A DNA stretch of 64,000 bases. It comes from an uncultured Dysosmobacter sp. (GTDB lineage Bacteria > Bacillota > Clostridia > Oscillospirales > Oscillospiraceae). Position numbers and translations under genes: made by a program. Below the pieces are notes generated by a model, which saw only the letters and a list, made by a program, of their open reading frames with translations, did not search any database and was not told the origin of the DNA. Of this stretch, positions 1-64,000 are shown piece after piece. The stretch is from assembly GCA_934563745.1 (NCBI GenBank), contig CAKTHE010000006.1, positions 1 to 64,000 on the forward strand, given 5' to 3'. How positions within the stretch are numbered: position 1 is the first letter of the stretch; each line of letters opens with the position of its first letter.

Positions 1-237
1 GTGCTGGCCTTTGCACGGGCCCTGGGCGAGTACGGCGCCACCTCCATGATCGCCGGCTATACCCCCGGGCGGACGGCCACCATCTCCACCACCGTCTATC
101 AGCTTTGGCGTACCAATGACGACGCCGGCGCCATGGTCTGGGTTCTGATCAACATTGCCATCTCCGCCGTCTTTCTGCTGGTGATCAACCTGCTGGAGAC
201 CCGGGAGCGGCAGCGCAAAAAAGGAGGGCGCGCATGA
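1..237 (+). CDS. modB: Molybdate ABC transporter permease ModB, C-terminal part
   Basis: This is the last 78 residues of an inner-membrane permease cut by the left window edge. It contains the ABC-permease cytoplasmic-loop motif (ARALGEYGATSMIAG, about residues 5-19 of the fragment) and a final transmembrane helix (VWVLINIAISAVFLLVINLL) with a basic tail. The EYGAT form of the loop is typical of ModB/CysT-type permeases. The GTG at base 1 is probably an internal valine, since ModB is normally about 220-230 residues. Its stop overlaps the start of modC by four bases, so the two are translationally coupled. It would carry molybdate across the membrane, powered by ModC. Confidence 0.85.
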   Translation: MLAFARALGEYGATSMIAGYTPGRTATISTTVYQLWRTNDDAGAMVWVLINIAISAVFLLVINLLETRERQRKKGGRA

Positions 238-1289
238 ACCTGTCCGTCGATATTCAAAAGCAGCTGGGCGACTTCCGGCTGCAGGTCCGGTTTGAAGCCG
301 GAAACGAAATCCTGGCCCTGCTGGGCGCTTCCGGCTGCGGAAAAAGCGTAACGCTCAAATGCGTCTCTGGCGTCCTGACGCCGGATGAGGGCCGCATCGT
401 TTTGGATGGGACCGTGCTCTATGACAGTGCCGCGCACATCAATCTGCCCCCGCAGAAACGACACATCGGCTATCTCTTTCAGCAGTACGCTCTCTTCCCC
501 AATATGACCGTCCGGCAGAACATCGCCGTCGCGGTCCCGGATAAGTCCTCCCGCGGCAGCGAAACGGAAGCCCTTCTGAAGCGCTTCCAGCTGGAATCCA
601 TCGCCGACCGCCGGCCCCGGCAGATCTCCGGCGGTCAGCAGCAGCGCACCGCTTTGGCCCGGATCCTGGCCTCCCGCCCCCAGACCATCCTGCTCGACGA
701 GCCCTTCTCCGCCCTGGATGGATATCTGAAATACCAGCTGGAGCTGGAGATGCAGGCGTTCCTCGCCGACTTTCCGGGCACCGTGCTTTGGGTCTCCCAC
801 GACCGGGGCGAGGTATGGAGGAACTGCCCCCGTGTCTGCCTGGTGCATCAGGGCCGCTCCCAACCGCCGGTTCCCATGAAGGCCCTGTTTCAGGATCCGG
901 GTACGGAATCCGCCGCCCGGCTCTCCGGCTGCAAAAACTACGCCGCGGCCCGGCCGGATGGGACCGCCGTGGTCCTTCCGGAGTGGGGGCTGCGGCTGGA
1001 ATGCGGACGTCCCGTCCCGGCTGAGATCTGCAAGGTCGGAATCCGCTCGCACCACATTCTGCCCGCGGATGACACGTCGGTCAACCGCTTTTCCTGCCAG
1101 GTGGTCCGGGTAATCGATGACGTGTTCGGCACCATCGTGCTGCTGCGTCCCGCGGCGGCCGCTCCGGACGCGCCCCTTCTGCGGATGGAGCTTGGAAAGG
1201 ATCAATGGGCGGCTCTTGCGGATCCCTCCATTCTCTCCGTCTCCGTTGCTCCGGAGCATATTTTGCTGTTACGAAAGGAAGACGTTTGA
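234..1289 (+). CDS. modC: Molybdate ABC transporter ATP-binding protein ModC
   Basis: ATPase of the molybdate importer, 351 residues, the usual ModC length. Walker A GASGCGKSV lies at residues 31-39, the signature ISGGQQQR near 128, and Walker B LLDEPFSALDG near 150. The C-terminal third (about 260-345) looks like the TOBE/molybdate-binding domain that senses oxyanion in ModC proteins. The ATG overlaps the modB stop (ATGA), and the stop is one base before the next gene, so modB-modC-mog form an operon. A sulfate or other oxyanion substrate is possible by family, but the neighbouring molybdopterin gene favours molybdate. Confidence 0.9.
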   Translation: MNLSVDIQKQLGDFRLQVRFEAGNEILALLGASGCGKSVTLKCVSGVLTPDEGRIVLDGTVLYDSAAHINLPPQKRHIGYLFQQYALFPNMTVRQNIAVAVPDKSSRGSETEALLKRFQLESIADRRPRQISGGQQQRTALARILASRPQTILLDEPFSALDGYLKYQLELEMQAFLADFPGTVLWVSHDRGEVWRNCPRVCLVHQGRSQPPVPMKALFQDPGTESAARLSGCKNYAAARPDGTAVVLPEWGLRLECGRPVPAEICKVGIRSHHILPADDTSVNRFSCQVVRVIDDVFGTIVLLRPAAAAPDAPLLRMELGKDQWAALADPSILSVSVAPEHILLLRKEDV

Positions 1290-1290
1290 C

Positions 1291-1788
1291 ATGTATCGTG
1301 CCTTTGTTCTCACTGTCAGCGACCGCAGCTTCCGCGGGGAACGTCCGGATGCCGGCGGGCCGCTGGTATCCGCCCTTCTGAAAGACGCCGGCTACGCCGT
1401 TGAGGGAAGCGCCATTGTTCCGGACGAGCAGGCCCGGATCGAGCAGGCCCTGTGCACCGCCGCAGACAGCGGGCGGTTTGATCTGATCGTCACCACCGGC
1501 GGCACCGGCTTCTCCCCCCGGGATGTAACGCCGGAAGCCACCTTGGCCGTCTGCCAGCGCCTGACGCCCGGAATTCCGGAGGCCATGCGCTATGCCTCGC
1601 TGCAGATCACGCCGCGGGCCATGCTCTCCCGGGCCCAGGCTGGCATCCGCGGACAGGCCCTGATCCTGAATCTGCCCGGTTCCCCCAAGGCTGCCCGCGA
1701 AAATCTGGAGGCGGTTCTTCCCGCTTTGGACCACGGTCTTCAAATGCTCTCCGGCGTGCAGGCTGATTGCGCCGCGCAGCCGGACTGA
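1291..1788 (+). CDS. mog: Molybdopterin adenylyltransferase / MoaB-Mog family protein
   Basis: Predicted 165-residue cytoplasmic protein of the MoaB/Mog fold, which binds molybdopterin and adenylates it before metal insertion by MoeA. The molybdopterin-binding motif TTGGTG is at residues 68-73, followed by the family's SPRDVTPEAT stretch, and LPGSPKA occurs near 130. The ATG is one base after the modC stop, with GAAAGGAAG upstream as ribosome-binding site. MoaB and Mog are hard to tell apart by eye; the short length and lack of other domains fit either. Placement in a molybdate uptake operon ties metal import to cofactor completion. A terminator follows at 1868-1903. Confidence 0.8.
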   Translation: MYRAFVLTVSDRSFRGERPDAGGPLVSALLKDAGYAVEGSAIVPDEQARIEQALCTAADSGRFDLIVTTGGTGFSPRDVTPEATLAVCQRLTPGIPEAMRYASLQITPRAMLSRAQAGIRGQALILNLPGSPKAARENLEAVLPALDHGLQMLSGVQADCAAQPD

Positions 1789-1867
1789 ACCGGCTTCCGC
1801 CGGTCTGGATCCCGTGCCGACACCTCTTGGAGCCTCTTCCGAGAAAGTGCCGGCCTTCCGTTCATGA

Positions 1868-1903
1868 AAAAAGCCCTCTCCGCGTAAGCGGAGAGGGCTT
1901 TTG
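1868..1903. terminator. Bidirectional intrinsic terminator
   Basis: A perfect 13-bp stem (arms 1871-1883 and 1888-1900, loop GTAA) with an A run on the left and TTTT on the right. It sits between the converging mog (+) and fhs (-) genes and can end both transcripts. Confidence 0.9.
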
Positions 1904-1913
1904 GCGTTATTTC

Positions 1914-3584
1914 TCAGAACAGGCCGGAGATCTTGCCGTCGTCATCCACGTCGATCTTCTCCGCCGCGGGGACCTTCGGCAGGCCGGGCATAGTCATAAT
2001 ATCGCCGGTCAGCGCCACGATAAAGCCAGCGCCGGCGCAGACCTTCAGGTTGCGCACCGTGACCGTAAAGCCCTCCGGCGCACCCAGCAGGCTTGCATCA
2101 TCCGAGAACGAATACTGCGTCTTGGCCATGCAGATGGGCAGATTTCCAAAGCCCAGCGCCGTGATCTGAGCCAGCTGCTTCTTCGCATTGGCCGTCAGCA
2201 CCACATCCTTGGCGTGGTAGATCCGTTTGGCGATCGCGCTCAACTTTTCCTCGATGGTCGTATCCGCCTCATAGCAGTAATGGAAGGAAGCGGGCTGCTC
2301 GCACAGACGCAGAACCTCTTCTGCCAGGGCCTGGCCGCCGGCACCGCCCTTGGCCCAGACCTCGCTGAGCGCCACATGGACCCCCAGCTCCCGGCAGCGG
2401 TCCTCCACCAGCTTCAGCTCTGCCGCCGTATCGGTGGGGAAGGCGTTGATGGCCACCACGCAGGGCAGGCCGAACACCGTGGTGATATTCTCCACATGGC
2501 GCAGCAGATTGGGCAGGCCCTTTTCCAGCGCCTCCAGGTTTTCTTTGTTCAGATCCGGCTTCGCCACGCCGCCGTGGTGCTTCAGGGCGCGCACCGTCGC
2601 CACGATCACCACCGCGCTGGGCTGGAATCCGGCCGCCCGGCACTTGATATCCAAGAACTTTTCAGCGCCCAGATCCGCGCCGAAGCCGGCTTCCGTCACC
2701 ACATAATCCCCCAGCTTCAGCGCCGTATCCGTCGCGGAAATGGAGTTGCAGCCGTGGGCAATGTTTGCAAAGGGACCGCCGTGGATCAGCGCAGGCGTAT
2801 GCTCCAGCGTCTGGACCAGGTTGGGCTTGATAGCGTCCTTGAGCAGCGCCGCCATGGCGCCCTCTGCGTGCAGATCCGCCGCCGTAACGGGCTTGTCATC
2901 CCGGGTGTAGGCCACGACCATGCGGGCCAGGCGGGCTTTCAGATCCGACAGGCTGGTGGCCAGGCACAGCACTGCCATGACCTCGGAGGCTACTGTAATA
3001 TCAAATCCATCCTCACGGGGCACACCGTTGACCTTGCCGCCCAGGCCACAGACAATGTTCCGCAGCTGCCGGTCATTCATATCCACCACGCGCTTCCAGG
3101 TGATCTTGCGCGTGTCGATGTTCAGGGCGTTGCCCTGCTGAATGTGGTTGTCCAGCATTGCGGCCAGCAGGTTATTGGCCGCGCCGATGGCGTGAAAATC
3201 GCCGGTAAAGTGCAGATTGATATCCTCCATGGGCACCACCTGGGCATAGCCGCCGCCGGCTGCGCCGCCCTTTACGCCGAATACCGGGCCCAAAGACGGC
3301 TCGCGCAGGCACAGAACGGTCTTCTTTCCCAGCCGGGTCAGGGCGTCCGCCAGGCCCACGCTGGTGGTGGTCTTTCCCTCGCCAGCCGGCGTGGGATTGA
3401 TGGCCGTGACCAGGATCAGCTTTCCCTTGCGGGGCTTGTCCTTCAGCGCATGAATATCCAGCTTGGCCTTGGTGCGGCCATACGGCTCCAGCGCCTCTTC
3501 GCCGACGCCCAGCTTGGCCGCAACCTCACCGATCGGCAGCATAACTGCCTCCTGTGCAATTTCAATATCGCTTTTGATCTCCAT
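1914..3584 (-). CDS. fhs: Formate-tetrahydrofolate ligase
   Basis: Catalyses ATP-dependent ligation of formate to tetrahydrofolate, giving 10-formyl-THF for purine synthesis or the methyl branch of acetogenic metabolism. The protein has 556 residues, full family length. The P-loop [12 protein letters not shown] lies at residues 64-75, followed by the family block [21 protein letters not shown] (about 92-112) and [12 protein letters not shown] near the C-terminus. The start is supported by CGGAGG eight bases upstream. It stands alone between a mog operon and an aminotransferase. No other Wood-Ljungdahl gene is in view, so a role in one-carbon supply is safer than acetogenesis. Confidence 0.96.
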
Positions 3585-3662
3585 TTCGTTCCTCCGCTCT
3601 CGTAATCGTTTTCGTTTTCCGGACCCGGTCCGGCCCGGAGCGCATACGGGTCTCTCTCGTTT

Positions 3663-3691
3663 ATATTAGCATAAAATGCCGCTTTTGTCTG
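3663..3691 (-). promoter_or_regulatory. Putative sigma-A promoter of fhs
   Basis: On the minus strand CAGACA (3686-3691), a 17-base spacer, then TAATAT (3663-3668). The -35 matches the consensus in four of six positions. The start would lie about 70 bases upstream of the fhs ATG. Confidence 0.4.
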
Positions 3692-3723
3692 CGTTTTTTT
3701 GCAAAAAAGTAGACGGTCCGCCT

Positions 3724-4884
3724 TCACTTTTTCAGGGTCCTGATCTTCTCCAGCCGCGTCAGGGCCCGGTTCAGCGTCTCGTCGTTTTTGGCAAAGTGCA
3801 GCCGGATCAGGTGGTTCACCGGCTCCCGGAAGAAGCTGGAGCCGGGCACGGCGCCGACCCCCACCTTCTCTGCCAGATCCATGCAGAAGGCAAGATCGCT
3901 GTCATAACCGTACTCTGAAATATCCAGCAGGACATAATATGCCCCCTGGGGATCATTGTGCGCGATCTGCAGGGCATCCAGGCCCTTTAAGAAAAGTTCC
4001 TTTTTATGGGTGTACTTGGCCAGCAGGCCGTCGTAATAGGACTGCGGAAACTCCAGTCCCGGAACCACCGCCTCCTGCAGCGGCGCCGGGCAGCCCACCG
4101 TCAAAAAGTCATGCACCTTGCGGGCCTGCTCGGTGATCCGCTCCGGCGCAATGATATAGCCGATGCGCCAGCCTGTGATGGAGTAGGTCTTGGAAAGGGA
4201 CGAGCAGGTGATCGTCCGCTCCCACATGCCGGGCAGCGTCGCAAAGTATACATGCTTCCAGGGCGCGTACACCAAATGCTCGTAAACCTCGTCCGTGATC
4301 ACATAGACGTCATAGCGCTCCGCCAGATCCGCGATGATGCCCAGCTCCTCCCGGGTAAACACCCGGCCGCAGGGGTTGGACGGATTGCACAGGATCAGCG
4401 CCTTGGGATGCTGCCGGAACGCATCTTCCAGCACCTCCGGGTCAAATGTGAACGTCGGCGGCTTCAGCGGCACAAAAATCGGCTCCGCCCCGGAGAGGAT
4501 CGCGTCGGCTCCATAGTTTTCGTAAAACGGGGAAAACACCACCACCTTGTCCCCGGGGTTCGTCACAGTCAGCATGGCGCACATCATCGCCTCGGTGGAG
4601 CCGCAGGTGGCCAGCGCCTCCGTATCCGGGTCCACCGGGTGCCCCATATAGCGGCTCTGCTTACGCGCCAGAGCTTCGCGGAAGTTCTGGGCGCCCCAGG
4701 TCACCGCATATTGATGCGGTCCCTCATAGGCCACCTGGGCCAGCCGGTCCAGGATCTCCCTGGGCGGATCAAAATCCGGAAAGCCCTGGCTTAAATTCAC
4801 GGCGTCGTACTTCAGCGACACCCGGGTCATGCGCCGGATAATGGAATCCGTAAATCCGGCGCTCCGTTCAGACAACGGCTGCAT
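3724..4884 (-). CDS. PLP-dependent aminotransferase, class I/II
   Basis: Cytoplasmic fold-type I aminotransferase of 386 residues. The PLP-binding lysine is Lys232 in SLSKTYSITGWRIGY; NPSNPCGR (167-174), ITDEVYEHL (196-204) and the C-terminal RLHFAK arginine that grips the substrate carboxylate are all present. The family includes aspartate, aromatic and methionine aminotransferases; the substrate cannot be fixed by eye. The ATG has GGGGAGGAG six bases upstream. It is monocistronic, with its own consensus promoter, and a terminator hairpin lies inside its 5' leader, which suggests control by transcription attenuation. Confidence 0.88.
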   Translation of the reverse strand: MQPLSERSAGFTDSIIRRMTRVSLKYDAVNLSQGFPDFDPPREILDRLAQVAYEGPHQYAVTWGAQNFREALARKQSRYMGHPVDPDTEALATCGSTEAMMCAMLTVTNPGDKVVVFSPFYENYGADAILSGAEPIFVPLKPPTFTFDPEVLEDAFRQHPKALILCNPSNPCGRVFTREELGIIADLAERYDVYVITDEVYEHLVYAPWKHVYFATLPGMWERTITCSSLSKTYSITGWRIGYIIAPERITEQARKVHDFLTVGCPAPLQEAVVPGLEFPQSYYDGLLAKYTHKKELFLKGLDALQIAHNDPQGAYYVLLDISEYGYDSDLAFCMDLAEKVGVGAVPGSSFFREPVNHLIRLHFAKNDETLNRALTRLEKIRTLKK

Positions 4885-4907
4885 AGATACTCCTCCCCTG
4901 CGTATAC

Positions 4908-4936
4908 AAAAAAGGCCGGCCGCAGGCGCAGCCGGC
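4908..4936 (-). terminator. Intrinsic terminator inside the aminotransferase 5' leader
   Basis: On the minus strand a 9-bp stem (arms at 4928-4936 and 4915-4923, loop of four) is followed by C and six T (4908-4913). It lies between the promoter at 4986-5014 and the ATG at 4884, so it would stop transcription before the gene unless prevented. No minus-strand gene lies upstream that it could otherwise serve. Confidence 0.75.
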
Positions 4937-4947
4937 AGTCTTTCTCA

Positions 4948-4979
4948 GGCGCGCCGTCGCGCCCTTTTTTTCTGCTTTT
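4948..4979. other. Second leader hairpin flanked by A/T runs
   Basis: GGCGCG (4948-4953) and CGCGCC (4958-4963) form a 6-bp stem followed on the plus strand by two T runs. In the minus-strand leader RNA it lies just after the predicted start site and before the terminator hairpin. Its GGCGC can also pair with GCGCC of the terminator stem-loop, so it is a candidate antiterminator partner. Read on the plus strand it would act as a terminator, but no plus-strand gene precedes it. Confidence 0.5.
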
Positions 4980-4985
4980 TTTGTG

Positions 4986-5014
4986 ATTATAGCAGGCGCG
5001 CTTCCCCCTGTCAA
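4986..5014 (-). promoter_or_regulatory. Consensus sigma-A promoter of the aminotransferase
   Basis: Perfect TTGACA (5009-5014), 17-base spacer, perfect TATAAT (4986-4991) on the minus strand. Start predicted near 4979, giving a leader of about 95 bases. Confidence 0.85.
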
Positions 5015-5029
5015 GCAAGGGCGCCGGCC

Positions 5030-5058
5030 TTGCTTTTCCCGCGCTTTTCCTGTAAAAT
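5030..5058 (+). promoter_or_regulatory. Sigma-A promoter of trmO
   Basis: TTGCTT (5030-5035), 17-base spacer, TAAAAT (5053-5058), 32 bases upstream of the trmO ATG. It is divergent from the aminotransferase promoter. Confidence 0.65.
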
Positions 5059-5090
5059 AAATCCCATCTTACGCTTGGGAGGGACCCTCT

Positions 5091-5789
5091 ATGGAGCAGA
5101 CCGTTCCGCTGCGGATCATTGCCCGCATCCGCAGCGACTTCCCCACAAAATTTGGCATCCCCCGTCAGAGCGGACTGGTGGATTCCCTGCGTGCCCGGAT
5201 CGTGTTGGAACCGCCTTACCGCAATCCGGATGTCTATCGGGGGCTGGAGGGGTTCTCGCATATCTGGCTGATCTGGGAGTTCTCCGGTGCGGTGCGCAGC
5301 ACCTGGTCCCCCACGGTACGCCCGCCGCGTCTGGGCGGAAACACCCGCATGGGCGTATTCGCCACCCGTTCCCCTTTCCGGCCCAATCCGGTCGGGCTCT
5401 CTTCCGTCCGTCTGGAAGAAATCCGGCTGCATACCCCGGAGGGGCCTGTTCTGATCGTATCCGGCGCCGATCTGATGGATGGCACTCCCATCTTCGACAT
5501 TAAGCCCTATGTTCCTTACGCGGATGCCCACCCGGACGCCGCCGGCGGCTTTGCCTCACAGCGGGCCGAGCCTTCCCTGCAGGTCGAGATCCCGGAGTCT
5601 TACCGCCAGAAGATCCCGGCAGACCGTCTGGACGCCCTGTGCGGCGTTCTGGCCCTGGATCCCCGCCCCTCTTATCAGGATCAGCCCGGTCGGATCTATG
5701 GAATGGAATTTGCCGGGTACGAGGTCAAATTCACCGTGGAAGGCGATCGCCTGACCGTCTGCGGCGTCGAAAAGGCGCCTCCCAAATAA
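5091..5789 (+). CDS. trmO: tRNA (N6-threonylcarbamoyladenosine37-N6)-methyltransferase, TrmO/TsaA family
   Basis: Predicted SAM-dependent enzyme that methylates t6A37 of some tRNAs, 232 residues. The N-terminal beta-barrel domain carries the family signature VFATRSPFRPNPVGLS at residues 89-104 and DIKPYVPYAD near 143-152. A shorter C-terminal region (about 160-232) completes the protein as in bacterial TrmO. The ATG follows GGGAGGG by six bases. The gene is monocistronic, between its own promoter and a strong terminator at 5808-5848. The assignment rests on the well-conserved UPF0066 motif. Confidence 0.85.
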   Translation: MEQTVPLRIIARIRSDFPTKFGIPRQSGLVDSLRARIVLEPPYRNPDVYRGLEGFSHIWLIWEFSGAVRSTWSPTVRPPRLGGNTRMGVFATRSPFRPNPVGLSSVRLEEIRLHTPEGPVLIVSGADLMDGTPIFDIKPYVPYADAHPDAAGGFASQRAEPSLQVEIPESYRQKIPADRLDALCGVLALDPRPSYQDQPGRIYGMEFAGYEVKFTVEGDRLTVCGVEKAPPK

Positions 5790-5807
5790 AAAAGGTCCCC
5801 GTCCGGG

Positions 5808-5848
5808 AAGGAGGAGGCCGGTGCAAATGCTACACCGGCCTCCTCCTT
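5808..5848. terminator. Strong intrinsic terminator after trmO
   Basis: 16-bp perfect stem (arms 5808-5823 and 5833-5848) with a nine-base loop and a T-rich tail. It lies between trmO (+) and the flavoprotein gene (-) and may serve both strands. Confidence 0.9.
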
Positions 5849-5905
5849 ATTTTCAAATATTTTAAAATTGGGAACCGTTCTTCCCTCCCGGCGCGGCGGC
5901 CGCCC

Positions 5906-6526
5906 TCAGCGGATAAAATTCGTGCGCAGCGGCGCTTCGTAAGCCGGCCGCTCGATCCCGGCCCGGCGCCCCGCCTCAATGCAGCGCAGCAGCCACGCCA
6001 TGTTGGCGCCCAGGGTCCGCATGGTCTGCAGGCCCTCGGCATCCTGCGCCACTTCCTCCGGCGTGTTGCCGTGAACCTGGTTCCAGTACTGTGACGGGAC
6101 AATGGGCATGTTGGAAATCGTGAAGTACTTATTCAGGCGGTCAAAGGCTGCCGAGGCACCGCCCCGCCGGCAGGACACCACTGCCGCCCCCAGTTTTCCG
6201 GGCATCTTCTTTCCCGCCGAATAGAAAAGCCGGTCCAAAAAGGCGGTGATCTGCCCGCTGGGGCCGGCATAGTACACCGGCGAGCCCAGCACCAGCGCGT
6301 CGCACGCCTCCAGGCGCGCCGCCAACTCATTGACCCGGTCATTCACTACGCAGCGTCCCAGCTTTGCGCAGGCCCCACAGGCCCGACAGCCTGCAATCGG
6401 CTCCTGTCCGACCCAAAAAATCTCTGTCTCCAGCCCCTCCGAGCGCAGCGTCTTTTCCAGCTCCCGCAGCGCCGCATCCGTGCATCCGTGCTCGTGCGGG
6501 CTTCCGTTGATCATCAGCACCTTCAT
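5906..6526 (-). CDS. Iron-sulfur flavoprotein / NADPH-dependent FMN reductase family
   Basis: Flavodoxin-fold protein of 206 residues. The FMN phosphate loop INGSPHEHG (6-14) is at the N-terminus, and LGSPVYYAGPSGQ (79-91) is the second FMN-contacting loop. A cysteine cluster C47-X2-C50-X2-C53-X5-C59 matches the compact motif of Isf-type iron-sulfur flavoproteins, which bind one 4Fe-4S cluster. A role in electron transfer or oxidative defence is inferred from the family. GGAGGG precedes the ATG by eight bases. It is divergent from carD. Confidence 0.82.
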   Translation of the reverse strand: MKVLMINGSPHEHGCTDAALRELEKTLRSEGLETEIFWVGQEPIAGCRACGACAKLGRCVVNDRVNELAARLEACDALVLGSPVYYAGPSGQITAFLDRLFYSAGKKMPGKLGAAVVSCRRGGASAAFDRLNKYFTISNMPIVPSQYWNQVHGNTPEEVAQDAEGLQTMRTLGANMAWLLRCIEAGRRAGIERPAYEAPLRTNFIR

Positions 6527-6682
6527 GATCGGTTCCCTCCGTTTCCTGCCTTAGGCAGCCTTGTTGTCTTTTCATTATACGCGCTTCCTTCCAGAAATAC
6601 GAGAGGGAATCTCCGAAATCCGCCCGTTTCCCTGCAGTCTCCGGGATCTTCTGTTTTTTCCGCAAAAAGTTCGAAATTTTTC

Positions 6683-6711
6683 TTACATTTTTCTTCAAAA
6701 AATGCTAAAAT
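6683..6711 (+). promoter_or_regulatory. Sigma-A promoter of the carD-corA pair
   Basis: TTACAT (6683-6688), 17-base spacer, TAAAAT (6706-6711). The leader to the carD ATG is about 105 bases. The gap 6527-6822 between the divergent flavoprotein and carD genes shows nothing else. Confidence 0.6.
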
Positions 6712-6822
6712 AGGTTTAGAAACGCAGGAAGTGTTGAAAAACCGGCCGGTTCCCTGCCGGTATTCATCGAATCTTCCGAATTCAGGCGGCCGAACACCAC
6801 GGCCAGAAGGGAGTATTTCGTC

Positions 6823-7329
6823 ATGTATCAGGTCGGAGAGCGCATTGTGTATGGGGAAACCGGCGTCTGCGAAGTCATGGAGATCAGCGAGCGGACCGTG
6901 GCCAGTGGGGAGAAAAAGCTTTGCTATACACTTCAGCCGTTGTATCAAAGCGGTACGATCTCCACCCCTGTGGACAATGTCCGGGTCTTCATGCGGCCTG
7001 TTATCTCCCGGGAAGAGGCCAAACAGCTCATCGATCTGATTCCCTCCATGCCTGCCAAAATCTTTCACAGCCGGGTCCAGCGGGAAGTGGTGGCCCACTA
7101 CGAGGGCGTGATGCGCTCCCACAACTGCCGGGACCTTCTGGAGCTGACCAAGTCCATCCACACCAAGCAGCGGCAGGACCGGGCTCAAAACCGGCGCATC
7201 AGCTCGGTAGATGAGCGCTTTTTGCGGCGGGCGGAAAATCTTCTCTTCGGCGAACTGGCCACCGCTTTGGGGATCCCCCGGGATTCGGTGGAAGGATACA
7301 TCGCGGCAACTGTGGAAAAGCAGAGCTGA
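6823..7329 (+). CDS. carD: CarD family transcriptional regulator
   Basis: Predicted RNA-polymerase-binding regulator of 168 residues. The N-terminal CarD/TRCF-type RNA polymerase interaction domain (1-60) starts with YQVGERIVYGETGVCEV, the classic opening of the fold. The rest is helical and basic (KSIHTKQRQDRAQNRR), as in the DNA-contacting half of CarD/CdnL proteins. These stabilise open promoter complexes, often at rRNA and stress promoters. AGAAGGGAG precedes the ATG. corA follows 58 bases downstream with no terminator between, so the two are probably co-transcribed. Confidence 0.85.
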   Translation: MYQVGERIVYGETGVCEVMEISERTVASGEKKLCYTLQPLYQSGTISTPVDNVRVFMRPVISREEAKQLIDLIPSMPAKIFHSRVQREVVAHYEGVMRSHNCRDLLELTKSIHTKQRQDRAQNRRISSVDERFLRRAENLLFGELATALGIPRDSVEGYIAATVEKQS

Positions 7330-7387
7330 CCGTTTTACCGCGCACGCCGTGGCCGGCGTGCGCTTCATCATGCAGGAGGAATCCATC

Positions 7388-8236
7388 ATGCAGTCTGTGC
7401 TTCCGATTTCCCAGCTGGAAGATATGGCGTCCTTTATGGACGCCAAGGTTTTGAATCACATTCACGAGGGGCAGAGCGAAGCCTTTGAGGGCTTCGAAAA
7501 CTTTGACATCATCGCCTTCGACTGGTACGACATCCACTCCCGCCGGGGCACAGCCTCCCAGATGCTTCTGTACCTGGACCGGGAGGACCTTTTTATCTTC
7601 TGCGAAGATGCCCCGGCCATCAGCCGGGCCCAGGCCATTTTTCAGGAGCTGAAGGCCGCAGAGGCGGGCCTGTCCAACGAGCAGCTTTTATATCGTTTTT
7701 TCAGCCGGCTGATCAAAGGCGACATGACCCATCTGGACCAATTGGAGTCTGAAATCAGCGACGGCGAAAACGCCGTTCTCTCCGGCCGTCCCCAGCCGTA
7801 TCTGGAGCAGATCAGTTCCTGGCGCCAGGAGCTGCTGCGCCTCAAGCGCTATTATGAGCAGCTGGTCTCCATCTTTGACGAGCTTTCCGACAACGACAAC
7901 CATCTTCTCGGCGGGGCGGTCGTCCGCCGCATGGCCGTTCTGGGCAACCGGACCCAGCGGTATCTCAACAGCGTCCAGAATCTGCGGGAGTCCGTGGCTC
8001 AGCTGCGGGAAGCCTATCAGTCCCAGCTCTCCATTCAGCAGAACGACCTGATGAAGATCTTTACCGTGGTCACGGTCATCTTCCTTCCCCTGACCCTTCT
8101 GGTGGGCTGGTACGGCATGAATTTTTCCAACATGCCGGAGCTTCACTGGCGTTATGGGTATCCGGCCGTTATCCTTGCAAGTGTGGCCGTGGTCATCTGG
8201 CTGATCTGGTATTTCCGCAAAAAGCGATGGCTTTGA
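7388..8236 (+). CDS. corA: CorA family magnesium/divalent cation channel
   Basis: Predicted 282-residue membrane protein. A large acidic cytoplasmic domain is followed by a long helix (about 170-215) and two C-terminal transmembrane helices. The signature GMN sits after the first (LVGWYGMNF), and a basic tail (YFRKKRWL) ends the protein, as in CorA. I chose the ATG at 7388 because AGGAGGA ends seven bases before it; an in-frame ATG at 7370 lies upstream of that site. It follows carD in the same operon and ends at a strong terminator. Cation preference (Mg, Co or Zn efflux) cannot be read directly. Confidence 0.88.
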   Translation: MQSVLPISQLEDMASFMDAKVLNHIHEGQSEAFEGFENFDIIAFDWYDIHSRRGTASQMLLYLDREDLFIFCEDAPAISRAQAIFQELKAAEAGLSNEQLLYRFFSRLIKGDMTHLDQLESEISDGENAVLSGRPQPYLEQISSWRQELLRLKRYYEQLVSIFDELSDNDNHLLGGAVVRRMAVLGNRTQRYLNSVQNLRESVAQLREAYQSQLSIQQNDLMKIFTVVTVIFLPLTLLVGWYGMNFSNMPELHWRYGYPAVILASVAVVIWLIWYFRKKRWL

Positions 8237-8253
8237 TTCAGCCCCGCACAGCA

Positions 8254-8294
8254 AAACGGAACGGGAACGGCTGCGCCGCTCCCGTTCCGTTTTT
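8254..8294. terminator. Intrinsic terminator after corA
   Basis: 14-bp perfect stem (8254-8267 with 8281-8294) ending in six T. The A run on the left lets it also serve nrdG on the other strand. Confidence 0.9.
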
Positions 8295-8306
8295 TCTTTA
8301 CGTCAT

Positions 8307-8840
8307 TTACCGTGTTCCCGGCCGCTTCCACAAACGGACCGCTCCCGCCGCCCTTGTCCCGGCAAGATCGATCAGGCGCTGGTTGGAACTGCCGCGGAAC
8401 AGCAGAGAGATATCGTGCAGCGCCGCAACATAGCGTCCATCCACCAGCACATCCAGCAGATCCAGCAACGGCTGCGTCGCCTCACAGTGGGGGTACGCCG
8501 CCGGATCCGTCAATTCTTCATAGGTAAAGCCGCTGAAGGCCCAGAGATCCTTCTCCGGAAGCTCCCGCCGCACCCGCTGCACAAACGGCAGCAGCACGCG
8601 CTGATTCTCCGGCTCAAAGGGCTCCCCTCCCAGCAGGGTCAGCCCGTTGATATAAGAAGGGCGCAAAAGGTCCAGCAGCTGCCGTTCCGTCTCCTCCGTA
8701 AAGGGCCGTCCGTAATCAAACGCCCAGGTCTGCGGCTGAAAGCACTGCTCGCAGTGGTTGGTGCAGCCGGAAACAAACAGGCTCACCCGCACGCCCCAGC
8801 CGTTGGCAATATCGCAGTTTTTAATTTCTCCGTAATGCAT
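8307..8840 (-). CDS. nrdG: Anaerobic ribonucleotide reductase activating protein NrdG
   Basis: Radical-SAM activase that places the glycyl radical on NrdD. At 177 residues it has the usual NrdG size. The cluster motif C26-X3-C30-X2-C33 lies in SGCTNHCEQCF, and GGEP of the SAM-binding site (LLGGEPFEPEN) follows. The start at 8840 gives a standard NrdG N-terminus (MHYGEIKNCDIANGWGVRVS) and has GAGAAGG seven bases upstream; the open frame continues upstream without family similarity. It lies 187 bases downstream of nrdD on the same strand, as usual for the pair. Confidence 0.94.
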   Translation of the reverse strand: MHYGEIKNCDIANGWGVRVSLFVSGCTNHCEQCFQPQTWAFDYGRPFTEETERQLLDLLRPSYINGLTLLGGEPFEPENQRVLLPFVQRVRRELPEKDLWAFSGFTYEELTDPAAYPHCEATQPLLDLLDVLVDGRYVAALHDISLLFRGSSNQRLIDLAGTRAAGAVRLWKRPGTR

Positions 8841-8916
8841 GATCCTTCTCCAGTCCGCGCCGGAAGCGCAAGGATGTTGAGCGTTCCGGCCGCCTGCCCC
8901 CGGCGCGGCAGCGCTG

Positions 8917-8956
8917 AGGAAGCGCTTCCCGGGTTTTTCCCCGGGAAACGCTTCCT
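8917..8956. repeat. Hairpin in the nrdD-nrdG gap
   Basis: Long interrupted stem (AGGAAGCG plus CTTCCCGGG against CCCGGGAA plus CGCTTCCT). On the transcribed minus strand it lacks a T run. A role in mRNA processing or in setting the nrdD:nrdG ratio is more likely than termination. Confidence 0.5.
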
Positions 8957-9027
8957 TCCGATTCAAAAGCAGTGCAGCAGCCGGCGGCGCCCGGTCCTTT
9001 CCCATGCGCCCTGGCCGGGCCGGCTGC

Positions 9028-11226
9028 TCAAAGATGCATCACCCGGTCCCGGATCTCCTGGGTACGTCCCTGGTTCCAGAACTGTGTTCCGATGTAGCCG
9101 CAGGTCCGCCGGGCCACGTTCATCTTGTTCTGATCCGTGTTTCCGCACTTGGGACAGCGCCAGATCAGCTTGCCGTCCTCTTCCACGATCTGGATCTCTC
9201 CATCCCAGCCGCAGACCTGGCAGTAATCGCTCTTGGTATTCAGCTCGGCGTAAATGATGTTGTCGTAGATAAACTTCATCACCTGCAGCACCGCCTCCAG
9301 GTTGTCCTGCATGTTGGGAACCTCCACATAGCTGATTGCGCCGCCGGGAGAGAGGTGCTGGAAGGTGGCCTCAAACTTGAGCTTGCTGAACGCGTCGATG
9401 GGCTCGGTCACATGGACATGATAGCTGTTGGTGATATAGCCCTTGTCGGTAACGCCCTTGATGATGCCGAAACGCTTCTGCAGCGCCTTGGCAAACTTAT
9501 AGGTCGTGGACTCCAGTGGCGTTCCGTACAGAGAATAGTCGATATTCTCCGCCTTCTTCCACTCCGCGCACTTGTCATTCATCTTCTGCATGACCTGCAG
9601 GGCAAAAGGAGTCGCCTCCGGGTCGGTGTGGCTCTTCCCGGTCATATACTTCACACACTCGTAAAGGCCCGCATAGCCCAGAGAAATGGTGGAATACCCG
9701 TCATAGAGCAGCCGGTCAATGGGCTCGCCCTTTTTCAGGCGGGCGCAGGCACCATACTGCCACAAAATGGGAGCCGCGTCGGAAAGCGTCCCTTTCAGAC
9801 GGTCATGCCGGCAGCGCAGCGCCCGGTGGCACAGCTCCAGCCGCTCGTCAAAGATCTTCCAGAATTTATCCGGATCCCCACCGGAGGACAGCGCCACATC
9901 CGGCAGATTGATGGTCACAACGCCCTGGTTAAAGCGCCCGTAATACTTATGCTTCCCCGGCTGATAGTTCCCCGCGTTGGCAATGTTGCCCACGCCCACG
10001 TCGGTAAACCGGTCCGGCGTCAGGAAGGAGCGGCAGCCCATGCAGGCATACACATCGCCCTTGAGCTCCAGCATTTTCTTCTCGGAAATGTAGTCGGGCA
10101 CCATCCGCTTGGCCGTGCACTTGGCCGCCAGCTTGGTCAGATACCAATACTTGCTGTCTTCCGTGATGTTGTCCTTCTCCAGCACATAGATCAGCTTGGG
10201 GAAGGCCGGCGTGATCCAAACTCCCTCTTCATTCTTAACGCCCTGATAGCGCTGCTCCAGCACCTCTTCAATAATCAGTGCCAAGTCGTGCTTGGTCTGC
10301 GGATCCTCCGCCTCGCCCAGGTACATAAACACCGTCACAAACGGTGCCTGTCCGTTGGTGGTCAGCAGCGTCACCACCTGATACTGAATGGTCTGCACAC
10401 CCCGGCGGATCTCATCCCGCAGCCGGATCTCCACCATGTCCCGCACCTTTTCCTCCGGTACGCTTACGCCGATCTCCTGCAGCTCCCGGTCCACGGCCTT
10501 GCGGATCTTCTGGCGGCTGATCTCCACAAAGGGCGCCAGGTGCGTCAGAGAAATGCTCTGTCCGCCGTACTGGTTGGAAGCCACCTGCGCGATGATCTGG
10601 GTGGCAATGTTGCAGGCGGTGGAAAAGCTGTGGGGTTTTTCGATCAGCGTTCCGGAAATGACCGTGCCGTTTTGCAGCATGTCCTCCAGGTTGACCAGAT
10701 CGCAGTTATGCATGTGCTGGGCATAGTAATCCGAGTCATGGAAGTGGATGATGCCCGCGTTGTGCGCATCCACAATATCCTTGGGCAGCAGCAGCCGGTT
10801 GGTGATATCCCGGCTGACCTCGCCGGCCATATAATCCCGCTGAACCGAGTTGACGGTCGGGTTCTTATTAGAGTTTTCCTGCTTTGCTTCTTCGTTATTG
10901 CACTCGATCAGGCTGAGGATCTTATCGTCCGTGGTGTTGGACTTGCGGATCAGGGAGCGGGTGTAGCGATAGGTGATATACGCCTTCGCCACCTCGAAGG
11001 CCCCATGCGCCATGATCTGGTGCTCCACCAGGTCCTGGATCTCCTCCACCGAGGGGGAACGGTTCATCTTCTGACAGGCCAGGCTGACCGACTCTGCGAT
11101 CCGCTGGATCTGAACAGGCGTCATGCGTGCGCTCTCTTCAATGGCCCCGTTGGCCTTGGTGATCGCCGCAACAATTTTTTCAATGTCAAACGTAACTTCC
11201 GTTCCGTTGCGTTTGATGACCTTCAT
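9028..11226 (-). CDS. nrdD: Anaerobic (class III) ribonucleoside-triphosphate reductase NrdD
   Basis: Oxygen-sensitive enzyme that makes dNTPs from NTPs, 732 residues. An ATP-cone regulatory domain occupies about residues 1-95 (KVIKRNGTEVTFDIEKIVAAI). The barrel core includes HFHDSDYYAQHMHNC. The C-terminal zinc site uses two CxxC pairs (CQVCGW and CPKCGN), and the glycyl-radical loop is RRTCGYIGTQFWNQGR, with Gly710 the likely radical site. Expression appears to be controlled by NrdR through two boxes over its promoter. nrdG follows. This is the only ribonucleotide reductase in the window. Confidence 0.97.
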   Translation of the reverse strand: MKVIKRNGTEVTFDIEKIVAAITKANGAIEESARMTPVQIQRIAESVSLACQKMNRSPSVEEIQDLVEHQIMAHGAFEVAKAYITYRYTRSLIRKSNTTDDKILSLIECNNEEAKQENSNKNPTVNSVQRDYMAGEVSRDITNRLLLPKDIVDAHNAGIIHFHDSDYYAQHMHNCDLVNLEDMLQNGTVISGTLIEKPHSFSTACNIATQIIAQVASNQYGGQSISLTHLAPFVEISRQKIRKAVDRELQEIGVSVPEEKVRDMVEIRLRDEIRRGVQTIQYQVVTLLTTNGQAPFVTVFMYLGEAEDPQTKHDLALIIEEVLEQRYQGVKNEEGVWITPAFPKLIYVLEKDNITEDSKYWYLTKLAAKCTAKRMVPDYISEKKMLELKGDVYACMGCRSFLTPDRFTDVGVGNIANAGNYQPGKHKYYGRFNQGVVTINLPDVALSSGGDPDKFWKIFDERLELCHRALRCRHDRLKGTLSDAAPILWQYGACARLKKGEPIDRLLYDGYSTISLGYAGLYECVKYMTGKSHTDPEATPFALQVMQKMNDKCAEWKKAENIDYSLYGTPLESTTYKFAKALQKRFGIIKGVTDKGYITNSYHVHVTEPIDAFSKLKFEATFQHLSPGGAISYVEVPNMQDNLEAVLQVMKFIYDNIIYAELNTKSDYCQVCGWDGEIQIVEEDGKLIWRCPKCGNTDQNKMNVARRTCGYIGTQFWNQGRTQEIRDRVMHL

Positions 11227-11337
11227 ACCGGCACTTCCTCTCTCTTCCGTACAAATTCAATTCATTCTCCGCGCCAATCCGGCGGTGCGGCTTCCTCTTC
11301 ATCTGTTCCGGAGCAGCTTCCAAGTGCGCCCCGAAAT

Positions 11338-11390
11338 ACACAATATATCTTGTACATATCTATCATATACCACAAGATATTGCCTTGCAA
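11338..11390 (-). promoter_or_regulatory. nrdDG promoter overlapped by two NrdR boxes
   Basis: On the minus strand TTGCAA (11385-11390), 17-base spacer, TATGAT (11362-11367). Box 1, ACACAATATATCTTGT (11338-11353), is close to the NrdR consensus. A weaker second box lies at 11370-11385 in the same register. The boxes start 32 bases apart, about three helical turns, the known spacing for cooperative NrdR binding. They cover the -35/spacer and the start region, so repression is expected when dATP is plentiful. Confidence 0.8.
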
Positions 11391-11477
11391 GTCTTTTTGA
11401 AAATTAAAATAAGTCTGTGCAATCTGCAAGAATTTTCAGGGTAATTTTCTCCATCTGTGCAGCGGCTGCGCACGCAA

Positions 11478-11512
11478 AAAAGAGCGCGGACGAAGGCCCG
11501 TCCGCGCTCTTT
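11478..11512 (-). terminator. Intrinsic terminator after the formate/nitrite channel
   Basis: Stem of 12 GC-rich pairs (11481-11492 with 11499-11510, loop AAGGCC) flanked by A and T runs. On the minus strand it follows the channel gene stop by about a dozen bases. Confidence 0.88.
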
Positions 11513-11524
11513 CCGCACAGGTCC

Positions 11525-12334
11525 TTATTTCAGCTTCCGGTGCCCGGCCCAGACAAGAGCCCCGAACCCCAGGCCCCCCAGAAGGTTCCCCAGCGTCACG
11601 GGCAGCAGATTATTTACAAGGAACGATCCCCAGCTCAGGGCGGAGCAATCCACCCCCGCGGACGCAGCCAGCTCCGCATACCGGGGCACCGTCAGGGCAA
11701 GCAGCCCCGCCGGCACATAATAAAGATTGGCCACACAGTGCTCAAACCCGGCCAGCACGAAAAAGCACACCGGAATGAAAGCGCCGACGGCCCGGCCGGC
11801 CACATCCTTGGCACACAGCGCGCACATGACGGCCGTGCATACCAGAACGTTGCACAAAATTCCCAGGATCAGCGCAGCCGGAAAGGACAGCGCACATTTG
11901 TTCGCCGCCAGACGAATGGTATAAACCGCCAGAGCCCCGCCGGAGAGATTCAGCTGACCGCCCCAGACGCAGCCGGCAGCCGCAGCCAGCGCCCCGACGG
12001 CATTTCCGGCATACACCAGCACCAGGTTGCGTACCGCCGCTCCCGTCCGGACACGCCGTTCCAGCAGCGGGATCGCCAGCAGGCAGTTTCCCGTAAACAG
12101 CTCTGCCCCGGTCAGGATCACCATGATCAGGCCAAAGGGAAACAGCAAGCCGCAAACGATCTTGATAACGGACGGATTTTCCAGCGCATGGGCCGCCGTA
12201 TTGGTCACGGCACCGCCCATTGCAATGAAAAAGCCGGCCAGAATCGAAAGCACCAGCAGCTTTCCGACACCGGCGGCGCACTTTTTCTCTCCGACACCGC
12301 AGTAGCTTTCCACAAATTCGGCAGGATTCAGCAT
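11525..12334 (-). CDS. Formate/nitrite transporter (FNT) family channel
   Basis: Predicted pentameric membrane channel, 269 residues with about six transmembrane helices. The FNT signature FFVLAGFEHCVANLYYVPAGLL (about 193-214) contains the central pore histidine; the family usually has AGFEHSVAN, so Cys replaces Ser here. The loop LTGAELFTGN (about 73-82) is also conserved. Members carry formate, nitrite or hydrosulfide. With formate ligase nearby and no nitrite metabolism in view, formate (FocA-like) is the best guess. It is transcribed alone between two terminators. Confidence 0.85.
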   Translation of the reverse strand: MLNPAEFVESYCGVGEKKCAAGVGKLLVLSILAGFFIAMGGAVTNTAAHALENPSVIKIVCGLLFPFGLIMVILTGAELFTGNCLLAIPLLERRVRTGAAVRNLVLVYAGNAVGALAAAAGCVWGGQLNLSGGALAVYTIRLAANKCALSFPAALILGILCNVLVCTAVMCALCAKDVAGRAVGAFIPVCFFVLAGFEHCVANLYYVPAGLLALTVPRYAELAASAGVDCSALSWGSFLVNNLLPVTLGNLLGGLGFGALVWAGHRKLK

Positions 12335-12467
12335 AGGTTCCTCGCTCCCTCTTTTATTCAGTCTTGTTCAGTCTAACAGCTCCGGCTGTGGCGGTAAATC
12401 CACAGCTTTCACAAATTTTTCGGGTCCCGGTTCCGGGAATTCTCTGCCGCGCACGGGTCCGGGCAGT

Positions 12468-12500
12468 AAGAAGCCCGGTCCGCCGGGAACCGGGCTTCTT
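12468..12500. terminator. Intrinsic terminator after the DUF1576-type gene
   Basis: 12-bp perfect stem (12468-12479 with 12489-12500) with T runs on either strand. It follows the stop of the minus-strand membrane protein. Confidence 0.85.
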
Positions 12501-12517
12501 TTGTTCGGTTCATTCGC

Positions 12518-14041
12518 TCAGCTTGTATGCTCAGCCGTCTGCGGATCCGGGAGGCTGCCGTCTTCCTGCACAGCCGGAGCTTCCCCCGGCCCCAGTTCAT
12601 CCGTTTCCATCTGGTCCTCCGGACTCACGATCCGCTCCTGCGGCGGATTTTCCCCCGGAGCCTCCCGGTCCGCCTCCATCGGGGCGGCCGAGCGCTTCAT
12701 CGCCGCCATCCGGCGGTGGGTGCGCCACGCCGAGGTATCGATGGGCTTGCTCTCTTCAAACAAGTCGAAATAATCCTCGTTCCGAAGCACCGGGCGGCGG
12801 CGCTTGAGGATCGCCGTCATGGTCGGGTAAAACACGATGGCGATCAACCCGCCGGAAAAACCGTTGTTGTAAAGATTCATGCCGGCCACCGGTCCGCCTG
12901 TCTGCAGCACCAATGCCGAATGGATAAAGCCCGCCAGGATCCCCACCGGCCAGCCGAAGTGACCGGCGATCGGCGCCAGCGTCGTGCCGAACAGGCCGGC
13001 CAGCTGCAAAGAGGGATAATCCGGCGTATGGTGCATTCCGTAAGACCCCAGGGCAACGCCCAGCATGATCGGCGTAATATTCAGGGCGTGCTTTCCGAAG
13101 GCGGAAAAGCCCATTACGGTAAAAATGCCGCCCACGGTAGGTCCGTTCAGGTCGCCGTCGATCAGCAGCACATAGCCCATGGCCAGCAGACCGTTGACAC
13201 CCATATTCACCATCACCGGCCCGGCCCCAAACATACGAAGATAGTCGCTGGGGGCCCGCCCCGTGGTAGACAGCAGCCGCCGGTAGCCGGCCCAGACTGC
13301 CCAGCAGGGCACATTCGTTTCAAAAAAGCCGGCCAGGATTAGCATCAGGCAAAGGACGCTCAGCGCCACAATAAAGCGTTTGTTGTAGCCTGTGGCCCAA
13401 AACAGCACCGAGTCCGGCTGGTCGCCGAAGGCCGTCAGCACCGGCACGATCATCATGGCAAACAGACCGCAGGCGAAGCCCATGTTATAAAGGTTCATGC
13501 CGTTTTGAACCTTATATGTATAAGCCGAGAGTGACGGCAGCACAAAGCCGATCACAATGCCGGTCAACGCCCCCAGCCAAAGACTGGCATGGACGCTGCC
13601 CAGGGCCATATAGCTGACCAGCGGCGCCAGCGAGGTGGACATCAGCGCCACGGAAACGTACTTGGAAAAGGGCTCTTTCTGATACTTGGCGTACAGCCAG
13701 GTCCCCAGGATGATCGGCCAGATGTTGACGATATTCTTGCCGAACAGGGAAAAGCCGGCCATCAGCCCCATTTCCACAATGGTAAATCCGTTATACGGAT
13801 CCCCGGAAAAACGGATCAGGCAAATGGAGATGATTGTCACCAGGCCCGCATTGACCAGCGCCGCCCCCACGCCCGCAATGGATACATAGTCCGTGATCAG
13901 AAGGTCCTGCATCGTGACGATCCGGTACAGGCCCGTCGGCACGTTTCCCGGTTCATCCAGCGCAAGCCCCAGCGCCATAAGGATCAAAGAAAATGTGATG
14001 GTCATGGGGAATATTTCGTTATAGCGTTCCTGGGTCTGCAA
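12518..14041 (-). CDS. Polytopic membrane protein, DUF1576-like
   Basis: 507-residue integral membrane protein with about ten hydrophobic segments up to residue 420 and a charged cytoplasmic tail (about 425-507) rich in Pro and Glu. Two related halves are visible: NGMNLYNMGFACGLFA and AGMNLYNNGFSGGLIA, and ...GLMAGFSLFGKNIVNIWPIILG and ...TVMGFSAFGKHALNITPIMLG. This internal duplication suggests a transporter fold. I recall the DUF1576 family as matching, but function is unknown. The start is a TTG with AGGAGG eight bases upstream, and no better codon is near. A leader peptide and terminator precede it. Confidence 0.75.
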   Translation of the reverse strand: MQTQERYNEIFPMTITFSLILMALGLALDEPGNVPTGLYRIVTMQDLLITDYVSIAGVGAALVNAGLVTIISICLIRFSGDPYNGFTIVEMGLMAGFSLFGKNIVNIWPIILGTWLYAKYQKEPFSKYVSVALMSTSLAPLVSYMALGSVHASLWLGALTGIVIGFVLPSLSAYTYKVQNGMNLYNMGFACGLFAMMIVPVLTAFGDQPDSVLFWATGYNKRFIVALSVLCLMLILAGFFETNVPCWAVWAGYRRLLSTTGRAPSDYLRMFGAGPVMVNMGVNGLLAMGYVLLIDGDLNGPTVGGIFTVMGFSAFGKHALNITPIMLGVALGSYGMHHTPDYPSLQLAGLFGTTLAPIAGHFGWPVGILAGFIHSALVLQTGGPVAGMNLYNNGFSGGLIAIVFYPTMTAILKRRRPVLRNEDYFDLFEESKPIDTSAWRTHRRMAAMKRSAAPMEADREAPGENPPQERIVSPEDQMETDELGPGEAPAVQEDGSLPDPQTAEHTS

Positions 14042-14139
14042 GACGTTTCCCTCCTATCAGCAAACCTTTTTCCCTTTGGGCCGTCTCTCCGCTCTTTTCC
14101 CGGTCGGAACGGGCCGGTTTGCGCCGACAATCCCGTAAG

Positions 14140-14232
14140 TTAAAAAAAGGCAAGCCGGCTTCCTCCCGCCGGCTTTTTTCCGGCGTACACAGGCGCAGGC
14201 CGGATCGCTGTCATCAATCTGATTTTTTGCAT
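14140..14232 (-). CDS. Candidate 30-residue leader peptide overlapping an attenuator
   Basis: Short frame from an ATG with AAGGA eight bases upstream, about 15 bases after the predicted transcription start. It is basic and proline-containing; the central IRPAPVYAG resembles the kind of stretch seen in ribosome-arrest peptides. Its last codons (two Phe, then TAA) are encoded by the T run of the terminator, so the frame exactly spans the attenuator. Four GCCGG/CCGGC segments give mutually exclusive hairpins: 1:2 around 14175-14200, 2:3, and 3:4, the terminator. Function as a leader is inferred from this arrangement. Confidence 0.6.
   Translation of the reverse strand: MQKIRLMTAIRPAPVYAGKKPAGGSRLAFF
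14142..14175 (-). terminator. Leader terminator upstream of the DUF1576-like gene
   Basis: On the minus strand AAGCCGGC (14168-14175) pairs with GCCGGCTT (14152-14159) and is followed by GCC and seven T. It lies between promoter and gene, about 100 bases before the TTG start. Confidence 0.78.
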
Positions 14233-14253
14233 AAACAAATCCTTAACAATTTT

Positions 14254-14282
14254 ATCATAACATCTATGAAAACTCCCGTCAA
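14254..14282 (-). promoter_or_regulatory. Sigma-A promoter of the attenuated DUF1576-like gene
   Basis: TTGACG (14277-14282), 17-base spacer, TATGAT (14254-14259) on the minus strand. Start near 14247, leader about 205 bases. Confidence 0.75.
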
Positions 14283-14505
14283 TCGCAATTTTTTTGAATG
14301 ATGTGCACAATCCATCCCACCGGGGCGTTCCCGCCTGCGCTGCCTGCCCGTTCCAAGGTCGACCTCCGGCTCCGGATTTTTCCTGTTTTGCCGCTGCCGC
14401 AGCGGCTGCGGGCTGCAGGGCCACCGAGGCTCCGGCCGTCTCGCGCCTTAAAAGCGCCGTCCGATCCGTCCGTTTTTCTTCAGAAAATTTTTCCGGCAAA
14501 AAAGC

Positions 14506-14535
14506 GGTATATTCCCGTTTCTTCGAGTCAAACTA
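14506..14535 (+). promoter_or_regulatory. Candidate forespore (sigma-G type) promoter of the SASP gene
   Basis: GGTATA (14506-14511) and CAAACTA (14529-14535) with a 17-base spacer resemble the sigma-G pattern (GNATA / CATNNTA). The position, about 60 bases before the ATG, and the product fit. The match is partial. Confidence 0.45.
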
Positions 14536-14595
14536 GCCATGCGATACCCAGAGACCCACAAATTCAAATTCGTTTTATGAAAAGGAGAAACTGTT

Positions 14596-14793
14596 ATGTC
14601 CAGCAAGAATAGTAATAAGCTCAATGTTCCCGAGGCCCGTTCCGCTATGGATAAGTTCAAGATGGAGGCAGCCTCCGAGGTCGGCGTGAACCTGAAGGAA
14701 GGCTACAACGGCGACCTGACCTCCCGCGAGGCCGGCAGCGTCGGCGGCCAGATGGTCAAGAAGATGATTGAGTCTTACGAGAAGAACCTGTAA
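14596..14793 (+). CDS. Small acid-soluble spore protein, alpha/beta type
   Basis: 65-residue DNA-binding protein that coats and protects spore DNA. Both family signatures are present: KFKMEAASEVGVNL (about 20-33), which contains the Gpr protease cleavage region, and LTSREAGSVGGQMVKKMIE (about 41-59). AAAGGAG precedes the ATG by nine bases. The gene has its own likely forespore promoter and a terminator at 14809-14848. It is direct evidence that this lineage makes, or recently made, endospores. Confidence 0.95.
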   Translation: MSSKNSNKLNVPEARSAMDKFKMEAASEVGVNLKEGYNGDLTSREAGSVGGQMVKKMIESYEKNL

Positions 14794-14808
14794 CTTCCGT
14801 TTTCCGTT

Positions 14809-14848
14809 AAAAAGGGCGGGCCCGGATCTTTTCCGGGTCCGCCCCTTT
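14809..14848. terminator. Intrinsic terminator after the SASP gene
   Basis: Nearly perfect stem of about 16 bp with one bulge, A run left and T run right. It serves the converging SASP (+) and decarboxylase (-) genes. Confidence 0.87.
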
Positions 14849-14857
14849 TCTCATTTT

Positions 14858-16210
14858 TCACGGTGTCTCCCGTACGACCTCCACCGAGGGGATCCCATAA
14901 TACCGGAAAATGGCCGCGGCATCCGCGCCGATCACCTCTCCGCTGACCGCCACCGGCACGGCAGGCGGACAGCTGACCGTCGGCACGGCCAGGATCCGAC
15001 CGACCGCCCGGGCGGCCGGAACCGTCTCCCGGGGCGAAAATGCCGCCTCACGGGGCGTGCAGGCCACAGCCGGCGGCCGCAGGCGCAGGCTCTCCCGCAG
15101 AAGCGGCGTTGTCTTTGAGTTGGCCCCCAGGCTCCGCTCGATCCGGGCCAGATCCTCCGCCCGGTTTGCCGGCGTGATCATCAGCACCACGGCATCCGGG
15201 TCTGCATACTCACACTCCACACCGCCGGCGCGCAGCCGCTGCGCCAGCTCCGCCCCGTCCCAGCCGGAGGCCGACGCCGCCAATGTCAGCTTCAAGGGAT
15301 CGCTGGGCTCCACCTGCCAGCCGGCCTCTGCAAGGCGCTGCTTCAGCGCGTCCACCCCGGCCGCGCAGGCGCGCAATGCCCGGGGATAATCCGCTGCCAG
15401 CGACCGGTTCGCAAGATCCAGCGACTGCAGGATCAGATACGATGGGCTGGTCGATCCGAAAAACGCCAGCGCCTCTTTCGCGCGCTGCGCAAAAAGCGCC
15501 GGAGCCCCCTGCCCCACATGCAGATACGCGCCGCCGGTCAGCACCGGAAGCGTCTTATGGGCAGAATCGCAGCACAGATCCGCCCCCAGCTCCATCGGAT
15601 GGCGGCGCTCCGGCAAGAAGCGCAGATAGGCACCGTGGGCGTTATCCACCAGCAGCGGCACCCCGCGGCTGTGGCACAGCTGTGCCAGTGCGCCCAGGTC
15701 CAGCTCTCCGCCCAGATAGTCCGGCGACGTCACATACACCGCGGCCGGAACACGGGGCGCCAGCGCATCCAGGGCCCGCGCAAGCCCTTCCGGCGTGATC
15801 GTGCAGCGGCACAGGGAAAAATCCGCATTCTCCGGCCATAGCCAGCGAACCTCCAGATCCAGCAGCGCCGCAGCCAGGATCATTACCTTATGGGCGTTGC
15901 GTCCCGCCAGAATGAGCGGCCGCGCCACCCCTGCCGCGCGCAGGCGCGCCAGATAGAGCATCGCCCGGATGCACTGTGAGGACCCCTCCGTCGAATAGCA
16001 GGTCCGCTGCGTTCCGAAAAGCGCGGATGCATGCGCCTCGCTGCGGGCAATGATCCCCTCCGCCTCATAAAGTGCGTCCGCCCCGGCCACCTCGGTGATA
16101 TCCAGCGCCTCGCAGCCTAAAACCGGGCGGCCCTTGTGGCCGGGCATATGCAGCCGGGCCATATCCCGCGCGGCATAGGCCTGTACAAAATCGTAAATCG
16201 GCGTATCCAG
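14858..16210 (-). CDS. Orn/Lys/Arg decarboxylase family PLP enzyme, apparent CTG start
   Basis: Fold-type I amino-acid decarboxylase, about 450 residues. The PLP lysine is in CCDSAHKTLPVLTGG, with HMPGHKG near the N-terminus and LVDNAHGAYL as the cofactor aspartate region. The first in-frame ATG (16162) would cut the conserved N-terminus. Sixteen codons further upstream a CTG at 16210 gives the family-like start (LDTPIYDFVQAY), ten bases after AAAGGAGG. A stop codon follows soon upstream, and no ATG, GTG or TTG is available in between. It starts 21 bases after the scfB stop, so it is likely in the same operon. Substrate (Arg, Lys or Orn) is not certain. Confidence 0.85.
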   Translation of the reverse strand: MDTPIYDFVQAYAARDMARLHMPGHKGRPVLGCEALDITEVAGADALYEAEGIIARSEAHASALFGTQRTCYSTEGSSQCIRAMLYLARLRAAGVARPLILAGRNAHKVMILAAALLDLEVRWLWPENADFSLCRCTITPEGLARALDALAPRVPAAVYVTSPDYLGGELDLGALAQLCHSRGVPLLVDNAHGAYLRFLPERRHPMELGADLCCDSAHKTLPVLTGGAYLHVGQGAPALFAQRAKEALAFFGSTSPSYLILQSLDLANRSLAADYPRALRACAAGVDALKQRLAEAGWQVEPSDPLKLTLAASASGWDGAELAQRLRAGGVECEYADPDAVVLMITPANRAEDLARIERSLGANSKTTPLLRESLRLRPPAVACTPREAAFSPRETVPAARAVGRILAVPTVSCPPAVPVAVSGEVIGADAAAIFRYYGIPSVEVVRETP

Positions 16211-16231
16211 ATCCGCCGCGCCTCCTTTCGT

Positions 16232-17617
16232 TTACGCCTGCGCGTCCAGCGAGCGCGCCACCTGCAGCATGATCGCACACTCCATCCGCTTGCGGAAAAG
16301 GGCGCAGCCATACTCATAGACACCCCGGACCGAGCCGGTGGCGTGGTAGGCGTTGGCAGCGCATCCGCCGGAGCAGTACAGCTTTGCCCAGCAGTCCGCA
16401 CACTCCGGACGGGCATAAACGTTGCAGCTGCGGAATTCCTCCTGAACGGCAGGCTGGGTCACGCCGTGCCAGATGTCACCCAGCTTAAAGCGCTCCTCCC
16501 CTACGAACTGATGGCAGGGGTACAGGTCGCCCCAGGGCGTCACGGCCATATATTCCGTTCCCGATCCGCAGCCGGAGATCCGCTTATAAATGCACGGTCC
16601 GCCGGTCAGGTCGATCATATAGTGGTAGAAGGTGATGGGCTTACCGGCCCGCTCCCGCCGGAGCATCTCCTGGGCCAGCAGCTCATATTGCCGCTCCACC
16701 ACCGGAAGATCCTCCTGCGTCAGCGCCGACGGATCCGAGGGGTCGCACACCACCGGCTCCATGCTCAGTTCGGTGAAGCCCAGGTCCGCCATCGTGAAAA
16801 TATCCTCGGTGAAATCCGTATTGGCGTGGGTAAAGGTGCCGCGCATATAATAGTTCTTTCCGCCCCGGGCCTTCACCAGCTTCTGGAACTTCGGAACAAT
16901 CTGCTCCCAACTGCCGCGTCCGGCATAGTCTATCCGGAAACGGTCGTGGACCTCCTTGCGCCCGTCCAGGGACAGCACCACGTTGCTCATCTCCCGGTTG
17001 GCAAAGTCGATCACATCGTCATCGATCAGCATGCCGTTGGTGGTCAGCGTGAAGCGGAAGTTCTTTCTCCGCTCTTTTTCCACACTGCGCGCATACTCCA
17101 CCAGCCGCTTGACCACATCCCAGTTCATCAGCGGCTCTCCGCCGAAAAAGTCCACCTCCAGATTGGTCCGGCTTCCGGAGTGATCCATCAAAAAATCCAG
17201 CGCCTGCTTGCCGACCTCAAAGCTCATGACCGCCCGGTCCCCGTGGTATTTCCCCTGGCTTGCAAAGCAGTAGCTGCAGTTGAGGTTGCAGGTGTGCGCC
17301 ACATGCAGGCACAGTGCCTTGATCACATCACCGCTGCGCTCCTTAAAGGTCCCGGCAAGATCCGCAAAGGTATCCGGCGTAAAAAGCTTGCCCGCATCCT
17401 TCAGGGCCTGCACATCGGCGATGCACTGGCGCACGTCCGCCTCCGTAACGTCCGGCCGGTCCGCGTATTTTTCAAGGAGTTCCGCGACGATCACGTCGGG
17501 GCTGTCCTGTTCAAAGCGCGCAATGACGTCATAGGCCACCTCGTCCACAGCGTGGATGGAGCCGGAGCAGCTGTCCAGCACGATGTTGTATCCGTTGAGT
17601 TGATATTGATGTACCAT
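16232..17617 (-). CDS. scfB: SCIFF peptide maturase, radical SAM/SPASM (thioether-forming)
   Basis: 461-residue enzyme that installs Cys-to-Thr thioether crosslinks in the ScfA peptide. Domains: an N-terminal peptide-recognition domain (1-90, starting VHQYQLNGYNIVLDSCSGSIH), the radical-SAM core with CX3CX2C in HTCNLNCSYCFASQ, and a C-terminal SPASM region with two auxiliary-cluster cysteine sets (GPCIYKRISGCGSG, YPCHQ, and CADCWAKLYCSGGC). The start at 17617 has GAAGGAG eight bases upstream. It lies directly downstream of scfA, separated by a perfect hairpin. The pair is a conserved hallmark of Clostridia; the physiological role of the product is not known. Confidence 0.95.
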   Translation of the reverse strand: MVHQYQLNGYNIVLDSCSGSIHAVDEVAYDVIARFEQDSPDVIVAELLEKYADRPDVTEADVRQCIADVQALKDAGKLFTPDTFADLAGTFKERSGDVIKALCLHVAHTCNLNCSYCFASQGKYHGDRAVMSFEVGKQALDFLMDHSGSRTNLEVDFFGGEPLMNWDVVKRLVEYARSVEKERRKNFRFTLTTNGMLIDDDVIDFANREMSNVVLSLDGRKEVHDRFRIDYAGRGSWEQIVPKFQKLVKARGGKNYYMRGTFTHANTDFTEDIFTMADLGFTELSMEPVVCDPSDPSALTQEDLPVVERQYELLAQEMLRRERAGKPITFYHYMIDLTGGPCIYKRISGCGSGTEYMAVTPWGDLYPCHQFVGEERFKLGDIWHGVTQPAVQEEFRSCNVYARPECADCWAKLYCSGGCAANAYHATGSVRGVYEYGCALFRKRMECAIMLQVARSLDAQA

Positions 17618-17673
17618 CTTTTGTGGCTCCTTCTCGGTAAAGATCGGCGGCGCCGCAGCCGCCGCAGGCTGCA

Positions 17674-17719
17674 GGCCGATAAAAAATGCCGCCGGAAGCG
17701 GCGGCATTTTTTATCGGCC
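17674..17719. terminator. Perfect 20-bp inverted repeat between scfA and scfB
   Basis: Arms 17674-17693 and 17700-17719 match perfectly, with a six-base loop. The stem contains an A6/T6 block, so its U run is inside the stem when read on the minus strand. It starts five bases after the scfA stop and probably acts as a partial terminator or stabiliser, giving more peptide than maturase. Confidence 0.8.
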
Positions 17720-17724
17720 GGTGT

Positions 17725-17871
17725 TTACTTGCCGGCGTTCTCGCACTTCTGGTTGGCCACGCCGCAGCTGGTCTTGCAGGCAGACTGGCAGGAGGTCTGG
17801 CACTCGCCGCAGCCGCCGTTCTTCGCGCTCTCGCACAGGTCACGGGTCACAAGCGTTTTAATTCTTTCCAT
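17725..17871 (-). CDS. scfA: SCIFF ranthipeptide precursor ScfA
   Basis: 48-residue ribosomal peptide. The C-terminal half holds the hallmark CGECQTSCQSACKTSCGVANQKC, six cysteines interleaved with Thr/Ser acceptors for thioether crosslinks. A seventh cysteine sits in the leader-side segment (Cys13, RDLCESAKNGGC), which I do not remember as part of the usual SCIFF pattern. AGGAG precedes the ATG by eight bases. The gene starts the operon scfA-scfB-decarboxylase, with a promoter reaching into the end of the preceding GTPase gene. It is modified by ScfB in the cytoplasm. Confidence 0.95.
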   Translation of the reverse strand: MERIKTLVTRDLCESAKNGGCGECQTSCQSACKTSCGVANQKCENAGK

Positions 17872-17949
17872 AACATATTCTCCTATCATGTTCAGCAGGA
17901 ATTTGAGTGGCATCCCGCCGCACAGCGGACGCCCATTCATAGCATTTCA

Positions 17950-17978
17950 ACGATACCACAAGGTCCTGACAAAGTCAA
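17950..17978 (-). promoter_or_regulatory. Putative promoter of scfA
   Basis: TTGACT (17973-17978), 17-base spacer, TATCGT (17950-17955) on the minus strand. The -35 overlaps the last codon of the GTPase gene. Confidence 0.5.
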
Positions 17979-20653
17979 GGCTGCCTTGCTTCTTCCGGCG
18001 GCTCCTCCGGCTGCTCCTTCTGCTGCGCCCGCTCCATGGCCCGGCGCACCGCCTGGGACCGGCCCTGCCGGTTGTTCCGGCGCAGCGTCTGGGTGATTTG
18101 CTCCTGCACGGCCAGCACCTCTTCCCGGAAGGAGGAGGCCGGGACCCGCAGGGCTCCGTGCCCCAGAATGATCAGCTGCTCCGCTCCGTCCGAGGTCGCC
18201 ACCCGCACCCGGTGCCGGGGCCCGATCTCATAGGTCGTCTTTTCAATATAGGCGTCCGCCGTCTCCGCCTCCTTGGTGTAGACCACATAAATGTTATGAT
18301 AGCGGAACACGCTGCGCTCCTGATTTGGCATTTTGTAGGCGTCAAACACCAGGATCAGCTCACAGCCCCGCACACCCTGATAGTTGCTCAAAAGATCCAT
18401 CAGGCGCTTCCGGGCCGCGTCCAGATTTTCCCGGGCCACAGACTTCAGCTCGTCCCAGGCAAAAATCATATTGTAGCCATCCACCAGCAGATAATCCTTT
18501 CCCTGGGGTACGGCCGGCTTCGGCCGGGAGGCTTCCTGCGGCGGCGCTTCCCTGCGGGGCGTAAAGCCCCGGCGGGTAATGGGGCCGTAGGTTCGCTCAA
18601 AGATCTGCCGCAGCTGCGCATCCTCCTCCAAAGAGCCGCTCTTCCCCCGCGCCTCCGGCCGCCGGGGCGGCGGGACCGAGGCCGGCTCCTCCGGCCCGGC
18701 TTCCCCCAGACGCAGTCCGCTGCTGACATGGGCCCGGGCCGGGACCTGGTCCCAGGGAACCTGCACCCCTGCGCCATGCTCACAAAAGACGGAGCCCGGC
18801 GGATTATCCGGATCCCGCTCCGGGTCATACCCCGCCCGGGCCAGTACCGCCTCTTCGTCGTGGCACAGTTCGTAGCCCCGCAGCGTGCAGACCATGCGTC
18901 CCCGGCCCCGGGTATAAGCCCGAACCTCCGCGGCATAGCTGCGCAGCTCCGACACCGGTGCCGCACCGCGCACCACCGTCTCCTCCGCTCCCGTCTCCGG
19001 CGGCTCCGTGCGGCCGCCCATGCGGGAAAGATCGGAAAGGGCCCGGCCCACGCACTCCGGCGGAAGCTCCAGCCGGAAATCATACCAGGGCTCCAGCAGG
19101 CGGCACTGCGCCTGCATCAGCCCCTGCCGCACAGCCCGGTAAGTGGCCTGGCGGAAATCTCCGCCTTCCGTATGCTTCACATGCGCCCGGCCGGCCACCA
19201 GGGTGATCTTCACGTCCGTCAGCGGCGCGCCCAGCAGAACGCCCGGATGCTCCCGCTCTGTCAAATGGGTCAGGATCAGCCGCTGCCAGTTCCGGTCCAG
19301 CTGATCCTCCGGGCAGGCGGAGGCAAGCTGCACGCCGCTGCCCCGCTCGCCCGGCTCCAGCAGCAGATGCACCTCCGCATAATGGCGCAGCGGCTCAAAG
19401 TGCCCGATACCCTCCGCCGGCCGCGTCAGCGTCTCCCGGTACACAATGCTTCCCTCTCCGAACGAGACCTCCAGACCGAAGCGCTCCCGGATCAGCCGCC
19501 CCAGCACCTCCAGCTGTACTTCACCCATCAGCTGCACATGGATCTCCTGTGCCCGTTCGTTCCAGCGCAGATGCAGCTGCGGATCCTCCTCTTCCAGTAC
19601 CCGCAGCTTTTCCAGGGCCGTATGGGGATCCACCCCCTCCGGCAGCTCCACCCGGTAGCTGAGCACCGCCGCCAGCTCCGGCGCACCGCCGCCGGGATCC
19701 GCGCCCAGGCCCTGCCCGGGATACGTCCCGGCCAGCCCCGTCACCGCGCAGACCGTCCCCGCAGGCACTTCCTCCTCCGTTCGGAAGCGCGCGCCGGAAT
19801 ACAGGCGGATCTGGTCTGCCTTTTCGCTCCGGGCCGGATCCTCCCCGGGCCGGGCCGTATGGAGCTGAGCCTTCACGCGCAGGCTGCCGCCCGTAATTTT
19901 CAGATAAGTCAGCCGGTTCCCCTGTGCGTCCCGTCCGATCTTATACACCCGGGCACCGAAGGCGTCCGGCCACGCCGGACGGGGGCCGAACCGGTCCAGC
20001 CCATCCAGCAGCGCTTCCACACCCTCCAGCTTCAGGGCCGAGCCAAAATAGCAGGGAAACAGCCTGCGGGCGGACGTCAGCCGCCGCAACGCTTCATCCT
20101 GCACCCGCCCCTGCTCCAGATACGCAGAAAGCAGCGTCTCGTCACACAGCGCCGCCTCTTCCCATAGCGTCTCCTCCGCCCCGGAGGCATCCACGCAGGC
20201 GCTGTCCAGCTTCTCCTGCAGCTCCCGCAGCAGGGCGGACCGATCCGCCCCGGGCAAGTCCATCTTGTTGATAAACAGAAAAGTCGGGATCCCCCAATGC
20301 TTCAGAAGCCGCCACAGGGTCCGGGTGTGGCCCTGTACCCCGTCGCTTCCGCTGATCACCAGGATCGCCGCATCCAGCACCTGAAGCGGGCGCTCCATCT
20401 CCGCTGAAAAATCCACATGCCCCGGCGTGTCCATCAGCTGGATCTCCGCATCCTTCCATGTCATCCGCGCCTGCTTGGAAAAGATGGTGATCCCCCGCTC
20501 CCGTTCCAGGGCCTCCGTATCCAAAAATGCATCCTGATGGTCCACACGGCCCAGGCGCCGCAAGGCGCCGCTGCAGTAAAGCAGCGCTTCCGACAGCGTG
20601 GTTTTTCCCGCGTCCACGTGGGCCAGGATCCCGATGCAAATCCGTCTCATCAT
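17975..20653 (-). CDS. EF-G/TetM-like ribosomal GTPase fused to a YacP/Rae1 NYN nuclease domain
   Basis: 892-residue cytoplasmic protein. Residues 1-650 are a translational GTPase of the ribosome-protection type: G1 AHVDAGKTT (10-18), G2 RERGITI, G3 DTPGHVDF, G4 NKMD, then domains II-V. A Pro/Arg-rich linker (about 650-715) leads to a NYN/YacP domain (719-850) with DGYN (725-728), LILVFDAY, TADAYIEK and VATSDGAEQ, which supply acidic residues for metal-dependent RNA cleavage. The tail is charged. YacP (Rae1) of Bacillus cuts mRNA in the ribosomal A site, so fusion to a ribosome-binding GTPase is functionally coherent. GGAGGAG precedes two tandem ATG codons. Tetracycline resistance should not be assumed. 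Confidence 0.88.
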   Translation of the reverse strand: MMRRICIGILAHVDAGKTTLSEALLYCSGALRRLGRVDHQDAFLDTEALERERGITIFSKQARMTWKDAEIQLMDTPGHVDFSAEMERPLQVLDAAILVISGSDGVQGHTRTLWRLLKHWGIPTFLFINKMDLPGADRSALLRELQEKLDSACVDASGAEETLWEEAALCDETLLSAYLEQGRVQDEALRRLTSARRLFPCYFGSALKLEGVEALLDGLDRFGPRPAWPDAFGARVYKIGRDAQGNRLTYLKITGGSLRVKAQLHTARPGEDPARSEKADQIRLYSGARFRTEEEVPAGTVCAVTGLAGTYPGQGLGADPGGGAPELAAVLSYRVELPEGVDPHTALEKLRVLEEEDPQLHLRWNERAQEIHVQLMGEVQLEVLGRLIRERFGLEVSFGEGSIVYRETLTRPAEGIGHFEPLRHYAEVHLLLEPGERGSGVQLASACPEDQLDRNWQRLILTHLTEREHPGVLLGAPLTDVKITLVAGRAHVKHTEGGDFRQATYRAVRQGLMQAQCRLLEPWYDFRLELPPECVGRALSDLSRMGGRTEPPETGAEETVVRGAAPVSELRSYAAEVRAYTRGRGRMVCTLRGYELCHDEEAVLARAGYDPERDPDNPPGSVFCEHGAGVQVPWDQVPARAHVSSGLRLGEAGPEEPASVPPPRRPEARGKSGSLEEDAQLRQIFERTYGPITRRGFTPRREAPPQEASRPKPAVPQGKDYLLVDGYNMIFAWDELKSVARENLDAARKRLMDLLSNYQGVRGCELILVFDAYKMPNQERSVFRYHNIYVVYTKEAETADAYIEKTTYEIGPRHRVRVATSDGAEQLIILGHGALRVPASSFREEVLAVQEQITQTLRRNNRQGRSQAVRRAMERAQQKEQPEEPPEEARQP

Positions 20654-20726
20654 GCAAAGCTCCTCCGCCTGTCTTCCGGTTCGGCCGGCCGCCTCGCCCG
20701 GACAGGCTCAAGTTTCAACTGGTTTT

Positions 20727-20755
20727 ATTATGACAGAATTTTCGGATTTGTTCAA
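20727..20755 (-). promoter_or_regulatory. Sigma-A promoter of the GTPase-NYN gene
   Basis: TTGAAC (20750-20755), 17-base spacer, CATAAT (20727-20732) on the minus strand, about 75 bases upstream of the ATG. Confidence 0.6.
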
Positions 20756-20780
20756 TACTCCCCCGCCGTTCCCCTCAGAA

Positions 20781-20815
20781 ACACAAAAGGTGCACCCGTG
20801 GGCGCGCCTTTGTGT
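20781..20815. repeat. Stem-loop in the GTPase/lipoprotein gap
   Basis: ACACAAAAGGTGC pairs imperfectly with GCGCCTTTGTGT. No T run follows on either strand. Role unknown. The rest of 20654-20860 shows only the promoter above. Confidence 0.4.
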
Positions 20816-20854
20816 CCTGCCGCGTGGAACAGCAGAGCCTGCAGGCAGAGGCGT

Positions 20855-20897
20855 ATGAAAAAATACACGTTCCGGCCTGTAGCCGGAACGTGTATTT
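20855..20897 (-). terminator. Intrinsic terminator after the lipoprotein gene
   Basis: 16-bp perfect stem (20861-20876 with 20882-20897, loop of five) followed by T6 on the minus strand. It ends the AT-rich islet transcript. Confidence 0.88.
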
Positions 20898-20941
20898 GGG
20901 ATCGCCCCAAGGCTTGATGTCTGTGAAAAAGCCGTAAGAAC

Positions 20942-21730
20942 TCACCAGCTATACTCCGACAATTGAAATGTGTAGGATTCGCCGGGAGTAATGTCATAGA
21001 TCACAACAGAGTCATCTCTGAATTTATCTCCTGCGCTCAACGAAGAGAGGTATACATTTCCGGAATCAACCATATAGCCTGCGCTGTCATATAGCTTATA
21101 GCTAAGCATATCATACCGGGAATCACCGCTGCCGCTTTTCTTCTCTCCGGTAATTATGACAGTCAGTTTTGGAGAATAGCCTTTGTCAAATATATATTCT
21201 GCGCCTTGGATTTGGATCACGGATGCCGTGCCGCCCATGAAGTCCTTTACTTTCAGATCCAGGGGGAATGAATCAAAAGCCACCTGGACATCTTCAATGG
21301 GCAAACTATACAGGACACTGCAGTTTACTTCGTCAAATTGAAGCACATTTTCCTTGTGTACAGTAAAATAAATTTTTCCGCTTGCAGATTTTCCGGGTGC
21401 AATTTCTGCGGCCGGAATCCTTACATTGGCAAGATACTGTTCCCCGGCAGCCTGGCTGGTATAGGTGCCGTAATCGTCTACAGAAACCAATTTTGTCCCG
21501 GCGTAGACTTCTTCGTCCTCATCATTTACAATTCGAATGTCAACATCAACATCGGCTGACAAGGGCTTATCATTTTTGTCCGCCAGTCCAAAGAAAAGGC
21601 TGTAATCATCCGTTCCGTCATTGTACTGAAACGACCAATTTTTCAGTGTCTCGACGCGGGATGCCGATGCCCCACACCCGCTCAGCAGGAATGTAATAAT
21701 AAGTCCCAAGACAAGCATGAACCGTTTCAT
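20942..21730 (-). CDS. Predicted lipoprotein of unknown function
   Basis: 262 residues. A lipoprotein signal (MKRFMLVLGLIITFLLSGCG) with lipobox LSGC predicts anchoring on the outer face of the membrane at Cys19. The mature part is rich in beta-type sequence and acidic residues, consistent with immunoglobulin-like or similar beta domains, but I recognise no family. The DNA is clearly more AT-rich than its surroundings: line 21001-21060 has about 42 % GC by hand count. It lies 28 bases after the next upstream minus-strand gene, so both are probably one transcript. The islet may have been acquired by transfer. Confidence 0.75.
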   Translation of the reverse strand: MKRFMLVLGLIITFLLSGCGASASRVETLKNWSFQYNDGTDDYSLFFGLADKNDKPLSADVDVDIRIVNDEDEEVYAGTKLVSVDDYGTYTSQAAGEQYLANVRIPAAEIAPGKSASGKIYFTVHKENVLQFDEVNCSVLYSLPIEDVQVAFDSFPLDLKVKDFMGGTASVIQIQGAEYIFDKGYSPKLTVIITGEKKSGSGDSRYDMLSYKLYDSAGYMVDSGNVYLSSLSAGDKFRDDSVVIYDITPGESYTFQLSEYSW

Positions 21731-21758
21731 TTCTGCGTCTCCTTATCTGCCCTTGCCT

Positions 21759-22889
21759 TTACATTCCTTGTTTGAGTAAACGCTTTTTCTTTGGATTTAT
21801 CATGCAGTAATTGCGGTTGCACTGCTCGCTTAAAAAGCAAGTCTCGCAGATGATCTCCTCAATTCCCTGCCGGATCAGGTCGTCATCACTGGGAAGCTTG
21901 TAGGCTTCGATCTTCTGAATACCGGTCGGATTGCGCAGCCCATAGTCAATCCGTTTCCCATTTCCGGTCTTTACATAGCGGTAGACTTCAGCTCCAAACG
22001 AAACACTGTCGCCAACGCCATACTCTTCAAAGCCGGATTTGTCCATCCAGACATGATCCTCTTTGCCGTCAAACATCATTCCATCCGGATACATCCCACT
22101 GATGAAAATGCGCTTGAAGCAGACATACTTTGGCCCGACTTTTTCAATTTGCCCTTTGAAATCGAGCAGATAGTTAAAAAGGCCGTTCGCAAACCCCGAA
22201 CGATAAACGCACCCTAAAGAGGCAAGCTGAACATCCAGATATTCGTCATAAGACATTTTCTCTGCGCCGACAACATCCTTACGAGAATCCGGCTTGAAAA
22301 ATACAAGCCCGCCTTCTTCGTCTACACAGCTATTTTCTCCATAATTAGCCGCCAGAAGAGATTCTTTATCTGGATACTTAGTAACCAAAGAAGCTGCCTT
22401 TCTAAGCCGCTCCTGCCGCTTTTGCTCCTCAACAAGCCGCTGCTGCTCCTCATAGCGTTTACGTTCACGCCGCGCCGCAAGGATACGCTCCTCTATGTGC
22501 TTGCATTCGCTTTTTGTCAGCAGCGGCGATATATGGTCGACACAATCGTAGTCGCCATGTTCCAGACGCGTTTTGAAACGGGCAAGAACTTCCTTAAGCT
22601 CCTGTGCAGACAGATACCTCGCCTTGTCAATGGAGCAGCTATAATAACAGCCAGTACTTATGTTGCCATGGCCGGCACCGTACATAATGGCAGTATTCCA
22701 CGGGCAGAAATAGTGCTCTTTTTGAACAAGCCTGCCTCGCTTCAAGCCCTCCTCAAATTCCGGAAAAATCGCCGGATTGCCGCAGCCTTCATGGTCATCC
22801 ACCCAAAAACCGGAAGGGCCTTTGTCTGCGTGGAAAATCATCGAGTTGACCGCATCGACCGTAGCTTTTTTTGTCTGTTCGTTCCTCAT
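21759..22889 (-). CDS. Hypothetical protein with coiled coil and C-terminal cysteine cluster
   Basis: About 376 residues, no recognised family. A charged helical segment (AARRERKRYEEQQRLVEEQKRQERLRKAA, about 138-166) should form a coiled coil. The C-terminus carries C-X2-C-X5-C-X4-C (CETCFLSEQCNRNYC), a plausible metal or Fe-S site, followed by a basic tail. The N-terminal half has scattered Cys and His (GCGNP, HYFCPWNTA, GCYYSCS). I place the start at ATG 22889, eight bases after GGAGG; a TTG at 22895 is too close to that site. Codon use and AT content differ from flanking genes. It is first in a two-gene operon with the lipoprotein. Confidence 0.7.
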   Translation of the reverse strand: MRNEQTKKATVDAVNSMIFHADKGPSGFWVDDHEGCGNPAIFPEFEEGLKRGRLVQKEHYFCPWNTAIMYGAGHGNISTGCYYSCSIDKARYLSAQELKEVLARFKTRLEHGDYDCVDHISPLLTKSECKHIEERILAARRERKRYEEQQRLVEEQKRQERLRKAASLVTKYPDKESLLAANYGENSCVDEEGGLVFFKPDSRKDVVGAEKMSYDEYLDVQLASLGCVYRSGFANGLFNYLLDFKGQIEKVGPKYVCFKRIFISGMYPDGMMFDGKEDHVWMDKSGFEEYGVGDSVSFGAEVYRYVKTGNGKRIDYGLRNPTGIQKIEAYKLPSDDDLIRQGIEEIICETCFLSEQCNRNYCMINPKKKRLLKQGM

Positions 22890-23220
22890 ATCCAAAACCT
22901 CCGTTAATAAGTGCCGCCAAACAGCGACCTGACATGTTAACGCGGTCTTTTAGAGAAATTATGGTAATTATAGCACACGATCTGTTTTTTGTCCATTCTG
23001 TTTGCTGGATAAAAATGCAAAAAACGTCATATCCCATAGTCTGTGTACACCCGTGTACAAAAGCAATCTTAAAAAGGGTCCACTTCATTAATAGCAAGCG
23101 AATGGGCCGGCCGTACAGGGCAGCAAGCCATCGTGCACATGGTACGCAGCTTGCAAGCACAAAAAGCTTAAATTTAAGTCCTCATTTACGCGTAAATCCA
23201 CGCGAGCCCAGCGGCAAAGC
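22890..23220. other. AT-rich intergenic stretch upstream of the islet
   Basis: About 330 bases. Its left part holds the islet promoter (22967-22995). The remainder (22996-23220) is AT-rich with no open frame, repeat or RNA motif that I can support. Confidence 0.5.
22967..22995 (-). promoter_or_regulatory. Sigma-A promoter of the AT-rich islet operon
   Basis: TGGACA (22990-22995), 17-base spacer, perfect TATAAT (22967-22972) on the minus strand. Confidence 0.78.
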
Positions 23221-23256
23221 AAAGGAGGATGTGTCTTCATAGACACATCCTCCTTT
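23221..23256. terminator. Intrinsic terminator after the cupin gene
   Basis: 16-bp perfect stem (23221-23236 with 23241-23256, loop TCAT), 20 bases after the cupin stop on the minus strand. The T run is short (TTTG). Confidence 0.8.
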
Positions 23257-23275
23257 TGATTTTCGCTTGTCCCGT

Positions 23276-23623
23276 TTACGCCTCAAAACCTGCCGGGAAT
23301 ACCACCGTCAGGATCCACTTGAACGCCTCCTCGGCATAGACCGCATGGGGAATCGTGGCCGGCATGACCAGCGTCTCTCCGGCGTGGACCACATGCGGCA
23401 CGCCGCCCACTGTAAAACGGCCGGTCCCTTCCAGAACCGTCACCATGGCGTCGCCGATGGAGTCATGGGTCCCGATCTCCTCCCCTTTGTCAAAGGCAAA
23501 CAGCGTCACGCTGACCGCCTTGTTCTGGGCCAGCGTCTTGCTGACCACCTGCCCCGGCTGAACGGAAACCAGATCCGTCAGCTTCAGCACCGTCTCGTGT
23601 TCCAAATTCTTAATAAATGCCAT
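23276..23623 (-). CDS. Cupin domain protein
   Basis: 115-residue single-domain beta-barrel protein. Cupin motif 1 is around GTHDSIGDAMVTVLEGTGRFTVGG and motif 2 around HAGETLVMPATIPHAV. Metal-binding His and Glu residues are partly retained (H53 in GTHDS, the C-terminal-motif PHA), but the usual HxH pair of motif 1 is reduced to one His, so metal binding or catalysis is uncertain. It starts six bases after the stop of the preceding minus-strand gene, in a two-gene operon. Role unknown; small cupins often bind sugars or organic acids. Confidence 0.8.
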   Translation of the reverse strand: MAFIKNLEHETVLKLTDLVSVQPGQVVSKTLAQNKAVSVTLFAFDKGEEIGTHDSIGDAMVTVLEGTGRFTVGGVPHVVHAGETLVMPATIPHAVYAEEAFKWILTVVFPAGFEA

Positions 23624-23629
23624 CTCGTT

Positions 23630-23968
23630 TCAAACCTCTTTCCTTTCAACTGCGCCGCTCACGGCGCCGAACTGCTCGCTCGGCTGCTGCGTCGGCAGGC
23701 CGTGGGCCGCGGCAAACTGCTCGTACCGCTCCTCATACCAGTTCTTCAGCGCTTCCACGCCCTCTTCATCCCACGGGAAGTCCCGCCGTTCCACATCCTC
23801 TGCCTTTTCATAGCAGACCCGGGAGTAGACCGCCGCGCGCAGCAGCGGCTCCCCTTCCTCCGTTTTTCCCTGCTCGTAGCGGAAGCGGAACAGCTGCCCC
23901 ACCGAGCCGGTATATACGTAGGCCCGATGGAACCAGCCGGTAGTCATCTGCGAAAAAATCTCCTGCAT
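23630..23968 (-). CDS. Hypothetical protein in the cupin operon
   Basis: 112-residue soluble protein, acidic and rich in aromatic residues (WFHRAYVYTGSVGQLFRFRYE). I recognise no family. A basic promoter pair lies upstream and the cupin gene follows at once, so the two proteins may act together. Only the sequence character and context can be stated. Confidence 0.65.
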   Translation of the reverse strand: MQEIFSQMTTGWFHRAYVYTGSVGQLFRFRYEQGKTEEGEPLLRAAVYSRVCYEKAEDVERRDFPWDEEGVEALKNWYEERYEQFAAAHGLPTQQPSEQFGAVSGAVERKEV

Positions 23969-23998
23969 AACGCCGCCCCTTCGTTCAATCTGATTTTT

Positions 23999-24027
23999 AT
24001 TTTATCCCGTCGGGCATAAAAAAGCAA
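23999..24027 (-). promoter_or_regulatory. Sigma-A promoter of the cupin operon
   Basis: TTGCTT (24022-24027), 17-base spacer, TAAAAT (23999-24004) on the minus strand, divergent from the promoter at 24045. Confidence 0.6.
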
Positions 24028-24044
24028 CGTGTGCACACCCGAAT

Positions 24045-24073
24045 TTGACACGCCGTTCCGGCCGCGCTATGAT
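24045..24073 (+). promoter_or_regulatory. Sigma-A promoter of the aldo/keto reductase
   Basis: Perfect TTGACA (24045-24050), 17-base spacer, TATGAT (24068-24073). Confidence 0.82.
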
Positions 24074-24140
24074 ATTATGTTAGCAAAAGAACCTGGCCGC
24101 CTTCAAAATGCGGCCATATCCCGAAAGGAGGGCGCATAGT

Positions 24141-25316
24141 ATGCAATACAGGACAGGCTTGCACGGCGAGTCCATCTCCGTGCTGGGCTTCGGCTGCATG
24201 CGGTTTACCCGCCGGGGCGGCGGGATCGACCTGAAGAAGGCCGAGCAGGAAGTGATGGCCGCTCTGGACGCCGGCGTCAATTATTTCGATACCGCCTATA
24301 TTTATCCCGGCAGCGAGGCCGCCCTGGGTGAGATCTTCCGGCGCAATCACTGCCGGGAGCGGCTTTTCATTGCCGCCAAGCTTCCCCAGTACCTGCTGCG
24401 TTCCGCGAAGGGCATCGACCGCTATTTTGATGAGGAGCGGCGGCGCCTTCAGACGGATTTTATCGATTTTTATCTGATGCACATGCTCTCCGATCTGGCC
24501 GCCTGGGAAAAGCTGCGTTCCTTCGGGATCGAAGAATGGATCCGGAAGAAGAAAGCCTCCGGCGAGATCCGCAATGTCGGCTTCTCCTTCCATGGGGACA
24601 CCGCTTCGTTCCTGCAGGTCCTGGATGCCTATCCCTGGGATTTTTGCCAGATACAATATAATTATATGGACGAGCATTCCCAGGCCGGCCGGCGGGGTCT
24701 GGAAGCAGCCGCCGCCAAGGGGATCCCCGTCATTATTATGGAGCCGCTGCGGGGCGGCCAGCTGGCTGTGCGTCTGCCCGCTCCGGCCCAGGAACTGCTG
24801 CAGCGGGAGGGCCAAGGCCGATCCGCAGCGGAGTGGGGTCTGCGCTGGCTGTGGGACCAAAGCGGCGTCACCTGTGTGCTCTCCGGCATGAACTCCCTGG
24901 CTATGGTGGAGGAAAACTGCCGGGCGGCCGATCAGGCATATGCCGGCTGCCTCAGTCCCGCGGACCGGGCGCTGATCGACCGGCTGCGGGCTCTGCTCAG
25001 CGCCTCCATGCGCATCGGCTGTACCGGCTGCGGCTATTGCCAGCCCTGTCCCCGGGGGGTCAACATCCCCGGCGTCTTCCGCTGCTGGAATGAAATTCCT
25101 CTGGACGGGCGCGGAAAGGCCCGGCGGGAATACATGCAGACCACTGCCATGCGCCGTCCGGCCGCAGGCGCCTCCCTCTGCGTGGGCTGCGGTGCCTGTG
25201 AACAGCACTGTCCCCAGGGGCTCGCCATTCGCCAGGGGCTTAAGGCCGCCGCCCGGGAGCTGGAAACGCCTCTTTACCGGATCGTTGAGCAGGGGTACCG
25301 TCTGCTGAAAATCTGA
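24141..25316 (+). CDS. Aldo/keto reductase with C-terminal 4Fe-4S domain
   Basis: 391 residues. The N-terminal TIM-barrel AKR domain (1-280) carries FDTAYIYPGSE (Asp and Tyr of the catalytic tetrad), AAKLP (Lys) and DFYLMHM (His). The C-terminal domain holds two clusters: C-X2-C-X2-C-X3-C in GCTGCGYCQPCPRG and CVGCGACEQHCPQG. This layout is common in anaerobes and suggests electron exchange with ferredoxin rather than only NADPH. Start at 24141 follows AAAGGAGG; earlier in-frame codons lack a site. It is transcribed alone. Confidence 0.9.
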   Translation: MQYRTGLHGESISVLGFGCMRFTRRGGGIDLKKAEQEVMAALDAGVNYFDTAYIYPGSEAALGEIFRRNHCRERLFIAAKLPQYLLRSAKGIDRYFDEERRRLQTDFIDFYLMHMLSDLAAWEKLRSFGIEEWIRKKKASGEIRNVGFSFHGDTASFLQVLDAYPWDFCQIQYNYMDEHSQAGRRGLEAAAAKGIPVIIMEPLRGGQLAVRLPAPAQELLQREGQGRSAAEWGLRWLWDQSGVTCVLSGMNSLAMVEENCRAADQAYAGCLSPADRALIDRLRALLSASMRIGCTGCGYCQPCPRGVNIPGVFRCWNEIPLDGRGKARREYMQTTAMRRPAAGASLCVGCGACEQHCPQGLAIRQGLKAAARELETPLYRIVEQGYRLLKI

Positions 25317-25395
25317 GTCCCCGCCGCTCCGCCCGGCCCACCGTTTCCGGGCACACGGCCGCTTTGGAAGGCAAATTGTGCGCAAATGCGGAAGC

Positions 25396-25407
25396 GAAAA
25401 CGTTTTC
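25396..25407. promoter_or_regulatory. Perfect 12-bp palindrome, possible LacI-family (cre-like) operator
   Basis: GAAAACGTTTTC has the central CG and flanking A/T tracts of LacI/CcpA-type operators. It lies about 73 bases upstream of the -35 of the downstream operon. The flanks fit the cre consensus only partly. Confidence 0.35.
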
Positions 25408-25479
25408 CTTCTCTTTTTCCCATATCTTGTTGATTTTGCCGTCTGCACGCAACTTTTTCGTTCTCGCCTTCGGCGGGAC

Positions 25480-25508
25480 TTGACAAAAAACGTCCATCTC
25501 TTTATACT
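25480..25508 (+). promoter_or_regulatory. Sigma-A promoter of the MinD-like/kor operon
   Basis: Perfect TTGACA (25480-25485), 17-base spacer, TATACT (25503-25508). Confidence 0.82.
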
Positions 25509-25630
25509 GTTTTAATGTGTGGGGTTGTTGAAATCCAGTCGGTTTTCCGCCCCCTTCCGGCCAGGCGGCCCGCCGCGCGCGGCGCATCCCGTTTTACCGG
25601 CCGATTTTCGCAAAGGAGCCTGTTGTCTCT

Positions 25631-26314
25631 ATGCTTGAACAAAATCTCAATTGCTTCCAGCCGGTGAAGAACTATGTCTTTATCGGCGAGGCGGGCTGCG
25701 GCAAAAGCGAGCTGGCAGTCAATCTTGCCTTCCGGCTCAAGGCCCAGGGCAAAACCGTCCAGTTTTTCGACATGGACCAGACCAAGCCCCTGTTCCGCTC
25801 CCGCGACCTGAAAGACGAGCTGGACGCCGCGGACATTGCCCTGCACTATGTCGAGCAGTTTCAGGACGAGCCGGTGCTGGTAGGCGGCGTGCGCGAACAG
25901 CTTTCCGGTCCCGACAGCTGCGTGCTGGACGTGGGCGGCGACGACATCGGCAGCCGTGCCGTGGGCGGTTTTTCCGCGCTGATCAATCAGCCCAGCACCG
26001 CCGTTTATTTCATTCTGAATCCTTTCCGGCCCTGGTCCCGTACTCTGGCCGATATTGACGGTACACTCAGCGCCATTCTTCAGATTTCGCACATCGAGAA
26101 GTTCCACGTGATCTGCAACCCCAATTTTGGGTTCAAGACCACCGTGGAAGAGGCGCTGGAGGGAATCCGTCAGGCGGAAGAGCACCTGGAAGGCCGCGTC
26201 GGAATGGATTTTATCTCCGTCCGTGAGGACATTGCCGCCGAGGTGGCGGCCCAAACCCCGTATTCTGTATTTCCCATGCATCTCTACCTAACCTACCCAT
26301 GGGACAGAACATAA
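25631..26314 (+). CDS. P-loop ATPase of the MinD/ParA-like group
   Basis: 227 residues. A P-loop GEAGCGKSE at 19-27 follows a short strand (YVFIG), and FFDMDQTKPLF (about 46-56) matches the second conserved block of deviant-Walker ATPases. The deviant lysine that marks true MinD/ParA is not obvious, so this is a relative rather than MinD itself. It leads the operon with the four subunits of a 2-oxoacid:ferredoxin oxidoreductase, starting 26 bases before korD. A role in assembly, cofactor insertion or regulation of that complex is inference from position only. Confidence 0.75.
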   Translation: MLEQNLNCFQPVKNYVFIGEAGCGKSELAVNLAFRLKAQGKTVQFFDMDQTKPLFRSRDLKDELDAADIALHYVEQFQDEPVLVGGVREQLSGPDSCVLDVGGDDIGSRAVGGFSALINQPSTAVYFILNPFRPWSRTLADIDGTLSAILQISHIEKFHVICNPNFGFKTTVEEALEGIRQAEEHLEGRVGMDFISVREDIAAEVAAQTPYSVFPMHLYLTYPWDRT

Positions 26315-26339
26315 ATCAAACGGAAAAGGAAGTGTATTT

Positions 26340-26543
26340 ATGGCAAAATTGGAAATCAGCAAGGAGAACTGCAAGAGCTGCGGTTACTGCATCAAGTATT
26401 GCCCCAAGGGCGTGCTTGCGATCGGTACCGGCATCAACAAGAAGGGCTATCAGTATGTGGTCGTTAAGGACCAGGAAGCCTGCATCGGTTGCAAGCTCTG
26501 CGCCACCGTGTGCCCGGATGCTGCCATCGAAATCTACAAATAA
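26340..26543 (+). CDS. korD: 2-oxoacid:ferredoxin oxidoreductase, delta (ferredoxin-like) subunit
   Basis: 67-residue 2[4Fe-4S] ferredoxin-type subunit with two full CX2CX2CX3C motifs (CKSCGYCIKYCPKG and CIGCKLCATVCPDA). It passes electrons from the TPP site to soluble ferredoxin. It comes first in the order delta-alpha-beta-gamma, as in Vor/Kor operons. The codon choice from here to korC is strongly biased to GCT, TCT and CGT, which suggests high expression. Confidence 0.9.
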   Translation: MAKLEISKENCKSCGYCIKYCPKGVLAIGTGINKKGYQYVVVKDQEACIGCKLCATVCPDAAIEIYK

Positions 26544-26568
26544 TCTGTGAACAGAAAGGAATTTTGAA

Positions 26569-27648
26569 ATGGCAAAAGTGTTTTTGAAGGGCAACGAGGC
26601 CGTTGCCGAAGCTGCCGTGCGTTCTGGCTGCAGATTTTACGCCGGCTATCCGATCACTCCTCAGAATGAGATTCCTGAATATATGTCCCGTCGTCTGCCC
26701 GAGGTCGGCGGTACGTTCATCCAGGGCGAGTCTGAGATCGCTTCCATTCAGATGCTCTATGGCGCAACCGGCACCGGTATCCGCGCTATGACTTCTTCTT
26801 CCAGCTGCGGCATCAGCCTGAAGAGCGAGGGCGTTTCTTTCTGCGCTTCCGCCCGTCTGCCCGTCGTCTATGTCAACATGGGCCGCGGCGGCCCTGGCAT
26901 CGGCTCCATTCAGCCCGCTCAGCAGGACTACATGCAGGCCACCAAGGCCAGCGGCAACGGTGGTTTCCAGATGCTGGTTTATTCTCCCTCCACGGTGCAG
27001 GAAGCGGTCGACCTGACTTATAACGCCTTCGACAAGGCGCAGGAGTATCGCAACCCCGTCCTGATCCTGGGCGACGGCGTGATCGCCACCATGATGGAGC
27101 AGGTCGAGCTGCCCCCCGAGCGCAGCGCTGAGGAAGTCAAGGCCCTGCGTGAGAAGAACTTCTCCTGGTGCCTGCATCCCCGCAAGTCTCTGGACGAGCC
27201 CCGCTATGAGATCGACGCCGGCCGTTGGTCCACCCTGGAGCTGGAAGAGCGCAACAAGGCTGCTGCCGCCATGTATGAAGGCTGGAAAGAGAACGAAGTC
27301 AAGGTCGAAGAGTACATGGTCGACGACGCCGAGGTCATTCTGACTGCTTACGGAATTTCCGGCCGTATCGCCAAGTCCGCCGTGGATATCCTGCGTGCGG
27401 AAGGCTACAAGGCCGGCCTGATCCGTCCCATCACGGTCAATCCCTTCCCCTACAAGTCCTTTGAGAATCTGGACTATTCCCGCGTGAAGGCGATCCTGGA
27501 CGTTGAGATGTCTATCCCCGCCCTGATGATCTATGATGTCAAGATGGCCGTGAAGGACCGTCTGCCCATCGAGACCTGCCTGCGTTCCGGCGGCAACATC
27601 ATGAACCGTGATGACGTCGTGGCCGCTGCCAAAAAGCTTTTTAAGTAA
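26569..27648 (+). CDS. korA: 2-oxoacid:ferredoxin oxidoreductase, alpha subunit
   Basis: 359 residues: the pyrimidine-binding and transketolase C-terminal-like halves of the enzyme. It starts FLKGNEAVAEAAVRSGCRFYAGYPITPQNE, typical of this subunit, and has the conserved ESEIASIQMLYGATGTGIRAMTSSS block. Together with korB, korC and korD it oxidatively decarboxylates a 2-oxoacid to the acyl-CoA with reduction of ferredoxin. The neighbouring branched-chain amino acid transporter suggests branched-chain 2-oxoacids (Vor type), but 2-oxoglutarate or others are not excluded. Confidence 0.92.
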   Translation: MAKVFLKGNEAVAEAAVRSGCRFYAGYPITPQNEIPEYMSRRLPEVGGTFIQGESEIASIQMLYGATGTGIRAMTSSSSCGISLKSEGVSFCASARLPVVYVNMGRGGPGIGSIQPAQQDYMQATKASGNGGFQMLVYSPSTVQEAVDLTYNAFDKAQEYRNPVLILGDGVIATMMEQVELPPERSAEEVKALREKNFSWCLHPRKSLDEPRYEIDAGRWSTLELEERNKAAAAMYEGWKENEVKVEEYMVDDAEVILTAYGISGRIAKSAVDILRAEGYKAGLIRPITVNPFPYKSFENLDYSRVKAILDVEMSIPALMIYDVKMAVKDRLPIETCLRSGGNIMNRDDVVAAAKKLFK

Positions 27649-27661
27649 GGAGAATTTCAGA

Positions 27662-28399
<738 letters not shown>

Positions 28400-28415
28400 G
28401 AGAGGAGTCGAAAAC

Positions 28416-28964
28416 ATGGAAAAAAAGATTATTATGGCCGGCTTCGGCGGCCAGGGTGTCATGCTGATGGGCAAGCTGCTGTCCTATGCCACCTGTGAGT
28501 CCACCGACAAAAACGTCACCTTCTTCCCCTCTTACGGCGCCGAGCAGCGCGGCGGTACCGCCAACTGCTATGTGGTCATTTCCGATGAGATGGTCGGCTC
28601 TCCCATGCCCTACACCAACGACTGCCTGGTGGCTCTGAACCAGCCCTCCCTGGAGAAGTTCGTGACCAACGTGAAGCCGGGCGGAGTCGTGTTCTACAAC
28701 AGCTCCATCACGGATCACATTCCCGAGCGCGACGATGTGACCTATGTGGCCGCTCCCGTGTCCGATCTGGCCATCGAGATGGGCAGTGAGAAGGTTCTGA
28801 ACGTCATCATGCTGGGCGTCCTGGTCGGTTATACCGAGGTGCTCCCCGCTGACGTTGTGGAAGCCACCGTCCTGAAGAAGCTGGGCAAGAAGGCTGCCCT
28901 GATCCCCGTCAACAAGGCTGCATTCCAGAAGGGTCTGGAAATCGGCCGTGCTGCCCGCAAGTAA
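28416..28964 (+). CDS. korC: 2-oxoacid:ferredoxin oxidoreductase, gamma subunit
   Basis: 182-residue gamma subunit. It opens with IIMAGFGGQGVMLMGKLLSYA and contains SYGAEQRGGTANCYVVIS, both standard for the CoA-binding gamma domain. It lies 16 bases after korB, with GAGAGGAG upstream. The operon ends at a terminator at 28974-29008. Confidence 0.93.
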   Translation: MEKKIIMAGFGGQGVMLMGKLLSYATCESTDKNVTFFPSYGAEQRGGTANCYVVISDEMVGSPMPYTNDCLVALNQPSLEKFVTNVKPGGVVFYNSSITDHIPERDDVTYVAAPVSDLAIEMGSEKVLNVIMLGVLVGYTEVLPADVVEATVLKKLGKKAALIPVNKAAFQKGLEIGRAARK

Positions 28965-28973
28965 TTGCCTTTT

Positions 28974-29008
28974 AAAAAGAGCCGGAACGATCTGTTCCGG
29001 CTCTTTTT
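28974..29008 (+). terminator. Intrinsic terminator of the kor operon
   Basis: 15-bp stem (28974-28988 with 28994-29008, loop of five), A run and T5. It ends the kor transcript ten bases after korC. Confidence 0.92.
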
Positions 29009-29047
29009 CTCCCCCTAAAAACGATCCTTTGGAAAGGGAGTCCGTTC

Positions 29048-29515
29048 ATGAAGCTGCTGATTTTTTCCGATTCCCATGGAAGCTCAGATCCCATGTTCCG
29101 CGTTGCGGGACAAATCCAACCGGACAGGATCCTCCACTTAGGCGACGGGTTTTACGATGCGCAGGCCCTGCAGGCCCGGTTTCCCGAAATCCCGCTGGAG
29201 CAGGTTCCCGGCAACTGCGACTATCAGCCCACCGAACCCGCCGAACGGCTTTTGGAGCTGGAGGGTGTGCGGATCCTGATATGCCACGGACACACTTATG
29301 GCGTCAAGCAGTCGCTGCTGTCCCTGCAGTATGCCGCACAGGAAAAGGGCGCCGGCCTGGCCCTGTTCGGCCACACGCACCGCCCCTTCTGCGATTTGAG
29401 CGGAAGCTGCTGGCTGGTGAATCCCGGAAGCATCGGCAATCGCCTTCACCCTGCCTACGCAGTGATTGAGCTTCGGGCCGGGCAGGTCTTCCCCTCCCTG
29501 CTGGAGCTTTCCTGA
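29048..29515 (+). CDS. YfcE/MJ0936-type metallophosphoesterase
   Basis: 155-residue calcineurin-like phosphodiesterase. Metal-binding motifs in order: FSDSHG (6-11), HLGDGFYD, GNCD, CHGHTYG and FGHTHRP, all intact. The family hydrolyses phosphodiesters; natural substrates are mostly unknown. GGAAAGGGAG precedes the ATG. It lies between two terminated operons and appears to be alone. Confidence 0.88.
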   Translation: MKLLIFSDSHGSSDPMFRVAGQIQPDRILHLGDGFYDAQALQARFPEIPLEQVPGNCDYQPTEPAERLLELEGVRILICHGHTYGVKQSLLSLQYAAQEKGAGLALFGHTHRPFCDLSGSCWLVNPGSIGNRLHPAYAVIELRAGQVFPSLLELS

Positions 29516-29624
29516 TGCCTCGGGCCGCAGCCCGGCCCCGGACGGCGTTCATGCCTTTGTGCACTCTGTCCAATTTCCCACCGAACTTCTCGCTTTTTCT
29601 GAGAATTCTCGGTTGAAACGACCA

Positions 29625-29653
29625 TTGACTTTCTGACTGTCCGTCATTAAAAT
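29625..29653 (+). promoter_or_regulatory. Sigma-A promoter of the small membrane protein
   Basis: TTGACT (29625-29630), 17-base spacer, TAAAAT (29648-29653). Confidence 0.68.
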
Positions 29654-29690
29654 ATGTACTAAAGTTTTGTTTGGAAAGGAGTCTTCCGTA

Positions 29691-29972
29691 GTGGACCGCA
29701 TGTTTACTTCCAATATGATGGGTTCCAAGTCTGCGTCTTATACGGAGGCTCAATCTTCCTGCGCGCAGAACGGTTCTTTCTGCATGCACCTGATTCCGGA
29801 CGCCATGATCGTGGCGTCCATTATTATTGCCCTGATTTCCATTATTTCCCTGGGCCTGGCAGGTTTGCTGGGCATTCGCGGCCTGCTGCTGGGCGTTATT
29901 CTGATTCTGGCGGCAGGGATTGTACTGGTAGGGAATGAAATCCAAATAGCACGGAAGCACGGGCGCTTTTAA
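29691..29972 (+). CDS. Small two-helix membrane protein
   Basis: 93 residues from a GTG at 29691, nine bases after GGAAAGGAG; an ATG at 29700 is a later alternative. A polar N-terminus with two cysteines (SSCAQNGSFC) is followed by two adjacent transmembrane helices (DAMIVASIIIALISIISLGLAG and GLLLGVILILAAGIVLVG) and a short basic end. I recognise no family. It has its own promoter and a terminator, and precedes livJ. Confidence 0.7.
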   Translation: MDRMFTSNMMGSKSASYTEAQSSCAQNGSFCMHLIPDAMIVASIIIALISIISLGLAGLLGIRGLLLGVILILAAGIVLVGNEIQIARKHGRF

Positions 29973-29986
29973 GAGCGAATACATGG

Positions 29987-30021
29987 AAGCGGACCTGCTT
30001 GAAATGCGGGTCCGCTTTTTT
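29987..30021 (+). terminator. Intrinsic terminator before livJ
   Basis: Stem AAGCGGACC / GGTCCGCTT with inner pairs and T6, just after the small membrane protein. A TTGAAA-18-TATGAT pair (29999-30028) overlapping it may be the livJ promoter. Confidence 0.82.
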
Positions 30022-30054
30022 GTATGATATAAATCTTGTAAAGGAGATTCCAGT

Positions 30055-31245
30055 ATGAAAAAGAAGTTTTTTAGTCTTGCTCTGGCGGCTGCAATGGTCG
30101 TCACGGCACTGACCGGTTGCGGCGGCAATTCCAATACTCCCTCCGGCAGTGCTTCCTCCTCCGGTTCCGGCTCCGCTTCCACCGCTGCTTTTAAGCTCGG
30201 CGGTACGGCTCCTCTGACCGGCGGCGCCGCCATTTACGGCAACGCGGTCAAGAACGGCGCTCAGATCGCTGTGGATGAGATCAATGCCGAGGGCGGCGCT
30301 ATCCAGTTCGAGCTGAAGTATGAAGATGACCAGCACGATCCCGAGAAGGCCGTGAATGCCTACAACGCCCTGAAGGACTGGGGCATGCAGCTGTCCCTGG
30401 GCTCCGTGACCACCAAGCCCTGCGAGGCGACCTCCGTTCTGAACAACGAGGACCGCATCTTCGGCCTGACTCCCTCCGCTTCCTCCGAGGCGACCACCAA
30501 GGGCAAGGACAACGTGTTCCAGATGTGCTTCACCGACCCCAACCAGGGTTCTGCTTCCGCGGACTACATCTCTGAGAAGAAGCTGGGCAGCAAGATCGCC
30601 ATCATCTGGAAGAACGACGATGTGTACTCCAAGGGCATCCACGACACCTTCGTGAACGAGGCCGGCAACCTGGGCCTGGAGATTGTCTCCGACACCACCT
30701 TCGCCGACGGCAACGACAAAGACTTCTCCGTGCAGCTGGGCAACGCCCAGACCAATGGCGCCGATCTGGTGTTCCTGCCCATGTACTATGAGCCCGCTTC
30801 CCTGATCTTTGCCCAGGCCAAGGCCATGAAGTATGAGCCCACCTGGTTCGGCGTGGACGGCATGGACGGCATCCTGACCCTGGAAGGCTTTGACACCTCC
30901 CTGGCCGAGGGCGTTATGCTGCTGACTCCCTTCAACGCCGACTCTTCCGACGAGAAGACCCAGAACTTTGTCAAGAAGTATCAGGAGCAGTTCGGTGATG
31001 TGCCCAACCAGTTCGCCGCCGACGCTTATGACTGCGTCTACGCTTACAAGCAGGCTCTGGAAAACGCCGGCGCCACCCCCGACATGGACGCTGCCACCCT
31101 CTGCGATCTGATGATCCAGCAGTTCACCTCCATGACCTTTGACGGCCTGACCGGCACCGGCATGACCTGGGATACCAACGGCCGCGTGTCCAAGAGCCCC
31201 AAGGGCATGGTCATCGAGAACGGCGCTTACGTCGGTCTGGACTAA
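30055..31245 (+). CDS. livJ: Branched-chain amino acid ABC transporter substrate-binding lipoprotein
   Basis: 396-residue type I periplasmic-binding protein anchored outside the membrane. Lipoprotein signal MKKKFFSLALAAAMVVTALTGC with lipobox LTGC and a Gly/Ser-rich linker (about 22-43). The mature domain begins FKLGGTAPLTGGAAIYGNAVKNGAQIAVDEIN, standard for the Leu/Ile/Val-binding family. Codon bias indicates high expression. It heads the complete livJHMGF cluster; two stem-loops after it probably keep its mRNA level above that of the permeases. It could also bind related amino or organic acids. Confidence 0.93.
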   Translation: MKKKFFSLALAAAMVVTALTGCGGNSNTPSGSASSSGSGSASTAAFKLGGTAPLTGGAAIYGNAVKNGAQIAVDEINAEGGAIQFELKYEDDQHDPEKAVNAYNALKDWGMQLSLGSVTTKPCEATSVLNNEDRIFGLTPSASSEATTKGKDNVFQMCFTDPNQGSASADYISEKKLGSKIAIIWKNDDVYSKGIHDTFVNEAGNLGLEIVSDTTFADGNDKDFSVQLGNAQTNGADLVFLPMYYEPASLIFAQAKAMKYEPTWFGVDGMDGILTLEGFDTSLAEGVMLLTPFNADSSDEKTQNFVKKYQEQFGDVPNQFAADAYDCVYAYKQALENAGATPDMDAATLCDLMIQQFTSMTFDGLTGTGMTWDTNGRVSKSPKGMVIENGAYVGLD

Positions 31246-31277
31246 TCCTTTTCCAACGGTTCTTTTCCGGCTTTTGT

Positions 31278-31368
31278 GCCGGGGGCTGCGCGTGCAGCGC
31301 GGCCCCCGGCCCGGCCCGATACAGCGCGTATCTGAAAAGCACTGCAGCGCGGTATTTTTCAGATACGC
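31278..31368. repeat. Two stem-loops between livJ and livH
   Basis: First stem GCCGGGGGC/GCCCCCGGC (31278-31286 with 31302-31310). Second stem GCGTATCTGAAAA/TTTTCAGATACGC, 13 bp perfect (31326-31338 with 31356-31368). Neither ends in a clean T run, so they are more likely partial terminators or mRNA 3' stabilisers that favour livJ over the permeases. Confidence 0.7.
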
Positions 31369-31413
31369 ACTGACCCCGGATCCCCCTGGAAACCATTTTC
31401 AAGAGGTGTAGTT

Positions 31414-32328
31414 ATGTCCTTTTTAAACAATCTCATCAACGGAATCAGCCTCGGCAGCATCTATGCCATCATTGCCCTGGGCTATACCATGGTGTACGGC
31501 ATTGCCAAGATGCTGAACTTTGCGCACGGCGATGTGATCATGGTCGGCGCTTACGTTTGTTTCTTTGCCGTTTCCCGCTACAATCTTCCGCCCGTCGTCG
31601 GCGTGCTGGCGGCTATGCTCGTATGCACGGTGCTGGGCATCGTGGTGGAGCGGCTGGCCTATAAGCCCCTGCGGCAGGCACCCTCTCTGGCGGTGCTGAT
31701 CACAGCCATCGGCGTCAGCTATTTCCTGCAGAATACGGCCCTGCTGCTGTGGACCTCCAACCCCAAGGTGTTCCCCAATTTCTTCACCCTGCCCGCAAAG
31801 TCCGACGGTGAAAACGCGGTCCGCACCGGTGTGGAACTGTTCGGCGGTCAGCTGCAGATTTCCTTCGTAACGCTGTTCACCATCGCGATCTGCATCGTCA
31901 TCATGCTGGCTCTGACCTGGTTCACCGGCAAAACGAAGATGGGCAAGGCCATGCGTGCCTGCTCGGAGGATAAGGGCGCCGCGCAGCTGATGGGCATCAA
32001 TGTGAACGCCACCATCTCCATGACCTTCGCCATCGGCTCCGGTCTTGCCGCCATCGCCGGCGTGCTGCTTTGCTCCGCCTATCCCTCTCTGGTGCCCACC
32101 ACCGGCTCCATGCCCGGCATCAAGGCCTTCACCGCCGCGGTGTTCGGCGGCATCGGCTCCATTCCCGGTGCGCTGCTGGGCGGCCTGCTGCTGGGCGTGA
32201 TCGAGATCTTTGCCAAAGCCTACATCTCCACCCAGCTCAGCGACGCCGTGGTGTTCACGGTTTTGATCGTTGTGCTGCTGGTCAAGCCGGCCGGTCTGCT
32301 GGGCAAGCAGATCCGCGAGAAAGTGTGA
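31414..32328 (+). CDS. livH: Branched-chain amino acid ABC transporter permease LivH
   Basis: 304-residue inner-membrane permease with about eight helices. The N-terminus FLNNLINGISLGSIYAIIALGYTMVYGIAKMLNFAHGD is typical LivH, and the loop GKAMRACSEDKGAAQLMGIN contains the ATPase-contacting motif. It works with LivM as the membrane channel. AAGAGGTG precedes the ATG. Confidence 0.94.
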   Translation: MSFLNNLINGISLGSIYAIIALGYTMVYGIAKMLNFAHGDVIMVGAYVCFFAVSRYNLPPVVGVLAAMLVCTVLGIVVERLAYKPLRQAPSLAVLITAIGVSYFLQNTALLLWTSNPKVFPNFFTLPAKSDGENAVRTGVELFGGQLQISFVTLFTIAICIVIMLALTWFTGKTKMGKAMRACSEDKGAAQLMGINVNATISMTFAIGSGLAAIAGVLLCSAYPSLVPTTGSMPGIKAFTAAVFGGIGSIPGALLGGLLLGVIEIFAKAYISTQLSDAVVFTVLIVVLLVKPAGLLGKQIREKV

Positions 32329-32338
32329 GGTGCTTGAA

Positions 32339-33376
32339 ATGAAAAAAATCAGTAAAACCTCCCGCTGGAATTTTGCCACGTATCTGCTGGTTATTCTGGC
32401 CTATGCGGTCCTGCAGGTCATGAACGGCTCCCTCAGTTCTTCCCTCAAGGGCATGCTGGTGCCCATTTGTGCCTATGTGGTCATGGCCATCTCCCTGAAC
32501 CTGACGGTCGGTGTGCTGGGCGAGCTTTCCCTGGGACACGCCGGGTTTATGAGCATGGGCGCCTTCTGCGGAACGACTGCCGCCATTGCCCTTGCGGACG
32601 TCATCCCCTCCGCCCCGCTGCGGCTGCTGGTCGCTATGGTCATCGGCGCCGTCTTTGCCGCCCTGGCCGGCTTCCTGATCGGGATCCCGGTGCTGCGGCT
32701 CAACGGCGACTACCTGGCCATTGTGACCCTTGCCTTCGGCGAGATCATCAAGAGCATCTTCAATAACCTCTATGTGGGCGTTGACAGCTCCGGCATGCAT
32801 TTCAGCCTGCTCAGCGACACCACCAACCTGAAAGAGGGCGGGAATCTCATCATTGCGGGCCCCATGGGGATCGGTTCTATCTCCAAAATCTCCACCTTTA
32901 CCGCCGGGTTCCTGCTGATCCTGGTCACGCTGGTGGTCGTATTCAACCTGGTCAACAGCCGGGCTGGCCGGGCCATCATGGCCATTCGGGACAACCGGAT
33001 CGCCGCAGAGAGCATCGGCATCAACATCACCAAGTACAAGATGATGGCCTTTGTCACCTCCGCCGCACTGGCCGGCGCTGCCGGCACCCTGTTTGCCATG
33101 AACTATTCCACCATCGTTGCCAACAAGTTCGACTTCAATACCTCGATCCTGATCCTGGTGTTCGTGGTGCTGGGCGGTTTGGGCAATATGTTCGGCTCCA
33201 TCGTCGCCGCTTCGGCGCTGACGATCCTGCCCGAGGCCCTGCGGCAATTCTCCAACTACCGCATGCTGGTCTATGCCATCGTGCTGATCCTGGTCATGCT
33301 GGTCACCAACAATCCCACGCTGCGGTCCTATCTGGACCGGTTCACCGGCAAAAATCGTGAAAAGGAGGGTGCCTGA
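32339..33376 (+). CDS. livM: Branched-chain amino acid ABC transporter permease LivM
   Basis: 345-residue permease with about nine helices. LVPICAYVVMAISLNLTVGVLGELSLGHAGFMSMGA and GRAIMAIRDNRIAAESIGIN (the ATPase-coupling loop) are family blocks. The ATG at 32339, ten bases after the livH stop, has GTGAGGTG upstream. The stop is one base before livG. Confidence 0.94.
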   Translation: MKKISKTSRWNFATYLLVILAYAVLQVMNGSLSSSLKGMLVPICAYVVMAISLNLTVGVLGELSLGHAGFMSMGAFCGTTAAIALADVIPSAPLRLLVAMVIGAVFAALAGFLIGIPVLRLNGDYLAIVTLAFGEIIKSIFNNLYVGVDSSGMHFSLLSDTTNLKEGGNLIIAGPMGIGSISKISTFTAGFLLILVTLVVVFNLVNSRAGRAIMAIRDNRIAAESIGINITKYKMMAFVTSAALAGAAGTLFAMNYSTIVANKFDFNTSILILVFVVLGGLGNMFGSIVAASALTILPEALRQFSNYRMLVYAIVLILVMLVTNNPTLRSYLDRFTGKNREKEGA

Positions 33377-33377
33377 T

Positions 33378-34211
33378 ATGTTTTCCAAACTGGTTCCCGT
33401 CCCCTCCAGCGGCATGATTCCGGATCGGGACATTGACAAGTCCCCGATTCTGGAATGCGTGAATCTGGGTATTACCTTCGGCGGCCTGAAGGCGGTGGAG
33501 GATTTCAACCTGACCATCGGCCGCACCGAGATCGCCGGTCTGATCGGTCCCAACGGTGCCGGCAAAACCACGGTCTTTAACCTTCTGACGAAGGTGTATC
33601 AGCCCACGGAGGGCACGATTCTCCTGGACGGCAAGGATACGCACGGCATGGATACCATTCATGTCAACCGTGCCGGCATCGCCCGCACCTTCCAGAACAT
33701 CCGCCTCTTCGACAATATGAGCGTGGAGGATAATATCAAAGTCGGCATGAACAACCAGATGCGCTACAACATGTGGAGCGGGATCCTGCGTCTGCCTGGC
33801 TACTGGAAGGAAGAAAAGGTCGCCCACGAGCGCGCCATGGAGCTGCTGTCCCTGTTCGATATGGAGGATCTGGCGCAGGCAAACGCCGGCGCCCTGCCCT
33901 ACGGCGCCCAGCGCCGGGTGGAGATCGTCCGCGCCCTGGCCACCAATCCCTCGCTGCTGCTGCTGGATGAGCCGGCCGCCGGCATGAATCCCTCGGAAAC
34001 GGCCGAGCTGATGGACAACATCCGCAAAATCCGGGATACCTTCCACATCGCCGTTTTGCTGATCGAGCACGACATGAACCTGGTCATGAACATCTGCGAG
34101 GGGATCTGCGTGCTGAACTTCGGTCACATCATCGCCAAGGGCTCCCCCGAAGACATTCAGTCCAATCCCAAGGTCATTGAAGCTTATCTGGGCAAGCAGA
34201 AGGAGGCATGA
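33378..34211 (+). CDS. livG: Branched-chain amino acid ABC transporter ATP-binding protein LivG
   Basis: 277-residue ATPase. Walker A GPNGAGKTT (about 57-65), a modified signature LPYGAQRRVEI in place of LSGGQ (usual for LivG), and Walker B LLLLDEPAAGMNPSE are present. An N-terminal extension of about 25 residues precedes the domain. AAGGAGGG precedes the ATG by eight bases. Confidence 0.94.
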   Translation: MFSKLVPVPSSGMIPDRDIDKSPILECVNLGITFGGLKAVEDFNLTIGRTEIAGLIGPNGAGKTTVFNLLTKVYQPTEGTILLDGKDTHGMDTIHVNRAGIARTFQNIRLFDNMSVEDNIKVGMNNQMRYNMWSGILRLPGYWKEEKVAHERAMELLSLFDMEDLAQANAGALPYGAQRRVEIVRALATNPSLLLLDEPAAGMNPSETAELMDNIRKIRDTFHIAVLLIEHDMNLVMNICEGICVLNFGHIIAKGSPEDIQSNPKVIEAYLGKQKEA

Positions 34212-34213
34212 CG

Positions 34214-34924
34214 ATGGATCCGATTTTAAAGGTAGAGAATATCAACGTCTATTACGGCAGCATCCACGCCATCAAGGGCATCTCCTTTGAGGTGAACGAA
34301 GGCGAAACGGTCACGCTGATCGGCGCCAACGGCGCCGGCAAGTCCACCACGCTGAATACCATCTCCGGTCTGCTGCACAGCAAAACCGGCTCCATCTCCT
34401 TTCTGGGGGAATCTCTGGCCAAGGTCCCGCCGCACAAGATCGTGGAGCGCGGTCTGGCCCAGGTTCCGGAAGGACGCCGGGTCTTCCTCCAGATGTCCGT
34501 ACAGGAGAATCTGGAAATGGGCGCCTATACCCAGCCCGGCAGCGGGGTCGAGCAGGACCTGGACATGGTTTATCAGCTCTTTCCCCGTCTGAAAGAACGC
34601 TATAAGCAGACTGCTGGCACCCTTTCCGGCGGCGAGCAGCAGATGCTGGCCATGGGACGCGCCCTGATGAGCCATCCCAAGCTTTTGATGCTGGATGAGC
34701 CCTCTATGGGTCTTGCTCCCATTCTGGTCGAGCAGATCTTCGAGATCATCCAGTCCCTGCACAAGGCCGGTTCCACCATTTTGCTGGTGGAGCAGAACGC
34801 ACAGATGGCTCTGTCCATCGCCAATCGCGGCTATGTGCTGGAAACCGGCAAAATTGTTATGGAGGGCAGCGGCCAAGAGCTGCTGGAAAGCCCCGCCATT
34901 AAAAAGGCCTATCTGGGCGGCTGA
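34214..34924 (+). CDS. livF: Branched-chain amino acid ABC transporter ATP-binding protein LivF
   Basis: 236-residue ATPase with Walker A GANGAGKST, signature LSGGEQQMLAMGRAL and Walker B LLMLDEPSMGLAP. An ATG at 34208 overlaps the livG stop but is only one base from GGAGG; the ATG at 34214 has seven-base spacing and is preferred. It is the last gene of the liv cluster and ends at a terminator. Confidence 0.94.
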   Translation: MDPILKVENINVYYGSIHAIKGISFEVNEGETVTLIGANGAGKSTTLNTISGLLHSKTGSISFLGESLAKVPPHKIVERGLAQVPEGRRVFLQMSVQENLEMGAYTQPGSGVEQDLDMVYQLFPRLKERYKQTAGTLSGGEQQMLAMGRALMSHPKLLMLDEPSMGLAPILVEQIFEIIQSLHKAGSTILLVEQNAQMALSIANRGYVLETGKIVMEGSGQELLESPAIKKAYLGG

Positions 34925-34936
34925 TCCGGCTGCCCC

Positions 34937-34977
34937 AGCCGGGACGCAAAGCTGTTTTGCTTCTGTGTCCCGGCTTT
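34937..34977. terminator. Terminator of the liv operon
   Basis: AGCCGGGAC/GTCCCGGCT stem (34937-34945 with 34967-34975) with an inner GCAAA/TTTGC stem. It overlaps the stop of the converging gene at 34976. Confidence 0.75.
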
Positions 34978-35416
34978 AGTCATCCCGGCCCAGCAGCAGC
35001 CGCAGCGCTGCAACCGCCAGAGTCTTTTCCAGATCGCGGGACCAGCGCGGCACACTCCGCTCCTGCGCTTCCAGCACCCGGCCGTTTGGGCAAATCAGCC
35101 GGCGCTGAAGGCACACAAGCACCGTGTGCTCCCCCAGGCTGGAGACGGTCAGGCTGTCCCGTGGGGCGCTGCCGTAGGTAACGATCTGTTCCGCCCGGCA
35201 TTGCCGTACCGCCGTCGTCCCCCATTCCCCCGGCAGGATCAGCGTTCTTGCCCGACAGAGCTGCGCGCTTTTTTCAAAAAGGCGGCAGCCCTCCGCCGTA
35301 AATGCCAGCAGCGCCCAAGGTCGGCGTGTCAGCAGCTCTGCCCGGGCGGGACAAAAGACCGCCCCCGGCAGCCAGCCCCGGACGGTTCGGTCAGCTTGAA
35401 AAAAAGCGGCCTGCAT
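34976..35416 (-). CDS. Hypothetical protein
   Basis: 146-residue soluble protein, no family recognised. It is rich in Arg and Leu with four Cys and a central stretch LPGEWGTTAVRQCRAEQIVTYGSAPRDSLTVSSLGE that suggests beta structure. GGGAGGTGA five bases before the ATG at 35416 and a position between a terminated operon and a divergent gene make it plausible as a real gene. Confidence 0.55.
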   Translation of the reverse strand: MQAAFFQADRTVRGWLPGAVFCPARAELLTRRPWALLAFTAEGCRLFEKSAQLCRARTLILPGEWGTTAVRQCRAEQIVTYGSAPRDSLTVSSLGEHTVLVCLQRRLICPNGRVLEAQERSVPRWSRDLEKTLAVAALRLLLGRDD

Positions 35417-35534
35417 CGCGCTCACCTCCCGCTCAGTGTGTGCCGATCCCGGGCCGGTCATGCAAAAAAGCCTCGTCTTTTTTGCGCGGGTGTGCTATAC
35501 TGGGCACAAGGCATTCAGGAGAGGAGCGGAACAC

Positions 35535-36062
35535 GTGCATTTCTGGGCGCATCTGAAAACCGTAAATCATCATCGCTTTCTGGTCATGAAGTACTGCTTC
35601 CGTCTGGGGCTGTACTGGCAGGGGCTGACCCATGACCTTTCCAAATATTCTCCGCAGGAATTTCTGGTCGGCGTCAAGTACTTCCAGGGGAACCGCAGCC
35701 CCAATGACGCAGAGCGCCGGGATAAAGGCTACAGTTCTTCGTGGCTGCACCACAAGGGCCGCAACCGCCATCACCTGGAATACTGGACGGACTACGGCGG
35801 GAAGGACGGCAGGGTCGTGGCCGTGGAAATGCCCATCAAGTACGTGGCGGAGATGTTCTGCGACCGTCTGGCTGCCAGTCGGACCTACCATCCGGATGAC
35901 AGCACCAACGACGGCCCCTATCTCTTCTTTCTGAAAACCAAGCAGCACGCCATGATCCATCCCAATACCTGCGCACTGCTGGAATCCATGGTGGTCAAGC
36001 TGAAGGATGAAGGGGAAGACGCCGCTTTTTCCTATATTCGGCATGATATTCTCGGAAAATAA
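35535..36062 (+). CDS. DUF5662 family protein
   Basis: 175 residues from a GTG with GGAGAGGAG upstream. The sequence HDLSKYSPQEF, LHHKGRNRHHLEYWTDY and the many conserved His/Asp residues suggest a metal-dependent, HD-like fold; I recall this pattern as DUF5662, of unknown function. The GTG is preferred because upstream codons overlap a likely -10 (TATACT at 35494-35499). It is transcribed alone and ends at the terminator at 36069. Confidence 0.75.
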   Translation: MHFWAHLKTVNHHRFLVMKYCFRLGLYWQGLTHDLSKYSPQEFLVGVKYFQGNRSPNDAERRDKGYSSSWLHHKGRNRHHLEYWTDYGGKDGRVVAVEMPIKYVAEMFCDRLAASRTYHPDDSTNDGPYLFFLKTKQHAMIHPNTCALLESMVVKLKDEGEDAAFSYIRHDILGK

Positions 36063-36068
36063 AACCAG

Positions 36069-36115
36069 GCCCCGGCCGTTCATCGCTGACGCGATGCCGG
36101 CCGGGGCATTTTTTG
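36069..36115. terminator. Terminator between the DUF5662 and LysR genes
   Basis: GCCCCGGCC (36069-36077) pairs with GGCCGGGGC (36099-36107), with an inner ATCG/CGAT stem, followed by T6. Confidence 0.82.
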
Positions 36116-36138
36116 TTTGCTTTTGCACGCTTCCCGCT

Positions 36139-36170
36139 GCGCCCAGCCGGCGGGCACAGCGGGCCGCATC
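36139..36170. repeat. 32-base exact repeat, intergenic copy
   Basis: Identical over 32 bases to 41280-41311 inside nfnB, in the same orientation. It lies between the DUF5662 terminator and the LysR stop, in a gap with no gene. A plus-strand transcript here would be fully antisense to nfnB mRNA. Confidence 0.9.
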
Positions 36171-36233
36171 TGCTTTTTACGCACATGGCTCCGGCCACGC
36201 CGCGTCTGTGTGTCCCGAAGGCCGCTCCGCCGG

Positions 36234-37106
36234 TCATTCCGGCGGCTGCAGCGGCCCCCGGCCAACGCAGGTCTCCAAAAAATCCTGCACCACAGCCGCA
36301 GGGCGCTCGTTCTTCCGCCAGATCAGGACAGCCTGCGTGGTCAGCTGCGGTTCGTCCAGCGTCCGAACCTGTACGCCGGTGCATTGGCCGCGCATGGACT
36401 GCGGGAAGATGGCCGCCGCCAGACCGCCCCGCACCCAAAGCACCGCATCCCGGGCATCATCGCAGACACAAAGAACTTCCGGCTGCAGTCCGCGGCTGTG
36501 AAAAGCCTCCCGTATCAGCTCCTCATAGCGCCGGTAGAGGATCAGGGGCCGCTGCGTCAGCGCTTCCAGCTTTAGCTGCACCTCCGGCTCCGGCCTCTGG
36601 GACGGCGGAAATGCCGCGATCATCGGTTCGGTCCCCAGCACGGCGGTATGGACCTCCTCCAGCCGCAGCGGCGTCCGCGCAACAGAGACATCCAAAATCC
36701 CATCCATCAGATATTGCAGCAGCGTATAGCTTGCGCCGTCATGCACCTCAAAGCGCACCTGCGGGCAGCGCTGTGCAAACCGGGCAATTGCCGGCAGGAT
36801 CAGATCCACCGTCGTGGATGTGATCCCCAGGCGCAAAACCGGTCGCGTCCCCGCCGCCGCGACTTCCCGCTGGGTCGAGCGCGCATAGCTCAGCAGGCTC
36901 CCGGCCCGGGCATAGAGCAGCTTCCCTGCCGCGGTCAGCTCCACGCCCCGGCGTGTCCGCTCCAGCAGACGGACGCCCAGTTCCTCCTCCAGCTGATGGA
37001 TCTGATAGCTCAGCGGCGGCTGGGACATGTGCATACGCCGGGCCGCCTCATGAATGCTTCCGGCGTCTGCGATCCTGCAAAAATACTCCAGCTGCTTGAG
37101 CTCCAT
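36234..37106 (-). CDS. LysR family transcriptional regulator, divergent from an ABC exporter
   Basis: 290 residues. N-terminal winged helix-turn-helix (ELKQLEYFCRIADAGSIHEAARRMHMSQPPLSYQIHQLEEELG, 2-44) and a C-terminal two-lobed effector domain (about 85-290). Start placed at 37106, just after GGAGG; another ATG 21 bases upstream lacks a site. It is divergent from the exporter pair across an AT-rich 123-base gap that holds a dyad, the usual layout for LysR control of the neighbour. The ligand is unknown. Confidence 0.9.
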   Translation of the reverse strand: MELKQLEYFCRIADAGSIHEAARRMHMSQPPLSYQIHQLEEELGVRLLERTRRGVELTAAGKLLYARAGSLLSYARSTQREVAAAGTRPVLRLGITSTTVDLILPAIARFAQRCPQVRFEVHDGASYTLLQYLMDGILDVSVARTPLRLEEVHTAVLGTEPMIAAFPPSQRPEPEVQLKLEALTQRPLILYRRYEELIREAFHSRGLQPEVLCVCDDARDAVLWVRGGLAAAIFPQSMRGQCTGVQVRTLDEPQLTTQAVLIWRKNERPAAVVQDFLETCVGRGPLQPPE

Positions 37107-37229
37107 GTGTCCTCCGTCCTTCCTCATATGATATAAATATTAAATCAAAAATAGCAAAAAACAATATTATTTATATTGATCATACCGTGCTATACTGGTT
37201 GTGTCAAGAAAAAAAGGGGAGCAATTCAT
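37107..37229. promoter_or_regulatory. Divergent LysR/exporter control region
   Basis: Very AT-rich gap. ATGATATAAAT (from 37127) and ATTTATATTGATCAT form an imperfect dyad about 45 bases apart, candidate LysR sites. TATACT at 37190-37195 is a good -10 for the exporter; no good -35 is at the right distance, which fits an activator-dependent promoter. Confidence 0.5.
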
Positions 37230-38999
37230 ATGCGAAGTCTGTCTGTTTATCTGAAGCAATATCGCAAAGAGAGCATTCTGGCCCCGCTTTTCAAGCTGCT
37301 GGAAGCCCTGTTCGATCTTCTGGTCCCACTGGTCGTGGCCCGCATGATTAACTCCGGGACCGCAGAAGACGGAAGCCTGCGGGCCGTTGTGCTCTGCTTT
37401 GCCGGCCTGCTGGCAATGGCCGTTGCCGGGCTTGTCTGCAGCGTGGTGGCGCAGCTTTTTGCCGCCAGGGCCAGCGCAGGATTTGGCGCCGCGGTGCGCC
37501 AGGCCCTGTTCGATCATATCCAGGCGCTGTCCTTTTCCCAGTTGGACGACCTGGGCAGCGACACGCTGATCACGCGGCTGTCGGATGATGTGAACCAGGT
37601 GCAAAACGGCCTGAATATGGGCCTGCGGCTGCTGCTGCGCAGCCCCTTTATCGTACTGGGCGCCATGATCCTATCCTTCACCATCGATCTGCGCTGCGCC
37701 CTGGTTTTTGTCGTGACGATCCCGATTCTGTTTGCCGTGGTTTTTTTCCTGATGGAGCGGAGCATCCCCCTGTTCGGGAAAGTTCAGGCCGGCCTGGATC
37801 GGGTCACGGCCCTGACCCGCGAAACCCTTACCGGCACGCGGGTCATCCGCGCCTTCTGCCGGGAGCAGCAGGCCACCGAAGAATTTGACGCGAACAACCG
37901 GGCCCTGACACAACTGAATCTGCTTGTGGGGCGCCTTTCCGCCCTGATGAACCCGCTGACCTATGTGCTCATCAACTTCGCCACGGTTTTGCTGATCCGT
38001 CAGGCCGCTGTCCGGGTCGATCTGGGAGCGCTGCCCCAGGGACAGGTCGTCGCACTGTACAACTATATGCTGCAGATCATTGTGGAGCTGATCAAGCTGG
38101 CCTCTTTGATCATTACACTCAATAAGTCCCTGGCCTGCGCCCGGCGGGTGGCCGGAGTCCTTGCGCTTACGCCCGATCTCTCCGCTCCGGCTGAAGAGGC
38201 GGCCGTGCCCTCTACCTCCCGCCCCCATGCGCCGGCGGTAGCCTTCCGGGATGTCAGCTTCACCTATCGGGGCGCCGGGGCGCCCAGCCTGTCCGGCATC
38301 AGCTTTACCGCCGCCCCCGGGCAAACCATCGGGATCATCGGCGGGACCGGCTCCGGGAAAAGCACGCTGGTCCATCTGATCCCCCGCTTTTACGACGCAG
38401 ACTCCGGCAGCGTGGAGCTGGACGGCATTCCGGTCCAGGCCCTCTCCCGCCGAAGCCTTCATCAAAAGGTCGGCATCGTCCAGCAGCATGCGGCCCTGTT
38501 TCAGGGCAGCATTCGGGAGAATCTCCGCTGGGGATGCGCCCAGGCCGATGATGCCGCGCTCTGGCAGGCCCTGACCCTGGCGCAGGCCCGGGATGTTGTG
38601 GAGGGAAAGCCCGGCGGTCTGGATTTTGTCCTGGAGCAAAACGGCCGCAACCTCTCCGGCGGGCAGCGGCAGCGTCTGGCCATTGCCCGGACCCTGGTCC
38701 AAAAGCCGGAGATCCTGATTTTGGATGACAGCTCCAGCGCCCTGGACTTTGCAACCGATGCCGCCCTGCGCAAAGCGATCCACTCTTTGAAGGGCACGAC
38801 CACGTTTGTTGTCTCCCAGCGGATCTCCTGCATCCAGCAGGCAGATCAGATCCTGGTCCTCAGCAACGGACGGCTGGTCGGGTCCGGGACCCATGCTTCC
38901 CTGCTGAAGAGCTGTCCGGTCTATCAGGAGATTTTTGATTCACAGTTTCCGGGAGAGCGCTCCGCCGCGGCCCGGGACATCCGGGAGGTGCTTGCATGA
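37230..38999 (+). CDS. Heterodimeric ABC exporter subunit A (degenerate nucleotide site)
   Basis: 589 residues: six-helix membrane domain (1-310) then an ATPase domain. Walker A is GGTGSGKST (about 371-379) and the signature LSGGQRQRLAIAR is canonical. After Walker B (ILILD) an Asp stands where the catalytic Glu should be (ILILDDSSSALD). This is the usual degenerate half of BmrCD/TM287-288-type exporters. The next gene overlaps by four bases and supplies the partner. Likely exports drugs, peptides or lipids; substrate unknown. Confidence 0.9.
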   Translation: MRSLSVYLKQYRKESILAPLFKLLEALFDLLVPLVVARMINSGTAEDGSLRAVVLCFAGLLAMAVAGLVCSVVAQLFAARASAGFGAAVRQALFDHIQALSFSQLDDLGSDTLITRLSDDVNQVQNGLNMGLRLLLRSPFIVLGAMILSFTIDLRCALVFVVTIPILFAVVFFLMERSIPLFGKVQAGLDRVTALTRETLTGTRVIRAFCREQQATEEFDANNRALTQLNLLVGRLSALMNPLTYVLINFATVLLIRQAAVRVDLGALPQGQVVALYNYMLQIIVELIKLASLIITLNKSLACARRVAGVLALTPDLSAPAEEAAVPSTSRPHAPAVAFRDVSFTYRGAGAPSLSGISFTAAPGQTIGIIGGTGSGKSTLVHLIPRFYDADSGSVELDGIPVQALSRRSLHQKVGIVQQHAALFQGSIRENLRWGCAQADDAALWQALTLAQARDVVEGKPGGLDFVLEQNGRNLSGGQRQRLAIARTLVQKPEILILDDSSSALDFATDAALRKAIHSLKGTTTFVVSQRISCIQQADQILVLSNGRLVGSGTHASLLKSCPVYQEIFDSQFPGERSAAARDIREVLA

Positions 39000-40747
39000 A
39001 TCCGACCAAACAGGACGCCGGCCAAAGTGCCGCTGTCTTAAAGAAGCTTCTGGTACTGATCCGGCGGCACGGGGGCGCGCTGATCTTCAGTCTGATCCTG
39101 GCGGCCGCCTCCGTGATCCTGCAGCTGTACGTCCCCATACTCTTCGGCGACGCCATTGACCAGATCACCGCCGCCCATCAGGTCCGCTTTGACGCCATGG
39201 GCCGTTCCCTGATTCAAATTCTGTGCGTCGTGCTGATTTCCGCCGGGTGCACTTATGGCATGAACCTGCTGAACAACCGCATCACGTTCCGGGTCGTGCA
39301 GGATCTTCGCTCCCAGGCCATGCACCACATTCAGAAGCTGCCCATTTCCTATTTGGATCAGCACAGCTCCGGCGATTTGGTCAGCCGCGTCATTGCAGAC
39401 ACCGACGTGCTCTCCGACGGGCTGCTGCTGGGCTTCACGCAGCTTTTTTCCGGCGTGGTGACCATCGTGGCCACGCTGATCTTCATGTTTTCCAAAAGCG
39501 TTCCGGTCTCCTTACTGGTGGTTCTTCTGACGCCTCTGAGCTTTTTGGTGGCCCGGTTTATTTCCCGCCGGTCCTATCAGCTCTTCCGTCGGCAAAGCGA
39601 GATCCGCGGCCGGCAGACGGCCCTGACCGATGAAATGATCAGCGGGCAGAAGGTAGTTCGGGCTTTCGGCTATGAGGAGCGGGCCTCGGCCCGGTTTGCC
39701 GCGGTCAACCAGGAACTGGCCCAGTGCTCTCAGCAGGCCGTTTTCTACAGCAGTCTGACCAACCCCTGCACCCGCTTCGTCAACAATCTGATCTATGCCG
39801 GCGTGGCCCTGATGGGCATCGTCCTGATCGGGCGCGGCAGCCTGAGCGTGGGCGGTCTTTCTGTCCTGCTGGCCTATGCCAACCAGTACATGAAGCCCTT
39901 CAACGACATCAGCGCCGTGGTGACCGAGCTGCAGAACGCCCTGGCCTGCGCCGGGCGAATGTTCGCGCTTCTGGAACAGCCCGCAGAAGCCCCCGACGCG
40001 CCGGGCACGCTGGAGACGGTGCAGGGACAAGTCTCCTGCAGCCATGTCTCCTTCCGCTATCAGCCGGATCACCCGCTCATTGAGGATTTCAATCTGCAGG
40101 TGCAGCCCGGCATGCGGGTAGCCATCGTGGGCCCCACCGGCTGCGGTAAAACCACGCTCATCAACCTTCTGATGCGCTTTTACGATCCGCTTGGCGGCAC
40201 GATCGCCATCGACGGGACCCCCGCCTCCGCCCTCTCCCGCCGCGCATTGCGCAGCTGCTTCGGCATGGTCCTGCAGGACACCTGGCTCAAAGGCGGTACC
40301 GTGCGGGAAAACATCGCCTTCGGCCATCCGGATGCGCCGGAGGAAGCGGTTATCGAAGCCGCAAAGTCCGCCCATTGCTGGGATTTTATTACGCGGCTTC
40401 CCCAGGGGCTGGATACCGTTTTAACACCCGGCAGCCTTTCCCAGGGGCAAAAGCAGCTTTTGTGCATTGCCCGGGTCATGCTGTGTCAGCCCCCCATGCT
40501 GATTCTGGACGAAGCCACCTCCAGCATTGACACCCGGACGGAGGTCCTGGTCCAAAAGGCGTTCGACACCCTGATGCAGGGACGCACCAGCTTCGTGGTC
40601 GCCCACCGGCTCTCCACCATCCGGGATGCCTCCCTGATTCTGGTCATGCGGGACGGAAAAATCATTGAGCAGGGCCGTCATGAAGAGCTGCTCTCCGCCG
40701 GAGGGTTCTACGCCCGGCTTTACAACAGCCAGTTTCAAGCCTCCTGA
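38996..40747 (+). CDS. Heterodimeric ABC exporter subunit B (catalytic Walker B)
   Basis: 583 residues with the same fold as its neighbour. Walker A GPTGCGKTT and Walker B with intact catalytic Glu (LILDEATSSID). Its signature is altered to LSQGQKQLLCIAR. The altered signature here pairs in the dimer with the Asp-type Walker B of subunit A, so one ATP site is degenerate and one active. The two sequence oddities support each other. The start overlaps the previous stop (ATGA), with GGGAGGTG upstream. Confidence 0.9.
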   Translation: MNPTKQDAGQSAAVLKKLLVLIRRHGGALIFSLILAAASVILQLYVPILFGDAIDQITAAHQVRFDAMGRSLIQILCVVLISAGCTYGMNLLNNRITFRVVQDLRSQAMHHIQKLPISYLDQHSSGDLVSRVIADTDVLSDGLLLGFTQLFSGVVTIVATLIFMFSKSVPVSLLVVLLTPLSFLVARFISRRSYQLFRRQSEIRGRQTALTDEMISGQKVVRAFGYEERASARFAAVNQELAQCSQQAVFYSSLTNPCTRFVNNLIYAGVALMGIVLIGRGSLSVGGLSVLLAYANQYMKPFNDISAVVTELQNALACAGRMFALLEQPAEAPDAPGTLETVQGQVSCSHVSFRYQPDHPLIEDFNLQVQPGMRVAIVGPTGCGKTTLINLLMRFYDPLGGTIAIDGTPASALSRRALRSCFGMVLQDTWLKGGTVRENIAFGHPDAPEEAVIEAAKSAHCWDFITRLPQGLDTVLTPGSLSQGQKQLLCIARVMLCQPPMLILDEATSSIDTRTEVLVQKAFDTLMQGRTSFVVAHRLSTIRDASLILVMRDGKIIEQGRHEELLSAGGFYARLYNSQFQAS

Positions 40748-40755
40748 GCCATACA

Positions 40756-40797
40756 CAAAAATTCCCCAGGAAGTCAAAGCTTCCCGGGGAATTTTCT
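40756..40797. terminator. Bidirectional terminator between the exporter and nfnB
   Basis: Stem of about 16 bp with one A-C mismatch (AAAATTCCCC.GGAAG with CTTCC.GGGGAATTTT), A and T runs on both sides. Confidence 0.85.
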
Positions 40798-40804
40798 ATC
40801 TTTC

Positions 40805-42190
40805 TCAGCGGCCGCTGAGCTCCTGATCAATGGCCTTTGCAGCCGTTTTTCCAGCGCCCATGGCCAAAATCACCGTCGCCGCGCCTGTCACGGCGTCACC
40901 GCCGGCATACACATGCTCCCGGGAGGTCAAACCGTCCTCATTGACAACGATGCAGCCCTTGCGGTTAATCTCCAGACCCTGGGTGGTCGATTTGATCAGC
41001 GGGTTGGGGCTGGTGCCCAGCGCCATGATCACACAGTCCACATCCAACTCAAACTCCGAGCCGGGGACCTCAATGGGCCGGCGGCGTCCGGAGGCGTCCG
41101 GCTCGCCCAGCTCCATCTGAATGCAGCGGATCTTGCTGATGTCATCATTTTCATCGCCCAAAATCTCCACCGGGTTGTTGAGCAGCTTGAAGACAATGCC
41201 TTCCTCCTTGGCATGCTCCACTTCCTCCCGGCGGGCCGGCAGCTCTGCCTCGCCCCGGCGATAGATGATGTACACCTCGGCGCCCAGCCGGCGGGCACAG
41301 CGGGCCGCATCCATGGCCACATTGCCGCCGCCGACCACGGCCACCTTTTTCGGATGCTGAATGGGCGTTTCCGCATCCGGCTGATAGGCCTTCATCAGAT
41401 TGATCCGCGTCAAAAACTCGTTGGCGGAATACACGCCGCGGTAATTCTCGCCGGGAATGTTCATGAACATGGGCAGACCCGCGCCGGAGCCGATAAACAC
41501 AGCCTCAAACCCGTATTCATCCAGCAGCTCATCCACAGAGATGGTCCGTCCCACCACGGTATTCGCCGCGATCGTGACGCCCAGCGCCTCCAGGCCCTCC
41601 ACTTCCTTCTGCACGATCCGCTTGGGCAGACGGAATTCCGGGATCCCATACACCAGCACGCCGCCGGCCAGATGCAGTGCCTCAAAAATCGTCACGGCAT
41701 AGCCCTTGCGCGCAAGGTCGCCGGCACAGGCAAGGCCCGAGGGGCCCGAGCCGATCACGGCCACCTTATGGCCGTTGGGCGCAGGCTTTTCCGTCGGCGC
41801 GGAGGCATGCGCGTTATGCCAGTCCGCTACAAAGCGCTCCAGCCGGCCGATACCCACCGGCTCACCCTTCAGACCGCGCACGCAGTACTTTTCGCACTGA
41901 CTCTCCTGCGGGCAAACCCGGCCGCAGACGGCGGGCAGCGAGCTGGTCTGCGCAATGATCTCATAGGCCGCCTCAAAATGGCTGGCCGCCGTCTCCCGGA
42001 TAAACTCCGGGATCTGTACCATGACCGGGCAGCCCTGCATGCAGGGCTTATTTTTGCAGTTCAGGCAGCGCTGCGCTTCATCCAGGGCCTGCTCCTGGGT
42101 ATAGCCCAGGGCCACCTCGTCAAAATTCCCGCTGCGGACCTCCGGCGCCTGAGAGGGCATCGGATTTTTCTTTAAAGACAGATTGGCCAT
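40805..42190 (-). CDS. nfnB: NADH-dependent ferredoxin:NADP oxidoreductase subunit NfnB (GltD-like)
   Basis: 461 residues. N-terminal cysteine-rich Fe-S region (CLNCKNKPCMQGCP and CGRVCPQESQCEKYC), an FAD site VIGSGPSGLACAGDLARKGY (about 143-162) and an NADP site VVGGGNVAMDAAR. The fold is shared with the glutamate synthase small subunit, but the gene is paired with nfnA rather than gltB, which makes Nfn (SudA) the better call. Nfn couples NADH and reduced ferredoxin to NADP reduction by flavin-based bifurcation. Start at 42190, one base after the nfnA stop, preceded by AAGGAGGTG. Bases 41280-41311 recur at 36139-36170. Confidence 0.88.
   Translation of the reverse strand: MANLSLKKNPMPSQAPEVRSGNFDEVALGYTQEQALDEAQRCLNCKNKPCMQGCPVMVQIPEFIRETAASHFEAAYEIIAQTSSLPAVCGRVCPQESQCEKYCVRGLKGEPVGIGRLERFVADWHNAHASAPTEKPAPNGHKVAVIGSGPSGLACAGDLARKGYAVTIFEALHLAGGVLVYGIPEFRLPKRIVQKEVEGLEALGVTIAANTVVGRTISVDELLDEYGFEAVFIGSGAGLPMFMNIPGENYRGVYSANEFLTRINLMKAYQPDAETPIQHPKKVAVVGGGNVAMDAARCARRLGAEVYIIYRRGEAELPARREEVEHAKEEGIVFKLLNNPVEILGDENDDISKIRCIQMELGEPDASGRRRPIEVPGSEFELDVDCVIMALGTSPNPLIKSTTQGLEINRKGCIVVNEDGLTSREHVYAGGDAVTGAATVILAMGAGKTAAKAIDQELSGR
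41280..41311. repeat. 32-base exact repeat, copy inside nfnB
   Basis: Codes for DAARCARRLGA at the NADP-binding region of NfnB. It is identical to 36139-36170. Confidence 0.9.
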
Positions 42191-42191
42191 C

Positions 42192-43034
42192 TCAGTGCAC
42201 CTCCTTACGAAACAGATTGCAGGTTTCCTCATGCTTGCGCAGCTCAAAGGGCTGATACATCCGGCTGCGCTGAATGGCCAGATCCCAGTCCACCTGATGG
42301 CCGTCAAAGTCCGGGCCATCCACGCAGGCAAAGCGGGTCTCACCGCCGACGCTCACGCGGCAGCCGCCGCACATGCCGGTCCCGTCCACCATGATGGGGC
42401 TCATGGAGACCAGCGTCTTCACGCCGAACGGCTCCGTCGTCTTGCTGACAAACTTCATCATGGCCATGGGGCCGATGGCGAATACCTCGTCATACTGGTT
42501 CCCGGCCTCGATCAGCTCCCGCAGCGCGTCCGTCACCAGGCCCTTCTCCCCGTAAGAGCCGTCATCGGTGCAGACCTTCAGCAGGCTGCTGGCCGCTCGG
42601 AATTCATCCTCCAGGATCACCAGATCCTTGGACCGGAAGCCCACGATGGCATGGACCTCGGCCCCTTCCTCGTGCAGTTTGCGCGTCACCGGGTAGGCAA
42701 TGGCGCAGCCCACGCCGCCGCCGACCACAGCCACCTTTTTCAGGCCTTCCGTCTCGGTGGGCTTGCCCAGGGGGCCGACAAAATCGTGCAGGCACGCGCC
42801 CTCCGGCAGGCGGTTGAGCTTTTCCGTCGTGGCGCCCACGACCTGGAAAATAATCGTTACCGTTCCCTTTTTCCGGTCAAAATCATGAATGGTCAGGGGG
42901 ATCCGTTCGCCGGTTTCATCCACCCGCAGAATGATGAACTGACCCGGCTCAGCCTTTTTTGCGATCAAAGGCGCGTCCACCTCCAGCAGCGTCAGGGTGG
43001 GGCGCAGCTCTTTGCGTCTTACGATTTGATACAT
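42192..43034 (-). CDS. nfnA: Ferredoxin:NADP oxidoreductase subunit NfnA
   Basis: 280-residue FAD/NAD-binding subunit related to dihydroorotate dehydrogenase electron-transfer proteins (PyrK). The FAD part occupies 1-95 (PGQFIILRVDETGERIPLTI), an NAD domain with VGGGVGCAIAYPV follows, and the C-terminal 2Fe-2S motif is GTGMCGGCRVSVGGETRFACVDGPDFDGH. With NfnB it forms the bifurcating transhydrogenase. It leads the operon from a promoter at 43144-43172. Confidence 0.88.
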   Translation of the reverse strand: MYQIVRRKELRPTLTLLEVDAPLIAKKAEPGQFIILRVDETGERIPLTIHDFDRKKGTVTIIFQVVGATTEKLNRLPEGACLHDFVGPLGKPTETEGLKKVAVVGGGVGCAIAYPVTRKLHEEGAEVHAIVGFRSKDLVILEDEFRAASSLLKVCTDDGSYGEKGLVTDALRELIEAGNQYDEVFAIGPMAMMKFVSKTTEPFGVKTLVSMSPIMVDGTGMCGGCRVSVGGETRFACVDGPDFDGHQVDWDLAIQRSRMYQPFELRKHEETCNLFRKEVH

Positions 43035-43143
43035 CCTGTTCCCTCACTTTGCAGCGGGCGAAGCCTTCCACCCGCAAAATTCAGTCTTTTTCCCCATTCT
43101 GCCCCGGCAGCACGGTGCCTTCGGCAAAATGGCTCTTCTTTTT

Positions 43144-43172
43144 ATTGTGGCATATTTGCCCGCATCCGTCAA
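43144..43172 (-). promoter_or_regulatory. Sigma-A promoter of nfnAB
   Basis: TTGACG (43167-43172), 17-base spacer, CACAAT (43144-43149) on the minus strand. The leader is about 100 bases and includes a small GCGGG..CCCGC hairpin. Confidence 0.65.
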
Positions 43173-43251
43173 ATCATTTCTTCTGTTTTTCTGACGGTTC
43201 TTCCCCTCTCTTCCTGGGGCCATTTGCATATTCCCCACAATCTGCGGATCC

Positions 43252-43911
43252 TTATGCAAGCAGCCGGATCTGCCGGCCGCTGGAATCCACCAGGCCCTCC
43301 TCCCGCATACGCTTCAGCTCCCGCATCATGGCGCTGCGGTCCGCCGCGATATAATCCGCCAGCATACTGAAGGAGAAGGGCAGCTGAAAGTCCCGCCGGC
43401 CGCTTCGCCGGGCCTGCTGCTCAAAATAGCACAGCAGCTTTTCCCGGGTCGTCCTGCGGGAAAGCACATCCACCCGTTCCGAAAGGCCCAGCGCCTTTTC
43501 CTCCATCAGCCGCAGCATATTTTCCACCAGCAGGCTGTGGTGCCGGCAGGCCCGCTCGCAGCGGTCCACCAGGTGGGCATAGTCAAAAAACAGCACCTCG
43601 CAGGGCTTCCGGCAGATTACGTAAACCGCCTCGTCCCCGCCGGAAAACGCCAGCTGCTTGCCGAACACACCGCCCGGGGCATATTCCTCCAACACCGTCA
43701 AAGCGCCGTTGGGATCCAGCCGCACCAAAGCCGCCAGACCACGCTCCACAATCCCGACGGCCCCGTCGCCCGGGGCTGAAAAATCACAGATCTTCTCATC
43801 CGCCGCAAAATGCTTCCGCTCAGCCTGAAAACAGCGGATCATCGCCAGATAGCTGTCATAGCGGATCCCCTGAAACAGCGGGCTGGCTGCCACTTCGGAT
43901 TCGGTCAGCAT
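43252..43911 (-). CDS. Crp/Fnr family transcriptional regulator
   Basis: 219 residues: N-terminal cyclic-nucleotide-type beta-barrel (1-115), dimer helix, and C-terminal winged helix-turn-helix (FSMLADYIAADRSAMMRELKRMREEGLV, about 183-210). It lacks the four-cysteine Fe-S motif of true FNR. The effector is unknown. I use ATG 43911 (GGGGAG six bases upstream) rather than 43935. It lies upstream of nfnAB on the same strand and divergent from a CBS-domain gene, so it may regulate redox genes nearby. Confidence 0.88.
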   Translation of the reverse strand: MLTESEVAASPLFQGIRYDSYLAMIRCFQAERKHFAADEKICDFSAPGDGAVGIVERGLAALVRLDPNGALTVLEEYAPGGVFGKQLAFSGGDEAVYVICRKPCEVLFFDYAHLVDRCERACRHHSLLVENMLRLMEEKALGLSERVDVLSRRTTREKLLCYFEQQARRSGRRDFQLPFSFSMLADYIAADRSAMMRELKRMREEGLVDSSGRQIRLLA

Positions 43912-44067
43912 AGGCCGCTCCCCTTTCTGTTGCATTTATCACATTATCCTACCATGCCCTTTGTTGGATGTAAAGAACTATTCAAGAATTATTCACCAAT
44001 TCTCCCCTCTGTCCTGCTATAGTAAATTTACATAAGTTACCCACCGGACACAAGAAGGGAGTCCCCC

Positions 44068-44520
44068 GTGAACATTGCCTATTTTCTGATTCCGAAGAGT
44101 TCCGTTGCTTATTTATACGATGATTTCACCTTTCGGCAGGGGCTGGAAAAAATGCGTTACCACGGCTATACCGCCATTCCCGTTATTTCAAGAAGCGGCC
44201 AATACGTCGGCTCTGTCAGCGAGGGCGATTTTTTATGGAAGCTGCTCTCCGGCGACCAGCCGCAGGATGCGCTTTTATCCATGAAGGAAACCGAGCCTTT
44301 GAAGGTGCGGGACATTCTCCGGCCGGAAAGCTATCCCGCCGTGCGCATCACCGTCACCATGGAAGAGCTGCTGCAAAATGCCATGAATATGAACTTTGTC
44401 CCGGTCGTGGATGATTTGGACAACTTCATCGGCATCGTCACGCGCAAAGACATCATCCGTTATTTCGCTGCCCGGGGCAGCGCGGAGGATTCGCCTCTTT
44501 TGCTGCGTCAGCGTGCCTGA
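44068..44520 (+). CDS. Two-CBS-domain protein
   Basis: 150 residues from a GTG with AAGGGAG upstream. It consists of a Bateman pair: CBS 1 (about 10-65, GYTAIPVISRSGQYVGSVSEGDFL) and CBS 2 (about 80-140, NFVPVVDDLDNFIGIVTRKDIIRYF). Such stand-alone proteins bind adenosine nucleotides and act as energy sensors. It is divergent from the Crp-type regulator. Confidence 0.88.
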   Translation: MNIAYFLIPKSSVAYLYDDFTFRQGLEKMRYHGYTAIPVISRSGQYVGSVSEGDFLWKLLSGDQPQDALLSMKETEPLKVRDILRPESYPAVRITVTMEELLQNAMNMNFVPVVDDLDNFIGIVTRKDIIRYFAARGSAEDSPLLLRQRA

Positions 44521-44546
44521 ACCCCTTTTCCTTTGCAACTCCGATC

Positions 44547-44577
44547 AAAAAAGCGGGCCGGCAGCGGCCCGCTTTTT
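44547..44577. terminator. Terminator between the CBS and znuA-type genes
   Basis: AAAAAGCGGGCC / GGCCCGCTTTTT stem (core 44553-44559 with 44566-44572), flanked by A and T runs on both strands. Confidence 0.85.
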
Positions 44578-45560
44578 CAGTTTTGCGGCATGGTCCTGCG
44601 CAGCATATCCAAATTCTGCCGCATCAGGGAAACGTAGGTTGCCCCTTCCTCCATCTGTTGACGGGAGACGTTGTGGCAGGTCTGGAATTCTGCGGTTCCG
44701 GCTCCGGTGATCTCCGCAATGCTGTCCGCCACCAGGTGATTGGAAAATTCAATGTAGTAGATCGTCGGGATCTTTTCCTGCTTGACCTTGTCCGTCAAAA
44801 ATGCGATGGTCGCCGCAGAGGGCTCCGTCTGGGCGCTGCAGCCCGGGAACGCCGCGTAATAGGTCAGCCCGTAAGCCTCCGCAAAATAGCGCAGCGGAAA
44901 ACGATCCCCGAAAATCAGCGTCGGATGGTCCAGCCCGGCAAAAAACGCCGCGAAATCGGCGTCCAGCTGGGTCAGCTGCGCCTCATAGTCCGCAGCCTGG
45001 GAGGCATAGCTCTCCGCATGCGCTGGGTCCAGGCGCTCCGCTTCCTCTGCGATGGCCTGGGTGATCCGAATGGCATTCCGGGGCGAGGTCCACACATGCT
45101 CATCTACATCCACGACCTTTCCGAGCCCTTCAAGGTCGTCATGGTCGTCATGTCCATGGTCGTGGTCGTGTCCCGCCGCGGTCATGCCTTCCACCGTCTC
45201 TTCCTCCAGTGTGTCCACGCACTCCAGCATGCGCAGCTGCGCCCCTTGCGGCTGGGCCGACTCCAGCAGCGTGTCCACCCAGGCATCCGATTCACCGCCT
45301 ATATAAATGAACAGGTCGCAATTCTGCACCGCCAGAATGTCCGCCGGCGTCGGCTCGTACGAGTGACTCTCCGCTCCCGGCGGAAGCAGCATCGTCACCT
45401 CCCCCAGATCGCCGCACACGGCCCGGGCAAAATCGTATCCCGGGAAGACCGTGGCCACGACCCGCAGCTTTCCATCCGACTGCTCCGGTGCAGGCGCGGC
45501 ACAGCCTGCAAGCCCCAAGCTCAGCGCCGCACACAGCAGCGCGCTGATCCAGCGTTTCAT
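44577..45560 (-). CDS. Zinc/manganese-type ABC transporter substrate-binding lipoprotein
   Basis: 327 residues of the cluster A-I metal-binding family. Signal with lipobox LAGC (MKRWISALLCAALSLGLAGC). A metal-gathering loop HDHDHGHDDHDD (about 131-142) and ligands in SHSYEPTPAD and EHVWTSPRN are visible. The usual HDAFGYF block reads FGDRFPLRYF, so the third His ligand is replaced. No permease or ATPase gene is adjacent, so the partner must lie elsewhere. A Fur/Zur-type box overlaps its start region, implying repression by metal. Confidence 0.85.
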   Translation of the reverse strand: MKRWISALLCAALSLGLAGCAAPAPEQSDGKLRVVATVFPGYDFARAVCGDLGEVTMLLPPGAESHSYEPTPADILAVQNCDLFIYIGGESDAWVDTLLESAQPQGAQLRMLECVDTLEEETVEGMTAAGHDHDHGHDDHDDLEGLGKVVDVDEHVWTSPRNAIRITQAIAEEAERLDPAHAESYASQAADYEAQLTQLDADFAAFFAGLDHPTLIFGDRFPLRYFAEAYGLTYYAAFPGCSAQTEPSAATIAFLTDKVKQEKIPTIYYIEFSNHLVADSIAEITGAGTAEFQTCHNVSRQQMEEGATYVSLMRQNLDMLRRTMPQN

Positions 45561-45583
45561 CCTTCGCTCAGCCCCTTCAAAAT

Positions 45584-45635
45584 TGAAAATCATTTTCATA
45601 TTTGTCAGTATACCAAGATTTTGCCGAAATTGCAA
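45584..45635 (-). promoter_or_regulatory. znuA-type promoter with Fur/Zur 7-1-7 box
   Basis: TTGCAA (45630-45635), 17-base spacer, TATACT (45607-45612) on the minus strand. Just downstream, TGAAAATCATTTTCA (45584-45598) is a perfect 7-1-7 inverted repeat as bound by Fur-family metal repressors. Confidence 0.8.
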
Positions 45636-45653
45636 CCGATCCTGAAAAAAGAC

Positions 45654-45681
45654 TTCACAATCCGGCGAAACCGCGTATAAT
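45654..45681 (+). promoter_or_regulatory. Promoter of the DUF308 gene
   Basis: TTCACA (45654-45659), 16-base spacer, perfect TATAAT (45676-45681). Confidence 0.68.
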
Positions 45682-45758
45682 AAAATTGATTGGGTGTATC
45701 ATTCGCCCAGCGTTTTTAGGGCAGCGCTTCCGCACTGCGCTTAAAAGGAGAGGATTTT

Positions 45759-46361
45759 ATGAACAGTGTTCTTCAGCGTATCAAAACCAACTCTTTGATC
45801 ACCGCTTTGATTTACGCCCTTTTGGGGCTGTCCCTGCTGATCTGGCCCGGCGTATCCACGGATATTCTGTGCATCCTTCTGGGTGTGGTCCTTCTGGGCT
45901 GCGGCATCATTGACGGGATCATCTACCTTTCCAACCGGGATGGCAGCCTTTATTCCACGGCGCACCTGCTGCTGGGGATCGTTCTGGCGGTGATCGGCAT
46001 CTGGATCATGCGCAGCCCGGGACTGATCATCTCGGTCATTCCCCGGGTGATTGGAATTCTGATCTGCATTCACGGTCTGGCTGATGTGGGCGACGCTATG
46101 ACGCTGCGGCGCAGCGGCTACGGCCGCTGGTCCACCGCCCTGATCCTGGGGATCCTGACCCTCGCCCTGGGCGCCGTCCTGGTCTACGATCCCTTCGACG
46201 CCGTCAACACAGTTATGCGGGTTCTCGGATTCTTCCTGCTTTACGACGGTGTGTCCGATATCTGGATCACCACCCGGGTCTCCCAGGTCCTCAAGCAGGC
46301 GGAAAAGGATGCCAAGGCTCAGGCCGATGCGGTGGATGTGGATTTTAAGGACGTTCCCTGA
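45759..46361 (+). CDS. HdeD/DUF308 family membrane protein
   Basis: 200 residues with six short transmembrane helices arranged as three repeated hairpins, as in DUF308 (HdeD-like) proteins, and an acidic cytoplasmic tail (AEKDAKAQADAVDVDFKD). E. coli HdeD is linked to acid tolerance; the role here is unknown. GGAGAGG precedes the ATG. Terminated at 46388-46420. Confidence 0.83.
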   Translation: MNSVLQRIKTNSLITALIYALLGLSLLIWPGVSTDILCILLGVVLLGCGIIDGIIYLSNRDGSLYSTAHLLLGIVLAVIGIWIMRSPGLIISVIPRVIGILICIHGLADVGDAMTLRRSGYGRWSTALILGILTLALGAVLVYDPFDAVNTVMRVLGFFLLYDGVSDIWITTRVSQVLKQAEKDAKAQADAVDVDFKDVP

Positions 46362-46387
46362 CGGTCCTCACCCGTTTCTTTGCAAGC

Positions 46388-46420
46388 AGCGCCCCGACAC
46401 GGTAAACGTGTCGGGGCGCT
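46388..46420 (+). terminator. Terminator after the DUF308 gene
   Basis: 13-bp perfect stem (46388-46400 with 46408-46420). The T-rich tail is broken (TTTGACCTTTT). Confidence 0.8.
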
Positions 46421-46647
46421 TTGACCTTTTCTGCCCTGCGATCCGGCGGTATTTTCTTCTCCCCGCGATCTTACAGCTTGGAGCGTTTTTCAATTCCCGG
46501 GGCAAGCCCCGTCCCGCAGAAGTGTCAAATATTCGTCGGACGTGCAGCTTCCGGCTGCCAGGTTTTCCTTTTTATGGAATAATCGTGGAATTTCTGTTTA
46601 CAATAATCGGCAGAGCCCCGCATTTTTGTGCAGAAAGGAGCATATCT

Positions 46648-47019
46648 TTGGACCTTTTGCATCAGCGTGTCGCCCATCCCCGCTTCGGTACCGGTGAAAT
46701 CACCGGGCAAAGCCGCCGTCAGCTGTCCGTATCCTTTTCCTCCGCGCCGGCTCTTCGCAGGTTTTTATACCCTGCCGCGTTTTTTGGCCACCTGGTTTTA
46801 TGCGACGATGCCGCGCAGGCTCAGCTGGAAGCGGAACTGGCGCGTTCCGGAGAGGCAAAGGAATTTCTGCGCCGGCAGGAATCGGCCCGCTCCATTCGGC
46901 AGGCCGAGCAGCAGCGGCAGATCCGTCTGCTTCAGCATCCTCAGCGGCGTACGCGCCCCCTGCGCCGGGGCCCGGACGGGCGCCAGCCTCTGCAGGCAGA
47001 AGAAAAGCGTCGGGCCTGA
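46648..47019 (+). CDS. Small protein with an RF-GTG-I...V-FPxAF-type beta domain
   Basis: About 123 residues from a TTG seven bases after AAAGGAG. The N-terminal half (HPRFGTGEITGQSRRQLSVSFSSAPALRRFLYPAAFFGHL) resembles the small beta-barrel found next to helicase and CarD-like proteins in Clostridia. The C-terminal half is a charged helix rich in Gln and Arg. Function unknown. The gene is bounded by terminators on both sides. The TTG start lowers certainty, but spacing and motif support it. Confidence 0.6.
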   Translation: MDLLHQRVAHPRFGTGEITGQSRRQLSVSFSSAPALRRFLYPAAFFGHLVLCDDAAQAQLEAELARSGEAKEFLRRQESARSIRQAEQQRQIRLLQHPQRRTRPLRRGPDGRQPLQAEEKRRA

Positions 47020-47034
47020 GCCCGGCGCTTTTCT
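47003..47034. terminator. Terminator between the small gene and moaA
   Basis: 13-bp stem with one G-T pair (47003-47015 with 47020-47032), overlapping the stop codon of the plus-strand gene; T run follows. Confidence 0.83.
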
Positions 47035-47061
47035 TCGTCTTCTTTTCTTTGGGAACGTCCG

Positions 47062-48003
47062 TCAGCCGCCGATCTCGAACATATCCCGAAGGCTGTCGCT
47101 TCCATGCTCCAGATGATGAGTCGCCGGCTTTTCCCAGATGGACCTGCGGATGGCCGATTCCAGCTCCGCCCCTTGCAGGCCGCGCACAGAACGCTCCTCC
47201 CGGGAGTGCAGACAGCTTTTCAGCTTTCCATCCGCCGTCACCCGGATTCTGCGGCACTCGGCGCAAAACTCGCAGCTCAGCGGCTCGATCAGCCCCACGC
47301 GCCCGACTCCATCCGGCAGCCGGTACAGCCGGGCCACCCCGGCACGTCCATCCGGACGCAGCTGCGGGCAGCGCTCCAGCACCAGATCGCCCGGCACAAA
47401 GCAGTTCCCGGGCCAGGCCCGGCACTCCCCCATGGGCATCAGCTCAATAAACCGCAGCTCCCATGGGTGCCGGCGGGTCAGCTCCACCAGCTCCGGGATC
47501 TCGTCGTCGTTGAATCCGCCGATCAACACGGTATCCAGCTTCAGCTGCGTAAAGCCGGCCTCCTCCGCCGCCCGGATCCCCGCCAGCACATCCGCCAGGG
47601 AGCCGCAGCGGGTCATGGCGGCAAAACGCTCCGGCCGTAGGGTGTCCAAGCTGATGTTCAAACGCTGTACACCGGCTGCCCGCAGGGGCGCCGCCAGCTC
47701 CGCCAGCCGGCTTCCGTTGGTGGTCAGGCACAGTTCTTCCAGACCCGGAAGCGCCGCCAGCCCCCGGCAAATATCCAGCAGGCCGCGTCGGACCAGCGGC
47801 TCTCCGCCGGTCAGGCGGATCTTTCGGATCCCGCACGCCACGGCCGCCCGGCCGATCTCGACGCACTCCTCCACGCTGAGAATCTCTCCGTGCGCACGCT
47901 TTTCCACGCCTGTCTCCGGCATGCAGTAGCGGCAGCGATAATTACAAAGATCGGTCACCGACAGGCGTAGATAATCGATCTCCCGTCCATAGGCATCCCG
48001 CAT
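47062..48003 (-). CDS. moaA: GTP 3',8-cyclase MoaA
   Basis: 313-residue radical-SAM enzyme for the first step of molybdenum cofactor synthesis. N-terminal cluster motif C-X3-C-X2-C in TDLCNYRCRYCMP, the C-terminal second-cluster cysteines (LSCEFCAECRRIR ... KSCLH), and the essential C-terminal Gly-Gly are all present. It is the last gene of the minus-strand chain mobA-moeA-mobB-moaA. MoaC, MoaD and MoaE, needed for the next steps, are not in the window. Confidence 0.96.
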   Translation of the reverse strand: MRDAYGREIDYLRLSVTDLCNYRCRYCMPETGVEKRAHGEILSVEECVEIGRAAVACGIRKIRLTGGEPLVRRGLLDICRGLAALPGLEELCLTTNGSRLAELAAPLRAAGVQRLNISLDTLRPERFAAMTRCGSLADVLAGIRAAEEAGFTQLKLDTVLIGGFNDDEIPELVELTRRHPWELRFIELMPMGECRAWPGNCFVPGDLVLERCPQLRPDGRAGVARLYRLPDGVGRVGLIEPLSCEFCAECRRIRVTADGKLKSCLHSREERSVRGLQGAELESAIRRSIWEKPATHHLEHGSDSLRDMFEIGG

Positions 48004-48019
48004 GCGCGCTGCTCCTTTC

Positions 48020-48505
48020 TTAGGTCATTCCCCGGCTCTGGGCGAAATCCCACAGGAACTGCGCCAGACGCTCGGTTTCGTCAAAGGCAAACTGTGGAAT
48101 CCCGCTATGCTCCGGTGCATCCGTCACCAGCGCGCAGCAGACCTCCTTCGGGATCGGAAGGGGCTTGCCAGCCCGGCACACGCCCACCTTGGGCCAGGGG
48201 CCGTGCTTCCAGCCCTCCGTCAAAATCAAATCCACATGCCCGATCCGCGCCGCCAGCTCCTCCGCCGGGACGGGCCGGTTTTCCAGGATCGCCGCATGGC
48301 GCCCGGATGCAACCACTGTAACATCCGCGCCGGCCTGTGTAAAGCGCCAGCTGTCTTTTCCCGGATAGTCGATCTCAAAATCGTGGGCGTCATGCTTCAA
48401 AACAGCCACACGCAGTCCCCGGGCCTTCAGCAGTGGGATCAGCCGCTCCAGCAGGGTCGTCTTTCCGGTGCCGGACGCCGCGACAAAGGAAATCACCGGA
48501 ATCAT
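48020..48505 (-). CDS. mobB: Molybdopterin-guanine dinucleotide biosynthesis adapter MobB
   Basis: 161-residue GTPase-like protein that assists MobA in guanylating the cofactor. P-loop AASGTGKTTLLERL, followed by AVLKHDAHDFEIDYPGKDSWRFTQAGAD, a MobB signature. The ATG at 48505 overlaps the moeA stop (ATGA) and has TTGGAG upstream; a GTG nine bases earlier is less likely. It implies that the cell makes the dinucleotide form of the cofactor. Confidence 0.93.
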   Translation of the reverse strand: MIPVISFVAASGTGKTTLLERLIPLLKARGLRVAVLKHDAHDFEIDYPGKDSWRFTQAGADVTVVASGRHAAILENRPVPAEELAARIGHVDLILTEGWKHGPWPKVGVCRAGKPLPIPKEVCCALVTDAPEHSGIPQFAFDETERLAQFLWDFAQSRGMT

Positions 48506-49734
48506 AATCCGCACTCCAAACCGCCCAGCCAGTAAGCGTCCACCAGCGTTCCCGCCGGCAGCGGCGACGAATGCGCCGGAAGCTCCGCCAGCAGATTCAT
48601 ACCCGCAAGGGCACGGACAGAGCCATTATTTTGCCCCTCGTGAAGGGAAAAAAGCGCCTGGCCGGCCTCAATCCGCAGGCTTCCCCGCAAAAGCCGCTGG
48701 CAGCAGCTCTCCTTGGGAAAATCCTGCGCCAAACGAACCTGAATTTTCGGAAACCCCGGCTCCCGCCGGCCTGCCAGGCGGTAAATCAGCGGCGCGCCGA
48801 CCCGCAAAAGGCCCACTGCCGCAGCCCCCGGATTTCCGGACAGGCTCAAAATCCGCTGTTCACCCCGGACCGCGCCCAGCATGGCACCGCCGGGCTTGAA
48901 GCCGGCCTTATGATAGAGGACCGTTCCGCCGGCCAGCACAGCCGCCGAATGAGCATAGTCAAACTCGCCCACGGATGCGCCGCCGGTCGTGATCACAAGG
49001 TCCGCCGTCTCCAGCCGGGCCGAGATCTCCGCCGCAATGGTATAGGGATCATCCGGCAGAATCCCCGCATTTTGAGGATCGGCCCCCAGCAGCCGCAGCA
49101 GGGCGCAGAGAGTTGTCCCGTTTGAATTGTAGATCTGACCGCGGAGGAGCGGCTGTCCCGCCTCCCGCAGCTCCGTTCCGGTGGAGATCACGCAGACCGA
49201 CGGCCTGCGATAGACCGGGATCTTCTGCAGCCCCTGACCGGCCAGCAGGCCCATCAGCCCGCCGGTCACAACGCTGCCGGACGGCGCCAGCAGCTGCCCG
49301 GCGCAGACGTCTTCCCCTATGGGGACAATGTTCCCGGGGCCGCAGGGCTGCGCAATGCGCACCGTATGCGCGGTGAATTCGGTCCGCTCGTAAGCGATCA
49401 CACAGTCCGCCCCCTCCGGCACCGGCGCCCCTGTGGAAACCTTCACGGCTTCCCCGCGGCCGACCGGTCCGGCCGGCGCGGCGCCGGCAGGGGTCTGTGC
49501 AATGACGCGCAGCTCCGCCGGCGTCTCTGCCGAGGCCGCGCATGTATCCGCAGAGCGGAAGGCGTATCCATCCAGCGGGCTGCGTGCAAAGGGCGGCACA
49601 TTCTGCTCCGCGCGGATCTCCTCCGCCAGAACACGGCCCAGCGCCGCCTGCACCGGGACCCACTCCGTCCCCACCGGACGGACGCCCGCCGTAAGCAGCT
49701 CCACAGCCCGGTCTGCGCTGATTGATCGTTCCAT
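48502..49734 (-). CDS. moeA: Molybdopterin molybdenumtransferase MoeA
   Basis: 410 residues. Inserts molybdate into adenylated molybdopterin. Domains: FARSPLDGYAFRS near 50, GAPVPEGADCVIAYE near 113, the MPT-binding core STGTELREAGQPLLRGQIYNSN and TTGGASVGEFDYA, and a C-terminal beta domain. AAAGGA precedes the ATG. Overlaps mobB by four bases. Confidence 0.95.
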   Translation of the reverse strand: MERSISADRAVELLTAGVRPVGTEWVPVQAALGRVLAEEIRAEQNVPPFARSPLDGYAFRSADTCAASAETPAELRVIAQTPAGAAPAGPVGRGEAVKVSTGAPVPEGADCVIAYERTEFTAHTVRIAQPCGPGNIVPIGEDVCAGQLLAPSGSVVTGGLMGLLAGQGLQKIPVYRRPSVCVISTGTELREAGQPLLRGQIYNSNGTTLCALLRLLGADPQNAGILPDDPYTIAAEISARLETADLVITTGGASVGEFDYAHSAAVLAGGTVLYHKAGFKPGGAMLGAVRGEQRILSLSGNPGAAAVGLLRVGAPLIYRLAGRREPGFPKIQVRLAQDFPKESCCQRLLRGSLRIEAGQALFSLHEGQNNGSVRALAGMNLLAELPAHSSPLPAGTLVDAYWLGGLECGL

Positions 49735-49807
49735 CGTCTATCCTTTCCCGTTCCCCGCCGCCGGTCTTCTCTTGGGCGGCGGACGTTTTCTCGATCGTTT
49801 CACTTCT

Positions 49808-50407
49808 CTACCTGTCAAAAGCGGCGGATTCCCAAAGCCGGGCATACTCCTCCGGCGTGTTGACATTGGTCACCACCGCATCGGAAAAGCCGCCCCATGC
49901 CAGGGAAACAGCCCGGGGCTGCAGCTGCTCCAGCGCCGTGCGCAGCCGGAAATTTCCGGCCTGCAGCTGCCGCTCCAGATCCGCCGCGGCCGTTTTCCGA
50001 TAAACCGCGCACAGGGGCTGCAGACACCCGGCTGCATCCTCCGCGGCCAGCGCCCGGTCCTCAGGACGCAGCTGGGTGCACAGCCACAGCGCCGCCTTCC
50101 GGTCAAAATACGGAAGATCGCACGAAATGGCCAGCAGGGCGTCGCAGCGGGTCGCGCAAAGGGCGGCATGCAGGCCGCCCAGAGGGCCGCAGTCTGGATA
50201 CCGATCCTCCACCAGACGAAGGCCGGCACAGCCCTGCATTCGGCGGCGATCCTCTTCCCTCCGCACCGAAATCAGCAGCTCCGGAAAGCCGCGCAGCTCC
50301 CGGCACAGCCGTTCTAAAAATGTACTTTCCATCCAGGGCAGCAGCGCCTTGTCCCGCCCCATGCGGCGGCTCTGCCCGCCGGTCAGAATCACAGCCCCGA
50401 TCTCCAT
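49808..50407 (-). CDS. mobA: Molybdenum cofactor guanylyltransferase MobA
   Basis: 199 residues. Adds GMP to the molybdenum cofactor to give the MGD form used by DMSO-reductase-family enzymes. Signature LTGGQSRRMGRDKALLPW (about 7-24), LLAISCDLPYF near 90, and NVNTPEEY near the end. Start at 50407, preceded by GGGGAGG. It is the natural partner of the molybdo-enzyme at 56510. It lies downstream of the LysR gene, with a hairpin between them. Confidence 0.93.
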   Translation of the reverse strand: MEIGAVILTGGQSRRMGRDKALLPWMESTFLERLCRELRGFPELLISVRREEDRRRMQGCAGLRLVEDRYPDCGPLGGLHAALCATRCDALLAISCDLPYFDRKAALWLCTQLRPEDRALAAEDAAGCLQPLCAVYRKTAAADLERQLQAGNFRLRTALEQLQPRAVSLAWGGFSDAVVTNVNTPEEYARLWESAAFDR

Positions 50408-50433
50408 GCCGGACCTCCCCTCTGCCCGCTGCC

Positions 50434-50473
50434 AAAAAGGAGCGCGGCGGCTTTTTGAAAAAAGTCGCCGCGC
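50434..50473 (-). terminator. Hairpin terminator between lysR and mobA
   Basis: GCGCGGCGGCTTTTT against AAAAAGTCGCCGCGC, followed on the minus strand by CTCC and T5. It may only be partly effective, since mobA has no obvious promoter of its own. Confidence 0.65.
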
Positions 50474-50643
50474 CGGCAAGCTCCCCCCGCAGGGAAGCCC
50501 GCAGTTCCTTTTTTCCAAACGGAAGGCAGCCCCGTTTCCGCGGCAGCCCCGGGAGCGGTCTCCCGCTCCGGCGCAGCGTCCTGCCCGTTCCGGGTTTAGA
50601 CGCTTTTGCTCAAAGAACCTTTTTCATTCAATTTTTCCCGGCC

Positions 50644-51546
50644 TCATACGTCGGCTGAGAGCTCCTCTTCCCGGTGCATGCTCTCTACCAGATCCACCAG
50701 GCACCGGACACACTGGTTGGACGTCTCCCGGTCCCAGAACAGCCGGATGGTATAGTTGGGGGCACCCACCAACGGAACGAACCGCAGCCACTGGTGGTAA
50801 TTCTCCTCCAGATCCTGGTGCATCACCGAAATGCCCTGATTGGCTGCCACCATCATCAAAAGGCTGGGCAAATCATCCACAAAGGCCTTGATATCCGGCG
50901 TAAATCCGGCCCGGGCCGCCCGCTCGATCACCGCGTTATACGCCGCGGTCGACGTGGAGCGGGAGCGCACGATAAACTGCTCAAACTCCAGCTCCTCCAT
51001 TGAGACGGACTCCCGTCCCGCCAGGGGATGCTCCGGCGCCATGATCACACACTCCGGCACACTGGAGAGCACGATCTCCCCCTTGGAGGGGCATTTGGAA
51101 CTGCCCTGGGCCACCACGGCATCCACCCGCTTGGAGTCAAACGCCGCGATCAGGTCCGTGGGATTCAGCGCTACCAGGTCCAGGCGGATCTTGGGATAGC
51201 GCGCCTGAAAGGTATTTGCGATCCGCACCGTCATCGGTTCAAAAATATCCCGCTGATAGCCCAGGCGGATCTCGCCCTGCAGTCCCTTCTGCACCGCCGT
51301 CACCTTGGAGACGCCGCTGTAATAAAGGGCCATGATCTGGCGGCATTCGTCGGCAAATACTTTCCCGGCCGGCGTCAGCATCATGCTGTGGGTGCTGCGG
51401 ATCAGCAGCGTGGCGCCCAGCTCCCGCTCCACCGCCGCAATGGTGCGGCTGAGGTTCGGCTGGGTGATATACAGCGCGGCAGCCGCCTGCGTAAAGCTCA
51501 GTGAGTTGGCCAAAGCCAGGAAGCATTCCATTTGAAAGGTCGTCAT
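50644..51546 (-). CDS. LysR family regulator of the molybdenum/TRAP locus
   Basis: 300 residues. Winged helix-turn-helix at the N-terminus (FQMECFLALANSLSFTQAAAALYITQPNLSRTIAAVERELG), then the effector domain (about 90-300). Start at 51546, eight bases after GGAG. It sits between the TRAP permease and mobA on one strand and probably responds to the substrate imported by the TRAP system, controlling both divergent operons. Confidence 0.9.
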   Translation of the reverse strand: MTTFQMECFLALANSLSFTQAAAALYITQPNLSRTIAAVERELGATLLIRSTHSMMLTPAGKVFADECRQIMALYYSGVSKVTAVQKGLQGEIRLGYQRDIFEPMTVRIANTFQARYPKIRLDLVALNPTDLIAAFDSKRVDAVVAQGSSKCPSKGEIVLSSVPECVIMAPEHPLAGRESVSMEELEFEQFIVRSRSTSTAAYNAVIERAARAGFTPDIKAFVDDLPSLLMMVAANQGISVMHQDLEENYHQWLRFVPLVGAPNYTIRLFWDRETSNQCVRCLVDLVESMHREEELSADV

Positions 51547-51601
51547 ATCAACCACTCCGTCTTTTCCGTACAGCATCGTTTTTGCGTTCCTTTACGATTT
51601 T

Positions 51602-51630
51602 ATTTTACACGAAAATCGCAGTTGATACAA
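51602..51630 (-). promoter_or_regulatory. Possible promoter of lysR-moco genes
   Basis: TTGTAT (51625-51630), 17-base spacer, TAAAAT (51602-51607) on the minus strand, between dctM and lysR. The -35 is weak. Confidence 0.45.
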
Positions 51631-51686
51631 GGACGGACCTTCCCTCAGCGTGATCTATTTCAAGGCTCACGCCCGTGTCCCGACAC

Positions 51687-52991
51687 TCAGTGCATCATGT
51701 TGGGCAGCCACAGAATGATTCCCGGGAACGCGATCAGCAGCGCCACAACAGCCAGCTCCAGAATCATCCAGGGCACGCAGCTTTTGAAGATCTGTCCCAG
51801 CGTGCTGTCTGCCACGCAGCCCTTCAGCACATACACGTTCAGGCCGACCGGCGGAGAAAGCAGGGAGATCTGGATCATAATGATCACCATCACGCCGAAC
51901 CAGATGGGATCGATCCCAACGGCCTGCATCACCGGGTAGAAGATGGGGATCGTCAGCAGGATCATGCCCATGGTATCGAAGAACATACCCAGGGGGATGT
52001 AGACCAGCAGCAGAATGATCACCATCAGAGTCTTGCTCATATGGGCGTTCACAAAGAGGTTGGTAAATGCGGTGGCAAAGCCCACGCGGGTCAGGAACAG
52101 CTGGAAGACGTTGGCAGCCATCGAGATCAGCAGGATCATGCAGGTCATCTTGATGGTATCCAGCATGGCGCTTTTGAACGCCTTCCAGGTCAGGCGCTTT
52201 TTGAAAAACGCGATCAGCAGCGCGCCCAGGCAGCCCACGGCGCCGGCCTCAGTGGCGGAGGCAATGCCCGCGTAAATGGAGCCGATGACAATGATGAACA
52301 GGGCCAGGATCGTCCAGGCGTCCTTCAGGGCCACCACTTTTTCCTTAAAGGTATATGTCTCCTTGGAAAGAGGCGCCTGCTCCGGGTGCAGCTTGCAGCG
52401 GATGGTCACATAGCCGATCATGGCCACGGCCATGATGATGCCGGGGAAAATGCCGCCCAGCAGGATCCGGCCCACGGACTGCTCCGTCGCGATGGCGTAC
52501 ATAACCATGGGAATGCTGGGCGGGATCAGGATGCCCAGCGTGCCGGATCCGGCGATGGTGCCCAGGCTCAGGTCCCGGTCATAGCCGTAGCGGTCCATCT
52601 CGGGCAGGGCGATGCGGGTCATGGCCGCCACCATGCCCACGGAAGAACCGGTGGTCGCGGCAAAGCCGGCGCAGCAGAACACGGTCGCGGCGGCCAGGCC
52701 GCCGGGCAGACGGCCCAGCACCTTGTTGCCCGCGTCATAAAGCTGGGATGTAAGCCCTGCCTCATTGCACAGGTTGCCCATCAGGATAAAGAGGGGAATC
52801 GTACACATGGAGAAGGACATCAGTGCCGAAGCCGGCGTAGTGGACAGGCTGTAAAATGCCAGGGTCGCGCCCTTGGTCAGAAGCAGGCCGCCGGAACCGA
52901 CGATCAGCATGCTCACCGCAATGGGAACACGCAGGCACAACAGCACGATCAGCGCCACAAACGTCAGCGCTCCAATCAACAGAGGGTTCAT
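51687..52991 (-). CDS. dctM: TRAP transporter large permease DctM
   Basis: 434 residues, about 12 transmembrane helices. GLAAATVFCCAGFAATTGSSVGMVAAM and GSGTLGILIPPSIPMVMYA are conserved blocks of the family. It forms the ion-coupled channel that carries the solute delivered by DctP. Overlaps dctQ by four bases. Confidence 0.94.
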   Translation of the reverse strand: MNPLLIGALTFVALIVLLCLRVPIAVSMLIVGSGGLLLTKGATLAFYSLSTTPASALMSFSMCTIPLFILMGNLCNEAGLTSQLYDAGNKVLGRLPGGLAAATVFCCAGFAATTGSSVGMVAAMTRIALPEMDRYGYDRDLSLGTIAGSGTLGILIPPSIPMVMYAIATEQSVGRILLGGIFPGIIMAVAMIGYVTIRCKLHPEQAPLSKETYTFKEKVVALKDAWTILALFIIVIGSIYAGIASATEAGAVGCLGALLIAFFKKRLTWKAFKSAMLDTIKMTCMILLISMAANVFQLFLTRVGFATAFTNLFVNAHMSKTLMVIILLLVYIPLGMFFDTMGMILLTIPIFYPVMQAVGIDPIWFGVMVIIMIQISLLSPPVGLNVYVLKGCVADSTLGQIFKSCVPWMILELAVVALLIAFPGIILWLPNMMH

Positions 52992-53509
52992 TCCGCCTCC
53001 TCCTTTCCTTCCGCAGCCGCAAGCGGCGTACGGTCCTTCAGAATCTGCTCAATCAGATCAATCACCAGCTGGAACAGCATCATGGTAACGCCCAGGGCGA
53101 CTGCAAATTTCAAAACATAAACCGGCATGCGAATCGCCGAAAGGTAAATCTCCCGAATGGCGAAGGACGCGGCAAACGCCTTCCACGCACAAACCGTAAA
53201 GATTGCGAAGATCGCCACGCAGATCACTGCGACCAGCGTGTCCAGCACGCGCTTGCCCCGCTCGGACAGGCGGTCGTATACCAGGTCCACCGCAATGTGG
53301 CCCCGCAGCTGCTGGGTATAGGAAATGCCAAAGTACATCGCCGAGATGTTCATATAAATGCAGATCTCAGACACGCCGACGATCGGCGAATGAAAGCCGT
53401 TGCGCATCACGACCTCCGCCACCATCAGCGCAAAGATGCCGCACAGCAGGATACCGCTGATCCAGCAAAAGACCGCCGGTATCTTCTTTAAAGCTGCCAA
53501 GGTTTTCAT
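52988..53509 (-). CDS. dctQ: TRAP transporter small permease DctQ
   Basis: 173 residues with four transmembrane helices, usual for DctQ. Motif RGHIAVDLVYDRLSERGKRVLD lies between helices 2 and 3. It is coupled to dctM by an ATGA overlap. AAGGGGG precedes the ATG. Confidence 0.92.
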   Translation of the reverse strand: MKTLAALKKIPAVFCWISGILLCGIFALMVAEVVMRNGFHSPIVGVSEICIYMNISAMYFGISYTQQLRGHIAVDLVYDRLSERGKRVLDTLVAVICVAIFAIFTVCAWKAFAASFAIREIYLSAIRMPVYVLKFAVALGVTMMLFQLVIDLIEQILKDRTPLAAAEGKEEAE

Positions 53510-53592
53510 AGTTACCCCCTTCTTCTCTTCTGAGCGGGGTCAGGGCAGCATTCCGCCGCCCTGACCGCACGCTTCGCCGGAACAAAAGTCTC

Positions 53593-54714
53593 TTAGTACA
53601 GCTGATAGGAGATATCGTCGGGCTGATACTTCTCCACCAGCGCCTGATACTTGTCCAGGATCTCCTGGCCGTTGTAGCCGTAGGAATCCGCAGACTTGAC
53701 AAAGTTGTCATACATGCCGGAGAGGGTATCCTTCCAAACCTGGCGCTGTTCTTCCGAAAGGACGTCCACGCTACCGCCGGCATCCTTCACCGCCTGCACG
53801 CTGTCCTGCAGGGCCGTGGTCATAAACTGATCGCCGGAATAGACATCCACGAAGGAGTCATACACCGTGGCAAATGCCTCCTGCAGATCGGCAGGCAGAG
53901 ACTCCCAGACGTCCTTGTTCATGTACATGCTGGAGGTGGTGTACGTACCGATGCCGGAGAAGATGAAGTGCTTGGAAACTTCCTGCAGCTTGAAGTTCGT
54001 GGACAGGGTGATGGGCAGGCCGGTGGCGGCATCCACGGTCTTGCGCTCCAACGCCTCATAGACTTCGGACGCAGCCATGGTCACAGGTGCGGCACCCAGC
54101 GTCTTCATCTCTTCGTTCACGGCGCCCATGGCACGGATCTTCAGGCCCTTCATGTCATCGATGCCCTTGATCTCCTTATTGGAGATGATCACGACCTCGG
54201 AGGGGCACACCACGCCGACATTGTGCACGTTGGCGTCGTCGCACATCTTCTGGAAGGGCTCATAGGTGTTGAACATTTCGGTCAGAGCCTTATTGGCGAC
54301 CCATTCCGAAGTGGTCATATAGGGCAGCGTTGCCACAAAGGTGGGATACATCTGCGTCTCAAAGAATCCCTCGGGCACAAAGGCCAGATCCACCAGGCCG
54401 CTGCTGACCGCCGTCAGGGAATCGGTGGCAGACACCAGCGCGCCGCCGAAGGACATGTCAAACTGCAGGCGGCCGCCGGTGGCCTCCGTGACCTGCTCCA
54501 GATAATACTTCAGGCTGGCGCCGTCCACGCTGGTTTCCGTCAGGTGAGTGGCAAAGGACAGGGTGTAGGTTTTTCCATCGTCCGCACCGCCGGAGCTGGC
54601 TGCACTGCCGCCGCCCTGGGTCCCGCCGCCGGAACCGCCGCAGCCGGTCAGGGTCGCCACGGCCATGGCCGCGGCCAGGATCATCGCGAAGAGTCGTTTG
54701 GTGGTTGCTTTCAT
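53593..54714 (-). CDS. dctP: TRAP transporter substrate-binding lipoprotein DctP
   Basis: 373 residues. Lipoprotein signal with LTGC and a Gly/Ser linker, then the DctP fold beginning YTLSFATHLTETSVDGASLKYYLEQVTEATGGRLQFDMSFGGALV. The segment around KIRAMGAVNEEMKTLGAAPV contains the conserved arginine that binds the carboxylate of the ligand, so an organic acid is expected. First gene of the TRAP operon. Confidence 0.94.
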   Translation of the reverse strand: MKATTKRLFAMILAAAMAVATLTGCGGSGGGTQGGGSAASSGGADDGKTYTLSFATHLTETSVDGASLKYYLEQVTEATGGRLQFDMSFGGALVSATDSLTAVSSGLVDLAFVPEGFFETQMYPTFVATLPYMTTSEWVANKALTEMFNTYEPFQKMCDDANVHNVGVVCPSEVVIISNKEIKGIDDMKGLKIRAMGAVNEEMKTLGAAPVTMAASEVYEALERKTVDAATGLPITLSTNFKLQEVSKHFIFSGIGTYTTSSMYMNKDVWESLPADLQEAFATVYDSFVDVYSGDQFMTTALQDSVQAVKDAGGSVDVLSEEQRQVWKDTLSGMYDNFVKSADSYGYNGQEILDKYQALVEKYQPDDISYQLY

Positions 54715-55245
54715 TCTTTTCGTCCTCCTTGTTTATTTACAAAAGCACATATGCCGCAAATCGCCCCCGCGGCCATATGTTTTGCACACGGGCAAGACCG
54801 GTCCGTTCGCAGAACAAGCCTATTAAACATATCTTTTAAATAGGTTTATTTGGAGAGCATAGAAGATTTTTCTCCCCCTGTCAAGGCCGTTCGCTGATTT
54901 TACAAACTTTTTTCTTTCCGCCTTTGTCGCCTCCGGTCTTTTCGAGTGCATCATACCGCAGTTTTCCGCCGAGTGGTCATAAGCGTTTTAAAAGAGCATT
55001 ATTCAAATCCGGTATAAATGGCCAAAAAGTCAGGTTTGCGTCTCGTAAAATCCGTTATTATGACCGGATTTTGTCGAAAAAGTCCCGTTTTTGAGTCCTT
55101 GCAAAATCAGAATAACCGTTATGCATCCCCGGTCATTGACTTTTTGACCGCAGGGGCTCTACTATAAAGTTGCTATTGAAATGCGGCTGAAGTGCGCCGC
55201 ATTTCCAAAATCGACCCATCCTCAATTCTGAAGGAGGAATTGCCC
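54715..55245. promoter_or_regulatory. 531-base divergent control region of the molybdenum/TRAP locus
   Basis: AT-rich gap. It holds the dctP promoter (54856-54884), an imperfect dyad CCTATT..AATAGG (54819-54844) inside the dctP leader, and repeated GGTCAT elements: GGTCATAA (54975-54982), its inverse TTATGACC (55058-55065), and GGTCATTG (55131-55138). A TATAAA near 55162 is a likely -10 for the plus-strand operon but lacks a well-placed -35. These look like sites for the locus LysR protein. Confidence 0.55.
54856..54884 (-). promoter_or_regulatory. Sigma-A promoter of the TRAP operon
   Basis: Perfect TTGACA (54879-54884), 17-base spacer, TATGCT (54856-54861) on the minus strand. Confidence 0.78.
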
Positions 55246-56523
55246 ATGGAGCAGATCGCCATTCTCGGGTTCGGCTGCGCCGGCTATCATTGTTTGAAGA
55301 CCCTGCGGGCCTATGGCTCGGACGCGCAGGTGGATGTGTATACCGACACGGACCTGCCGCCCTGCAACCCCATGCTCACCACCTACTATGTAAAGGGAAA
55401 GATCCCCTATGAGGCCCTGTTCCCCTTTGGGAGCATGGAAGATATTCAAAAGGAGCTGCACTTTACCTGGTTCCCAAAAACGCTGGTGGAAAAGCTGGAT
55501 GCTTCCACCAAGACCCTGACGCTTCCCGACGGAACGCAGCGTCGTTACGACAAAATCCTGCTGGCCACCGGCACGCACGCCTTTTCTCCGCCTGTGGGCG
55601 ATCTCCCGGCGGAGCGGGTCTTCACCATGCGCACCGTCCGGGATGCCACCCACCTGCGGGACGCTCTGTCCCAGCACCGGTACCGCCGCGTATTGGTCAC
55701 CGGCGCCATGATGGTCGGCATCAAGCTGGTGGAGCTGCTGGTGGACCGGGGCATTGAGTGCGTCTTTTCCGATCTGGCCCCGCATGTATTTCCGCTGGCT
55801 GCCTTTGACGAGGCCTCGGAGCGGGTCGAGGCGCTGCTGCGCCGCAAGGGCGTGGATCTGCGCTTCGGCGTCAAGGTCGAGCAGGCCCAGCTTGCCGACG
55901 ACGGCATGGCCGACATCCGCTTCAGCGACGGATCCACCACCCGGGCAGACATCGCCATTATGTGCATCGGCATCCGGCCCAACCTTTCCATGCTGGATCC
56001 CACTCAGTTCAAAATGGGCAAGGGCATCCAGGTAGATGCACATATGGAATCCTCGGTTCCCGGCATCTATGCTGCCGGCGACTGCTGCGACGCGCTGGAT
56101 CTGCAGGTGCGCGCGCCCCGGCAAATCGGTCTGTGGGCCAACGCCGGCTATCAGGGCGACACCGCCGGCGCCAGCATGTGCGGTGCCAGTCTTCCTTACG
56201 GCGGCGATATCGCCCACAACATTACGCACTTTTTGGGAATCGACTTCATCTCGTTCGGCGACAAGACCCTTCCGGGTGAAAAGACCGTCTTCCTGGACGA
56301 AGACGACAAGTACATCATCGCCACCGTGCGCGACGGACAGATCCAGTGCATCAACATTCTGAACCTGTTTGAAAACTGCGGAACGATCAAAAATTACATG
56401 ATGCGCCGCCTCAATGACCCCAACACGCCGCCCTCCCCTCAGCTGGATGGGCTGATGCTGAAAAATGGGGTCCCGCAGACATTGATCGACGTTTTAGGAG
56501 GGAACCGCCATGACGGAAACTGA
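55246..56523 (+). CDS. FAD/NAD(P)-dependent oxidoreductase
   Basis: 425 residues of the pyridine nucleotide-disulfide oxidoreductase group. FAD loop ILGFGCAGYHC (4-14), GIYAAGDCCDALDL near 280, and a central NAD domain (about 145-245) whose usual GxGxxG is altered (VTGAMMVGIKL). A cysteine in DLPPCNPMLTTYY sits where CoA-disulfide reductases and NADH oxidases keep their redox Cys. It lacks their C-terminal dimer domain in usual form. It probably passes NADH electrons to the molybdo-enzyme encoded next, which it overlaps by 14 bases. AAGGAGGAA precedes the ATG. Confidence 0.85.
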   Translation: MEQIAILGFGCAGYHCLKTLRAYGSDAQVDVYTDTDLPPCNPMLTTYYVKGKIPYEALFPFGSMEDIQKELHFTWFPKTLVEKLDASTKTLTLPDGTQRRYDKILLATGTHAFSPPVGDLPAERVFTMRTVRDATHLRDALSQHRYRRVLVTGAMMVGIKLVELLVDRGIECVFSDLAPHVFPLAAFDEASERVEALLRRKGVDLRFGVKVEQAQLADDGMADIRFSDGSTTRADIAIMCIGIRPNLSMLDPTQFKMGKGIQVDAHMESSVPGIYAAGDCCDALDLQVRAPRQIGLWANAGYQGDTAGASMCGASLPYGGDIAHNITHFLGIDFISFGDKTLPGEKTVFLDEDDKYIIATVRDGQIQCINILNLFENCGTIKNYMMRRLNDPNTPPSPQLDGLMLKNGVPQTLIDVLGGNRHDGN

Positions 56524-58648
56524 AAAGCTGCTCAAGGCCAAAATTCCTTGCGCGGAAACCGGCATTGAAGTCAAGCATACGCTGTGCTCGATCTGTGACC
56601 CGCTGTTTCACTGCGGTATCAATGCCTACATCAAAGACGGAACGGTCGTGAAGTTGGAAGGCACGCCCGGTTATCCCGGCAGCAACGGCCACCTCTGCCC
56701 CAAGGGCAACTCCAGCCGGGAATACATCTATCGGAAGGACCGGATCCGGACGCCCCTGCGTCGGGTCGGTCCCCGGGGCAGCGGCGAATTTGAGGCCATT
56801 TCCTGGGATGAAGCATACCGGATCATCGCCGAAAATCTGAACCGTATCAAAGCCCAGTACGGCCCGGAATCCGTGATTTTCTACTCCGGCTATGCCAAGT
56901 GGTACCGCTCGTTCCTGCAGCGGCTGTGCTATGACTTCGGCTCTCCCAACTTCGGCACGGAGTCATCCACCTGCCATATGGCCACGGTGGAAGCCTGGAA
57001 GGACATGTGCGGCAGCTTTTCTGTTCCGGATACCCGCAATGCCGCCACTTATCTCGCCTGGGCCTGCAATCCCTTCCACTCCAAGCCCAATCAGGCCGCC
57101 GGTCTGTTTGACGCCAAGGAGCGAGGCCAGAAGATCGTGGTCATTGATCCCCGCATCACCCCCCTGGTCACGCAGATCGCCGACCTGCATCTGCGCATCA
57201 AACCCGGCACCGACGGTGCCCTGGCCCTGGGCATGGGCAAGCTGATCATCGACAACGACTGGGTCGATCACGACTATGTGGACCACTATGTCCACGGCTT
57301 CGATCGCTACGCCGAGATGGTTCAGAAATATGACCTGGACACGGTGGCCAAGATCACCGATCTGAACCCGGCCGACATTGAAAAGGCCACCGAGTGGTTT
57401 GCGACCAACAAGCCCTCCTGCATCTCTCAGAGCGGCGCCCCCATCGTTCACCACCGCAACGGCTATCAAAACTTCAAGGCCATCATGGCCCTGACCGCCA
57501 TCACCGGCAACTACGATGCCGTGGGCGGCATGATGCCCATCGGCGAGACCTATTCGCATCAGTGGGCCAATTTCGAGACCCGCGAGCATGAATTCACCCA
57601 TGCCAACCGCACCGACAACTGTGACCTGCGCATCGGCTATGACCGTTTCCCGGTATGGAAGGCGTTTTTGGACGAGGATCAGATGACAGACTTTATCCGC
57701 CAGTCGGAGACCAAGCAGCCTTATGAACTGCACGCCATGGCCGCCTTCGGTCTCAACGACCGGATGCTTCCGGAGGCCAACCGCATTCGCAAGGCACTGG
57801 ACCGCATGGACTTTGTTATGAGCACGGAGATCTTCATGACCGAGGTCTGCAAGCATTCCGACATCGTGCTGCCTGCCTGCACCTCGTTCGAGCGGGAAGA
57901 GCTTCGCGTCTATCCCGGCGGCTGGTGCAATTATGTGACGCCGGTCATCAAGCCGCTGTATGAAAGCCGCCCGGACAGCCAGATCATTGCCGAGCTGACG
58001 GCGGCTCTGGGAATTGACGACCCGCTGCTGCGCTCCGGCTATCGGGAGTGCGTGCGCTGGATGCTGGGCAACTGCAAGCTGGATTTCGATGCGATGGTCG
58101 CCAGTGATATGCCCGTTATGGCGCCGGATGCCAAGCCGTTTGCGCCCAGAGCCCTCTCCCAGGCGGGCTTCCATACGCCCACCGGTAAATTTGAGCTTTA
58201 CTCTGAAACCATCGCCGCCATCAACCGGCCGGATCTCAATCCTCTGCCGGACTATGAAACCCCGGATGACGGTGTGGATCCCGAGGCTTATCCCTTCATC
58301 CTCTCCATCGGTGCCCGGCTTCCCTTCGCCCTGCACAGCCGGCTGCACGATGTGCCGTGGACCCGGAGCCTCCGCCCCCACCCCATGGCCGACCTGAACG
58401 ATGAAGACGCCAAGCGTCTGGGCATCGCCTATGACGATGTGATCACCCTGACGTCCGTCACCAACTCCATCACGGTCCGTGCCAACCCCACCCCGATGAT
58501 CAAGCCCGGCACCGTGCAGATGTACCACGGCTACAAGGAAGCGGACGCCAACGAGCTGGTATCCTGCGACCATCTGGACCCCTACTCCGGCTATCCGGGC
58601 TATAACTTCGTGCACTGCAAAATCACCAAAGGGGGCGTCGAACAATGA
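56510..58648 (+). CDS. Molybdopterin (bis-MGD) oxidoreductase, DMSO-reductase superfamily
   Basis: 712 residues, cytoplasmic (no Tat signal). The N-terminal 4Fe-4S motif is C26-X2-C29-X5-C35-X27-C63; the X5 spacing is longer than the usual X3. Molybdopterin domains follow (CNPFHSKPNQAAG, VIDPRITPLV, GTDGALALGMGKLII), with the C-terminal dinucleotide-binding domain at about 590-712. SSTCHMATVEAW points to Cys155 as the metal ligand, as in formate dehydrogenase-like and polysulfide-reductase-like members. The substrate cannot be named: reduction, dehydroxylation, transhydroxylation and hydration all occur in relatives. Partners are the FAD protein upstream and the ferredoxin overlapping its end. 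Confidence 0.92.
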   Translation: MTETEKLLKAKIPCAETGIEVKHTLCSICDPLFHCGINAYIKDGTVVKLEGTPGYPGSNGHLCPKGNSSREYIYRKDRIRTPLRRVGPRGSGEFEAISWDEAYRIIAENLNRIKAQYGPESVIFYSGYAKWYRSFLQRLCYDFGSPNFGTESSTCHMATVEAWKDMCGSFSVPDTRNAATYLAWACNPFHSKPNQAAGLFDAKERGQKIVVIDPRITPLVTQIADLHLRIKPGTDGALALGMGKLIIDNDWVDHDYVDHYVHGFDRYAEMVQKYDLDTVAKITDLNPADIEKATEWFATNKPSCISQSGAPIVHHRNGYQNFKAIMALTAITGNYDAVGGMMPIGETYSHQWANFETREHEFTHANRTDNCDLRIGYDRFPVWKAFLDEDQMTDFIRQSETKQPYELHAMAAFGLNDRMLPEANRIRKALDRMDFVMSTEIFMTEVCKHSDIVLPACTSFEREELRVYPGGWCNYVTPVIKPLYESRPDSQIIAELTAALGIDDPLLRSGYRECVRWMLGNCKLDFDAMVASDMPVMAPDAKPFAPRALSQAGFHTPTGKFELYSETIAAINRPDLNPLPDYETPDDGVDPEAYPFILSIGARLPFALHSRLHDVPWTRSLRPHPMADLNDEDAKRLGIAYDDVITLTSVTNSITVRANPTPMIKPGTVQMYHGYKEADANELVSCDHLDPYSGYPGYNFVHCKITKGGVEQ

Positions 58649-59148
58649 AACGCTTGGTTCTGGACCTGGATATGTCCCGCTGCTCCGCCTGCGGAGCCTG
58701 CGCCATTGCCTGCATGGATCAAAACGACATTGATGTGGAGCACGGCATGCTTCCGTTCCGCACGGTCTTTACCGGAGCAAAGGACCATCAGTTCGTATAC
58801 ATGTCCATCTCCTGTATGCACTGCACCAATGCGCCGTGCATCATGGGCTGCCCGGTGGGCTGCCTGCGCAAGGATCCGGCCACCAATCTGACCATTTATG
58901 ACAATACCAACTGCATCGGCTGCCACAGCTGCTCCATGGCCTGTCCCTTCGGCGCCCCGTCCTTTGGCGCAGACGGAAAGATGATCAAGTGCGACGGCTG
59001 CCTGACCCGCGTGCAGCATGGCTATCAGCCTGCCTGCGTGGCGACCTGTCCCACGGGCGCACTGAAGATGATCGAGGTGGACGATGCCGTGGAAGAACAT
59101 CGGGCCGACTCGCTGCGCTCCCTGACGGAAAAGATCGTCAGCGGCTGA
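58645..59148 (+). CDS. Four-cluster ferredoxin subunit (DmsB/NrfC-like)
   Basis: 167 residues with four cysteine clusters (CSACGACAIAC, CMHCTNAPCIMGCP, CIGCHSCSMACP and CDGC...CVATCP), the standard electron-transfer subunit of DMSO-reductase-type complexes. It overlaps the molybdo-enzyme stop by four bases. No membrane anchor subunit follows, so the complex is probably soluble. Two terminators end the operon. Confidence 0.93.
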   Translation: MKRLVLDLDMSRCSACGACAIACMDQNDIDVEHGMLPFRTVFTGAKDHQFVYMSISCMHCTNAPCIMGCPVGCLRKDPATNLTIYDNTNCIGCHSCSMACPFGAPSFGADGKMIKCDGCLTRVQHGYQPACVATCPTGALKMIEVDDAVEEHRADSLRSLTEKIVSG

Positions 59149-59227
59149 GTACCGGCCGCCGCTTTCGGAAGGACTGCCGATACCCGCCGGCTTCCGTTCT
59201 CTGTTCCCAAGCTCTGTCCCTCCCAAA

Positions 59228-59267
59228 CAAAGAGCGGGGCGATGCATCTGCATCGCCCCGCTCTTTG
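59228..59267. terminator. Terminator after the molybdo-enzyme operon
   Basis: 18-bp perfect stem (59228-59245 with 59250-59267), followed by a weak T-rich tail. Confidence 0.88.
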
Positions 59268-59282
59268 CTGCGCTTTTTTAAA

Positions 59283-59318
59283 AAAGGAAGGAAGCCGGAA
59301 AACCGGCTTCCTTCCTTT
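59283..59318. terminator. Second terminator, facing the CoA-transferase gene
   Basis: 16-bp perfect stem (59283-59298 with 59303-59318, loop AAAA). Minus-strand T run (from 59281-59285). The rest of 59149-59400 is empty. Confidence 0.83.
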
Positions 59319-59400
59319 CGGGTTTATCCCTAAATCCCCTATCGAAAAGCGAGGCGCCGTTTGTGCGCGGCGTCCGCTTTACGGTCCTTACAAAAGAAAC

Positions 59401-60645
59401 TTACTTCTTCTCGTCGCTCCAGACATACAGCGCGCCGCTGTCCAGCATGGCCTTGACCTGCTCGTCGGTATAGCCGATCTCCTTCAGGACCTCAACGCCC
59501 TGCTCACCGATCATGGGAGCGCGGTTGTACTCGGGCACACCAGCCTCCTGGAACTTCACGGGCTGACGAACCACAACGCGTTCGTTGCCGTTGGGGAAGG
59601 TCATCTTGTAGAAGCACTCGTTGGCCCAGGCCTGCTCGTCCTCCAGGATCTCCTCGCGGTTCTGGCACTTGGAGAAGGGCACGTCGGCCTGCGTCAGAAT
59701 GGGCTTCCACTCGTCGGCGGTCTTCTGCTTGAACAGCTCGGTCACGGTATCATAGACCATGGGGCCGTTGCCCTTGGCCTGCACGTTCTTGATGGGATAG
59801 AAGTTCTCGTCATCCGCCAGGTCCGGACGGCCCATAGCGGTGATGAACTGCTTCCAATACACATCGTAGTTGGGGAACACCATCTGCATGTAGCGGCCAT
59901 CCTTGGTCGGGAATGCGGAGTTCATGGGGTTATCCGCCTCGCGGGCCGCATACGGGAAGTCCACGCCGATGCCCCTGTACTGAGCGGCCTGGATGGTGGT
60001 GCCCATGTTGAAGATAGCGGACTCAAACAGGCTGCACTCCACCTTTTCGCCCTCGCCGGTCTGTTTGGCGTGATACAGCGCCGCCAGAATGCCGGCCGCC
60101 AGGTTCATGCCCACGTTGTGGTCGCCGACGGCGGGTGCCGCATGGAAGGGCTTGTCGTCCCGCTCACGCAGCGTCTCAAAATAGCCGCCGCGGGCAAAGA
60201 AGCACACAAAGTCAAACCCGGGCAGGTCCTTGTCGGGACCATACTCGCCGTAGCCCGTGCACATGGCGTAAACCAGCTTCGGGAAACGCTTCTTCAGCGT
60301 CTCATAGTCCAGCCCGTTCTTCTCCAGCGCCTGCGGACGCCAGTTCGTGATCAGCACGTCCGCGCCCTCCAGCAGCTTAAACAGCGCTTCCTTGCCGGCC
60401 GGGTCCTTCGTGTTCAGAGAGATGCAGCGCTTGTTCGCGTTTTCCAGTTCCCAGGTCGTGTTCTCATACATATCCAGGGGACGGCCCTCGCTCGGTGCCG
60501 TGTAACGCAGGGGATCGCCCTTCGAGGCCTCGATCTTGATGACGTCCGCGCCCTGATCCGCCAGGAAACGACCGGCCGTTGCCGCGGCCATGAAGTTCGC
60601 CAGCTCAATGACCTTCACGCCGGCCAAAAGCTTCCGATTCGACAT
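59401..60645 (-). CDS. CaiB/BaiF (class III) CoA-transferase
   Basis: 414 residues, soluble. N-terminal Rossmann block GVKVIELANFMAAATAGRFLADQGADVIKIEA (9-40), CoA-contact loop LNTKDPAGKEALFKLLEGADVLITN, and GYGEYGPDKDLPGFDFVCFFARGG, whose GFD aspartate is the likely catalytic residue forming the glutamyl/aspartyl-CoA intermediate. Relatives include phenyllactate and 2-hydroxyisocaproate CoA-transferases of amino-acid-fermenting Clostridia. No 2-hydroxyacyl-CoA dehydratase is adjacent, so the substrate is open. Codon bias suggests high expression. Confidence 0.92.
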   Translation of the reverse strand: MSNRKLLAGVKVIELANFMAAATAGRFLADQGADVIKIEASKGDPLRYTAPSEGRPLDMYENTTWELENANKRCISLNTKDPAGKEALFKLLEGADVLITNWRPQALEKNGLDYETLKKRFPKLVYAMCTGYGEYGPDKDLPGFDFVCFFARGGYFETLRERDDKPFHAAPAVGDHNVGMNLAAGILAALYHAKQTGEGEKVECSLFESAIFNMGTTIQAAQYRGIGVDFPYAAREADNPMNSAFPTKDGRYMQMVFPNYDVYWKQFITAMGRPDLADDENFYPIKNVQAKGNGPMVYDTVTELFKQKTADEWKPILTQADVPFSKCQNREEILEDEQAWANECFYKMTFPNGNERVVVRQPVKFQEAGVPEYNRAPMIGEQGVEVLKEIGYTDEQVKAMLDSGALYVWSDEKK

Positions 60646-60991
60646 AAGTATATTCCTCCTCTATTTTTTGACACTTGCGCAGGGATATTTGCTCAAAGGT
60701 TATATCATCCCGGCTTTCTCCTCATTCAACAGCCGGCGTGATACAAGCTTTGCTGCCCACATACGGCGGAAGCGAGTTAAAAAATTAACGTTCTTCCGCC
60801 TGAAAAACAGGCCTGCCGCACGGTCCGCTTCCCGTACCCGCTCCATACGCGCATGCAGGAAATCGCACCGTTCCAACTGGTCTTACCACTTGTGATTATA
60901 CCACGTCCCCGCCTGCCCGGTCAATCCTTCACTTTATCTAAACAAACGGGTCCAAAATGGTCATTCTGCCTAAATTTTTCCGTGTCTTTTT
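60646..60991. other. Intergenic region upstream of the CoA-transferase
   Basis: 346 bases. It contains the dyad at 60765-60800 and weak promoter-like AT boxes (TGATATAAC near 60700 on the minus strand). No gene seen. Confidence 0.5.
60765..60800. promoter_or_regulatory. Two-part symmetric dyad, candidate operator
   Basis: GGCGGAAG (60765-60772) with CTTCCGCC (60793-60800), and inside them GTTAA with TTAAC. All are centred on the same axis. It lies about 120-155 bases upstream of the CoA-transferase ATG. Confidence 0.5.
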
Positions 60992-61867
60992 TTATGGCTC
61001 CCGTGCAGGCTCCTCCGGGCCCTGCGCGCATGCGCCGCGGGTGGGAATCCACTGGTCCAGCCAAGTCAGCATTTCCCCCGTTACTTCCCTGCGATTCGGC
61101 TCATTCCACGGTTCGTGCTTCAGCCCCGGCCAGACCCGCAGGCAGCACTGGTCCCCCTCCATCGCCGCGTACTTTTGAATGCTCTGCACGCTGCAGATGG
61201 GGTCCTCGCTGCCGGCCATGATGTAGACCGGCGCCCGCTTCTCGCCTGCGGCCGCAAACACAAGGTCAATGTCGTTCAGACGGTCCAGAATATTGGCATA
61301 GGCGATCTGGGCATGCATCAGCGGGTCCCGGGGAATGATCCGTCCCGGTTCCTTTGTGTAAAGCTGATGGGGGTTAATCTTCGTCTCATGAACGCAGTAT
61401 GGGTCCTCCTGCACCATCCTCGCATATTCGGCCCGTTCTTCCCCGGAAAACGCAAAATGCAGCCCCAGCCAGGGGGAGCACACCAAAAATGCCACCGCTC
61501 CGCAGTCTGCATGCTCATGCCGGTACCGCAGCACCAGCAAGCCGCCCATGGAATGGCCGAACACGACCAGCGGCGTCCGCTGCGGGGCGCGGGCTTCCGA
61601 CGCCCGGATCAGTGCCGCGATACAGCGATCCGCCGTATCCGGCGTGCCGATGTACCCCCGGCGTCCCGGAGACTCCCCATGGCCAGGCAGATCCATTCCA
61701 TAGACGCTGCAGCCCGCCGCGCGCAGCGTATCCGCCAATTCCTGATAGCGGGGGAAATGATCCCCCACCCCATGCACCATGCAGACCCTGCAGCGCGGTG
61801 CATCCATCTCTGCGGCATAGCCCATCAGGGTAAGTGCCGGGTCCACCGGCAGAGAAAACCGTTCCAT
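60992..61867 (-). CDS. Alpha/beta hydrolase, lysophospholipase/monoacylglycerol lipase-like
   Basis: 291 residues. Nucleophile elbow GHSMGG (Ser about 118), oxyanion region VHGVGDHFPRYQELADTLRAAG and GMDLPGHGESPGRRGYIG, and a late Asp/His pair (AGSEDPIC and GLKHEPWNE). This is the Hydrolase_4 (serine aminopeptidase S33-like) pattern of monoglyceride lipases. Start at 61867 by GGGAG; the frame continues upstream without family sequence. It separates the CoA-transferase from prophage genes. Confidence 0.87.
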   Translation of the reverse strand: MERFSLPVDPALTLMGYAAEMDAPRCRVCMVHGVGDHFPRYQELADTLRAAGCSVYGMDLPGHGESPGRRGYIGTPDTADRCIAALIRASEARAPQRTPLVVFGHSMGGLLVLRYRHEHADCGAVAFLVCSPWLGLHFAFSGEERAEYARMVQEDPYCVHETKINPHQLYTKEPGRIIPRDPLMHAQIAYANILDRLNDIDLVFAAAGEKRAPVYIMAGSEDPICSVQSIQKYAAMEGDQCCLRVWPGLKHEPWNEPNRREVTGEMLTWLDQWIPTRGACAQGPEEPAREP

Positions 61868-61956
61868 TTGCAGCCCACTCCCACGATCCCGTACCACCAG
61901 GCCGGGTTTCTTTTTTGTTTTATTATAAGGGGCATCTCCCGCCTGTGCAAGGGGCA

Positions 61957-61989
61957 TAAAAAAACAGCAGGCCATAGGCCCGCTGTTTT
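61957..61989 (-). terminator. Terminator of the prophage lysis operon
   Basis: 13-bp stem with one wobble (61961-61973 with 61977-61989) and T8 on the minus strand, eleven bases after the endolysin stop. Confidence 0.88.
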
Positions 61990-61999
61990 CATTCCGTCT

Positions 62000-62683
62000 T
62001 CATTTCATCTTCCACAGCCGATATAAAAATACCAGCATCTGCTCCCGGGTGCAAAAGCTTTTATACTGCATCTTCCCATCTGCGCTGCCCCGGATCAGTC
62101 CCAGGCCCTCTGCCCACGCTCTTGCTTCTTCCGAAAAAGCGGACGGTTCCGCCGCGGCCCGGCTTTGAAGCCAGGCATCCATTCTTGCATTAAACTGCTC
62201 CTGCGTCATCGCATCCTCCTCATAATCCGGCCGGTAAAACCCGACCGCCTGCCGGGCAGAGCGCTGTCTCCGCTGCACCTGCCCCCCATTGGCATCGCTG
62301 GACGTCCCCGTATTTCCTTCGATCGTGATCAGTCTTCCATCCGGCAATACCCGTTCCACCAGGCCGATATGCTCGATTGCCGTCCCTGAAAAGCGCAGGA
62401 ATACCAAGTCCCCCGGCCGACCCGCCGTCCTATACTGTTTATGCGCCCTCGCATAGGCTGCCAGCGTATTGCACGAAGCCGTTCTGCCTCCTCCGTAGAA
62501 AAGCTCGGAAGCCCCCGCCTCCCGAAACAACCACCATAAAAATACGCAGCACCAGGGATAGGCTGCGCCGGATACCTCCCGTCCGTAATAGGCCGTATTA
62601 TACTTGACGCGGTTACTTCCGGCCGGCTCTTCCCGGACCCCCAGCTCCCGCCGGGCCAGGTTAACAACCGTCTCCGCCTGCAT
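62000..62683 (-). CDS. Phage endolysin: CHAP-type amidase/peptidase with SLH-like C-terminus
   Basis: About 227 residues. The N-terminal CHAP domain (1-140) has the catalytic Cys in AYPWCCVFLWWLF and the His in IEHIGLVERV, with EGNTG following. The C-terminal segment (about 155-227, MTQEQFNARMDAWLQ ... CTREQMLVFLYRLWK) is an S-layer-homology-type repeat that probably binds the cell wall. Start at 62683, overlapping the holin gene by 23 bases. It cuts peptidoglycan at the end of the phage cycle. Confidence 0.85.
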   Translation of the reverse strand: MQAETVVNLARRELGVREEPAGSNRVKYNTAYYGREVSGAAYPWCCVFLWWLFREAGASELFYGGGRTASCNTLAAYARAHKQYRTAGRPGDLVFLRFSGTAIEHIGLVERVLPDGRLITIEGNTGTSSDANGGQVQRRQRSARQAVGFYRPDYEEDAMTQEQFNARMDAWLQSRAAAEPSAFSEEARAWAEGLGLIRGSADGKMQYKSFCTREQMLVFLYRLWKMK

Positions 62684-62927
62684 AGCCGTCCTGTCCCAAA
62701 GTCTGTGCCGCTTCCTGCAGCTGCTGTGCTGTTTTTTCCACCGCAGCCGCATCGATCCGCCCCTCTGTGACCACATAACTGGCCACCGAAAGGACCGCTG
62801 TCACCGCGCCTGCCACTGTAGCAATGGCTCCGCTGTCCACACCAAATGCCACTGCCACGCCGGTGGCCACCCCGGCCAGGGCCATCCAAAACTTTCTGGA
62901 TGAAAGCTTCTTTAAAATCTTCTCCAT
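62661..62927 (-). CDS. Phage holin
   Basis: 88 residues. Basic N-terminus, one or two hydrophobic helices (FWMALAGVATGVAVAF and ATVAGAVTAVLSVASYVV) and a polar C-terminus, as in small phage holins that open the membrane for the endolysin. ATG at 62927 has AAAGGAG six bases upstream and overlaps the preceding stop by one base. Confidence 0.78.
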   Translation of the reverse strand: MEKILKKLSSRKFWMALAGVATGVAVAFGVDSGAIATVAGAVTAVLSVASYVVTEGRIDAAAVEKTAQQLQEAAQTLGQDGYAGGDGC

Positions 62928-63205
62928 CAAATGCTCCTTTCACAGTCCGGATCCGGGATAAACGCAGCATCGTAGACAATGCCGCCCCGGGTGTTTTCCG
63001 CCTTGCTCTTCCCGTAATAGGCAGACAGGATCACCGCCGTGGAAGCCTGCAGCGCACCGATCAGCGTCGTGAGATACGGAAGTGATCCGGTAAATCCCCG
63101 TACAATTGCAAGCCAGCAAAAATACAGCACCAGATATGTCGCCGAAGCGTCCGTCAGCAGAACGCCGCAGGCGATCAGCTTGGAAATGCTCCATTTTCTC
63201 TTCAT
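62927..63205 (-). CDS. Small phage membrane protein
   Basis: 92 residues with two hydrophobic segments (LIACGVLLTDASATYLVLYFCWLAIV and LTTLIGALQASTAVILSAYYG) and a polar tail. It lies inside the lysis module, so a second holin or spanin-like role is possible. No firm family. Confidence 0.7.
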   Translation of the reverse strand: MKRKWSISKLIACGVLLTDASATYLVLYFCWLAIVRGFTGSLPYLTTLIGALQASTAVILSAYYGKSKAENTRGGIVYDAAFIPDPDCERSI

Positions 63206-63209
63206 AAGT

Positions 63210-63497
63210 TCAGCCCCCTTGCGTCAGTAAAAAGCTGACAAACGCTCCGGCCAACAGCAGCAGGATCTTGTCCACCAGTCCCTCCCAGCGGCGGGCCGGA
63301 CGCTGTTCCAGCGCGTCCAGCTTTTCGCTCAGCCGTCCCAGACTGCGCCCCATACTGTCCTGCTTGGACGCCATGACCTCCACAGCGGTAGCCAGCCGTG
63401 TCAGCGCCTCCTGTCCCCGCCCCAGTCCCTCGATCCGCTGCTGGATGGCCCGCAGTTGCTGTGAAAGCTCCGCCACCCGGACGCCCAGCTCCTCCAT
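63210..63497 (-). CDS. Haemolysin XhlA-like phage protein
   Basis: 95 residues: a long coiled coil (LGVRVAELSQQLRAIQQRIEGLG ... LGRLSEKLDALEQ) followed by one C-terminal transmembrane helix (ILLLLAGAFVSFLL). This is the XhlA layout of Bacillus PBSX, which helps host lysis. GGAGGTGA precedes the ATG. Confidence 0.75.
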   Translation of the reverse strand: MEELGVRVAELSQQLRAIQQRIEGLGRGQEALTRLATAVEVMASKQDSMGRSLGRLSEKLDALEQRPARRWEGLVDKILLLLAGAFVSFLLTQGG

Positions 63498-63517
63498 TCC
63501 CGTTCACCTCCCCGCCG

Positions 63518-64000
63518 TCATACCCACAGCTCAAAGCTATGCCATGTGTGTTCGGCCGATTCCACCGCCGCCCAGGTCGTAAGACGCTCCTCGCACTCTT
63601 TCCAGGTCAAATAGCGAAAATAAAATTCCACCTCCAGGTGACAAGGCAGAATATCGAAAATGATGCTTTGAATCCGCTCAAATTCCGCCGGTTTTCCCGC
63701 CACCTCCGGAAAAATCACCCGCAGATAGCCCGGCGTCCGGACCTCAACCGCTTCAGCCCGGATCCCGCAGCCGCCAAGCGTCCGATTCAGCGCGTCCAGC
63801 GTGAAGCTGTCCCCGTCGATCTGCATCAGCGCACCAATGGCTTCCCGGCGCTGCTGCGGCGAAACGGCAGCCGGACAGCGGGCAAAAAGCTCCTCTCTGC
63901 GGCGCAGCCCCTCTTCCTGGGCTGTGGCCGTCAGGCTCTCACGCTCCACCCGCTCCAGCTGCCCGCTCAGCGCATCCAGTCCGGCTCCCCACGCATAAAG
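63518..64000 (-). CDS. Phage tail protein, DUF2313/YmfQ-like, cut by the window edge
   Basis: Open frame from beyond the right edge to 63518 (161 codons visible). The middle and end (LPCHLEVEFYFRYLTWKECEERLTTWAAVE...HTWHSFELWV) resemble the C-terminal half of YmfQ-type (DUF2313) tail proteins of Myo-like phages. A GTG at 63949 is internal, since the frame stays open to the edge (YAWGAGLDALSGQLERVERE). It places a tail module upstream of the lysis genes. Confidence 0.75.
   Translation of the reverse strand, partial: LYAWGAGLDALSGQLERVERESLTATAQEEGLRRREELFARCPAAVSPQQRREAIGALMQIDGDSFTLDALNRTLGGCGIRAEAVEVRTPGYLRVIFPEVAGKPAEFERIQSIIFDILPCHLEVEFYFRYLTWKECEERLTTWAAVESAEHTWHSFELWV

Follow-up and report, generated by a model that had tools for sequence, protein, structure and literature searches.

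A transcription attenuator specific to one lineage may lie in the 5' untranslated region (5' UTR) of a DUF1576 gene of an uncultured Dysosmobacter sp. According to this reading, which we favour tentatively, a ribosome located at about codon 16 or later of a 30-codon leader frame would mask the intrinsic terminator that the frame itself traverses. The window, that is, the whole stretch of DNA analysed, comprises 64,000 nucleotides (assembly GCA_934563745.1, contig CAKTHE010000006.1, positions 1 to 64,000), and the leader is read on its minus strand. The order and spacing of its parts, from the promoter and ribosome site through the frame and hairpin to the gene, are workable, and the attenuator stands as a single-genome candidate. 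If real, a leader-frame attenuator acting on the DUF1576 family would offer a first handle on the timing of that protein's production, and it would be a switch confined to a single lineage, many of whose relatives seem to make do with a simple, short 5' UTR.

Architecture of the leader region

The elements located at 14042-14282, together with the gene downstream, are the following.

14254-14282, minus strand: candidate promoter TTGACG-17-TATGAT with a TG before the -10 (scan, 10/12 matches); -35 TTGACG at 14282-14277, 17-base spacer, -10 TATGAT at 14259-14254
14240-14244, minus strand: Shine-Dalgarno-like word AAGGA, separated from the leader ATG by 7 bases (from the sequence)
14230-14232, minus strand: leader ATG, read 14232-14230 (from the sequence)
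14140-14232, minus strand: 30-codon leader frame and TAA stop, passing through the terminator (from the sequence; no homologue found)
14179-14204, minus strand: hairpin 1:2, in the anti-antiterminator position (-13.5 kcal/mol, folded alone)
14167-14185, minus strand: hairpin 2:3, in the antiterminator position (-11.7 kcal/mol, folded alone)
14152-14175, minus strand: hairpin 3:4, the terminator (-16.2 kcal/mol, folded alone)
14142-14148, minus strand: T7 run of the terminator, 3 bases past the full stem and 5 past the GC core
14152-14179, plus strand: the same hairpin, GC core followed immediately by T6 (14174-14179)
14050-14055, minus strand: AGGAGG, ribosome site of DUF1576 (from the sequence)
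12518-14041, minus strand: DUF1576 membrane protein, TTG start at 14041, 507 aa (PF07613)

The original prediction had described the promoter, the AAGGA word, an ATG within about 15 bases and the 30-codon frame, and all of them were found at the minus-strand places it gave. The terminator T run was likewise present as described, encoding the last two Phe codons and meeting the stop, since T7 (14148-14142) supplies Phe-Phe and the T of the TAA at 14142-14140. The leader peptide, MQKIRLMTAIRPAPVYAGKKPAGGSRLAFF, contains no residue run beyond KK, GG and FF, and the last of these is dictated by the T run. On the minus strand the terminator hairpin (14175-14152) is AAGCCGGC-GGGAGGAA-GCCGGCTT. Judged from the promoter position, transcription would start at about 14247, leaving about 15 RNA bases ahead of the leader ATG, and the leader ribosome site is predicted to lie only about 3 bases from the 5' end of the RNA.

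In the 300 bases next to DUF1576 there is one sigma-70-type match, the leader promoter 212 bases upstream, and the promoter scan found no promoter-like hexamer pair between 14142 and the DUF1576 start. Hence, if the attenuator reading is correct, DUF1576 transcripts must cross the hairpin. In a comparison of the region 13950-14600 with Rfam no family reached its curated cut-off, the best weak matches remaining far below it. An imperfect 15-base direct repeat (80%) is present at 14279-14293, over the -35, and at 14214-14228, over the early leader codons.

The DUF1576 gene and its surroundings

The gene downstream, for which a DUF1576-like product with its own AGGAGG/TTG start had been proposed, is a true member of the family (PF07613, E 1.2e-101, 338.1 bits against a curated cut-off of 25). 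Arg6-Tyr7 is nearly invariant across 31 aligned sequences, and many relatives carry TTG, GTG or ATG just ahead of the Arg-Tyr pair, in agreement with the TTG start. In a structure model of the protein, the Amt/Rh, urea transporter and RnfD folds scored above the next fold, and the product may be channel-like, resembling the Amt/urea-channel fold; comparison of its sequence with solved structures gave no match beyond one chance hit (E 0.39). None of the literature searched mentions DUF1576. The relatives' records bear the names Oscillibacter, Dysosmobacter, Flavonifractor and kin, and among the 14 largest clusters of frames neighbouring DUF1576 in relatives nothing decisive stood out.

Several features of the window are worth recording in their own right. 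A formate/nitrite channel gene adjoins DUF1576 at 11525-12334. About 110 bases at 14482-14595 (plus strand), upstream of the spore-protein (SASP) gene, match together with that gene in many genus genomes (about 77-86% DNA identity); they are probably a sporulation promoter region. Three genes stand in a row at 14858-17940 (minus strand): one for a SCIFF peptide (PF13165), next to it one for a radical SAM/SPASM protein that would be the maturase of the peptide, and one for an Orn/Lys/Arg decarboxylase; DNA matches across the latter two genes occur in many family genomes. The frame at 17975-20653 (minus strand) encodes an 892-aa fusion of an EF-G/TetM-like GTPase with a C-terminal YacP-like NYN domain (PF00009, EFG III/IV/C, PF05991). 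YacP is Rae1, a nuclease of the ribosomal A site, so the product would unite a ribosome GTPase with an mRNA nuclease in one protein; among the papers listed by a literature search none was evidently about such a fusion. A Moco riboswitch (RF01055, 58.3 bits) at 50491-50627 (minus strand) precedes genes of molybdenum-cofactor type at 50518-47062, recognised by eye.

RNA folding and ribosome position

The effect of a leader ribosome was modelled by equilibrium folding with about 15 bases hidden beyond the P-site codon. Without a ribosome the terminator's GC core had a probability of 0.96. With the P site at codons 1-15 the terminator probability was at least 0.76, its minimum falling at codons 10-11, where 2:3 reached 0.24; from codon 16 on, with the left arm covered by the ribosome, it was at most 0.04. 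Lys-Ile-Arg at leader codons 3-5 fits R/K-X-R/K, given as a macrolide stall motif in the cited section of PMC6851288, and a stall with codon 4 in the P site left the terminator at 1.00 in the model.

The pairing 2:3, weaker than 3:4 by 4.5 kcal/mol, beat it at no modelled ribosome position, and on this ground classical 1:2/2:3/3:4 switching was rejected as the main mechanism. Before segment 4 is made, 2:3 belongs to the best structure with or without a ribosome and beats 1:2. Because it does so even when no ribosome is present, 1:2 is no effective switch arm in the model, and because 2:3 forms early regardless of the ribosome, the pairing set does not act there as a clean switch on ribosome position. 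A kinetic role of a transient 2:3, depending little on ribosome location, is possible. In the model the more robust effect is that a ribosome within the leader masks the hairpin directly. The claim that the leader can form the pairings 1:2, 2:3 and 3:4 is borne out, all three being able to fold, and the accompanying phrase 'as in classical attenuators' is not, given that the frame overlaps the terminator.

From these elements the following course of events may be proposed. RNA polymerase would start at about 14247. When no ribosome is close, 3:4 would fold and transcription would stop in T7 (14148-14142), yielding an RNA of about 105 bases. A leader ribosome that follows closely, or that pauses once its P site has reached about codon 16 or beyond, would instead cover the left arm of the hairpin, in the manner of pyrBI, and with that arm covered polymerase would read through into DUF1576. 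For this scheme we infer that promoter, terminator and leader start all function, and that control is exerted by translation and not by another factor; the signal could be a stalling compound, but equally the general translation state or coupling. What the leader represents is plausibly a single-lineage 5' UTR terminator with a frame running through it, instead of a classical attenuator with a stalling peptide. The more specific notion of a recent attenuator in which the distance at which the ribosome follows the polymerase, and not a particular stalling peptide, gates a channel-like protein of an Oscillospiraceae bacterium, so that the leader would serve a member of the Firmicutes as a natural sensor of how transcription and translation are coupled, is distinctly unlikely.

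Chance expectation

The promoter alone is at chance level (1 found against 1.3 expected in a 5-kb scan) and the folding of the whole leader is unremarkable (z -0.95). The leader reading frame is already open from a TTG at 14499 onward, for 119 codons in all, and its openness is therefore no evidence for a leader. The sequence 14247-14176 (72 bases) was subjected to 5000 dinucleotide shuffles with the hairpin retained. An ATG with a Shine-Dalgarno-like word leading into the terminator arose in 15 shuffles and, for 5-base segments, the pairing set of 1:2 and 2:3 in 54; frame and pairing set together arose in 0 of the 5000, a rarity that the shuffle may overstate because it mixes the AT-rich 5' part with the GC-rich 3' part. 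When 6-base segments were used as coded, 8/5000 shuffles passed and the real leader failed, because one 2:3 pair sits outside the stem. If the ribosome site is not required, some ATG frame into the terminator was obtained in 998/5000 shuffles. Among the 165 terminators of 120 related loci and the window, 3 had the frame, 17 the pairing set and a single one, this leader, had both.

Codon use places the leader frame between gene and non-gene: each of the 318 in-frame pieces taken from six window genes scored higher (mean 0.355) than its 0.00, which still exceeds 99.5% of the out-of-frame pieces. The leader combination modestly beats chance, and what is unusual is the combination, not the promoter or the folding.

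Conservation in relatives

The search for the leader covered 80 DUF1576 loci (the best of 520), 86 genomes of a related genus and a sample of 400 family genomes taken out of a larger group. The best 80 loci are at most 79% identical to the window DUF1576 (best segment), and the comparison extends to relatives beyond the species, the closest of which diverge by more than 20% in this gene. The original prediction had pointed to the leader frame upstream of homologues as its check, and the outcome was negative: the peptide was present in 0/80 of these DUF1576 loci up to 450 bases upstream, and it was recognised at none of the places inspected in the genus or family genomes. The whole loci of the 80 contained no leader, the sole other motif match, MAAIRP (L053), lying about 1 kb from the gene and not continuing.

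Some part of the window 13200-15000 was matched by 81/86 genus genomes; the leader (14141-14281) was covered by none of the matches listed, with up to 3 candidates scored per genome. The leader protein query gave E <= 1 in 32 of the 86 (best 0.0068), and none of the 15 loci inspected, of 46 listed genus matches, was leader-like by eye. In the 400 family genomes 12 reached E <= 0.05 (best 0.003), and the 11 new loci inspected all lay inside longer stop-to-stop frames of 252-865 codons. The pattern MTAIRPA matched 7 family genomes (reversed control 1) and 1/10 of a 10-genome set; the 7 family places, all inspected, did not continue as a leader, nor did the match in the 10-genome set. A looser pattern found 9 stretches in viral contigs, none continuing as the leader peptide, and a 40-residue leader stretch gave no candidate in the protein database. 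A leader peptide conserved in the relatives examined was consequently rejected, the protein, pattern and database searches having returned only unrelated or chance-level matches.

A search reaching 800 bases upstream (a shorter distance in L041 and L043) found a terminator hairpin in 6/80 DUF1576 loci; in two of the 80 (L049, L051) it lay within 213 bases of the gene, in both upstream of a recognisable -10. A promoter-like match within 300 bases occurred in 36/80 loci, the same scan giving none in the other 44; 29 of the 36 lay no more than 80 bases from the matched start (median 43, against 212 in the window), so most of these loci have a short 5' UTR. Promoter homology with relatives was considered and rejected, ATTGTTAA after the -10 being common to only 3 of the 55 loci compared out of the 80 (L006, L009, L045), which is too little. 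A mobile or repeated insert was likewise rejected: no second leader copy was found in the window. Plasmid matches numbered 39 records at E <= 10. A Pusillibacter faecalis plasmid was the one significant match (E 4e-8) among the 20 listed, and it covers the spore-protein upstream region only. Phage matches numbered 18 records, the best with E 0.2. The proposal that the leader governs DUF1576 keeps in its favour the sole promoter-like match near that gene, a fair ribosome site and the overlapping hairpins, and lacks conservation in the relatives examined.

Alternative explanations

The hairpin could be a 5' UTR terminator that acts without any leader peptide, either as a fixed partial terminator or under the control of a protein, a small RNA or a ligand, the frame being a by-product of the GC-rich hairpin region. 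Such a terminator, which we consider rather unlikely, would account for a peptide that is an orphan in the searches made and for a frame that is open over its 119 codons anyway, without gene-like codon use, and which the shuffles readily supply once the ribosome site is waived; yet an ATG equipped with a ribosome site was rare in the same shuffles, and no known RNA family fits. A step further lies the possibility that there is no functional attenuator at all: DUF1576 adjoins the spore-protein gene in this lineage, hairpin and frame in the DNA upstream of it would be fortuitous, and the true promoter would perhaps be unrecognised and nearer to the gene. The chance-level promoter score and the folding z are in keeping with it, as is the finding that DUF1576 and spore-protein matches stood side by side in 0/86 genus genomes, among the matches listed. 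The rarity of the leader combination, in the shuffles and among the 165 terminators, and the empty promoter scan between 14142 and DUF1576 argue against it, and it appears quite improbable.

The strand on which the hairpin acts also has to be weighed. The gap between GC core and T run is 0 on the plus strand and 5 on the minus strand, and of 177 such hairpins 112 had a gap of 0 and 13 a gap of at least 5; on this measure the hairpin suits the termination of plus-strand transcripts at least as well as that of minus-strand ones. It might then be a bidirectional insulator between the divergent DUF1576 (minus) and spore-protein (plus) genes, serving mainly to stop plus-strand antisense transcription toward the spore-protein promoter, with DUF1576 expressed by read-through. 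The spore-protein upstream region, conserved in many relatives, might need such shielding. However, no credible plus-strand gene was found just to the left of the hairpin: the genes recognised at 11525-14041 run along the minus strand, and the frame 13589-14143 of the plus strand lies antisense to a conserved gene. An insulator role is hence possible but without a known need, and we regard it as unlikely.

Comparison with known attenuators

The candidate attenuator shares features with several described systems and is identical to none of them. In ANTAR-type antitermination the hairpin loops show an A1/G4 pattern; this type was rejected, the 1:2 loop being without the pattern when judged by eye. 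In trp-type attenuators the leader peptide repeats codons for the regulated amino acid. The leader described here has the same order of 1:2, 2:3 and 3:4 pairings, but it contains no single-amino-acid run and its 2:3 pairing is weaker than 3:4. The cited section of PMC4824070 places the terminators of amino-acid attenuators at a distance of more than 20 bp past the leader gene, whereas here the terminator lies inside the frame, the TAA (14142-14140) overlapping the T run.

Leader attenuators are described as established in Bacillus and Clostridioides in the cited parts of PMC9226507, PMC6851288 and PMC10201436. Those of vmlR, tlrB (yxjB) and cplR, in Bacillus and Clostridioides difficile, also consist, as outlined there, of a promoter, a short leader frame and a terminator, and vmlR also has an anti-antiterminator, antiterminator and terminator in that order. 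Their leaders, so far as those parts describe them, have 3 to 9 codons (MRI, MIN, MIIQFIRYR), in contrast to the 30-codon orphan frame found here, and they control ABCF or rRNA methylation genes and not a channel-like gene. The tlrB leader and hairpins are said in the same material to be conserved among Bacillus species, whereas the present leader recurs in none of the 80 DUF1576 loci.

A U-rich region in which polymerase pauses precedes the hairpin in pyrBI-type attenuators; unlike in pyrBI, the RNA from the leader start codon to the hairpin is here free of U runs, UUUGUUU standing only before the ATG. The pyrBI frame has 135 bp against 93 bp here, and pyrBI has a pyrimidine gene downstream while the present leader has none. 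The cited portion of PMC4824070 describes terminators within the first 100 bp as harder to suppress, because ribosomes rarely catch the polymerase there without a pause. It also reports that a stop codon moved to 5 bp before the terminator reduced termination from about 90% to less than 10%. The pyrBI terminator of Escherichia coli lies within its leader gene (pyrL), and a ribosome near or over an intrinsic terminator suppresses termination, as stated in the portions cited of PMC4824070 and PMC5021804; likewise, the present frame (14232-14140) spans the stem 14175-14152 and the T run. As far as these sources go, a frame that runs through its terminator, in pyrBI as here, means that a close ribosome can prevent the hairpin from forming.
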